A stretch of 60,857 nucleotides of DNA. Origin: Saccoglossus kowalevskii (Eukaryota > Hemichordata > Enteropneusta > Harrimaniidae). This document shows, in pieces, positions 1-60,857 of the stretch (within the stretch, counting starts at the first letter, position 1; each line of letters begins with the position of its first letter). The position numbers were made by a program, and so were the translations under genes. The notes below the pieces were generated by a model. It made no database searches. It saw only the letters and a program-made list of their open reading frames with translations, and was not told where the DNA came from. The stretch spans positions 296,381 through 357,237 of the forward strand of contig NW_003114958.1 in assembly GCF_000003605.2 (NCBI RefSeq), in the 5' to 3' direction.

Positions 1-3000
1 AATTATTTACAGTAATAACATATTTTTCCGATTGTGTGCATGGCAGCTTTGCCCACACACAATAAGACAGGATGATATGTACGGATATGTGTGAGTATGT
101 TTCATGGATTAATAGGCCACTCCTTTGCTTCAATTCCAACTAAACCTCTGGAAATATCACTTGATGTTTATCATCCATATTTTGATATCCCACAATGTGT
201 CGATTGCGTATCTGGAAATTCTAACTACTATTTCGCAAAATTTGACCAGCCTTGCTTCTACCAGTCATTTAAGTCAACTCCCATATTGTCCTTCACAGTG
301 AAGGTTAATGCAGATATATTGTAAATTACACAGAGGTAACATTATAATACATTTTATTTCACATTCCCCTGTATTACATAACAATCTTTGAGCTGAGGCA
401 GTTATGGTTCTACAACCATCACCAGTTCTCTTGTTGTAGAACTGTTTCCAGGAGATGACAGAAACATGGCATAGTATATACACTTTCATTATGGGGGTCG
501 GCCAAATGGCCAAGACTGAGGACAACGAAAAGCCGCTATTCGTAACAGCTATCAGAGTGGTATGTCTCGGACGACATTAGCCCGCGTATCATGTGGGTTA
601 TAGGCGACTCAGTTGCGTAACAGCTCACTGGAACAGAGAAGAGAGGCTATGCAAAAAACTCCATGCTTTGATAACAACTGGACCCATTCAAGAGTTGATT
701 ATTATGTTTATTGTTATATTTAGACCACCGGTTCATCGTAAAATTTACATAATTGTAATTAAATGCAAACATAAGCCCATCAATGTTTTAATGCATTGCT
801 TCTTTCCTTAGCGTGAAGGCTAGGTAAATTAAATTTATACATTTCATTCGACCGTATTGGTCAAAAGAGTCATCAAAATGTAGTTACATTGTTTCTCGAG
901 TAGCCTTGGTTAGCGGGATTTACAAATTACACAAGTTCTCTCAAGGCGATCCAAAATATGTCTGTAGCTAGTTTCGATAGCGAGATCGTGACTGGGGCAA
1001 CGTAACTGGATGGGTAAACGCCAGGCTATCCTTAATTAGAAGTCCTCTTAAAGTGAAGAGATTCAACGTAATTACGACAGATTCTGAAGTTATTTGTCCG
1101 ATAAAGGGGGTTCAAAGGGGGTTCAAACGACTAACAGTCGTTTTGTTATCGTATGTTTCAATCAAACTTTGACTGCGAAAAATCGAAGTGAACGAGAACT
1201 CCGGATGACCACGTTTTTGCGGAATCTTTTACAAGTCAGAAATCTTTATTTTTTACAAATTCAACAAAAATTCAAAAATTACAACTCCAGGTTATGAGGC
1301 CAAGACGAAGATTTAAAACAAAATATTTACTATGGTCCTCGTCAACAGTGTGTCATACATGTTTTTTTTCCGTCAACTTGGTGGCGCAGCATGTTCTATT
1401 TTCATGTTCGCAGTTAAATGTTTTCACGAGAATCCATTCTTTCGTTCACTAAGCAATGTCCAGTGAACCCTGTATCGATAGAAGGCGTATTTAAACTATA
1501 CAAAGTTAATTGCGTCATAACATAAAGTGTTACAAACTCTGCAATTTGAAATGACCGTCTTTTTTCTTGGGCGATAGTAATGGAATTAAGAAAGAGGTCG
1601 GTGCGAGATATTGCTGTATCTGACACGTAGAGGTCTAATAAGCCAAGGCGCCCTCTGTCAGAACAGTAATACTGTGCATTCTACTCCGTAATTTGCAGGT
1701 AACCAACAAACATGTTGCCAAACGATTAATGTCAACTTACACCTGTTGTTGTTTTGGACGTATTGTTATGATAATATCTAGCAAAAGTTGGATAATATTT
1801 TTTTTTTGCCAATTCCAGATGTTGTTGTTCGCAGACGACACGTTTCTGAAGATTGGAAGCGGTACAGCGACGACTAACTGAGTCACTAATAATACATAGA
1901 TTTTTGTTTAAAAATAGTTTGTAACCAAATATGTCCGTGTTATCATTTAATGGCAAAAAAGACTTTTATTTCTGTTTATTACGAGAACTGTAACGCGTAT
2001 ACACGGGATTGAATCACATAGAACGATCAGAGTATAAAGGCAGTATTTTGTGTTAAACAGGGAATAATTTGTGCACATGATACATTTATTTAGATAGATA
2101 AATGCATATACATTTATAGATCCTGTCTGTTGACGTTGCATTGATAATAAATTACGCAAATTAGGTAATGTTCATATTTATGCAATGCAAATGAAATGGA
2201 AAAAAAGATCTTGGAGGCCGTTTGAGTCAAGAGGTCAACTCATATAGCGTACCACGCCCTTTAACTTAAATGTTTGCGTTCACACCATGGAGTTTCTTAC
2301 TTTTTTTTCAAAGAAATTCCAAACGATCAATCGAAATGTTTGAACGCGTTAATTGACTACGCCTAATTTCACGATTTTAGAAAATAAAACAAAAACGTTG
2401 TCTTTTATGAATGATTGTTCGAGTTACACAGAGTGTGAATGTTGTAACGGCATGATCAATTGTATCGAGGTGTAAGAATGCCAATACGCTCAACGGGTGG
2501 TGACCTTATCTATCGGCTCGTAGAAACTCATACAGTGGTAAATTAACTTTAAATGTCAAGTTACGTACGTTGTGTTAATAATACAACATACTCGACATTT
2601 TTTGTTACAGTAATACCTTTAACAGTCATTTAGTTTTTTCCACCCGGGTCTAAATGTGCTTATGAGAAAGTAACAACTCGGACAATGATGGCACTTTGGA
2701 AAGTTCATGATGAACAAAATACTAATCCGTGTCTACCACTCACCAACTCATCATCATATGATCACCGAGTCCGCACATATAATATAAGTAGTAAGGTCGT
2801 TCGGGAGCATTCGACTTGATAAATCGCGGCGAAAATATTTGTTTCAAAAGTGTTACAAAATTATTGATTTGGACGCATTTGGATCAACCAAATTGTGCGA
2901 CGAAATGCAAAAAAATGAGCATTGTTTGGTCAAATAACATAGAAATCCATGTTGAATTACTATTTCATAAAAAATAAATACTGTTAATCCAAATTCCCCA

Positions 3001-3288
3001 TAAAATCGTGACAAACAAGGGTAGCAACCTCATACATACATCATACGATTATTACGAAATAGTAAATATGTCTATTTTTCTGGATGTATTTCCGAATCGG
3101 TGATGATATATTTTAATGCCAGTTAATACTATACTAACATTATTACTCGACCAGGTCCTCCGTGTTATCTTCAACCGAAATAACGTCCTAGCCAACGGCA
3201 CTCATGTACAACCAGAGTAGTTAAATACATCAAACGATCACGTCAACAAGAAAGCATCGCATGTTATGATTCACACCAGAAGGTCACC
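1..3288. other. No gene recognised; upstream flank of the first gene
   Basis: I see no convincing coding exon on either strand. Open frames here are short, biased by AT-rich sequence and lack splice context. The last 500 bases probably hold the promoter and 5' leader of the gene that starts at 3289. No tRNA-like or rRNA-like segment was recognised. Confidence 0.5.
2778..2788 (+). promoter_or_regulatory. Candidate TATA element
   Basis: Overlapping TATAAT and TATAAG motifs lie about 500 bases upstream of the ATG at 3289. If used, transcription would start near 2815, giving a leader of about 470 bases or one with an intron. AT-rich sequence makes chance matches common, so this is weak. Confidence 0.2.
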
Positions 3289-6200
3289 ATGAAAATCGCT
3301 TCGTGTCAGGTTATTATTTTCTGCATTTCCGTGGTTCAAATTATTCAGATCGTAACTGCATGTGGACGATCAGGTGAGTTTGACATGTTTTATAAGTATA
3401 TATATATATAGGGTATTTCTGAATATTCTATTTGGGGTACGGAGCTACTGAGATTCGCGATCGATAGACGTGACGAAAATCATCGTACCACAACTTATTA
3501 GCCATTTTGGGGTGTTGTCAACACAGATTTTCGGTGTTTGAGCAGACTGTCTGCAGCGAATCAATGAGTACATTGCGACGTACTACCCACTCCGTGTCTG
3601 TACATTCACGGTCGCGAACTTGGCCGAGGGCCACGTGTTCTTGTGTTCGGACCTGTGGGTCGGTTAGTACAGAGTATATAGGGTTTACTGTCCGCTCGGG
3701 AGCCATATTATTGAACAAAAAAGCGTGCCACGTCTGAAATTCAAACATTCTTTGAAGAAACATATATTTTTGCGGATATGCGTGGTGACGAATATGATTA
3801 TAGTGTATGTACCATGTACTTATTGGGGCGACAATGAATTTGGAGAATCCAGCAGTATAGTCTCTAAAAATACATGCCTGCAATTCACACTTCCAGGAAG
3901 CAAAGATGGATACGGCAAAGAAGACAGCAACTACACCGGTATATTCAATTTATCTGATTTAAATGCAACAGGCGTATACAATTCTACGGAAAGTGTACTC
4001 AGTAAGTGTGGAATTTAATTGTTTTTTGTATGTATTACGTCACCAGGGTGAACAATACACAATTACACGTCAAGATTATTAATGATATTAAACAACATTT
4101 TTTTGTAATGTTTACACTTATTTTCAGTCGGGATGAAAACGGAAGACTCAGAGGTCGGGGAAGTTCGAAACGCACCGGCCAATGTACCAAAGCAGGCGCC
4201 AAGTAAGTAGATGGCACCGGCGATTATTTCATGCGGGGACCATTGTTTGCACGAGTTGATCGGCCCGCCGTCCCTCGGTGTTGAGAGACGGTGATTGGCC
4301 GGAAGCAGATGAGAATGCAGATGACCGAACGCGTTTAGATTGTCACGTGACCTGTATTCTCACAAAACACGATCATGCTGTATACAAACGCTACCAGAAT
4401 AACTGAATACTGATACATGTATACTGTAAATGCATTGATTATTCGTTGGCTTTTAGTTTCGCTAATAATATGTAAAATTAGCTAAATTAAAACCAGGTTC
4501 ACATCATGTAAAACAACAACAGAACGCACTGTTTTGCTGGCCACTTCCTAAACTTAAAAAAAAAAACCCAGCGAATATGCTCAACACATCGAAATAGTCA
4601 GTGAATATACACTATACTACGCAAAACACGCTATTTGGTGATAGGTATATGTGTCTCAGGTGATCGGGTGTTTATTTTTATCTGCTGACCTCGTTGATAT
4701 GAACAGGGAACTGATATCAACCACGTAAACAAAGAGAGAGAGGTCAGGTAGATATCGACTGACCTATGACGTTTTTATCACCACGAGACAGATATATAGT
4801 GGTGCCTGAATACCAGAACTTGCGTTATAAAATATGATAACGTTGTTATCAATGATGATTAAAATTTCACCTTACGGATATATACAGATAAAATGCACGT
4901 TCTTTCATCAATAACCATAATGGTATTTTAACAAACAAACAAAAACAGAGACGAAAAAAGTTATGTTTCACGATTTTGAAATTGTGTACATTTGGTCCAA
5001 AATTAAAGAAAATACATAAAAATGCGCAGATTATTACACCAGAATTTTTAGCGGGAATAATGAGGGCGTAACATATGCAATGGTTTAAATGGACACACAA
5101 ATGTCTGAACACGTTAGAGAGATTACACATATCTAAGCGTCACAGTGTCTGATAGCCTGTTCCATGTGACGTATGCAAATCGCGTAAAAATACATTGTTT
5201 GTTTGTTTACACAAAATTCCAGCATATGCTGTGGTTACCGCCAATTTACAAATACAGTCCCAGTTTAGTTTCCACTCATACTGATTTGACGACGTCAATT
5301 TAAAAATAACTTTCATCTGCACCAGAAACGTGAACCTGGAGAGAAAATCACACTTACTGTGATTTGTCGGATGTTTTAAACGGTCATTTCAACGGAGTTT
5401 CTAAGTGCATTTTAACAAAAATTAGAAATTAATCGTAAACAACGTCACGAGTAATCTGAAACGATTGTGATGCAATTATCTAAACTAGTAGAATGAAACA
5501 ATATTACCGGCCGTAGACTGGCCGCAGTGTCACAATTTTCAACTTAGCCGCTGAAACCCGGGGAGCTTTCATGAGTTAAAGAAACATTAAGCATTATTAG
5601 TTTAGAATAAAGACACACATACGTGCTAGAAATGAATGTCAGCGAGACTATCACAGCTACGCGAATAAGATACTAGGATTCCCCACGGTCGAAAGTTATT
5701 TCGGTAAACAACTCATCGTATACGTGTGTACTCGTAATAATTCAAGACACCCCTGTCTGTCCTCTTTTCAGGAATTACAATGAAGTATCGATATTGCCTA
5801 TGTAAGCGTCGTTTGGATCTTTCAGAGATGAGATATGAAGGTGAAGCGATGCTGAACTATGACGACATCGACGAGGAATACGACAGTGAGAACCAAGAAC
5901 TGACGTTTGCTGATTTTGAATTAATCTCCGATATACGTAAGCGACGGAGGAGATCACAGAGGTCGTCACGGTCAAAACGATTCATATGGTACGGTCCGTC
6001 GCATACCTATGTGGAGTTCCGGGACGTCGTCTTTGATTTTTCCAGTGATAACGATATTGGTAGGTAGATGTCGGTGTTTGGTCACTTTATGTATTAACAG
6101 AACGCGTAATTGGTACAAGTAAATGAAAAGTATTGCTTGACGTTATAAGAGGAAAAATGTGATTGGTTCATTGAAAACAATTTCGTAAGTGAATGTAATT

Positions 6201-6939
6201 GTTTGGTTGATGTATATAACAGAGGACATGATTTGATGATTGGCCCAGTGATGATGATATTGATTAGTAAATGTGCTTGATATGTTGATTGATTGATTGA
6301 TAGATGTGACGTGGGTAAGTAAATTTATTTAATAAGTTGGCTGATAACCACGGGTTATTGGTCCATGATAACAATGTCGGCAAGTAAATGTTGATTGGTT
6401 GGTTGACTGGTTGATTTTATAAGAGAACACATGATTCATTCAGCGTGTGTAAGTAAGTAAATTCCGTTGATTGGTGAATGTTACAGAATTAAATTTAATA
6501 TATTCGTATAATATTGGGCTATAGTTTGTTGAATATTCAAATAAAGCACGACCCAAATAAAATCATTGGCAAGTTTCCTAGAATACTTCCAGCGTTTTCA
6601 GGATTTTAGTTACGACGTTTTTGTCGATCGAGTTGAAATTAGTGTAATTATCCTAAATGCGTTTCTTTTGTTTTCTGAAATGATTTCCATGCTACCTATC
6701 CAGGTGAAAATCGAGAAGACAGATGTTGCGATTATCAGCCCCTGGAAGACGGCTACAGCGCATGCTCACTACAAAATATCCGCCAGTTCAACAGAAGATG
6801 GGAAACTCATCCAAGCACAAAACGATATCGATTGATCGTAAATAACTGTCAACATTATACCAACGCGTTGATAAGATATCTCGCACGTGACTGCTTGATT
6901 ACTAACCCTGAATTCGACGAAAGACCGTTGTTGACTTGA
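3289..6939 (+). CDS. Secreted proprotein with C-terminal His/Cys domain (five exons)
   Basis: Exons are 3289-3373, 3897-4001, 4128-4202, 5772-6059 and 6704-6939. All four introns are phase 1 with good GT-AG borders, and the joined frame has 263 codons (262 aa). Residues 1-24 are a hydrophobic signal peptide. Exon 2 carries four N-glycosylation sequons (NYT, NLS, NAT, NST) in about 20 residues. Exon 4 encodes an acidic stretch and then a very basic run (residues 144-158) ending in RSKR, a furin-type site. The predicted mature part (159-262) begins FIWYGPSHTYVEF and contains VNNCQHYTNALIRYL around Cys233. A His on a strand (His166) followed by an NC-Q/E-H motif is reminiscent of NlpC/P60 or LRAT-like permuted papain folds. 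The mature part has five cysteines (192, 193, 205, 233, 248), so one is unpaired. The family assignment is inference; the exon chain is read directly. Confidence 0.75.
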
Positions 6940-6954
6940 GCGTTCACATTTATT

Positions 6955-6960
6955 ATTAAA
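6955..6960 (+). promoter_or_regulatory. Candidate poly(A) signal (ATTAAA)
   Basis: This ATTAAA variant lies 16 bases after the stop codon at 6937-6939. It would give a very short 3' untranslated region, so a more distal signal may also be used. Confidence 0.3.
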
Positions 6961-9900
6961 GTAAGAGGGCCGTCACCTGCGCACGCGCGGGAATTGAGTC
7001 TCAAGCGATGATAAAAACATACTTTAAAAACGCAAAGGATCATTGGCAGACGCTTGTTTGTAAACAATAATACGCTATGGCCATCTGACGCATGCGCAGG
7101 GGACCACTCCCCCGCTTTAACTCAAATATTTCAATCATATTTGCTTTCTTTTGTTTATAACTTATTCCTCAGTTTTGTTTACGAATATAATGCATGATAT
7201 TCGTTTTTAAAGAATAAGTAAATCTATTTTCAATGTGTCTGCTTGTGAATTAAATGTGCAGTATGAACTAAAACGTGTTTATAATGCATTTTGATGAAAG
7301 CACTGATATACTATCACAGCGAAACTCGATTCAGTTTGACGGTTCGGGTGGATGTTCAGTTACAGGGTCACTATTTTACAATGACGCCATTTCTGCATTG
7401 CATTGTGGGATATACGTAGGAATAACCACGAGTTCAGAGAGAGCTTGCGGTTCAATATGAGCATTGTGCAACATTTTGTTTTGTTTGGTTATTCACTGAA
7501 ACAATAATTATTATTATCATGAGCTTATCGAATATAATATTGCATCAATAATGGTCTATCATCAAACGGATGGCGCGTGCTAATTCAGCACTCGGTGACG
7601 ACTGGTGCGTCTTTCATTTCGAGTAATCAACGCTAACGAGGTTTATAAAAAATCAACGGCTACATTGTTGCCGATTTTCTTGAGATCATTATGTTTGTTT
7701 GTATGTATTTGTGTTGTGTCAGACACTGCATTATTTTGGCTACTAACGGGGCACTATCCAATTGTAGAACTGCATTTTGCTGTGTGATTTATCGCGAATT
7801 AAAAACCTCGGTTTTACAGCACTATTCGTTCAATGAGCGAAAACACTACGCACCAAAATAATCCACGCTCATTTTTGTTATCACTACATCAAAAGAAGTT
7901 TTCTGCTAGAAATCACAATCCAACATCCAAAAGGCAGTAACGACAATTTTATTGCATCATTAATTTGGTTTATGGATTCATATATTATATCATATATTAT
8001 GACGTCAGACGGGCTGTAGATTTTTCAGAACCTGTTACAAACCTTATGGATAACCAAGCGCAATGACAATACAGTATAACAAAATATCTATGTTTAATGT
8101 TGCCTCAGTATTTAAAAAAAAAATTCTTAACAAAAAATTTACTCAGATTGATGAAATTCCATTTTTTTTTGCTTAAAGCGCGGTGGTCGTCGCGCAGCGC
8201 GTGTTCGAATTTCATGTAAATAAACAATGTATTTTACACGCGTTGTATACGTCGCTACGAGTCCCATATCGAACAGGACGCGACACGACGACTGCCGCCC
8301 TTCAAAGACTGAAACACGATACTCCAACTACTGCATCAGCTTAAGTTGATAATCTCATATTGACCACTGGGGGCGATGTTTATTTTTGTTCGAAGTCGTG
8401 TAATTATTATCATTTGGTTGTACCATAGACACTTCGCGACGTTCCTTATTCGCGGTTAGTAATATTTTACGAAGATATTTGTTCACAATTTGATAAACTG
8501 GCTTGGCGGCGATTCCACCATTAATTAGATAGTGTCACAGCACTTAGGCAATTTTTTTAACAAAACCAAAATCACTCTCGATGATTTTGTTTACTTTGCA
8601 TGTGTACTATGATTGCATTTGAAGTTTTGATAACGTTAATGGGTGTACATATCAATAAGAGAATATGTTATACATGTGTGTATAACCTTTATTTTTCCTT
8701 GTCATAATGATACATTTTTCCGATCTGTGGAAATCCTAATATATGAGATTTAAAGTTCACAACTGGCGGTTTTTCAATATGAAGGGTTGTCAACTTGTCC
8801 ATGACGTTTATTTTGTATTTACTTTTAGCATGAGGTCCATAGTATCGTTTTCTTACTGATTTGACTACACTGTGTAGTGCGTGTACTCACCAGCTTTTTT
8901 GTTTGTTTTGTCGATTTGTGTTGTCATTCTGAGTCGTTTGTTTTGTGTTCTTTTGTACAAATTCAACAGCGGTTAAATAAGTATATTATTTCGACTTTGC
9001 AGTATATCGTAGCCAGTACTTGTATACTTTGTTCTCCAGCATATATATTGGATTGCTCGGAAGCATTAGATTGTAATTTGAATTTCGTTCATTAATACTG
9101 TATAATGACGCTATCTTCGGGACCTATCGATGATTCAGAGTCCCAGTCACGGTGTTGAATATGTCCCGGCCCGGCTGATATACACACAATGCGCCCAAGA
9201 AAACGTCAGAATAGTAAAAAAAAAGAAAGCTAAAAGTCAGTTGCCCGTGTCAAGAGAGCCACGGAACCGCAACAATCTGTCAACCGGCGCCATCCACGAC
9301 AGCGATATGATTTTACACATAGAACTTGAGATTCGCGAGTATAGACACATTAGCCTACATAGAAATGAACGCTAAATACAGCTATCCCTGCTCGCACTCG
9401 AATCATTAATATTCATGAGTGATGTAACTGGTGTTTCCATCTATTCCCACTATTCTTAAAAAGTGAATGTTATCGAATATTTTCGTACTGTGTCGTAAAC
9501 ATTGCTACAATCAAAGATGCACTGAACAGGAAGTCCATTCTGGGCTTGTGCCATTGTCAAATTCTGGAGGGGTGAGGACTATTTATACAGGAGACGTTCC
9601 AATAAGGAATTGTTAAAATTGTTCAATTGGCTTATCAAAATCCTTTATTGGAACAGAACATGTTCTATAATCAAAAACCAAAAACAACGTTGCTATGTTT
9701 CTAGACTCACGACGAATCCGAAACAAAAGAAACAGTCCCATCCAAACGATCTTCGTCCTTGAAAATCGAGTCTTATCGCCTTTGCGGCATGGTCTCCAAG
9801 TGGAAAAACGTCGTTGTCAAAAACGACCGATTTTCGCTAAACCTTTTATGATTTTTTTTGATAATATCATTAATACAGTCCAGTGGTAGATAGGTTATTT

Positions 9901-10330
9901 ATTACTAACGCGTCAGTCGAGATAAATCTGTTAATACACCTGAAATGATACTTGTTGATACATTTACCATCCCAAACAGACCAAATACACTCAACACATC
10001 TATATATCGAATCTTCCGTACAACTAGGTGAATATTGAACTTTGCGATTACGCATGAAATTATATTACAGCTGGTATGATCACTTTTGAAATGCAGTTCA
10101 AAATCCTTGTCCGAAACATAGTACACTATAGGGTAATCACATCTGCTAAAACTGCAGCGAGTCGACAGCGTGATAAATCTATGCTGGTAACATGCAGATC
10201 GGATTTACGTATCCGCCATCGTGCGGTGGCAAGTTCATTTTACTAACTTATGTAAATCGATTCTGTAACGTGAACACTTTATTTAGTTGGGTAGATGTTC
10301 GTCATATGTAATTCAGCGATTTTTGATTGG
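6961..10330. other. Intergenic, no gene recognised; CpG-rich patches
   Basis: No exon chain could be built. CG-rich patches stand out from the AT-rich background at about 6970-7110 and 8170-8330. At 6978-6989 there is a perfect match to the NRF-1 consensus (YGCGCAYGCGCR), and a near match lies at about 7087-7098. These could mark a divergent promoter. A frame open from ATG 9130 to 9375 (81 codons, lysine- and arginine-rich) resembles nothing I know and has no splice support. Confidence 0.35.
9596..9654. repeat. Short inverted repeat (hairpin)
   Basis: GTTCCAATAAGGAAT at 9596-9610 is answered by its near-perfect reverse complement ending at 9654, with a loop of about 29 bases. It could be a small transposon end or a folded RNA element. 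No function can be assigned. Confidence 0.45.
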
Positions 10331-10336
10331 TTTATT
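10331..10336 (-). promoter_or_regulatory. Candidate poly(A) signal for the ZIP gene
   Basis: On the minus strand this reads AATAAA, about 175 bases after the stop of the transporter gene. A second copy lies at about 10278-10283. Confidence 0.45.
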
Positions 10337-10509
10337 GACAGACGTCATCTGACATTCCAACAAATGATGGCACATTTGATTAACCTAGCTGCGTCACAGA
10401 AGTGCTTCCTATCGATAGAGGGCGCGAGTCATTGGAAAAGGACATGCACATACGTAAGTTGCGTATCACCCGCAAGCAAAAATAACTCAAAATGCGATAT
10501 AAATAATCA

Positions 10510-11442
10510 TCATGGATGAACAGCCGGTATAAACTGTAACAACGTAATTACAGTGAAACCGATTAGAACACACAACGTTTTCAACATTCGATTTTCGTTT
10601 TCCTTTAGCTCGTACGGAAGTATCTCGAAAAATGTTAGATATACGAGTAAACCGACAGCGACGCCCTGCATCAGTCCGCTAACAAAGCTCATGGTCAAAG
10701 TGGACGAAGCGGACTCGGTAATCGCGATGCCGATTCCGATGCCGAGCGGGAAAACCGCGGCGTGAAGACAGACTAGTACGACTCCAGCTGATTTACGCAG
10801 CCAGCTTCTACGGATGTTGACCGCGAAACTGAAACTCACCGGCCCTTCGTGGCAGGCTATAGCGGCGAAAAGTATCAACACGCTGTGAGGGTCGCTCAGC
10901 AAACCTAAAACGATGCCTTCAAAAATACCATGTAAACAGAGTGCGATGAAAAACATGTACGATCTTAGCACTGACTGTATGTATTCGAGTTCTTCTTCAT
11001 GAAGCGTGCGAATCTCGTCATCATCTTGGCTGGCATGAATACTGGCATCGGTGTAGTACCCATATTCTGTTGTCGTCAACGGGATATCCTCCGTTGCCGT
11101 CTTCGTCAACCGTTCTTTGCACGCCAGAATTCCCTGCTCTATGACCAGCATTAGGAATATGCCCGCACACGCCAAGAACTCAGCCGCAGGGAAATCGGGA
11201 TCGATCTTAACATAGTCGCTGCTGAATAAAAACTCCCTACGCACTTCGGGTAGCAGGTGTAACATCGCTGTAGCCAAAATGACCCCACCGGCAAAACAGT
11301 TGAGAAATCCGAACAACCGCTCCATGCCAGCCCCACGATAAGTTGGGGCGCATTCCGCTAGAAATAGGGGTATCAATCCGCATATAATAGCGATGACGAA
11401 CAGTCCCAGAAGGGCGATGATCTTCGCGTCAATGGCTTCCAT
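10510..11442 (-). CDS. ZIP family (SLC39) metal ion transporter
   Basis: This is a 310-residue multipass protein of the ZIP family, closest in layout to the ZIP1/2/3 group (about 310-325 aa), which imports zinc and related divalent metals into the cytosol. Eight hydrophobic segments are visible. TM2 contains GGVILATAMLHLLPE, TM4 contains LCLHGIFEGIVLGLL (the HxxxEG metal-site signature) and TM5 contains ACHEGPVSFSF. The TM3-TM4 loop is acidic (a run of D and E) rather than histidine-rich. The start is the ATG at 11440-11442. The frame stays open upstream, but on the minus strand a splice acceptor (TTTTGTAG then GAG) places the exon start at 11473, so the upstream codons are probably intron. 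The coding region is therefore one exon with an intron in the 5' leader. Having Glu after the TM5 His, where I would expect Lys in this subgroup, is worth checking. Confidence 0.88.
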   Translation of the reverse strand: MEAIDAKIIALLGLFVIAIICGLIPLFLAECAPTYRGAGMERLFGFLNCFAGGVILATAMLHLLPEVRREFLFSSDYVKIDPDFPAAEFLACAGIFLMLVIEQGILACKERLTKTATEDIPLTTTEYGYYTDASIHASQDDDEIRTLHEEELEYIQSVLRSYMFFIALCLHGIFEGIVLGLLSDPHSVLILFAAIACHEGPVSFSFAVNIRRSWLRKSAGVVLVCLHAAVFPLGIGIGIAITESASSTLTMSFVSGLMQGVAVGLLVYLTFFEILPYELKENENRMLKTLCVLIGFTVITLLQFIPAVHP

Positions 11443-11473
11443 CTTGTCTGATCGCAAATAGATGATTTCACTC

Positions 11474-12259
11474 CTACAAAAGTGTGTAAGGCTCAAACAA
11501 TATTAAAATACATGAAACACAGACGCTGTGATAACAAACCAGACAAACCCAGCATGATGTTACGTTGTTATGTCATACTCAGTTCCTTATTTGAGTGGTA
11601 GTTTGCTGAGCTTCAATTGACGGTAGAGTTCCTGTTTTCGAATCGACAGACTGAAACTATTATTACCAATTACAGGCATATGGTGGATATATTTAATTCT
11701 GAACGAGAACCTGTAACAACCCGTTGTGTTGTTAAGGGCATATCATTATAAAAGTAGCAACTCGTTAGCGCAAGCTGTTGCGTTTTGTGTGAAATTCATA
11801 AAAATATACGATATCGTGTAATCCCCTCCCTTGGACGCGTTCTTGATTATTGTTGATTATTGACGCAGACTACACACAGCTCATCGCTACAGAGCACGCG
11901 CGAATTTGTGAAATTCCAACCGACGTCAATACAAAAAAACATACTGTTCTTAGTGATTTGCTAAAAAGAACAACTATCCAATCAAATTGAGTTGCTTGGC
12001 ATTGCTCACCCTTAATGACGTTACTTTGAGGGTTATTCAAGTTATATCCAGGCCCAGTTTGCGAAACCCGTATTTGCGGCTAACCCGAAGTCCAGGAAAT
12101 ATAATGTGCATAATGAAAACGTGACGTCATCATATCAATTGCCAATTCACAATGGACTTTTACGAGCTGCCAACACTATCAGACAAAATGAGTTGTCCGT
12201 GTCACTGTAGATACATAATTGCGATGTAATATATGGGCATTTATTCACGATGACACGTA
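11474..12259. other. ZIP gene upstream flank, no coding exon seen
   Basis: This should contain the 5' intron, the leader exon and the promoter of the ZIP gene on the minus strand. I could not place the leader exon. The sequence is AT-rich without recognisable repeats up to the assembly gap. Confidence 0.4.
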
Positions 12260-12309
12260 NNNNNNNNNNNNNNNNNNNNNNNNNNNNNNNNNNNNNNNNN
12301 NNNNNNNNN
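12260..12309. other. Assembly gap (50 N)
   Basis: A run of exactly 50 N lies at the edge of a retrotransposon fragment, with a C homopolymer about 100 bases further on. The round number suggests a scaffolding placeholder, so the true distance is unknown. Confidence 0.95.
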
Positions 12310-13080
12310 CCCACTCTCCCGGTAAGTGTTCCTAGTGATGGTAAAATTATAGTTATTAGCAAAATGTCTACGAGAATATTTACCCAAATATTAGTTAAAA
12401 GGAAATCTCCCCCCCCGAAAAGCAAAATATACTACCAAAATTTGTTTCCTACTATAACTTTAGACTGGAAAAAATTGTATGCACTTCCGTACAAGGTTAC
12501 AATAGAATCCAAGTGACGTGCGTTTAATTGTAAAATTTTGAGAAATATTCTATATATTAATTTTACTTTATTTAAAATGTCCCCAGCTTATGCATCATCT
12601 CCCCTGTGTACTTTTTGTAAAAAAACAGATGAAACTTTACTACATTTATTTGTAGACTGCCAATATTCAAAGGAGCTTTGGGGTAAAATATTTCATAACT
12701 GGGGCAAATTTTTAAATCTAGACAGTCTTCCAGATAAACATCAATTACTACTTGGGGATGGAAATTGTAGTACTATTACAAATCAGGTTATATTACTTGC
12801 TAAACGGACTATATACACTGCTAGGTGCCAAGATACCTTACCCAGTTTCATAGTATTAAAACATTTAGTGTTGAATATTTATAAAATTGAAAAATATATT
12901 GCAACTCGTAAAAATATTATGGAGCATCATGTTAATAAATGGAGTGATTTTCCAGTCGAATAAGTAAAATGTTATGTTCTTTACCTTACTCTGATAATTT
13001 GTTGTATTTGTGATTGGGTTGTACTTTTAGTTCTGTTTCCTTTTCATGTACTGTTAATTGAATAATAATTAAAAAAAAAA
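12310..13080 (+). mobile_element. Non-LTR retrotransposon 3' end (ORF2 C-terminus), degenerate
   Basis: A frame from the gap to 12963 reads like the C-terminal tail of a LINE ORF2. It runs from WKKLYALPYKVTIESK through a stop codon at 12514-12516 and on in the same frame into a Cys/His zinc-knuckle segment, LCTFCKKTDETLLHLFVDCQ, typical of the region after the reverse transcriptase. The stop is at 12961-12963. About 105 bases of 3' sequence end in an A-rich tail at about 13061-13080. The internal stop and the missing 5' end (lost or in the gap) make it inactive. The finger pattern suggests an L1/Tx1-like or related clade, which is inference. Confidence 0.8.
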
Positions 13081-13084
13081 TCTG

Positions 13085-14345
13085 TTATTACTTTTCATTA
13101 AATATGTGAATTTTTGCAGGTTGGTAATGATTTCTTTGGGGAATAAAATATTGGAAATAAAATCATTTCTATCTGTTTGATATCGTGGGCAAACTAAAAA
13201 AAAAGTGTAGTTCGTCTTTAACTTTCTGTAATGAGCATTGTTTACAAATTCTATTTTCTAATGGGGTTTTGGGATTGGTATGTCTGCCTTTTTCAATGGC
13301 TAGATTATGACTACTTATCCTGATTCTAGCCATTGATATTCTTTGATTATTATCCAAAACATTTAGGTAATTTTCCTGATTGTAATTTATTTTAAATTTA
13401 ATGTATGTTCTCAGTTTTGTTTTTTCTTTTGTCATATTCTCTCTCCAGTATGTTATATATTGTTGTTTAATAGTGCTGCTAATTTCCTTAATATTTTGAT
13501 GTGATAGCTGTGATGTTTTAGAGAGGTCTACATCTTTCAAGATATTTTTGACTGATGTTTCCCATTGTGCTTTTGACAAAGTCTGATCGCTTAACGCTAT
13601 CTTTGTATAATTATTTTGTGACTTGTCTGTGACACGGGACCAGAACTTAATCATATTGATTTCCACTTCGATAATCAATGAAAATGCTCCAATTTCACCC
13701 AACATGCATTATTCGCTGTGTATTTATTAAGCCCAAGTAGTTGTTTGATGAATTTTAAATGCATTTCTTGTTTTAGTTTTGTCCCAGTTATTTTCCATTC
13801 CCCAAATTTCAGATCCATACAGTAAAATTGGTTTGATACATATATTAAACAGATGGATGTACATTTTACAGTCTATTTCTTTTGGTAAAGACTACTTTAG
13901 TGCATACATGGCTTTGATTGCTTTATCTGCCAGGTTGTCTCTAGCTTCTGTAAATTTACCATTTGACTGAAAGATTATTCCAAGATAATTATATGAGTTG
14001 ACACAGCAAAGTTTTTCATTTTGATAATAGAATTGTTCATTTCTTTGTAGTGTTCCCCTTCTGAATACAAGAATTTTAGTTTTCTCAAGATTTACTTTAA
14101 TTTTTCATTTTTCGCAATAATCTTGCAGTTTATTTAATGCATTTTGTAGGCCTTTTTCTGTTATTGAAATTAGTACCAGATCATCGGCGTAAAGTAGCGA
14201 GTTAATTTTAGTGTTATGTAGTGACGGTGACTTGATCAAGGAATCTGTCTTCCAAGTATTTACTCATATCATTAACATATAAATTAAATAGTGTGGGGCT
14301 TATAACACAGCCTTGTCTCACACCTTTTGTTGTCTCAAAAAAAAA
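13085..14345 (-). mobile_element. Non-LTR retrotransposon, reverse transcriptase to 3' end, degenerate
   Basis: Read on the minus strand from about 14340 downwards there is KGVRQGCVISPTLFNLYVND, a reverse transcriptase palm motif. After a one-base frameshift comes the catalytic box LLYADDLVLIS (YADD at 14180-14191). The thumb region follows with at least two stops. Then comes a C-terminal region open from 13705 to 13169 containing RISSHNLAIEKGRH and a Cys-rich finger with KQC and ELHFFF. It is cut at its 5' end inside the reverse transcriptase domain. Its 3' end abuts the A-rich tail of the plus-strand element, so the two elements sit tail to tail. Frameshifts and stops mark it as a fossil. 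Confidence 0.8.
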
Positions 14346-15264
14346 AACTTGAAAAAATATGCTCAATGGTGTTAGTATTTCAAGCACAATATTTGACAAC
14401 AGTAAACATAGTTTTCTCAACAGGTCGTTGTGCCTGTTTACGTTTGTGCCTCTAAAATATGCGACTAATCGGAGTTGTCCTATAATATGGCAATCATAAA
14501 AACAAATCTGCCGGTTGTTGAATTGGCAAAGAGGGCGCTGTTTAGGCGGAACGAGCATTATTTATTTATTTAATTGCCATTGCTATCGAGTATACTAAAA
14601 GTGTGCAATTTTGCAAGTGTCACTTTTGTTCATATTCTAAATTATTCTATATTTATAAGTTTATTTTCAATAAATAAAAAAAAATAACAGATTTGGGTAC
14701 AAACTCATGGTGCATAGATCACAATTTTATTATAGAAATTAGCTATACTATTGAAAAATCCATTCCTAGTGGCCTTAACACGGACAGGTGATTATTATAA
14801 AACATCCGTAAGACTAGTAAGAATTCGGCACGTGTAAATTGGAAAAAAGACGATTTATTGCAGCAGATAAATCGGTTCATGACACACTTATGAAGAAACA
14901 CGAAATCAGAGTATTTTCGTCGAGTATGTGAATGCACGCATAACTTGGTATGGTAATTCAGTATCCCATCCAGCGTTGTTTATACTTTTCCATATTTTTT
15001 TCACCATATTGCAAATTACTACGCATCTAACTAATTTATACCAGCTTCATAGTATCAATGTTTTTTTTTCATATTTTAATAAACCTATTCATACTCAGGA
15101 ACTGATCACCATGACAACCAAAAGTTACTAGTATTTTACTCTTAGGCACAGTACCGAGATCAATGTGTTCGGAAACCATTTCTTGTCTGGTCACGTTCAC
15201 CCATTGAACACTACTTACATTTCAATGGTATTAATTACAGTCTATAGAGACACCGTTGTTTATT
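14346..15264. other. No gene recognised between retrotransposon fragments
   Basis: AT-rich sequence with no exon chain. Short open frames here look like chance. A run of A near 14338-14348 marks the 5' truncation point of the neighbouring element. Confidence 0.4.
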
Positions 15265-15423
15265 TTAAGTTCCCAGGTCAGAACACATACAGGTCTTATT
15301 TGAATCACTTTGCAGAATAAGGCAATTCTGTATAATGACAATATTGCTGTGAATTTTCATCCGCAAATAGGTGAGTGAATTGGTTTTTTTGATGTATAGG
15401 ATGAAAAGCAGAGGGCCTAACAT
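15265..15423 (-). mobile_element. Reverse transcriptase remnant (LGPLLF box)
   Basis: The minus strand from the ATG at 15421-15423 reads MLGPLLFILYIKKTNSLTYL and closes with TAA at 15265-15267. LGPLLFILYIND is the standard palm motif of CR1/jockey-type non-LTR reverse transcriptases, and here the ND has decayed to KK. Nothing else of the enzyme is clear on either side, so this is a short fossil. A chance match is possible but unlikely at this length. Confidence 0.45.
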
Positions 15424-15439
15424 GGGACACGTGGCCATT

Positions 15440-16695
15440 CTGAAAACGAACTACCAGTCGTCGTCTTTTTACTTTACTTCTTACTTCTTCCTGAAAAGTC
15501 CGTTAGTAGACCACGATCAGATTTGTTCATTTCGTGCAGACAACTTCAAATCACTTAATTGATGAATATTTTTGTTGATTTTCGTAATGATAATTTTAGT
15601 TTTCTTATTTTAGTGAATTTGTGAAGACTATTATCCACCCAAATCACTCTCACTCAAGGTGGATCACACTCAAGTCGGTTTGATTCCTTCTACTGTCAGA
15701 TTAATTAATTAATTAGTATCGTTATTAATTAGTATTTTAATATCGTTAACTAAAATGTTTTTATTCTTAGTAAATCTTGGTATTCTTGATATCTTCAAAA
15801 TGAATGTTTGACAGACAATATGTTTATGTTTACTATGTTGCAATATTCCTTATTCATCATTATCTCAGTGTTAATTGATCATTCACGCGAGTGAACTCAG
15901 AATGCTTGTATCACTGGAGAGTATTTAGCTATGTACTCAAGAACATTCGACAAATTTACATTTTACATACTCGACAGCTCATAAATTTGATATTTGTCAC
16001 AGTGCTGTAATTTTATTATTACATGCTTGGATGTTTGATGGAGGCAGTATAACTTTGACTCTTACTTATAGAACACATCTGCGGAATACTCCAGCCTTTA
16101 AAAACTAAATTACAACAAAATAGTTTTTGGTCCGTGGATCACATAAAAATGCAGTCTATATTTTTGGGGCAGTTCTGTTTGGTCTATTCGAGGGTATTCA
16201 TGTAACCTCAGTTGTTTGAGATCTGCCTAACAATGTGAACGTGTCAGGCTATGCATTATATACAGGACGACTGAAGATTTCACCATACTCATTTGTTATG
16301 TAACTATAATAAAATAAATGATTCCATGCATTATGCAGTGAAAATGAGAACTTTCCATAAACATTTAAATTTGTGTTAGATCTTGCATCAAAAGGGAATA
16401 TTCTTAACTGACCCTTTTTGCAATTTTTTTTTTGAGTTTGCAAATTCGTTTCTTCCAAAATGTTCATGCCTCACCCTGATATTGCAATTAGTTCACACCT
16501 TCTTTAGATTTGCCGTCACAGTTAAAATGCATTCTAGTAAACCTGGCTGAATAATGTCCACTCGTAGTAACTATAAACAGGAAGTATGGTAACTACAAAG
16601 CCCAGAATGCATAAAAGTTAAGCATTGGCCTAAGTGAAACTGTCAGTGTGAATCAGAGACGCCCAATCCACTAAAATCGGTGGTATTGTTGTTAT
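15440..16695. other. No gene recognised
   Basis: AT-rich sequence without a supported exon, tRNA-like fold or obvious repeat. It contains short direct repeats of ATTAATTA near 15700. Confidence 0.4.
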
Positions 16696-16699
16696 ATAT

Positions 16700-16990
16700 T
16701 GGCGATCGGCTACCTGATCTAGGAATTTAATCACTCTGTTCATCTCGACGTCTGTTGGCGATCCGTTCCTTGAGCTAAGATCACCCATATAATCACTCCG
16801 TTCATTTATATGTCTTTTGGCGATCCGTTCCTTGAGCTAAGATCACCCATATAATCACTCCGTTCATCTACGTGTTTTTAGGCGATCCGTTCTTTAGCTA
16901 GGATTACTGATATAATCACTCCGTTCAATCATTTGTCTGTTGGCGATCCTTTCCCTGGGCTAGGATTGCCCTAATATTCACTCCGTCGGT
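16700..16990. repeat. Tandem repeat, about 62-bp unit, 4-5 copies
   Basis: The phrase AATCACTCCGTTCAT recurs at 16729, 16791, 16853, 16914 and, degraded, near 16975, giving spacings of 62, 62, 61 and about 61. Each unit also carries a GGCGATCCGTTC phrase and a GAGCTAAGATCACCC phrase. Units two and three are nearly identical and the outer ones are more diverged. It lies directly upstream of a possible terminal exon. Confidence 0.85.
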
Positions 16991-17027
16991 CCACATGTAC
17001 GTACCAACTCTTTTGTAAAATTTTCAG

Positions 17028-17229
17028 GTGCGCCGATTACTTTCGAAATTGTCACACCAGCACTTCAGTTAAACGGAATAATCAGAACGAAATTCTGGAG
17101 CCACTTTTCCATGGCAACATCATGTTTTCCAACCATCGCGACATATGTATCTCCTCCTACAAATCTTGGTTTCAAAAATTTCGGACACATTTTATTCTAC
17201 TCTACTTGAGAGAGTGCCGAAACAGTTGA
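17028..17229 (+). CDS. Possible orphan terminal exon
   Basis: A pyrimidine-rich tract and CAG acceptor (ending at 17027) are followed by a frame entered in phase 1. That frame encodes 66 residues beginning CADYFRNCHTSTSV and ends with TGA at 17227-17229. The peptide has four cysteines and a C-terminal hydrophobic patch (FILLYL). Phase 1 entry matches the other extracellular genes here. I could not find upstream partner exons, and no family is recognised. A longer overlapping frame (17145-17465) in another phase has no better support. It may be chance. Confidence 0.3.
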
Positions 17230-18027
17230 TTGAATTTTTGCTACTCTCGAATTTCAGTGCGATAGTGATAGTTTTGACGCTTCATGGTCGAGAGATGCAT
17301 GCATCCATCTCCCCTGTCATTGCAGTGGAACCGTGGTACACACCGGATATTGATAACATTTTCAGAGGTAAATTTGATTCACTGCTAGATAATGCTGGCA
17401 ACAATATCGAAGGCAGCTCATCGTTTCTAAATTCTAAACTATCCACACTCACTATCAACGTTTGAAATGCTTAATAGCTTCAACCATAGCAAGCAATTCG
17501 TTGACGTTTCCTTACAGCATCAACCAACAAAATATAACACATCGATTGAGCGGTGTTTTTGAAAACTGACTTCCACCGTCTATTCGAGAGATACCGTCGG
17601 TTGGGTGCATTAGCCACGTGGGAAGGATGGGAATCCTTTACACTAATACCAGTTAACACAAACATAATCTCTTATCAATGTCGTATTGAATATGAATATC
17701 AATACTTAGTATAGAGTATGCATGTACATGACAGTGAGTGACACTAGACGAGAAACGAAGGAGTATGAAAGTTATTTTACTTTGAAACTGTCGAGTGAAC
17801 CAATCCACTTTGCACTGAAAAGAACCTTTTGAGGCACTGTTTTAATTTCCGCTCATTGATTAAAGAGTATGCAATAAAGCGTTTGCTATTCAAATATAGT
17901 TGACAATTTAAAGATACGACAAGTACTTCCTGACCATCCCTTGATTTATGGCGTCTTTCTCCGTAAAATATACTGCTTGTAAATTTGCTTATACGTCATA
18001 CGGTGGGTGGAGCAGCCGAGCCACGGA

Positions 18028-18243
18028 TCATAACAATAAACCGTACATCGCACGTGCATGTAGTGTGTAGTCGATACAAAACGGAGCCATTTCGAAAGTC
18101 AGTGATTTTCCAATGCCTGTAGGCGCAGATACAAAAACGTCTCGGCCATCTTAGTAAGCATCCACGACCTCACGCTGATATCGACGAACGCTTTGGTATC
18201 CTAATACTTTTAAGGCTTGCTCCAAACATTCTCCCGATAACAT
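18028..18243 (-). pseudogene. RecQ-like DNA helicase fragment
   Basis: The minus strand from ATG 18243 reads as the N-terminus of a RecQ-family helicase. A segment with LGYQSVRRYQREVVDAY is followed by GRDVFVSAPTGIGKSLTFE, which holds the Q-motif-like region and the Walker A box (APTGIGKS). RecQ enzymes unwind DNA in repair and recombination. An in-frame TAA (18151-18153) sits between VVDAY and DGRDVF, and the frame closes at 18028. The rest of the helicase, including the DEAH/DEVH box and helicase C domain, is absent. Helicase fragments of this kind can be spread by transposons or retroposition. The family call is fairly secure; the route of arrival is unknown. Confidence 0.6.
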
Positions 18244-18249
18244 TGCACG

Positions 18250-20234
18250 TTTTTTTTTTAAATTCAATCTAAAATAAAATGGCATATGCGATTCGGATAT
18301 GAGAAAGTAGGTAAAGTTTTCGGAATCTATGTTTAGATAGTGTGTATGATTTCCGGAGTCTCAGTTGGTATGTTAATTAGCCTGTCTTCTGATTGGTTGA
18401 AACATATTAGACACGTCAATCATTACAAGCCCGAATCTGGCCGGTAATGTGAGGGCGCTTACACTGATGGCAAGTCTGTTGAGATTTCGCGTCACATGAC
18501 TTTCGCGTTCACCCCTCGTTTACGCAATTTATATTTATTTTTCAAGAATTTTTCATCGGAATTGCAACAGACTGCAAGCAAGTCTATATTTACGTGTGAC
18601 TTCAATACTTGTAATTGACTGATTAAATTTAGAACAGTCAGTTACGTAACTTGTTTTATCAGAGGCGCTGCCTTGGAGCGATCACTTGCACCTGTTTGCA
18701 CGAAAAAAGTGCCTCACGTTAACACTCCAGCGTGGTGCTGCATAGGAAAGTCAACGAACGACTGAACATTTAGGGAGACGTTCTGATCGACAATATATCT
18801 ATATACACAGTCACTGGACGTAAACTAAGGCATTTATTTTATAACATTTGCTGTGAGGGATTTACATTGAACCAAACTTATATTGTGACTTATTATTTTG
18901 TTGTGTCCATATAAATGTTTTTAACGGGGGCAGTGAATAAGTAATAACTGGTTTAAACAGCATTGTTTTCATTGAAAAACTGTGATGACAAACACTGATT
19001 GGCAGACCCAATTCTTTATAATTGACTTGAACTTAAACTCTTAAGCTTCGGTAGACATACACAGGAAGTATGGATATACAACTACGACTTAAACGGCTGG
19101 GATACTGATTACATATTTACAATTTATTATTGGTCGTTATATTGTTAAAAGTGTATACGTGTTATAAAGTGTTAACAAGGATGGAAATAACGCAAAATTA
19201 CGGCACGCTGTAACTTATAGCGTCTAAGATTAAACAGGAAGAGTAATTTCTTAAGAGATACTAGCATGGATTCCATGAAAAAGAAACTGGCCACCAGTCG
19301 GCAATATTTGTTCAAATTACAACATACCAAAAAAGATTAGAAAGAACTTCCTTGTATTGGAAGCATATTACGAATTAATTCAAAATTTAAGATTAGTCTT
19401 TCAAAAAAGTATATTGAAAATAGCTTGGCTAATAATATCTGTTTGCTATTTGAAATGGACAAGTCTACAATATTGAAGTTTATAATACTTGAAGAACATA
19501 AATTTGATTATGTATATTTTTCATGTAATTTATTCCAGAGCACATCTACCACAAGTTCAATCTGATTTTTTGAGATATCAGGAATTGGTGAATAATTAGA
19601 TAAATATGCATGGTTTTCAACATTGCTGTTGAATGAGATCCGTCAAGGCCGGTTAGGTATATAGCTGTGGAACATTATTTGTTAATACCAAATTGCCACC
19701 AATCACTAATAATATATAATAATATATACAACCTTCATACCAAGTTTGACAGACGTTGGCCCGAGCATTGCAGAAAAATTATAAATGGCACGTTCAACAT
19801 ACGATTTTTCAAAATTTTCAGGGAATAAGATGACTATCGTTCGGTTCAAAATAATGGAATTCCAAAATCACGTACACCTGTCAAATAATATGTACTATCA
19901 ATATACGAACTTACAACCAAATGGTCAAAGCTTGTCTGAGCAATGACTCTGCACACACAATTACTAGTACCAGTTTTAGAATTCATCCGACTAAACAGAG
20001 GAGATTACATTCGTATTTGATCTCACTCCTTGATACAAATTACAATTTTAATTGAAAGCAGCGGCGATTTCAAAGGCTAGTTCCCCGAAGCAGTAGTCTG
20101 CTTACACCTGAAATGAATGAAAAATATAACTTAGCCATCAGCATTATAACACAAATCTATAATCTGCATTTAAATAATTATTGTTGCTACCCTACATTGA
20201 CGGAGTAGATAATCCATTCATTATGTTACAACAA
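18250..20234. other. Upstream region of the EGF/F-lectin gene, no exon seen
   Basis: No coding exon was recognised. Several stretches (about 18606-18740 and 20130-20175) resemble sequence at 26660-26830 and 27440-27480 in the same order and orientation, pointing to an old segmental duplication. Confidence 0.4.
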
Positions 20235-20240
20235 TATATA
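20235..20240 (+). promoter_or_regulatory. Candidate TATA box of the EGF/F-lectin gene
   Basis: TATATA in the context ACAATATATAACT lies 87 bases upstream of the ATG at 20322. That would place transcription start near 20265 with a leader of about 55 bases. Confidence 0.3.
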
Positions 20241-20321
20241 ACTATGTCTTGCAACAGATTCTCACTTGTTACATTATATCAGTCTGAAGTCGAGTAATTT
20301 TCCGTTGAATGACCCGCAATC

Positions 20322-23772
<3,451 letters not shown>

Positions 23773-24028
23773 TGAAACGAGTCATGTGGTATGAGAAGGT
23801 GAAGGAAATACCGCTTTTAATTTGGACCAACAGTATTTGATTTACATTATTGACGTTCACAAATGTATGTGTATAAATATATATATCTTCGTTTAACGTA
23901 AATTATTGCAAATTTTTGGCCAGAGCGCCATCTAGCATTTGTGGGGAATCATTTTTATTTGGAATGCTCTGATTGGACGAAAGTTTGAGCCTAGCAAGGT
24001 GTTATAGAATTGGCCTGTTCGGATTCAA

Positions 24029-24034
24029 AATAAA
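24029..24034 (+). promoter_or_regulatory. Candidate poly(A) signal (AATAAA)
   Basis: This AATAAA lies about 257 bases after the stop at 23770-23772 and is the first canonical signal downstream of the EGF/F-lectin gene. Confidence 0.45.
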
Positions 24035-24035
24035 C

Positions 24036-24150
24036 ATAAACCAATAATTTGACAGGAAAGTAATATTTATAATGCAGCAAGCTGTTTTGCTATTGTGATA
24101 GAGTTTTTATATTCCCCTGTCAAATGCATTTATTGGTTCAGTGAAAAATC
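24036..24150. repeat. Imperfect inverted repeat, MITE-like
   Basis: A left arm around CCAATAATTTGACAGG is matched by a right arm around CCTGTCAAATGCATTTATTGG in inverted orientation, each about 35-40 bases with small indels. The arms enclose about 40 bases. A small decayed hairpin transposon is a reasonable guess. Confidence 0.4.
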
Positions 24151-25089
24151 AAAATAATGTGTCCCTATAACTTAGGTTTTTATTGATCAAGGCATTTTAA
24201 AAATCATGGGTGTTAACTCCTCTCAATTTATAACCCATGGCCCCCATAAAATAATGATTGCATCCAATAATAAAATAAAGATGGCAGAATATAGCGTTGA
24301 TTCATCTTGTTCTACTCTGAATTACTTGGAGCAAATAAAGATCCTAGAAAGTTAGTATTTATATGCCTTTTTTTTTTTTTTGGTATATTTCACTGTCTTT
24401 GAATTTCCCAATATGTTTGTTGCGATTGATTCCTTTGCATTTCTTCAGTCAATGTTATTCTTGACTACCTACCCAGCTCCTCGTCGGGCGCTATATGTGG
24501 CTGGTGTGGCATATTTAAGGTCGTTTTAACCCACCAAATCAGAACGGACAGTAGGGCAATTGTCACATTTAGTGCTGCAAGAAAATACAGTAAAACACTA
24601 TGAAATAGCCAATACATATTATTTTAGGGAATTTGACTCAATGCATGAATTAACTGAATCTTAATTTAGCTAAAGTACCAATAATCTTACTGTGAGAATA
24701 TACTCTTTTCTAATGAACGACATTTTAATTTAGCTGAATTGCGAATAAGCTAAATTAGCTAAAATAATATGCTAGCTAAAAAGACATGTTTTACAGTACT
24801 GTCTGTCCATGTGTATTTATGCAATTTCTTTGGCTTGAAACAAATTCACTAGCTTTGTACACACAGATATAACGGTTTACCTGTTTCTAGTTGAAATTTA
24901 GCCAATATTATTACCCAAGACAGTTGGACATTTGCCACATGTCACAACACTTATTTCCAAGTGCCACATCTTATAACAACTAGTCAAATCTGATATTGGC
25001 TAGAGCTTTTGTTTATATGGAAATGGTCATGGTGAATGGCATACTCAGAAAGTAACAAAAATAATCACCGTCTTACTCCGCCCACACCA
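24151..25089. other. Intergenic, no gene recognised; TTAGCTAA-rich patch
   Basis: Between about 24655 and 24800 the motif TTTAGCTAA and its variants recur. The patch ends in ACATGTTTTACAGTACTG. A related patch (AAATTAGCTAAATTAAAACC, then CATGTAAAAC) lies at 4473-4513 in an intron of the first gene. This suggests a dispersed repeat family. No exon was found. Confidence 0.4.
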
Positions 25090-28000
25090 CTACGAATTAA
25101 ATGGCTGTTTATAAGGCTACTTTGGTTTTATGGTTCTTATAGATAACAATTTAAATTTTTAAAATTACTGATGTATATATATATTGACCACTCCATAATG
25201 TATGGCGTCTTTCTCCATAAAATAATACTTCCCACGATAAGTGACCGATGATCATCACTAAGTGGTTGTGCGCATTTGTATGATTCACGTGCGACTTTGT
25301 ATGAATATTTGATCCGTGGTACATCGTGGCCATTCCAGGATGTAAACTCGTTCTTACAATTAAATAAATACAACATTAGTATATTAGGCCCATTTTATAT
25401 GATATTTCAATGCGACGCAAAACATAATATATTGTCAAATATTTTGATTTCAATTATTTCCATGGGATAACAAATTTGGAATTTTTTGGCAAATTTTTAA
25501 TTCATTTTCAGTATCAGTGTGTTTAAATTTCCTCGAATTAACATTATGGCATTTTACGTCTGTCAAATAACGGCCAAATAAATACGTGGAATCATTAATT
25601 ACTAAGGACCTGGTGTAGAATTGGAAATTACTCTAAACAAATGTCCAATTCGGGAACAGGATAATACTATATTTGGTTAGTGATGAAAGAGTAGGGCGCC
25701 ACCAGACTGTCGGGCTTAGCAAGTGCGTCGTGTTTCTCTCATGAATTTGGCACTGACTGTACACAAAGGAAGCCGCTCATTCTGTACGGCCCTGTATGTG
25801 GTGTTTACGTTGAGGACGTTGAGATGGTCCTTGGTACATCGTGACCAATAATAAAATGGGTAGTTTTCCAACTGTGGGCGTGTCTTTTATTTCTGTGCTA
25901 AATGTGCAACACCAAAGTCCCGCCATTTATTTTTCATGGTTGTTCGACCACAGTCGTCAGCGCCAGTATCGCGAGTTCTAGGTTTGGTTTACTATGTTGG
26001 TCGCTTGACACCGTAATCACCGCCTCACTATCGGTACCTACGCCCAACTCGGCGTCCTGGGGAGGAAATCTACTCGATACCTCTCCTTCCCGGAAACATG
26101 CTTTCCAATACGAGACTGATATATCTATAAGTTCGGTCATTTAAAATCATAGTCTGGACAATTTTTTATTATTTAAATGGTCGGTTTCCATTGCTGCTCC
26201 AAATCATTCAGAAAATGGCAGCCCCAAAACAGCGCAAATTCATTTTACCGCCACTTTACAGCGGTTTTCACACAGACACCTGCTAATTCCGTTACCCAAT
26301 GGCTGAAGCAATTTCACATCGATCAGACACGACCCAAAACAGATGACGAGATTTGGCAGGATCGGCCAATGCGCATGCGTATAAAACAGCTGGTACTAAA
26401 ATCCTAATATTCTAATTTCCTAATAACTTATTTTACACTCGTACAATGCAGAATACATACTTGATTAGATTGGTTGGCCATCAAGTATCAACCTATGGCA
26501 CCCAATTGATATATCACCAATACCATAGTACAGAGTTATGTTAACAGCGAGTCACAAATAAGACTAATATACTAAATTTGTATTTAATTAATTGTAAGGA
26601 TGAGATTACATTGTGAAATGGCCACGATGTACCACGGATCATATTTGTACTTTTAAATAATACTTGTAACTGAATATCGTTGTCGTTTGATGTAAAAATA
26701 CACTTGTATAGGCTTTTCAACCACGCAACATCTTTCGTTTTCTTTTAACCTACTAAATAGTTGCATTGATTTTATCAGAGACGCCGCCTTGAAACGAACT
26801 AGTTTGCACGCCACTCTATCAGCCAATGTTAACAGTTTATAGTAATTATCGCGGCTTAATATTGTGATCACTTTTTGTATATATTTGAGTTTCCACAGTA
26901 AAGTTGTAAACAGACATGTTTGCGATAAGCTGCTCACTCATAGTCGTACACACGTTAGTGGTTCCTCTATTAATTCGACTGCATACATACTCCCACTGGA
27001 TGTAAACTATGGTATTGATAGCTACATAATATTCACGCAAACAGTTGGTGATTACATTAAAACAAAAACACCAGGTCACAGAATAATTATAGCCGCCTAT
27101 ATTATTGTAAGTGCTAACGTTCTATTTTGTGTGTTTTTAGGCTTAAATAAAAAGAGCAAAGTGGTATTGACTTGTTTTGGGACAAAGAAGTTACTGTCTC
27201 CTATTTACATATACATCCAATTATTCGAGGCACTCAATTCAAAAATATGGTTCTCTAGTTTATTACAAAATAAAATGGTAAACAAAAAAGTTGAAAATCT
27301 CATATTGAAGTCATTGACATTCGTCTGTGGCCCCCTACGTGATGAAAATTGTATTGAATGCGAAGCAGTAGAACGGATTATCTAAAAACCCCGAAAGCAA
27401 CAGCGATTAATGAAAATACCACCTATAGTCTTCAACATTACAACAATCTATAATCTATCTTTAAATATGTGTTGCTAGGACAACACAATATTATACATAA
27501 TAACTTACAGGTGAATGATGTTTTGAAAACCAGTTGCCTATAAGTAGATATTGCTCTCTCTACATTAGTTTAGCTCGGGGCTTGGGACTGAACCTGAATG
27601 CTGCGACGTTGTATCCCGTGTATTATATTTGAATCATATATAATAGTGTTCTATGACAGTCTCTATAATGTATTAGTTGGGTATTTTACTGTTGTTAAAT
27701 GGTCAGCAATTAGGAGCAGAATTATACCGACTTGAGATGACATCTTTACTGCATTAATGTACAGAATACTTTTACTGACTGAAATTCGCTTACACGTGTC
27801 ATGTACACATGTGGCTGCTGCTTGCATGTAATAAGGTACATTAGGCTGATCTGCTTTGTACCACTAAGTACAACCACTGCTCGTATAGACGCATTCTTGC
27901 ACGCATGCACGGAATTTAGTGCGCTTATACATTTGAAAGATTTCCCTCCGTACTTTTTAACACCATCCAGTATAGGCAGCTTAAAACTAAACTTAAGACT

Positions 28001-28150
28001 CCTTTTCCTATTGTGTATACACAGAAAACATAAACAAAAAGCACCCGGCCTGAAGCAGTAGACCAACGTGTAACGTAATTAAGTGTATTTAACATGATAA
28101 ATGCTGCTACGCAGTACACTCGGATGGGGCATGGAAAACATCATAAAGTA
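25090..28150 (+). repeat. Diverged partial copy of the 17.9-22.3 kb segment
   Basis: Short similar stretches occur in the same order and orientation in both places. They are 17947 with 25200 (TATGGCGTCTTTCTCC), 18022 with 26632 (CCACGGATCATA), 18606-18720 with 26660-26830, 20150 with 27445 (AATCTATAATCT), and 22165-22260 with 27983-28090 (CAGCTTAAAAC and TAAGTGTATTTAACA). The region equivalent to the EGF exons is missing from this copy. It reads as a decayed paralogous segment. No working gene was recognised in it. Confidence 0.45.
25310..26641. repeat. Perfect 25-bp inverted repeats 1.3 kb apart
   Basis: TGATCCGTGGTACATCGTGG plus five more bases at 25310-25334 is exactly reverse-complemented at 26617-26641. 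A related phrase (TTGGTACATCGTGACCA) sits at about 25832. The enclosed 1.28 kb includes a GC-richer stretch at 25900-26150 without recognisable coding content, and a TGCGCATGCGTATAAAAC promoter-like string at about 26370-26387. This could be a non-autonomous DNA transposon, though target-site duplications are not evident. Confidence 0.5.
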
Positions 28151-28755
28151 CTGTGACCGCGAAATGTTAGGAAGAAGGGCTTTGCGAATATTGAATGTGA
28201 TGCAACATAGCAGTCGTCATTCAGTATCGAATATATATATATATATATATCTATTTATTACTCTACTATAGTGATCACGCACATAATTACTCTTTTATTG
28301 AAATCTGTGAAGTAGTTTTTGTTAAACAGTGAAGAGGTTTAAAATTAACTAATAAGTTTGCAAACTAGGTCATCATTATGCACGGATTTCAACCAAAAAC
28401 TAATAAGGTTTGGGCATTATCCCAGAGCATCTATGTACAAATATTCATTGAAAACTGGTATTTGGATCTTAAGATATCAGTGGAACAGTAGACCGAAACA
28501 AATGAACAAACACTCACACATAGGCGCACCACAACAAATATCATTGTGCGCTTTGCACACGGGAGTCAAAAACAGCATACTGCACTGGGGCTAAAACTCA
28601 ATATAACAACACATTTCCGGTAAAATGAACACTTTAATGAAACACACATGTATGTATGATGCACAACTAGTAATAGTTTTGTAGGTAGCTGACTATGAGT
28701 AAAATTGTTGAACAAGTGAAAAGAAAACGTGTAAGTTCTTAAAAGACCTTGATTA
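28151..28755. other. Intergenic with (AT)n microsatellite
   Basis: A pure AT dinucleotide run of 20 bases lies at 28231-28250. No exon was recognised in the rest. Confidence 0.5.
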
Positions 28756-29100
28756 TTAGGGGTCCAAGCCCTTTCAGGGCTGGAGCCCTATTGTTATAGA
28801 AAAAAAAATGACCAAAAGTTTAGGCATTTGTTTCTCGAAGGTGTATCCACAGATCAACTTAATTAAGTATATATGTGACATTTCTGTTCATAGCTTTATA
28901 TGACAAAAATAATGAAATTTCAATCCTTGGCGTGGTTTTTGAATTTTTTGAAAACGGGAAATGGGCACTTACATGTGTTGTGTTGGTCCGATTGGGGTGA
29001 AAATATGTATGTGCATTCTAGTCTTGAGGTACATTTTTCAAACTGAATGGCACATGGCTAGGTCCTGTGGCTGGGCGTCCCTTGGGTGGGAGCTTTTAAC
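28756..29100 (+). repeat. GC-richer repeat-like segment with short hairpin
   Basis: AGCCCT and AGGGCT face each other at 28767-28781, inside a run that reads GGTCCAAGCCCTTTCAGGGC. The following 300 bases differ in composition from their surroundings and lead directly into a tandem array. It looks like the edge of a dispersed element, but I cannot name the family. Confidence 0.3.
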
Positions 29101-29585
29101 CCCATTAATATGCGTAACTTTTATATCTCAAGCACTGTTGCAGTTAGGAAGATGAATTCTGTATTATTATGACAATGTTGAACAAGACATTTGATTAAAA
29201 TAACAGATGACCGTATATGGTCATGTGGGCTCATTAATATGCATAACTGTTACATATCAAACACTGTTGCAGTTTGGAAGATGAATCCTGTATTATTATG
29301 ACAATGTTGAAGATGACCGTATATGGTCATGTGAGCTGATTACATGCATAACTGTTATATCTCAAACACTGTTGCAGTTAGGAAGATGAATTCTGTGTTA
29401 TTATGACAATGTTGAACAAGATATTCGATAAAAATAACAGATGTGGTCATGTGAGCTCATTAATATGTATAACTGTTATATCTGTAACACTGTTGCAGAA
29501 CGGAACATGCAACTATTGCCATAATAACTGACATAAGAAATGGCCATATATGATCATGTAACCTCATAAATATGCATAATGATAC
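29101..29585 (+). repeat. Tandem repeat, units of about 105-130 bp, four copies
   Basis: The phrase CATTAATATGCATAACTGTTA or close variants starts near 29103, 29232, 29338, 29458 and 29564. Each is followed by ACACTGTTGCAGTTAGGAAG, then TATTATTATGACAATGTTGA and GGTCATGTGAGCTC. Units differ in length through internal deletions, and the last is the most diverged. Confidence 0.8.
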
Positions 29586-29589
29586 ACCT

Positions 29590-32500
29590 ATAATAATAAA
29601 ACCATTCTTAGTGATACTGGCTATTTTAAAAGGTATGTTGACAAATATTAGATTTCCATGCCCTCATAGATTGGAGAATGAAACTTGTGATTTTATACTG
29701 TATTTATCCAAGCGCCCATGCACGGGCAAATCCCAACTCTCAATTTTGAAACAATAAAGAAATTGAGATCCGGGAATACGCCCGAGGGGTCTTTCTCTAC
29801 ACTCGTAATCAAACACCTATTTTTTGTTCGTTGTATTAACAGTTGACTTCCTTCCAGTACGTTGTGATTCTGATAAAAAATCTTGAAAAATAAATGTAAA
29901 TTGCGTAAAACGTGGGGTGAACGCGAAATAGCTATGACAGCAAAATAGGTAATTTCTCGTTCTGCCTTCATGGTAGCGCGTTTACCGCTGTCTAAACAAA
30001 TTGTATATTGAAGCACCCTGAAAAAGGGCCGTTTGGTTTGTGCTTCCTTAGAAACGATTCAATCAAATCTTACAGTATATGGAGAGCCGCGAAGCAAGCG
30101 TCGCACACTCGTTCGCTTTATACATCGACAATGCAACCAATGTTGCAATATTATAGCAACCCGTACGTAGGAGAGTCGTTGAAATCACGTTATTTTGGCT
30201 TCACAGAATATTTGGTAGTGGCTTGCGAATCCATTACTGGGGCCAGCAATTTTGCAATGTCACGCCGAGGACTGCCAACATTTTAACCATCTTTCATCAC
30301 AGCTATTGCATTTTTGTCATGAAAATTACACTTTTGTCGTTGGTGAGATTTTTTTTACTATTTCAAACCCACCACGATATCCATATAGTTAGACATTCCA
30401 ACCGCCAGAATTCTGGTTGATAACTTCCACCATGATTGATGAGCGTCTCGTCTGATAGGAAAGCCATGTTGAATTGACCTCTATGATGAAACACTAGTAG
30501 TGATGTCATTCTTAGCCAATCAGTAAAGCAGATGCCTGAAGGTCAAAGGTGACAGACTGTAAACAAAAGCATCGTGTGCCATCGTAGCAGAGCGACCCCA
30601 TTTTCTTGTCTCTTTATTGTGATTAGGCATGAATTGAAAGTGCCAAGTTGACAGACAGGTATTTCCGTGTAATTAGATAGATGAGCATCAACATGCATTT
30701 GATACCTTCATATGGCAATTCGAAAATAAAATATTGTTAATTTATCCGAATTCTACTAACATTTTAATACATTGTATGTGCAAAAATAAATCCAAATCCG
30801 TTCCAAGTTAAGTGTTCTAGAACGTCTTATTTGGGGTTAAGGAAACACCTATGCAATTGTTTAAAACATATAATAAATAATCATTTACGTTACTCGTGCA
30901 TCGGTGAGTCTGTAAATAGTGATATTAAAATAAAAAATAACGCTGAGAGAATAGAAACTGAATTTTTGTTGTACACCTGCTATACAGTTATTATATCCGC
31001 TAGCATGTTCGCATCGTTATTTTGTAATAGACCGTAACCGTTTTGGGACATTGTATTAACTGGTTTTCACTGGTTTTTCGTGTCCATGTTCATTCACGAA
31101 TTAATTATTTTAATAATATGTTCACCTACTTCGTGTGTAACATACATTACAAAATATGTGGCAAATAATACCTTTTGATTTCAGCAAAAATAAATAATTG
31201 AAATACAGTTGTACTTAATATATGCATTAACTTCTAGGGGTATTACATAACATAAGGTTAATAATATAATATAATAATAAGGTTTTAATATGAGAATAAA
31301 GTTATACTTTGTACTCTCAATGTAGGATGCAACATATATGGGAAATTCTTCTGAAATTCGATAGAGCTGACCGGGACACCGTTTGCACTTGTTGTGTTTA
31401 TGCGACTGACGCCAGCATAATGGCACTTTGAGCTGCTTTATACCAGCAAAACGTCAGTGGACGGTTATCAAGAAGTGATCGTAAATATCAGGTTCTAGTT
31501 AGAATTTCAGACACAGAACTGGTACAAAAATGTGTAAGCAGTTACCGTTCGTGTTGCGAAAATAAACAAAACACTTTTAAATATACTTTATTGAGAAAAG
31601 GTATATATGAGAGTGTCTATTGAAGTATTTTTTTGGAGGAAATATTACATTCACTGACATAAAATATCCCAGGAAAATCTGTTCAACAAGAAAAAAGCTA
31701 GGATGGTGACGCATTAGTTTTGCATAGCTGTCATGTTAATGAGTCAAACATACAGGTGATCTGGCAGATGTTATTAGCACAAAACGGCACCTGTTCATTT
31801 CATTATACATTGGAAAAAATAATTGACAATTACTACTACTAACAATAATAGACATCTTCCCCGATGGATTTACGTTATATTGCTTTGATAATATTTGTGA
31901 CATGTCACCATGAAAAGATTCAGACTGCTCGGAATTATTTACACCTAGTTGTAAATAGGTTATTCATCAGAGACGGCCAGGACACTAAAATTCGCGATTT
32001 GAATCACTTTGGCGACAACAATCGACGATAATAGCCAAAGAGGCGAGTAATCCATTTCCAAAAAAACATATATCTTATATTAAAGAAGTTTAACACTCCA
32101 CCCACCCCTAAAAGGCACCGGAACTATCATTGCCCTATGTTTGTACAACCTACCTGTTAAAGGTCAGCATAATCATGAATGAATGGAATCATAATAAGTA
32201 AGTATGTAATGAACAAGTTCATATTTGAATGGCATCAGCATATTTTTCTACTAACTTCGGCCTGCCACTGTTCATATAAACACCAGGCGTGTTGGTCGTT
32301 ACTTGTATGCCCTGTGACTGGTATAATGGTGTGGTATAATGGAGGATGTTTGATTCAAACCTTGTGCCGAACAATGTTATCAGGCGAGGCAATCATGTTT
32401 TTGACTTGATCATATTTGAGGTCAGCGTGTTGTTAAATCGAACCTGATTTATGTATTTATTCAAACGAAATTGAATATGAACTATAAGAGATGTCATAAC

Positions 32501-33528
32501 AGCTGATATTTGTATTGTATTTAATGAGATATTTAGCTGGAAATAGTGTTCATGTTATTTGATCATTGATAAAATATAGGTCGTCTAAAGGTTTCTTTAC
32601 ACGAGGCGATCCGAGCAACACGATATATAACAAACTCATAGCTTGCCGACAACAATAAAGTGAACAAGAGGCGACTAAAAGCGGTAAGCGATTATTATGC
32701 TTCTATGGTGTATATTGAACGTAAATAGTCCAAATTATTCCCATCTAGTTGGAATCTGGGTTCTTGTACTCAATTGGGAATAGGGAATGTCAGTCTTAGG
32801 GAATTCGTGTTTAACTAAATTCTAGACTTGGGTGAGCACATGACGTTGGAAGTGACCCCCGCGACCTATAAGCCTAAGATATTTATATTGACATACTTGC
32901 TTTTGCTATATATTTATTTATATATAGATATCGTACTCATGACCTCTACTTGATCTAGCAATAGCCTCAGTGGGAGTGCCCAATTTCTAGAACCGGGGTG
33001 TGGGTGTAACATGTGTTTCAATAACAAGCAAGGTTCAGTTAACAATGTTCCCCAATCCCTCGAAAGGTACAAATTATTCCCAAATGTATTATTTGGGGGG
33101 GGGGGGGTCACAGCTGAAATACACTGTATGTTAAGCACAATTTGGTGTCACAGAAGGAAAATGAATGACACAAATTAACATGGAAATGAAGCATGATTTT
33201 AAAAAACAAAATTATTGTTAATAATATTAATAAACTCTTGGCTTGCCATAATATAATATTTATTACATAAATAAAATGCGCGTACGACATAGGAGATTCG
33301 CGGTTTGAATGAAAATAGGATCTGAATTCTCGCCGAGTTTTGGAATGTGACAAACCACGCAGAATGCAATTACTGCGTGTGCATAAATCAGAAGTTGACA
33401 GGTACATTGTCTTGCCGGATATAATAATATAGCAATAATAAATTTATTCAAAATTATATTAAAATGCCAGACATAATTGTTGTATCTCTCCCTTGATATA
33501 TTAAATAATCTAATTATTGCTTACAGAA
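29590..33528. other. Intergenic, no gene recognised; includes MCT promoter region
   Basis: Nearly 4 kb without a supported exon. Frames of 60-107 codons occur, for example 29693-30016 on the minus strand, but they have no splice or family support. A run of 13 G at 33095-33107 is notable. A splice acceptor (TTGCTTACAG, ending at 33528) marks the start of the first coding exon of the next gene, so its untranslated first exon must lie in this region. Confidence 0.4.
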
Positions 33529-33595
33529 ATAAATCCCCAAATATAGATTGACACAGAGAACTGGTATAGACCATTCAACAACGGGGCAACAGACA

Positions 33596-36500
33596 ATGAA
33601 GCTAGTCTACAAAGAAGACGGCGGATGGCATGGCTGGATTGTCGTTTTAGGGAGCTTTATTACTAATGCTTTGAATTTTGGTTGTCAAGTTGGTATGGGA
33701 GTGTTTATGGTAGAATTCATGAAATATTTCGATGAAGGTGCCGGAAAGACATCTGCTATACAAGCATTACAAGCAGGGGTAATGCTTATTCCATGTAAGC
33801 GCAGTTTAATTATAAACCCCATTTGTATAGTTAGTATATGACGCCGTCCTCTTTTGCGGGATTAATCACAATGGATATTCTTATTATGTAATATTCTTTT
33901 GCAATTTAAATAAACAATACATATACAAATCCCGCAAATACCCTTCAGATCTTATTTTCAACTATTCTCCGGTCATTGTTTTAATTACCATGGATACACA
34001 GACCAGGGCAACAATGGACGATGGCGGAATGTGTATGGAGAATAGACCACTATCAGAGGGGCAAAAACAACCCTCGTTGCCTTCTCACTAGATCTCGACA
34101 GCCATTTACATAAAATATACATCTTTAGGCATTGATCTTCATATAACTTGGCAATGGTCAACTTAATCTTTCCTCTAATGTTTCTCATTAAGAGTACACT
34201 TTCTTAAGATGGTCTAAATAAGGTTGATATAATTTGATTTTGGACTTTGCAAAGGAATATAAAAAACACAGTTTACAGTTATAAAGAACAACATGCTTTA
34301 AACTCTAGTAATTTTCGATATCAATGAGTTGATTATATCTGGACTTTCTTGATGGAAAATGTTTCATTTTTTCTTCTATTTTACAGCTCCCATAATCAGC
34401 AGCCTTAATAACAGATTTGGAACCAGGCCATTGGTAGTAACTGGTGGAATTGTATCTAGTGTTGGTCTTGCATTGTGTTCGTTTGCTAATAGTGTGTATG
34501 TTTTATATTTAACATACGGAATCATAGTTGGTAAGTTCATTACATATATTGATAAAACATTGGCTGTTGAGGTTGCACTCCGAGTGTATTCATAAAGCTT
34601 TATTGGGGAATATTATGCGAGCTACTAGAAGGGGTGAATTTGAGCAAAGTGTGATTAAACCGAGGGGCTTTCAATAAGTAATGCCCCTGACCTATTTCGC
34701 ATAGCAAGAGATCAATGAAACTTGGCACAGTTATTAGTCTTTCTCTACATAGGAATCACTCAGAGTTATGCATTTCTCCCTTCGTTTGATGCAGCTCTGG
34801 ACACCGTTTTTTGTAGAACACCCCATGTTGGTCCTCCAACCACGTCGTAACTTCTGTATCATCTGGGAAACGCTTTCATTTCAAAAAACAACTTCATGGC
34901 TAGGAAGAGATGAAAGTCAGAGGGTGCAAGGTCAGGAGAGTAAGGGGAATGGGGGAGGGTTTCATAGCCACACGCCCGTGCTTCTCATCTGGCGACATGC
35001 GAGTTGTGGACCGGAGCGTTGTCCTGTAGGAGGAGGATACTTTTGCTGATCTTGCCCCGCCTCTTGATATTGATAGCTTCTCATAATTTCATCAAAAGTG
35101 AAGCGTAATAGGCTCCTGTAATTGTGGTACCCTTTGTCAGGAAATCTGTCATCACTACTCCGTCCTGGTCCTAGAAGACTGTGACCTTTACAAATGCTTC
35201 TAATTGCTATAAATGCACAGTAATATGGGTATGACGTGACCTGTTTGTTAGAAATAAGACATTATCAGTATGCTAAGTTGTCATATTAAGAACATCTTTG
35301 TTAAGTTCACAGGATATATATTTTCTTTACAAAGTATCGACATCAGGGACGTATCTTTGCCGTAATATCCTACTTTCAAAATACAATCGCTATGACAGAC
35401 CCTATAGTGCACACCTTTTATGAAGACATTGTCTTTTTTGTCAACATAAGACAACTCGACACATTCCTTGTTTTAGCAAAAATATAAAAAACAAAAGTTT
35501 TTCATTACTTCATTTCTTTCTAAAATAGCTAGAATCGAGACCAAGAATGATGTATTTGCAGAGAGTTGAACAGTTTATATTGAATGGCCATATTGAACAA
35601 TGTGCTCAAACAACAATTGCACTGTATTTTACGATTGTGTGACAAACAGTTTCAAAACCAATATTGTGAAAGCAGGAATTTAAATCTTTCAAATCTTGTG
35701 TAGACTTTTGAAATATCCTTTGATATTTGATTGACTTCTACATTACCACAGTAAAACATAATATTTTAAAATATCTGGACCTACTAGGTATCATGCATTA
35801 ATGAGCATGTACGATAAACTTCGCAAACATATCAAATAAAATGCATGGTTCTAATTGCCACATAACATTGTCATGAGTGAACGCTTGTCTCATTTCTAGT
35901 GACCTGATTACGAAATGGGACCGTGTGATTTTAGATTCGTTTCCAATAATTCCAACGCAATGTTTCGCTGGACGCTGGATGTGTTGACTATTCGCGTAAC
36001 TGTTGTCTAGTATAAAACTCCAGGCTTTAAACATGTCCTGTCCAGTAGCCATGCCGTTTTTTCTGGCAATTACAAAGCTCATTTATTTTTGTATTGTCGA
36101 TCGTCGTGTTTTTATTAGTCGCAAGTTGGTGTTGTTTTTTTTACTGTCAGTGTAATTATAGCTAACTTTGACAGTACTTGTCGATTGAGCAAGGAGATAC
36201 TTGTCGATGCTTTTACAGAAGTTGCAGTTGTATGCCGGGTTTTGACATAACTACGCGGCCATATCTCTAACTTTCTCCGTGGGAGAGACTAACATTTTAT
36301 TTGGTGTTTGTAGCCGCTTTCGCGTAATACTTTTTGAAAGGGTGGCGCCGTAATATCAAAGACAATATTATGTTAGAATTAAACCTAAACGTTTTAGTTG
36401 ATAAGCGATAACATGCGAAGTTTATAGTGTACGCTTGTTATTACAGTGAATCATTAAACATAAAGCTCCTAATGAGGTACTTGTACCTCAAAACAGTGCT

Positions 36501-37903
36501 GTAGAATTACATTACTTTTGTATTTGTGTTCCTCTATCCCGCATTTATCCATTTAAGTACTATTGAATAATCAACTATCTACACAAAATATAAATATCTT
36601 TTACAGGCATCGGGTATGGATGTGCATATGGACCATGTATTGTGATTGTTGGTCAGTATTTCCATAAACGTCACGCTTTGGCAAACGGTATTATGTGTTC
36701 TGGAATGGCTGTTGGTATGCTTGCATACCCACCAATTGCTCGATCGCTGATTGACACGTACGGGTGGAGAGGTGCGTTCATCATTATGTCAGCAATTAAT
36801 TTAAACATAGCTGTCTCCGGACTTGTGATGCGACCGCCATCTCAACAACATCGGGTTATTGCCTTAACCAATGCACCACGCTCGTATGAGGATATTGCTT
36901 CTTCCACTGGCGCAAATACGCTGGATAAATATGAAACAGATGAATTTACTCCGCAAGATTTCATTGAACCAACGATGAACAAAACTACAGGTGATACGGG
37001 TAGCAAATCTACAATCAGCGATGTTCTTGGATTATATCTTTTCAGAAACTCTTGGTTCCGCGTCTTATGTGCCGGTGGATTCTTTTCTGGCATAGGCTTT
37101 CTTATTGGTTTGATGCTGTTTGTTGCCAATGCAGTGTCCGTCGGGGTAGCTAATATGAATGCTGCTTTCTTGATGACAGTTATTGGTGTTTCTAATTTGT
37201 TCGGGAGTGCCATACATGGTTGGTTTGTGGACTTGGGGCATGTGTCACCAATGTTCGTGTCAGGGTGTGGCTGGTTTGTCAGTGGTCTTTCTCTTCTGTT
37301 CGTACCCGTTGCAGATAGTTATATGATTCTAGTCTTGATAGCTGCGACATTCGGATTTGCTAACAGTATAGCATACCCTCTTATGTGTGGTGTTTCCATG
37401 AAACTTTGCGTCGGAACACACGATTTATCGAGTGCATTTGGATGGCTATTGCTCAGTTTGGGTGTTGGAAATACAGTTGGTCCTCCACTTGCAGGTAAGC
37501 CAAACAAAATCACATATAGGAACAATAGAACGTTTTGTTAGTCTTTATAAAATAAGTATCGTCTAGCTCTGCGTACGTCCGTTTTCATCAGTTGTGCAAT
37601 GTAACAATTCGGCCTGCTCACGGTAAAAAAAAGTTTGGTGACTTACGAATGTGATTTGGCAATGACATACGGCCTCTTGTAAATCGACTTTCTTTGACAA
37701 TTTCAGATATATGACCAAATTATTTTACCATCACCATTTTTATTATTCTTCTTGTTACAGGTTTGCTATACGATGGAACATTGAATTACAATCTGTCATT
37801 TATATTAGCTGGTGGAACATTGATATTAACAGCATTTCTTCTGTTCATACAAATAATAATTAAAAGATGCCAAGGACAAAACAAAATCAACGAAAGAAGA
37901 TAA
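33596..37903 (+). CDS. Monocarboxylate transporter-like MFS carrier (SLC16 family, four coding exons)
   Basis: Coding exons are 33596-33794, 34387-34530, 36607-37494 and 37761-37903. All introns are phase 1 and the joined frame encodes 457 aa. The N-terminus has the SLC16 signature KEDGGWHGWIVVLGSF at TM1. TM5 has the second family signature, YFHKRHALANGIMCSGMAVG. Twelve hydrophobic segments are expected, six on each side of a polar loop (residues about 190-240, rich in T, E and D). The C-terminus is short and basic (KRCQGQNKINERR). Members move lactate, pyruvate, ketone bodies or other carboxylates, often with protons, across the plasma membrane. The substrate cannot be read from the sequence. 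The ATG at 33596 is the first in frame after the acceptor at 33528 and directly precedes the signature. The second intron (2.1 kb) carries a mariner remnant on the opposite strand. Confidence 0.9.
34660..35190 (-). mobile_element. Mariner transposase remnant (DD34D), in MCT intron 2
   Basis: The minus strand reads as the C-terminal half of a mariner transposase. LLLQDNAPVHNSHVAR is followed by a stop and then EARACGYETLPHSPYSPD, LAPSDFHLF and an AMKLFFEMKAFP segment. The two catalytic aspartates (QDN and APSD) are 34 residues apart, counting the stop as one, as in DD34D mariners. A frameshift follows the FP. The 3' end near 34660 (GGGGCTTTCAATAAGTAATG) looks like the terminal-repeat side. The 5' half, with the first catalytic Asp, is missing or unreadable. 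It is dead. Confidence 0.75.
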
Positions 37904-37907
37904 TGAT

Positions 37908-37922
37908 AATAAAGAAAATAAA
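37908..37922 (+). promoter_or_regulatory. Poly(A) signals of the MCT-like gene
   Basis: Two AATAAA motifs (37908-37913 and 37917-37922) lie immediately after the stop codon at 37901-37903. They imply a very short 3' untranslated region unless a later site is used. Confidence 0.45.
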
Positions 37923-38179
37923 ACAACAACAAAATCTTGACCTCTGCCACCTGACTACCAATAAACGTCTTCCATGAGATATATTCTTCTGCATATGTTT
38001 CATTTTGATAGGTCATTATGTTAATAACTGTATTGCTATTACAACCGTGATCACTGTATTTTTGCTATTAATTTTGCTTGCTTAGGCCTTATTAATAATC
38101 AGTGGCATAACATATTAAAAATCTCGTCTGATTTATTTATTCAAACATTGTTTTAATCTATCAAAAACACTGTGCAGAA

Positions 38180-38309
38180 TGGAGTGAGACCGATTCGTCA
38201 TCCGAAGATGACGAGATATCGCTGTTGCTTTTGCTGCTTTTTCGCTGTCGTCGTGGTCGATTGAGAGCGGCATGTCGCAGGAGATGGTCATTATCTATTG
38301 AGCAATTTC
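38180..38309 (+). mobile_element. Possible Harbinger-type transposase N-terminus
   Basis: The frame reads WSETDSSSEDDEISLLLLLL and then an arginine-rich stretch with FRCRRGRLR. An acidic serine run, a leucine stretch and an arginine cluster is a layout I associate with N-termini of Harbinger-type transposases. No DDE domain follows, so at best it is a fragment; low-complexity chance is a real alternative. Confidence 0.2.
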
Positions 38310-40667
38310 AAATACAGCATAGTCTTTTTAAATATTTGACCTTACATCATACAAACCATGATAATCCGGCCAAATATCAACAAGATTCTCTAGTCATCAT
38401 TCACGAATTCCGAGTCCGTGGGCGATAGATACTTACCATTTCGCCACGAGTGACTAAAATCTTGCGTAAAGTTGCGCGCACACGGAAGATATTTGCTGAA
38501 GCTAACAGCCACGAATGAATTGTGCCCAAGCTGATAGCTCTTGTGTGCTCCGGGCTTCGTCGGCATCCAATTCATAACCTTACCCACAAGCCACACTGTC
38601 TCAGTCCATGTCGTATACTTCCGGTTTATAATGGTATAAGATAATGTTAGACCAATAATTACACGAAACCGAGTACGTAATAATCCACCTGCAGTTGATT
38701 CTGGATTCATTGAGCAGAGAGAAAAAAATGACCTTTGCGATGAATATGCAATAATCGTTCAGCAGTTCCGGATTGTAACATTCATGACGAAATGCGTGAC
38801 GAAATGCGTGACTCGAATGTATCGATTGACCGTACATGATTGTACCAATGAATTTCAGATTCTTTTCATACAGCATATTTGTATTCTTTATTGCTTTTCC
38901 GATTTTTAATATGTCGTACATTATTATATTCGGTACTATCTCCGAAAACAGAACAGAACGTACCTATCGCAACTTACAGAGTCTGTTTCGATCATTCAAT
39001 CAATGTTTGATTTGTTTAATTACACTCTAAAATGATTAAATACAGCGTACTGATTAGATCATTTAAGATGACAGGATAGTGAACACCCACTTCAATCAAA
39101 ATTAATATTAAATGTGTTTCTTGTATTAGTCAGTAACACTGCATAATTGCAGCTGAAAGATTGGAACATGTTTTCGCAATATGTGAGAGATACACAAGGT
39201 GCCCAAGGTTGAACTGTCACATAACAATCAGATAAAAACAACATAAATTTACTAACCATCTCACACTGGAGTCAAGTGTTGCGGTGGTAGATGTACCCCG
39301 TCTGAATGTATTGAACCAATGGGAAGATGGAAAACATTTACAAATATTTATTCTTAAACGTATCGTACTTATCACACTGATTCTATAATCACATGCGACG
39401 TCGTAAGAGGTTGTTTTTATTAGCGTGAGAGCTTCTTATGGGCTATGACAAACACGAATGAATTGAATCTGCATTATATATAACTACCCGATTTAAAAAT
39501 AAATATATAAATGTCATCCAACTGCCTACATTCATAGTGGCATTGCGATCCATTGAATGTCGTGTTTCTATGCCCTGTCGATAAATGGTGATTTAAAAGT
39601 TCTTCCCTAAAATTTAAAAATCACCAGCCTTGTTTAGTTGCAATGCAAATCAAACACATGCAATGTAATGTAATGCGATATAAAGTAATGTCATGTAAAC
39701 ACTCTGCTCAAATTAACCCTGAAATGTTCGTATTTACCATTTTTAAAGATAAGGCAGTTAAGGTAATTTGACCCATGCAAGTACGAATATAAAAAAAAAA
39801 CCTGCGCGTTCACGATCGGGAAACTCTATTGTAAAAGATTAACATTTTGAAGCTGGATATTATAGGTGATTTTCCGTACAATTGCGAGATCTCGCGAGAT
39901 GCATGAAAAACGCGCGTCGAACGTCTGCCGCAAAAATCGAACGATTTGATTTTGAACTCGAATTTCCTTATTTCGTAGCTCACACCGACCGGCCGATCTT
40001 CGACAGAGGAATATTGCTTCCGAATACCCTTACTTAATCGAAATTGCCTATCATCAAATGTGGACAGCACATTATTAAGCATGGAAATGTCCCCAAAATA
40101 CTTTCGCGTTTGTCGAATCCCACGCGATGTTTGATGCGACTACGACGCTATGACCTTTGTTTGTCCTGTTTTTACGTTCGATTTCACGCATAACGCGTGA
40201 TTCTCGCAGTGTACGGAAAATGGTCTATTTCAACCCAACGGCGGTAAAACATGACATGTGCTGAGAATGCAATATTTCAGTACAACAATACATACGCGTT
40301 TAAATATATACAACCGGGGGGGGGGGGTGAATGCAATAAAAAAAGAGGCCGAGTACAATACAATAATACAAGAGGCAAAATACACATTTATGTCCAATGT
40401 ATTGACGCTCGAAGTTATCACTTTGTGTACGCCCATTAATAGAGGAGAGTCCTCAGGGACATCTATAAACAATGGAGGCAAAAGCTTAACTAAACAATTG
40501 CGTAGCGTACACTAATGTCATTGCATGCCTCCGGTTAATTCCAGATAGGATATATGTTGATGTCACAAAAGAGGAAATACCCTGTATACAATTTGTGCCT
40601 CGTAACTTGAAACGTCATGCAACATTGTGCTTAATGTTTATAATATATCCTGTAGCGATCAACCAGA
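38310..40667. other. Intergenic, no gene recognised; CpG-rich patch and G run
   Basis: A CG-rich patch spans about 39880-40210. On the minus strand it precedes an ATG at 40080-40082 whose frame runs to 39810 (90 codons), but there is no family match. A run of 12 G lies at 40316-40327. A minus-strand frame (38710-38390) with tryptophan-rich content is unrecognised. Confidence 0.35.
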
Positions 40668-40674
40668 TATAAAA
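40668..40674 (+). promoter_or_regulatory. Candidate TATA box of the EGF/F-lectin/C-lectin gene
   Basis: TATAAAA lies 76 bases upstream of the ATG at 40744, the right distance for a short leader of about 45 bases. Confidence 0.4.
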
Positions 40675-40743
40675 TGCACATATATATGAGATTGCCACCA
40701 GTTTCGTAAACATATATTATTTAGTAACTCATTGTAGTGCAAG

Positions 40744-43700
40744 ATGAACAAGATTCTACCTGGAGACGAAGAAGTAAGATATTTCGATTACACTCATATG
40801 TCCATTTAAGTTACTATTACATGTTGTTTGTTATATCTGAGGTTTGCGTACTTGTATCTACTCGTTGGGAACCCACATTTCATCACACGCCAAAAACAGT
40901 TTCAAGACTGCGAGTGTGGCGTGGTGAGCAGTACACCTGCTAACTGAATCGAAGTCGTTGCCCAGATCCCAATTTCGAATCTCTTTTTTGCGGGTTTATT
41001 TCTTGTTTGTTCGTTTGCCTGTTGTTATATTTAATTAACACTTGATTTAAACGTAATTTGTATATGCATTTATGTGATAGGATCAGAATATAATAAACAA
41101 ATCTTCACGTATCGCTAGAATTGTTGCCTCGACATTCGTAGTTACTGCGACGTTAGCAGCAGTAGGAGTGACAGCCAGGGTCGTCTTAACTTCCCATGAA
41201 GCGGAGCCATACTTCGACGCGTACAGTAAGTTACATACAAAACAATACGCACATAAATTAGAATGTCTAATAGTGTATAGCATAATTTATGAATCGTTAG
41301 TGTGTTATTACATTTATTCTAATTTAAAACATGTGTTATACCGTAAATACTAACATGGCCGAATATACTATGTTTCACAATCAATTACAAAGGCCATACG
41401 TATGTTTGGTTTATTGAGCATCATCATATAAGTAGTAGTTTTATATTTACTAAGCAAATACAATTGACATTATAAATAATTGCATTTTATTTATAATCAG
41501 CACTTCTAATAGCCTGACAGTTATGGTTACTAGTGATTAAATTATTGTTCAATATTCGATATTCAACGGCGTTTTACATTCTTCGCACAAATAACTTTGG
41601 GAAACAATACAATTATTGTACATTGAAGGAAAAACGCGCACGTCATATTATCAGCATATGACAAACAATGAAAACTTTGCAATACATCAACTGTATTGTT
41701 ATATTTATCGTCATGGAAATACATTCAAAATAAAAAGTCAATGAGAATGCTACCTTTCATAGAAGATTATCTTCGGGCGCACTTGTGCAACGCTTGATTG
41801 TGATCGACGTTAAATAAATATAGCCACAAACCACACAATTTGTGAAATAAATTATATCAATTGAGACATATGAATTGAACAAAGCACACCTAATAACTTC
41901 TCATTCAGTACTGGTGGATGTAATTATAAACCCGATGCGTAATCTTGCACATTTGTTGCGTTTGATATGTTAGTTTATGTTATGTTATCCCGTCGAATTA
42001 TCAACATTTGCTGTTTAAAAGTACCCACTTACCTCCCAAATTATGTTGCGTATTCGTGGAGTTTTTCATTCGCGAGAGTATCGCTAAAGTAGCTATGATT
42101 GATTTGATAATGTAAAAATGACATAATAAGATGATTAGCTTATTACTAGATGCCAATGCGGTAGCGTATCACCAGTCTCGTAGAACGCGTTTGGAAGCAC
42201 ATTAGCTTATAGTGGTCATAGAAGAGATTTTAGAAAAGAACTTCGTGCTAACACTTTTTACTTACAAGCTTTTCAAAGCACCATAATCATTATGATACTG
42301 GAGCATAACTTAATAATGTCAACTAATTTGAGTCATTGAGGCAAATTTATTGATCAAAGTATAGCTGGGCGAAAGCTGGGCTTTGAAGGAGGCGTTCAAT
42401 GAAAACTTGGGTTCGCGTTGCCAACAACTTTTTAATCTGTCCTGTTGTTTGTTAAATCATCGATCAACACACGGGGTTTACTCGTGTACATTTGTTGCGC
42501 TTGAAAATCTTATTGACCTCGGATATTTTGAGCTATCATGTAATTAAGCAGTTGTATTTGGTGTTCGAATGTATGTGTATATTCACATTTGGAACGAAGA
42601 ATACATCTATTAACGTGATAGCACGTATGTTTTCAAAATCTAATAAATACCTAAAAATGATTGCGCGGAGAATAATTTGACACATCCTATTACATCAACA
42701 TTACAAGAACAATCGATGGCAACACTTCACGATGACTATGGCATTGTGGGTACCGTTGTATAAACGTTGTATAAACGATGCGACCATACATTTTCTTATT
42801 ATATGTTGGATATATTCATGCACTCACAACATATGAACGAGTTCTGTACTATGTTTCGCAGTTGTCTATCGAAGTTCAAAACGTTCGCATACAATACTTT
42901 CTCACGTGACCTGACTTTACACAACATACCTTCAAAGGTATTTCCCACCAACGTATTGAAACAACCAACCTTATTCAATACATTTTATTACAGATGGAAC
43001 AAATAGAACAGTGAGTACAGCTCAGCCAGCAACAAGCCAGAAGGCATGCATGTGCTACAACAACGGCACGTGTGCCAGCAATACCGACATGTCATGCATC
43101 TGTGTCAGTGGATACTCTGGAAAGCTCTGTGAAATTGGTAAGGGTTAACCCGATTTGGTAGGACAATGTGTAGCACACTGTTAGAAAATTGTGTACAATC
43201 ACCATGTATGTGTTCGTATCAAACAACATATTCTGTTAGTAATCATCGACTAAATATCAGTTATAATACGATGCACGGAAAATCTTTTGCAAATGTGTTT
43301 ATTTATACAATGGCTATTAACCCTAAGCCTAAATGACCATTGTATACATTTTATGTACCAAGCTATTGACGAATGCTCATCAAACCCATGCTTGAATGGT
43401 GGTACGTGTGAAGATGGTTTAAATGGTTACACATGCAGCTGTTTGGCCGGAACCACTGGCGACCACTGTGAGATTAGTATGTATATTATACTTAATATTG
43501 GTTATTACATATTATTATTATTGATTTGTTTAACAATCTAAAACCAACTATTATATATGCCACATATTAATGTTGTCATATGTCATGTATATGACATAAG
43601 TGGATCTAGATTTAAGTGATAAGTCAAATTATGTCATCCACAGACCCAGATAACTGTGTTAATATAGCCGATTGTTATGGAGGAGCATGTATAGATGGGT

Positions 43701-46700
43701 TTGATAGCTACTCATGTGATTGTAATTCAGGTAGGACATGGGAAAAACATATAAATTAAAAATATTTATAGTGATATAGAGAACAAAAAATCTGACTACC
43801 ATGCTACAACACTACTCACAATTTTGAATTCTGACACGACATTGAATAAAGCGTGTGATTTAATTGTAAATGTTTAAATAAAAAACTTGTTTGTTTATTG
43901 GCTGTTTGAATATACATTATAAAAATTATCACTTATCAGGTCTACTTGTCCGTTATTTAGGGTCGGTCAATGTGGCAACACAAAAACTCGTTAGTCAGAG
44001 CTCAACAGAGGGACTCTATGAGGCTGTGAATGCCATCGATGGGATTTTGACTGCTTGTATGCGCACAGTTGAAGAATACGAACCGTGGTGGCAGATTGAT
44101 CTAATGGAAAATCACTGCATTCATCAGATCGTTGTCACTAATAGGCAAGATTGCTGTGGTAGGTTTGCTTTTTCTTGCATTTGCGATTGTATTTTAAACT
44201 GTCGTAGTTTAGCTGAAGTGAAATATTCCGTACATTTGATAACACATCCAATGCTAAAAATTGTTATTCTAGAAAACAAAGTCCTAATTTACAACATCAC
44301 ATTGCATTTTATATATCTCTAAGCAATCATTGATAATATTATTATATTGCAGCTGAAAGACTAGAAAACGCCGTGACTCTCGTTGGTTACACAGCAGAGC
44401 GTGACGCTGCTGTTCAGTGTGGAAGTATTGTAGATGCACAAAGTGCCCTGCAAGCTACAGTAGAGTTTAACTGTGACACGGCAACCAGAGGGAGATATGT
44501 CACTTTCATGTTACAGGAAACTACCAACATTCTGAGTCTCTGTGAAGTTGAGATTTATGCCCCAGGTAAGTAAGTCGAAATGTATAATGTTAATATGGTT
44601 TTAGTGATCTTAGTGTAGAAGCATTGAGAATAGGGAGGGTGTGATAAATAACCTACCATCTGACATCACTTGATACAAGTGGGTGCGTGGAGTATATAGT
44701 GTATTGCGACACGAGTATCAACCTGTTCTACGGATAAGCGATCATAATAATAACCTTTTTAATGATAACCTTTTTATCACTCGACCAGCTTCGAGTGTCA
44801 GAGAGACAGAAAAACAAATATGATTTTGCGGAACAAGGTTACGAATTATATTCTAATTTCTAGTTGGTCATGGTTCGTCAGAAATTGTAACTTTCTTAGC
44901 AATATTTTTATTAACATCTCATATTAACAGTCCTTTAGCCAGCACCACTTCAGTTGTTTGGTAATATGACATTATATTACCACGATCACAATAAAATATT
45001 TATAAAAGCTAGGTAATTGGCAGATATTATCGATTACTATAAATGTTTAATGTGCAGTTCATGGCGGAAAACTATGGCACCATGAATAACTTAATTGCAA
45101 GCGATCACTATTTCACCATTACTTCACATTATAAAACCCGGAAACACCCTTTTTTCACATTAATCTCTTCGTATTCGCCATTGTATCAAATTGAGCACTT
45201 CCCCATACCTATACTCGACAAAAAATGTTCCTTACTCTGAGCCAAGCCCAGAACGACATCAAGGTGGAACATAACATACAAATTATACACAAAAATCTTA
45301 AAGAGGAAAATAAATATGATTAACAACAGATTTGCAAACTACAGTAAACGTGTCTTTACGGGTTTTCAAGACATATAACAAAGTATAATTTAACAATATA
45401 CACCAACGATATAAGAAATCGACAAGTACAATCCTTTAGCACACAGTCGGATCAGTAAAAATGTACAAACAAGTGATTTGAAAAAAATAAGTATATTTCG
45501 AAAAATTGGTTACACCCATATTGAATCACTTTAAGTTAGAATCAAACAATATCTCTAACATACCCGACCTCAAAATCAGACACGTTACAGTGATGCCATC
45601 TGTGTGACAGTGCTAGCATAATCATTCACAACTCATTTTATCTGCATGCATAACTTTTAAAAGCCCTTGGTTTAACACATACACTGACAAAGAAAAATTC
45701 TTTTCAAAAACTCCGCGTATGTGCTTCAGGTTCTAGATGATTTGGAAAATGTATTGAAAGGAGAAAAACTATATTACAATCTGATCTATTTTTTTAAAAA
45801 CAATAATTTTGCTCATCAGTATCACCACCATGCGAACCAACAAATATTTTACCCACAGTCGTCAATAAACGAATGGCCTTGTAGGTCAGGGTAGCATGTG
45901 GTTAAAATCAAAACTGAATAAAATGTGTAAAAATCCAATTTATTCGTTATCACATTTTGTATTATTCTTCAACCTGCATTTGTCGAGAGGTTCCAAAACA
46001 GCAATGATCAGCCTCATAGTTTGTATAGTAAAACATATAGCTCTATCCACTAGAACATTAGTGTAGGATTACTTTAAGGCTATATACTGTATGAAACGGC
46101 CTGTTTAGCATAGAACAAATATATGACTGTACTAAAATATTATTCTCTGATTTTGCCTTTCATTGGTTAAAGAAGCTGATCTAACTGTATACGCATTATG
46201 TACACTGTAACAATGTATCCATGGGGTGTCACTGACAACTGGGAAGGTTGAACTGGGACGTCTACTTCTATAGTCGGTGAAATAATTATAGCAAATCAGC
46301 TTTACAGAGACGAATTTGAGCTCAGTACGTGTGCTCTGGCATATTCACTTTTGAATGGTTAGAATCATGTACATGTTTATTCCCAGAGATGGTAAATCTC
46401 ATGAGTTGATTTATTATTTTGAACACCTGTTTTACAACATTAATGGGGAGACAGCTATTTGTTTTCATTTACGAGGAATTAAACATAAGACAGCATATCA
46501 CTTAACTGTATTTAAGGTGAAATATACTTACCATTATTTTATACATGTGACATCGAACATGTTACATCAGAAATTACATTTGACTAACTCTAAGTATTTT
46601 AATTCTGTTACAGCTCGCAGACGATACGAACTGGACTATGATAATATAGACTGGAATCAAGCAAATGCGTCTTGCCATGCAAGAGGGGCACATTTGGCAA

Positions 46701-48640
46701 AGATACGAAATGCAGAAGAAAATGCTTACCTGCATCAACTTATTCAACAATACGGAATTTTTTGTAAGTAATAAATGCTGGAAAGATATAACCTGATAGT
46801 ATTAGGTGATATAAATCCTGTGTATCAGATCAGTTTAATTCAAGTTACAGTCTCAAAATACTGGGTGGTAGATGTTAATGTAATTTGGGGCTCACTCTCA
46901 CTAACATAATCAGTATAAGACTGCGTTATTCCTAGCTACGTCGACACAATGACTGTGTTCCCGGATAATGGATATTGGTTTGAAGTAATTAATTGACTGG
47001 TGATGTTCGTATAATAGTTTCATATACAGTTGACGATTAAAAACGAAATTAACCCTGTTACGTAAAAAAACAACAAGAAATATAACAGAAATAATCCTAC
47101 AAAATAATATATCGCCAAATATGGAACTATGTAACACTATACCTCAACATACGCTTAATATGATACAATAAATACAACAGCGTCTAAATTCAAGAACAGT
47201 ATCACTGCTATACATTATAACTACGCGAACATGTCAAATAAATGTAATTACCCATTCAATGTCGAAATAGTGAATTGTAATTGAAAATTAGTGCTTTCAG
47301 CTTACTCGAATTCGATCACATAGCTCAGTAACATCTACATTCCCCGAACCATGCTGTTTACTATAGTCTTTTAATTACATACTTTTTACTCATTTTATAG
47401 GCAAATACAAGGTCAAATTCAATCTACCTTCGGTTTCAAAATTGTGCCCAAACTTTCCCACTGACACTTTACACAGAGAAAAGTGGGATATTTGTTGTAT
47501 ACCATTTGTTTTTAACATTTTTTTTAAATTCAGCTTCCTTCGAATGCAGAAAAATTCGACTAGCAACAAATTTCCCTTTCCAAATTTGTTGAATACGTTA
47601 TCAATGGGCAATTTTAGTATACTGCAAAACAGACTGGTTATTTCATAATTTGTCACAAAAGTATTCATAGATTGTTGAATCATTGACACTTGATATATAG
47701 CACTTTTAAAAAGGCTGACGTCACTTATTCAGAAGTCCTATTTTCATTTAAAAAATAGATGTTTAGGACATATTTTGGTTGAACATTCGGGTGAAGCAAT
47801 AGAGCGTGATGAAGCTTGAATGATTCGTTGAAATTTCATTCCTACTGAAAGTTGTTAATATGGATATTTTGGTATTTTACAGTTCATTTTGGGTAATCCA
47901 TAATCTCTGAAATCTTACAGTGGAAAGTTGAAGACATTTGGGATCTTTCATATAATCTAACGACTATTTGAATTGGTTAGAAAACAAATATCAAGTCTTA
48001 TCGACAGTGAGATAATAATCATTGAACATTATTACGACCCAGAGCGTACTTGCACGCCATTAACGTGTTTACATATTATTATAAATTGACCACGTTGTTA
48101 AAAGTAATTAGCACATGATTCATAATTATAGATTCACTGTTTCTGGCAATCTGATTATATATCCTGTTTCACTTATTATACGTACAGATGGTTAATACTT
48201 GTGACGTGAATATGTCCACGCCTTTTCTATCAACCACCTTTACGATTACGTGACATGATAATTCCGTCGTATATTCAACTTTTTATAATTATTGTGCTAT
48301 CAGGGGGCTGGTGGACCGGGGTGAACGATATCAGAACTGAAAGTCAGTATGTATACGCAGATGGCACTCCGCTTATATTTGTCAATTGGAGGCAGAGTCC
48401 TTTGGAACCAAGTGATGCAAATCACGAAGACTGTGCAGTGGCAATGTAAGTACATGATCATATTGTACCGGACATGTACGTTTGACTGGTAAATATATTA
48501 TACCATATACTCATAGAGGTATTTTCAAATTATTTATACTTGATATTATCTTTCTTTATTTCAGACACGCGTTGAATCTAATGTGGAACGATGTACCGTG
48601 TTTTCACCTGGGTCATTTTATTTGTGAATACGATGAATAA
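40744..48640 (+). CDS. Type II membrane protein: EGF repeats, F-type lectin and C-type lectin domains (ten exons)
   Basis: Exons are 40744-40773, 41081-41225, 42994-43137, 43363-43476, 43644-43730, 43961-44158, 44353-44565, 46614-46763, 48304-48445 and 48565-48640. The joined frame encodes 432 aa. A second acceptor at 43939 would add seven residues. Introns are phase 1 except the first (0) and last (2). Residues 24-42 form a membrane helix after a short basic tail (SSRIAR), with no signal peptide. EGF-like units span about 59-173. Residues 174-310 are an F-type lectin domain ([39 protein letters not shown]); the fucose-contacting His is replaced (ACMRT). Residues 311-432 are a C-type lectin domain with [24 protein letters not shown] and FICE. 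WND is intact, but the usual EPN or QPD calcium/sugar motif reads EPS. A surface glycan-recognition role is inferred. It is probably a paralogue of the gene at 20322. Confidence 0.85.
44566..44995 (+). promoter_or_regulatory. Possible alternative 3' end without the C-type lectin domain
   Basis: If the donor at 44566 is not used, the frame ends three codons later at TAA 44571-44573 (giving APGK). An AATAAA follows at 44990-44995. The product would end where the paralogue ends (APMI and stop). The donor itself is a perfect CAG|GTAAGT, so the spliced form should dominate. Confidence 0.35.
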
Positions 48641-48879
48641 AATGAATTAATTGATTTCCCTGCTGAACAGTTTATTCTAATGTTTCACTAATAAGCATCG
48701 CTGATATTATATGTTACTGTCCTTGCCGCTACAAGTTCACATATTGTTTTTCACATTAAACATGTTTTCGGAAATAATCGTTTTAACCATTGTGGGTTAT
48801 ATTCTCGCATTTGTTAAAAATCGTGTGTATTGTTTTATTCTTTTCTGTTCTTTTGTTTATCTTCTTGTTTGCTCCACAT

Positions 48880-48885
48880 AATAAA
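48880..48885 (+). promoter_or_regulatory. Poly(A) signal (AATAAA)
   Basis: This canonical signal lies 240 bases after the stop at 48638-48640, followed by a T- and GT-rich stretch. Confidence 0.5.
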
Positions 48886-48889
48886 CACC

Positions 48890-49939
48890 CCTAAAACGTG
48901 CTTACGTTTTTAATGGTATTTTGTCTTTCTTGCATTTACGTTGTTTAAATGGTGCGCAGCTGTCAGCAAGAGTCTGTCACATAATATGGGCTAAATCACA
49001 ATACGCCCTCAGTCAATGTAATATCAGGGGGGAATTCTTCTCCTGGTCTGGGGTTCCCCAACACGTGTCAGGGGGAATACCGTCTGTCTCTATATCACGT
49101 CTGCTTGAGGAACCGGACGGGAAAGTCACTTAAACTTTACAGTCAAATAGACGCACACAACGAAATACGTATCAACTCTCGTCTTTAGTCGGTCAGCCGT
49201 GTACTCTATAAGACACAGCGCCCTAGGGAAAAGTCCCCAAGACTATCGCAAGGCTGACCCAAGACTGCGTCTCTCGTGGTGTTCTCGCCAAGACCAACTC
49301 AAAACTCTCTTTATTCACTTTTAAAACCTTAACCAATTACAAAGAAGTTAAAAGACTCTAAGGCGTGGCCTTCACACATTCAACTTACACATAGCCAATC
49401 AAACTAAGTACTGAACACGTCATATCTTTTGATTAATCGTTCACTATATTACTAACTGCGAATACCAACTGTCAGAAATAGCGGTCCGGATGGCAACGGT
49501 TATATCAAAATTAGTTCCAAATCACTGAGTCAAGTTCCGTCCAGGACCTCGCATGAGCCTAAATGATGACAGCCATTCACTAGTAACTAGCTAACTAAGT
49601 CAGTCAACAGATACACGAAAACTAATTCATGACAGTAAATCCCGACGACATTCCTCTAATGGCGTTTGAACGTAGGAGAAACCACTCGAACATATCGACC
49701 TATCTACCAAATTTGAAGCGAATTTAGATATAAAAATTCCAAATGTTGAAAATCCTAGTAAGAACAGGTCTCGAATACAGCGACAATCGAAACAATAATG
49801 TCAATACAGATACTGAAAACTACAATGATATTTAACTTATGCGGCGCGAGCACCTGTCATGATTGTCACATCGGGGAGACAAGTCTTCATATATCCGTAC
49901 AGTTGCTGTTAATAATTGTTTAATGTCTGTTGAAAAATT
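48890..49939. other. No gene recognised; GC-richer repeat-like stretch
   Basis: From about 48955 to 49330 the base composition rises in G+C and the sequence has no exon-like frame. It resembles the edge of a dispersed element such as a solo LTR, but no terminal repeats were found. The rest is plain AT-rich sequence. Confidence 0.3.
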
Positions 49940-51146
49940 ACAGCAACCGAAGATGGTCACGGCCATGCTTTTAGAAAGTATCATGTGTTTTGTCATTTAA
50001 TTTTTTCCCGTATTTTGCGCATTCATTAATGTATTTGCATTTTAAATTTATCTCGTCGATTTCACAAGTGAAAATTGATATCAAACTTACAAGCATGAGC
50101 AAAAATGAAAATCGAAATGCAATATATACATTTGTAATTTCACTTCACTTTAAAAAAGCTTTTATTTTATTTTTGCAAATATTCTGTGAACCCATCCACG
50201 TGATAAATACAATCCGCCATATAATCGAATAAAATTGTCAAACAAAAAATCAAAATCTTTTTATACAATACACATATCGTAAACAAGCTCAAACAAAAGT
50301 CACTTCTCAAAAATTTACGATTTTAAGGCATTGATACGATTCGTTCCGACACAGCAATAGAGCAGAGCACAAATCACTTCATCCCAGTTGACATGGGCAA
50401 TAAAGTCCACGACAACCAGCACGCGACTTGAGATACCACGTCCTTCTTCGGAACGCCTCTTCAAAGCACTGAACTGGCGATGACATCCAGGAACGAACTT
50501 ACGGCTACCATCTGTCGTATAGTGAAAACACGAAGGAAATAGATAACACTTCTGGCTACTTAAAGCATACACATGTTGAGAACAAACTTACCCGGAGCAT
50601 CAATAAAAACGATGCGTCACTCAACACGAATTGCACACGAGATTCGTTTTATACCATTCCATTTATTTGCATAATAATATACTGATCCTAACCCAAAAAA
50701 ACACACACACTAAACGGCTGTTTCAAAAGGTTAAGTAATAAAGGTAAAAAAAAAATTAATTAATCATTAATTTTAAAAATTAAAATGAGAAATTAAAGTC
50801 ATTTTCAAAACTGAAATAAAAATGCATTATAAATTCATTTTTGAAAGAAAAATTACAAATGCGATTGGGCACAAATAGCATTTTATTTCAAAGGTAGAAG
50901 TAAGGCTGCAAATGTAAATCTATTAAAGCGAAGTGAAATTACAAATGTAAATTCCATTTCGATTGGCAATTTTCATTTTTACGTAAGATTTTAAGTTTAT
51001 TATCGATTTAAATTGTGAAATTGACAAAATAATTTTAGAATGCAAATACAAATATTAATTTTGAATGCGTAAAATAAGAAAAAAAATACAAAAACAAATT
51101 CACACTTTTCAAAAAGCATGGCCGTGACCCTCCTCGATTGCCAAAT
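49940..51146. mobile_element. Transposon-like element with ~210-bp terminal inverted repeats
   Basis: The left arm (about 49940-50155) and right arm (about 50926-51146) are imperfect reverse complements along their whole length. They share GGTCACGGCCATGCTTTT near the outer ends, GTATTTGCATT in the middle and ACATTTGTAATTTCACTTC at the inner ends. The 770-base centre has a minus-strand frame (50572-50315) of about 85 codons with several Cys but no recognisable transposase motif. It is probably non-autonomous. Target-site duplications could not be identified by eye. Confidence 0.75.
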
Positions 51147-53134
51147 ACCATCCGAAATGCATAATGACAACAAACTTGAAAACGCAAGCCATGTAGTTTA
51201 CATTTTTATTCATCGTAGCGTGAGTGCACAACACAAACGACATCGAAAAGTTTATTTCCACATTTTTTGAACGAATAAAATACCGACACGAAACATTTCT
51301 TGAAAACCATTCTCACTTACTTTTTTTCAAATCATCTCTAGATGGGGCACAAATAGCATTTTATTGCACTGAATTTATCCAATAAAATTTAGACCAATAG
51401 ACTGATGTTATTGGCAAAGTGTATTGTTGGTAATTTCAATAAATAATGTTGGTCTATTGAAACCCTAGTTCAAAGGCATTCAAGATATCTGTGAAAACGA
51501 AGGAGTGAGAAATGTCGGACACATTGACATTCTGTGATCTATCACACAAAAATATTGTGTTTTCTAGGAGTAGTACATAAGGAAAATCCTCCTACATATA
51601 AAGTACACTACCACATGACAACAGTGAAGGCTGCATTAACTGTGAGAATGTATATTTATATTACTGTCAAAAAAAACTATCAATTGTTGTTGATACTCAA
51701 TAGCGTTAAAGCCCATTAAACATACATAAATTACGCCACGTTTTATAGGTTTAACAGCGATCATTTATGGTACGTGTCGGCTAAACGTCAAAACCCGTTT
51801 TTGTACAACCTCCTGTAATATTTTCGAATATTCAAAACCAATTACATCGCCCCCATTGCTATTCCACTGTGGTAACTGACGGTCAAGTTTATTCTACTAG
51901 ATAGAGTGTATCAGTTGTTTATGTTTCAAATATGAATCGTTTTCATAACATTTTTTAACATTTTTTTTACATTACACCGGATGTGTTATGTTAAAGTAAT
52001 TCGCATATACTAACTTGTTCAGGAGCATGGAATTACCAATGAATATCCTTAAATCATATATGTTTGCATATAATGCTCATGATATTTGAATTATATTTCT
52101 TAATATTCCAGTATGTAAGGTGTCGTAAAAAACAGCAATCACGCAGTCCTGGCAGTTATTACACTGGCATTTTTACAACACGCTTTACAGGCAAGAAAAC
52201 ACGGGAGCATGTCAACTTATGGCAGAAACCCTAGCGAAATGCAGAGCTGGGAATGAAATGACGGACAAATCTCAAAACATGTAGCAACGATTAAAAACAA
52301 TTTATGACAGCGTTCGCGTCAAAGCATGGATCGTGATAGGTTGGACTGATGGCAGACACACACATTCCAACAATGTCCTCAACTTGACTCAGAAAATATT
52401 GGGGGATGTTACCTATGTATAGATTTAAACACTCAATAAAAATGTTCAACCGGACCTTTACACATGTTCTATAGAGGCCCCGCAAAAGTGAGGTTACTCT
52501 TAATTAAATATGTTTGTGAAAATTATCGCATCCATGAATCCAAAACTACGTCGAGTCGCTGTAATTTGCTATCGCGGAATACCGATGAAAAAATATAATA
52601 TCCGAATTTTGTGTATTTAATTTAAAACTCATAATTTAAAATACTGATTATGATTGCAACTCAAAGCAACACTCTGGCACATTACGCTGATTGACCTAAA
52701 AGAACAGCTTAAAATCATGCCAATGCGTTCCGAGAGTGACTAATTGATAAGACACAAGCTAATTTGTATATTCGAATTGAACAGATTAGATTGCATTTCC
52801 AGCACACAAAATATGACTGATTCATTGAGAAAAATATGTACATACACAGTAGGGATCTAACAATAAGATTATCATTGTATTACCCCCCACACCAAAAAAG
52901 TAAATAAAAGGTGAAAGTCACAGTTACGGAGGACTGTAAATGATTTAAACTTAACTTACTCACCTTTCACCTATCCAACTCCATGATACAAACTGTATAA
53001 TTCGGTAAATGCAAGTTGTGTCCCAATGGCAGACCATTGTGTTATACGTTTGATGGTTTATAGCGTGATTTTATTGTGATGAATATTTGATAACCAGACC
53101 ATTAAACACACTAGTGAATGGTAGATAAAAAATA
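51147..53134. other. Intergenic, no gene recognised
   Basis: AT-rich with no supported exon. The string GGGCACAAATAGCATTTTAT at 51345 also occurs inside the neighbouring inverted-repeat element (about 50869), so part of this flank shares repeat material with it. Confidence 0.4.
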
Positions 53135-53199
53135 GATATTATATAATTATATATAATATAATATTATATATAATATAATTATATATAATATATATAATA
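53135..53199. repeat. AT-only palindromic low-complexity tract
   Basis: About 65 bases made almost wholly of A and T, in alternating ATATAATATTATAT patterns that can fold back on themselves. It lies about 210 bases before the start of the large minisatellite. Confidence 0.85.
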
Positions 53200-53412
53200 C
53201 AATGTTAATGCGCGCAAGTGTTGGTAAAGATTGGACGGTCAGCTACGCGCTTTGTTAACCGAATCAAAACTGATGGTCTTCTTATGGTCTTCTCAAAACA
53301 AAATTATTGGGCAATCACAGTTAATTTATAAATATGCGATGTTTCAACAAAACATATTTTTATTTGGACTTTGTTTAAGCATGTTAAGTTCTAAAGTTCA
53401 TGTTAAGGTAAC

Positions 53413-56400
53413 ATGGTAATCTGAATATAATAATGTCAATACCCTAGTTGCTGGTAATATGGTCGATACAGGGATCTGAGTGTATCAATGCCAATAACAT
53501 TGTTGCTGGTAATATGGTGGATACAGTGATCTGGGTGTACGTAACATCAATATCCGTGTTCCTAGTAATGTGCTGGATACGGTGATCTGAATTTAACAAT
53601 TCCAACACCTTCATAGATGGTAATATGGTGGATACAGTGATCTGAGTGTACCAATGTCAATACCCTTGTTGCTGGTAATATGGTGGATACAGTGATCTGG
53701 GTGTACGTAACGTCAATATCCGTGTTCCTAGTAATGTGCTGGATACGGTGATCTGAATTAAACAATTCCAACACCTTCATAGATGGTAATATGGTGGACA
53801 CAGTGATCTGAGTGTACCAATGTGAACACCCTTGTTGCTGGTAATATGCTGGATACGGTAATCTGAGTGTACCAATGTCAATACCCTTGTTGCCGGTAAT
53901 ATGGTGGACACAGTGATCTGAGTGTACCAATGTCAATACATTTGTTTCGGGTAATATAGTGGACACAGTGATCTGAGTGTACCAATGCCAATGCATTTGT
54001 TTCGGGTAATATAGTGGACACAGTGATCTGCGTGTGCCAATGTCAACACCCTTGTTGCTGGTAATATGCTGGATACGGTGATCTGAGTGTATCAATGTCA
54101 ATACATTTGTTTCGGGTAATATAGTGGAGACAGTGATCTGAGTGTACCAATGTCAATACCCTTGTTGCTACTATTATGGTAGATACAGTGATCTGAGTGT
54201 ACCAATGTCAACACCCTTGTTGCTGGTAATATGCTGGATACGGTAATCTGAGTGTACCAATGTCAACACCCTTGTTACCGGTAATATGCAGAATACGGTG
54301 ATCTGAGTGTACCAATGTCAATACATTTGTTTCGGGTAATATAGTGGACACAGTGATCTGAGTGTACCAATGTCAATACCCTTGTTGCTACTATTAAGGT
54401 AGATACAGTGATCTGAGTGTACCAATGTCAACACCCTTGTTGCTGGTAATATGCTGGATACGGTAATCTGAGTGTACCAATGTCAATACATTTTTTTCGG
54501 GTAATATAGTGGACACAGTGATCTGAGTGTACCAATGTCAATACCCTTGTTGCTACTATTATGGTAGATACAGTGATCTGAGTGTACCAATGTCAACACC
54601 CTTGTTGCTGGTAATATGCTGGATACGGTAATCTGAGTGTACCAATGTCAACACCCTTGTTGCCGGTAATATGCAGGATACGGTGATCAGAGTGTACCAA
54701 TGTCAATACATTTGTTTCGGGTAATATGGTGGACACAGTGATCTGAGTGTACCAATGTCAACACCCTTGTTGCTACTATTATGGTAGATACAGTGATCTG
54801 AGTGTACCAATGTCAATATATTTGTTTCGGGTAATATTGTGGATACAGTGACCTGAGTGTATCAATGTCAATACCCTTGTCGCTGGTAATATGGTGGACA
54901 CAGTGATCTGAGTGTACCAATGTCAACACCCTTGTTGCTGGTAATATGCTGGATACGGTGATCTGAGTGTACCAATGTCAATACATTTGTTTCGGGTAAT
55001 ATAGTGGACACAGTGATCTGAGTGTACCAATGTCAATACCCTTGTTGCTACTATTATGGTAGATACAGTGATCTGAGTGTACCAATGTCAACACCCTTGT
55101 TGCTGGTAATATGCTGGATACGGTAATCTGAGTGTACCAATGTCAACACCCTTGTTTCCGGTAATATGCAGGATACGGTGATCTGAGTGTACCAATGTCA
55201 ATACATTTGTTTCGGGTAATATAGTGGACACATTGATCTGAGTGTACCAATGTCAATACCCTTGTTGCTACTATTATGGTAGATACAGTGATCTGAGTGT
55301 ACCAATGTCAACCACCTTGTTGCTGGTAATATGCTGGATACGGTGATCTGAGTGTACCAATGTCAATACATTTTTTTCGGGTAATATAGTGGACACAGTG
55401 ATCTGAGTGTACCAATGTCAATACCCTTGTTGCTACTATTATGGTAGATCCAGTGATCTGAGTGTATCAATGTCAATACCTTTGTTGCTGGTAATATGCT
55501 GGATACGGTAATCTGAGTGTACCAATGTCAACACCCTTGTTGCCGGTAATATGCAGGATACGGTGATCTGAGTGTACCAATGTCAATACATTTGTTTCGG
55601 GTAATATGGTGGACACAGTGATCTGAGTGTACCAATGTCAACACCCTTGTTGCTGGTAATATGCTGGATACGGTAATCTGAGTGTACCAATGTCAATACC
55701 CTTGTTGCTACTATTATGGTAGATACAGTGATCTGAGTGTACCAATGTCAATACATTTGTTTCGGGTAATATTGTGGATACGGTGACCTGAGTGTATCAA
55801 TGTCAATACCCTTGTTGCTGGTAATATGGTGGACACAGTGATCGGAGTGTACCAATGTCAATACCCTTGTTGCTACTATTATGGTAGATACAGTGATCTG
55901 AGTGTATCAATGTCAATACCCTTGTTGCTGGTAATATGGTGGATACAGTGATCTGAGTGTATCAATGTCAATACCTTTGTTGCTGGTAATATGCTGGATA
56001 CGGTAATCTGAGTGTACCAATGTCAATACCCTTGTTGCTGGTAATGTAGTGGATACAGTGATCTGAGTGTACCAATGTCAATACCCTTGTTGCTACTATT
56101 ATGGTAGATACAGTGATCTGAATGTATCAATGTCAACACCCTTGTTGCTGGTAATATGCTGGATACGGTAATCTGAGTGTACCAATGTCAATACCCTTGT
56201 TGCTACTATTATGGTAGATACAATGATCTGAGTGTATCAATGTCAATACCCTTGTTGCTGGTAATATGGTGGACACAGTGATCTGAGTGTACCAATGTCA
56301 ATACCTTTGTTGCTGGTAATATGCTGTATACGGTAATCTGAGTGTACCAATGTCAATACCCTTGTTGCTACTATTATGGTAGATACAGTGATCTGAGTGT

Positions 56401-57330
56401 ATCAATGTCAATACCCTTGTTGCTGGTAATATGGTGGACACAGTGATCTGAGTGTACCAATGTCAATACCTTTGTTGCTGGTAATATGCTGGATACGGTA
56501 ATCTGAGTGTACCAATGTCAATACCCTTGTTGCTACTATTATGGTAGATACAGTGATCTGAGTGTATCAATGTCAATACCCTTGTTGCTGGTAATATGGT
56601 GGACACAGTGATCTGAGTGTACCAATGTCAATGCCTTTGTTGCCGGTAATATGCTGGATACGGTAATCTGAGTGTACCAATGTCAATACCCTTGTTGCTG
56701 GTAATATAGTGGATACAGTGATCTGAGTGTACCAATGTCAATACCCTTGTTGCTACTATTATGGTAGATACAGTGATCTGAGTGTATCAATGTCAATACC
56801 ATTGTTGCTGGTAATATGGTGGACACAGTGATCTGAGTGTACCAATGTCAATACCTTGTTGCTGGTAATATGGTGGATACGGTGATCTGAGTGTATCAAT
56901 GCCAATACCCTTGCTGCTACTATTATGGTAGATACAGTGATCTGAGTGTATCAATGTCAATACCCTTGTTGCTGGTAATATGGTGGACACAGTGATCTGA
57001 GTGTACCAATGTCAATACCCTTGTTGCTGGTAATATGGTGGATACAGTGACCTGAGTGTACCAATGTCAATACCCTTGTTGCTGGTAATATGGTAGATAC
57101 GGTGATCTGAGTGTACCAATGTCAATACCCTTGTTGCTACTATTATGGTATATACGGTGATCTGAGTGTACCAATGTCAATATCTTTGTTGCTCGTAATA
57201 TTGTGGATACTATGATTTGAGTTGCACAATGTTAACCCCTAGTTGCTGGTAATGTGGTGGATACGGTAATCTGAGTGTACCAATGTCAATACCCTTATTG
57301 CTGGTAATATGGTGGATACGATGATCTGTG
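53413..57330. repeat. 55-bp minisatellite array, about 71 units, with higher-order structure
   Basis: The unit runs AATACCCTTGTTGCTGGTAA, TATGGTGGATACAGTGATCT, then GAGTGTACCAATGTC (55 bases). Units fall into types by their middle bases: TGCTACTATTATGGTAGATA, TGCTGGTAATATGCTGGATA, TGCCGGTAATATGCAGGATA, TTTCGGGTAATATAGTGGAC and TGCTGGTAATATGGTGGACA. The first type recurs at 54155, 54375, 54540, 54760 and at 56190, 56355, 56520, 56740, that is every 220 or 165 bases. So groups of three or four units were copied together. The first seven units are the most diverged and include 56-base versions. Minus-strand frames run through several units but are a by-product. Confidence 0.97.
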
Positions 57331-57690
57331 GGTAATTAAAAGCAAATCACCTGAAACCTATAACTTCATTATTTATAATGAATTGTGTATGATAGCAAAA
57401 CTGAAGATACAGTGATTACAATTGCGACCATGACTTTGACGATTTTTTACCGATTATAATAGACATCATCGGCAAATGATGATTCGTTAAATAATAGAAT
57501 GATGTCTGATATGACGTTACATCTCGTGACAAAACATGGCGTTTCTGAAACTACAAATTAATGACGCTTCTTAAGTTATAATCCCACGTAGCTGTTGCAT
57601 TTGCGCAAGTATATTATATCAACGCGTGCAATGCGTGGTCTAAAATCGTGAATAAAAATGATAATCTCTTATCCTGGTGTCACCAGTTTC
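57331..57690. other. Flank of the minisatellite, nothing recognised
   Basis: No exon or repeat was identified between the last array unit and the candidate exon that follows. Confidence 0.4.
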
Positions 57691-57857
57691 ATGCCCCTTA
57701 ATATACGTAATTATGCAGTACCACGATTTTATACCATATTATATTATATTATTATTTTCATTATCGTGATCTCTGAAGTTGCTTGTCGACCACCCACCTG
57801 CGAATCGTACCATTCAATTGGTTTCCTGCACAATATAGACGTACATATTACAACCAG
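57691..57857 (+). CDS. Candidate signal-peptide first exon
   Basis: From ATG 57691 the frame encodes about 15 polar and aromatic residues, then a strongly hydrophobic run (YIIIFIIVISEVA) and CRPPTCESYHSIGF. It reaches a good donor (ACCAG|GTATGT) at 57857 in phase 2. An in-frame ATG also exists at 57658. It has the look of the first exon of a secreted cysteine-containing protein, but no following exon was found in the window. AT-rich chance is possible. Confidence 0.3.
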
Positions 57858-59055
57858 GTATGTGGTGTTGAAATCAAAGGTAGTGTTGCATATTCTGTTG
57901 AATGGAGTTATGATTGAGTGAATGAAAAACTTGATTGTTAGTTTAACAAAATGACGTTCTCATAATTTTTCTGTTTGACACGACGGACGTTTCCCAAGCA
58001 AAATGTATACAATATTAGCTTAATGTTAAGAATAATTTGTGCAACATATTAATATTGTCACGTAATCCTTTCAACTAATCATTTACAATGATATTTGTTG
58101 GTGTTTGTACGCAGTGCATGGTAATCGCATGTCATTCAGGGGATTACATAACTGAGTTCACATCATAATTTGACCAGTCTCAAGAGAGCACAAAGTAGAC
58201 TTTCCGTATTTGCCCCCATCAGTAAATTAATCTCGCCACATGACTGTTTAACAAAATGGTCGGCGTAATGGGACAAACGAACATGTCCCGTTGACATGAT
58301 CAAGTTTCCACTCAAGCTAAATTTGAATTTTCTATATGCACATATATATCTAGTGTCTGAGACAAAAGTTCTTTTTAAAATATCAATCACTTGACATAAT
58401 AACAGGACGTCTCCGTTTATGTCTATGGTGCGCACACACATACCGGCAAGATTACCCAGGGTATTGTTTATTTAACCCAAGCCAGGAACTACCAATCACG
58501 AGCTCTTGGCGTGACGGCCATAATATTAATATGCTCCCTGATAAAGTTGCAATCTTCAGAATCATATACATGAATCAAGCAAAGATGCACACATCGGAAT
58601 TTTCCAAATAATATTTGTGATTTAATATATAAAAATGAAAGCCGTGCATACTATTACATCTTTATGACGACTGTGAATAGAGTAGCAACCTCATAACTCA
58701 ATTTATGCGGATGATATTATTGTATTTCAAACTTATTCGGATCGGTAAATCAATTTATTTTAATAGTGTCCGGCGATTTCGGATTGCATAAACCTGTGAT
58801 GTTTTATGCTACCTGGAATAATGGTTTTGTACTAGTGCGTGGACAGGAACCGATACCGGGCTGTATACAAAAAGAGCCCGTGCCACACCAGGACTAAGAA
58901 TGTCACATGCTCAATGAGAAGATGGTTGACACCAGAACAACACACTAAATATCTACGGTGCCATTAAAATAGACAGTATTCCTCTTTCACTAGAGGACGT
59001 CACAAGCGACCTAACACTACCACGTATATCATATGTGGGACACAGTGAACGAATT
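57858..59055. other. No gene recognised
   Basis: AT-rich with scattered short open frames lacking splice context. If the exon at 57691 is real, its downstream exons were not identified here. Confidence 0.4.
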
Positions 59056-59241
59056 ATGTTTTCATCGCGTATCTTTCACACAAAGTTTATCAGTTGTTTA
59101 TTAACAAATGGGCGTACAGGCGTATATATAGTTTGTTTTGTTTTCATATTACAAAGTTGTCAAGCAGGATGTGTGCCGTATATTCAATCCCGGTCAGTAT
59201 TTCACACACGAATGTCATTGTCCGAGAATGCAAAGCTTTAA
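59056..59241 (+). CDS. Weak candidate small secreted protein or first exon
   Basis: ATG 59056 opens a frame of 61 residues with a hydrophobic core (GVYIVCFVFILQSCQA) followed by GCVPYIQSR. It could end at TAA 59239-59241 or splice at a moderate donor (CCCG|GTCAGT) at 59192. The layout resembles a signal peptide with cleavage near QAG. No relative is recognised. Confidence 0.22.
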   Translation: MFSSRIFHTKFISCLLTNGRTGVYIVCFVFILQSCQAGCVPYIQSRSVFHTRMSLSENAKL

Positions 59242-60857
59242 AATAAGCCCAGACTTCCTTTTGTTCGTAGAGACGTTGTCAAAATAGTGTGAAAATCTCA
59301 AGACAAACTGACAAAAACTGTGGGAGTTAATACATTTTCAACTCGAACGGCGATAATGCCAGTTTTATGAAAGTGACTTAAATCGTCACAATCCATCATA
59401 CACCGACGTACGCTTGCTCATATTCAATCGTCAGATAAAAAAATAAAAATATTTACAATACGAGGGAAACGGATGTAAAATCGTCCGCGGAGACAAAACC
59501 TTGCGTGAAAACTGTCATGACGTCGTTTGGATGGACCGTGCGAATTTGACGGCCAGATTAGATTGGGCCGTAATATTTTGCTACACAACAGCTATTCGCA
59601 GTTTTCGCTTAAACGTCATTGAGAAAAAGTCGAAATGAAAGGCAAATTATTGTAAATCGAGACAGGTTTCATTCAACTACAGACGAGACGGGTCGATAAA
59701 AATTAAACAAACCCTGACCTCTGGAAATACCTCATTCATTGAGTGCCTTAGTACCAGAGGTCGCCGTGCACGTTCATACAACGTACTTTGCGACATCTCT
59801 ACAGATGCACGCTAGCTGACAAAGGGGTTTCCGATTAAGGTAACCAAGATAGCATCGCAGAGTGCGTGATTTGTCCGCGCTGTTTAAAAACAGCATCTCG
59901 TTGCCGATTTTTCTGTAATTTCCAGGGTATTTCTTATTTTTAATTGAATGAGCATTTTACGTTTGTGTATTTTGCCACTGAAAAGTTAGTTATCGATGAC
60001 AGCACAGCAATGGTGTTTATCCATTACATTGCAATGCTATCAGCGCTGTGATCGTTACAGCGAAAAATGTATAGTTCAGTTTTAAAATGCCTTTGGAGAA
60101 AAAAAATGCTTGAAGAAAATATAAAAACAAATTATTTAACAGTATACCACTGGAAACTGCCAGGCTAGAAGTTGTCGACATGTTGCAAAATAAGGGTTTT
60201 ACTTATCACTTACAACTGTATGTTTTTTTATTCCGCTTATATGCTGGAAGTGTTTTTAGTTTGCGAGACTAGCTGATAGCGCTCGAGGTACTAGTAAGTT
60301 AAACTGGTTCGAAGACAACAAGTTACACATCGCCGCACCGAACTGAGGCCAGAAACTCATTTGCATATAACATCAACAGTGACTTGTCAATCAAAGAGCA
60401 ACGTAAACAAACTTCCGGGACTTTTAATCACATACGCGTGCCTCTGTTCCCTATATTTTAAAATCTATTTTTGAGTATGTTCCAGCATTGACAATGCTCC
60501 GAAATCCTAACACAATCTAGCCAAGACTGAGTGAGAAAAGGCAAAAAAAAAAAAAAAAAAAATTGGCTCTGAGTGCCCATGAACCTGTATACTTATTATA
60601 CCTTAAATAATAACACATATTTGTGAAGGCAATATCAATATATTTGTTGCCTGAGTGGTGGTCATTCGGCTCTGGTATCATCTTTATGGTCATGGCTAAC
60701 GACAGCTGACACCCAATAGAGGCGATTACTTACCAACATTTTTTTATTTTTAACCCACACTCCTTCGTGGTGTAAATAAAACCACGGGGTTTGAAACCGC
60801 TTACATCGTGGAGCAGCTGAAAAAAGCAAACTTAAATAGAGAGAGCAATAGAGAAAA
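59242..60857. other. Intergenic, no gene recognised
   Basis: CG-richer stretches at about 59470-59620 and 59760-59890 may be regulatory. A poly(A) run of about 19 lies near 60543-60561. No exon chain was found to the window end. Confidence 0.4.

Follow-up and report, generated by a model that had tools for sequence, protein, structure and literature searches.

The window, a 60,857-nucleotide stretch of a Saccoglossus kowalevskii contig (NW_003114958.1, positions 296,381 to 357,237, forward strand), carries a gene of five exons spanning positions 3289-6939 on the plus strand, which was delineated from splice signals and an open frame of 262 codons followed by TGA. The gene has the following features:

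3289..3373, plus strand: exon 1, with the start codon and a hydrophobic leader
3897..4001, plus strand: exon 2, with four N-glycosylation sequons
4128..4202, plus strand: exon 3, a spacer of the pro-region
5772..6059, plus strand: exon 4, with an acidic stretch, a basic stretch ending in RSKR and the start of the tail, including His166
6704..6939, plus strand: exon 5, carrying the C97/PPPDE-like half (Tyr226, Cys233) and the stop codon
6955..6960, plus strand: ATTAAA, a possible polyadenylation signal

Elsewhere in the window lie a ZIP zinc transporter (10510-11502, minus strand; a single, apparently intronless frame of 330 residues, E 4.6e-56), a frame that by eye resembles the C-terminal end of a non-LTR retrotransposon (12517-12963, plus strand), an MFS transporter exon, and two closely spaced exons of F5/8C type and C-type lectin type (43882-44322 and 46355-46771, both plus strand), possibly parts of one lectin gene. 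A minisatellite with a 55-base unit occupies 53432-57328 (about 71 copies, 83% matches), and a 196-residue open frame at 53562-54152 falls within it.

Analysis of the exon boundaries revealed GT..AG introns in all four cases, with the donors gtgagt, gtaagt, gtaagt and gtaggt, and phase 1 at all four junctions. The original prediction of a five-exon chain joined in phase 1 is borne out by these introns, by the one open frame and by matching coordinates. Exons 1-4 are supported by splice signals and the open frame only, and exon 5 goes beyond chance, matching PF05903 of Pfam by itself with an E-value of 5.7e-6 and 26.7 bits. This confinement of homology to exon 5 would fit a faulty gene model, with exon 5 taken from a different transcript or the whole locus being a copy in decay. 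The codon score lends the five-exon model no support: it stands at -4.4 bits over the 262 codons, and the true frame ranks lowest of the three forward frames for both exon 4 and exon 5. Its training set consisted of two membrane-protein ORFs only, which makes it weak either way. We consider a faulty model very improbable, given the good splice signals and single open phase-1 chain, the orderly succession of leader, sequons and basic site, and a genome search that found no parent copy among the best candidates, the only ones scored.

That search covered 572 Mb in 4830 contigs. With the tail and the full protein as queries, it matched the window locus only, and the gene therefore appears to be single copy at that sensitivity. 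No tandem copies were found by tblastn (E up to 10) in the 20 kb upstream and 20 kb downstream of the window, and within the window itself the exons were accompanied by weak chance matches only. The C97 profile reached three places in the genome: an ordinary DeSI1-like exon at 53.3 bits (YHLFDHNCNTFTNEVAQFL), the window gene at 24.1 bits, and a place on contig C2540 that we took as a chance match (E 1, two internal stops, adjoining a gene that by eye is WD-repeat-like).

The encoded protein begins with a hydrophobic leader (residues ~1-24, 9-residue mean up to 3.4), in agreement with the predicted signal peptide as judged by hydropathy only. It is followed by sequons at positions 40, 46, 51 and 57, an acidic stretch (residues 115-142, net -11) and a basic stretch (residues 143-158, net +10), which contains three R-x-[KR]-R matches at 144, 146 and 155 and ends in RSKR (155-158). 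The tail after RSKR comprises 104 residues and harbors the motifs GPSHTYVEF at 163 (His166) and VNNCQHYTNAL at 230 (Cys233); its cysteines number five in all, at 192, 193, 205, 233 and 248. The four sequons, the RSKR site, the tail length and both motifs were all found as predicted, as was the odd number of tail cysteines, which is consistent with the idea that Cys233 may be a free thiol.

The original prediction had matched the tail to no named family and suggested a profile search. A Pfam search led from the Cys half to Peptidase_C97/PPPDE (PF05903), so that a named family does fit: within the whole protein, residues 199-246 match with an E-value of 5.2e-6 and 26.8 bits, slightly below the family gathering cut-off of 29.2 bits. 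As this cut-off was tested and missed, we term the protein C97-like and not a C97 member. The exon 4 part alone gave no C97 match, and neither NlpC/P60 nor CHAP gave a Pfam match to E 10, a range in which HMMER filters drop most matches above ~0.1.

In-silico alanine changes at eight positions of exon 5, scored against C97 from 26.7 bits, were costliest at Cys233 (-7.9 bits), Tyr226 (-7.6), Asn232 (-6.1) and Leu228 (-5.0), followed by His235 (-4.1) and Asn238 (-2.1), with control changes at Cys205 (-0.9) and Cys248 (+0.4). Most of the C97 match is carried by Cys233 and Tyr226. The active site of PPPDE1 is reported to consist of Cys108, His38 and Tyr101 (PMC3142127), and the spacing of 7 between Tyr226 and Cys233 therefore equals that between Tyr101 and Cys108. 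Pairwise comparison of the Cys half with human DESI1 gave a score reached by 7/2000 shuffles, and that of the whole tail a score reached by 24/2000; for exon 5, the corresponding counts were 11/5000 against part of human DESI1 and 0/5000 against the host's own DeSI1-like piece. A fold predicted for exon 5 from the single sequence is not usable, with a pLDDT of 49; it contains no helix and has a strand at Cys233 instead. Altogether, the C-terminal domain is likely related to the C97/permuted-papain superfamily, and the gene appears to encode a diverged form of an enzyme type that is already known, not a new family.

The upstream half is different in this respect. In a two-sequence MAFFT alignment His166-Thr falls on the His-Thr of DESI1, but residues 87-185 score no better than shuffles (1454/2000 reach the score), and the score of residues 159-185 against DESI1 is likewise reached by 1058/2000. 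Because the His half scores like shuffles, we assign His166 as the putative base from its order and position. The permuted papain-like class proposed at the outset stands on the Cys side, with the C97 match and the Tyr-Cys spacing, whereas His166 lacks support from sequence statistics. Together with the shortness of the C-terminal domain, this could speak for a secreted permuted-papain domain that has lost catalysis, serves to bind some partner or ligand, and does not use His166 as a base. Yet Cys233, Tyr226 and Asn232, the three costliest of the eight alanine changes, are all kept, and we regard a dead domain as unlikely, though worth weighing, and catalysis by the tail as plausible.

Two features of related folds bear on the remaining residues. 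In LRAT, a His is followed on the next strand by a polar residue, and Asp177 could be the third catalytic residue if this pattern applies. The first strand of DESI1 lies well before its His, and for this reason the RSKR cut might fall inside the domain.

Since exon 5 resembles pieces of DeSI1, SAR324 and LRAT proteins, pairwise likeness alone cannot separate the families. The protein also shares the NNC-x-H-F/Y motif and the permuted order of LRAT/HRASLS (PF04970), and it might be read as a secreted enzyme of LRAT/HRASLS type, an acyltransferase or a lipid hydrolase, instead of a C97-type peptidase. Of the eight LRAT-type loci from the same genome (L041-L048), two were scored (L045 and L046). 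Exon 5 resembles each of them, with 1/5000 shuffles reaching the score in either case, and L045 has Cys-Cys and the stretch YxLxVNNCxH in common with the window protein. However, L045 and L046 are strong for LRAT (39.3 and 35.6 bits) and weak for C97 (16.3 and 15.3 bits), whereas the tail reaches only 13.2 bits for LRAT (exon 5, 13.6 bits), 11 bits short of the cut-off of 24.3, and LRAT is not listed by Pfam for the whole protein. The LRAT profile found nine places in the genome, eight of them over the cut-off, and the window gene is absent from all nine. Judged by these profiles, the window protein is on the C97 side (26.8 bits for C97 versus 13.2 for LRAT with the tail), without being a clean member, and an LRAT-type enzyme seems improbable. 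L045 (contig C457) and L046 (contig C2660) carry Cys-Cys plus YNLLVNNCEHF and YHLLVNNCEHF, respectively, and look intermediate between LRAT and the window protein.

Relatives were also sought elsewhere. Viral contigs yielded 8 pattern stretches with the window protein as query and 17 with human DESI1, none of them a relative, and the 6 and 4 loci from two motif searches all proved by eye to be chance once translated. Among phages, seven records came within E 10 (best ~1), unannotated Streptomyces phage ends that were taken as chance, as were the only sequence matches in the PDB, four CXCR3 constructs (best E 0.91). No relative was found among plasmids, and the protein matched nothing in NCBIfam or PHROGs. 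Prokaryote genomes searched with the two-sequence alignment returned 176 stretches and no relative, with chosen patterns that missed the Cys motif; a motif search returned 14 loci, and inspection by eye removed 12 of them, whose frames were short or unrelated. The two kept are lipoprotein-like proteins of SAR324, 58% identical to each other:

L011, 494-1075: SAR324 lipoprotein-like protein
L016, 3782-4360: SAR324 lipoprotein-like protein

Both resemble the window protein in having GHTG and then YYLxxNNCQHF, and their N-terminus is lipobox-like by eye, so perhaps they are exported; they differ in being bacterial and about 190 residues long. Their Pfam matches are weak only (C97, Lnb_N and LRAT), with 13.7 and 17.1 bits for C97, and the score of exon 5 against L016 was reached by 0/5000 shuffles. 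Structure prediction for the pair gave a pLDDT of 57, and a Foldseek search with the model returned 136 matches with E values up to 10 admitted, not one of them at or below 0.001; the CHAP domains found there (E 1.4 and 1.6, prob 0.10) carry no weight. The pair perhaps represents an undescribed exported permuted-papain family.

We propose, with a probability of roughly 0.5, that the window gene gives rise to a secreted proprotein and that the C-terminal domain of this proprotein is a thiol hydrolase of permuted-papain type, C97/PPPDE-like but short and divergent. The protein would enter the secretory pathway, where a furin-type convertase would cut after RSKR158 and free the tail domain, an activation that we infer from the site itself. 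Once freed, the domain would act as a thiol hydrolase in which Cys233, at the start of the core helix, serves as the nucleophile, His166 as the base and Tyr226 as the oxyanion-hole residue, while the remaining four tail cysteines could form two disulphides. The likeliest chemistry would be the cleavage of amide, isopeptide or thioester bonds, either extracellularly or in the secretory lumen. A variant places the first strand within the pro-region, and cleavage at RSKR would therefore yield a two-chain enzyme.

In the literature consulted, the targets described or proposed for C97 enzymes are ubiquitin or SUMO, which places their action inside the cell (PMC10318531, PMC3142127, PMC8795420), and lipid substrates are a speculation of one group (PMC3142127). 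A 2023 survey counts C97, C92 and LRAT as the principal circularly permuted families in its cluster II, and places C97 among the complete-core families without a catalytic triad (PMC10318531). Against this background, the unusual feature of the window protein would be the secretion of a C97-like domain. Among the matches listed in open-licence literature there is no secreted, propeptide-bearing C97 protein, and the nearest report concerns a PPPDE-like protein of the hen with a predicted non-classical secretion (PMC3495648). Such a secreted version, if true, raises the question of its extracellular substrate. It is conceivable, and suggested only tentatively, that an animal has moved a DeSI/PPPDE-type thiol isopeptidase fold to the outside of its cells, in the form of a zymogen that a convertase activates; with additional disulphides and possibly two chains when mature, it would cut extracellular amide, isopeptide or lipid-protein bonds.

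Compared to C97 proteins such as DESI1 (structures 3ebq and 2wp7), the window protein has the same Y-x(6)-C spacing, the same N-C motif with an aromatic residue at position +3 from the Cys, and the same order, in which the Cys lies towards the C-terminus and a His, here the putative base His166, comes before it. It differs in its leader, sequons, pro-region and extra cysteines, in its shorter tail (104 residues versus 151 profile positions), and in the residues after the Cys, which are Q-H instead of the N-T of C97. In the trimeric spike of cypovirus, too, a compact PPPDE core (~90 residues) is reported to be embedded in an exposed protein of larger size; that spike, however, is a viral capsid protein with a proposed cytosolic action, and its active site is buried in the trimer (PMC8795420).
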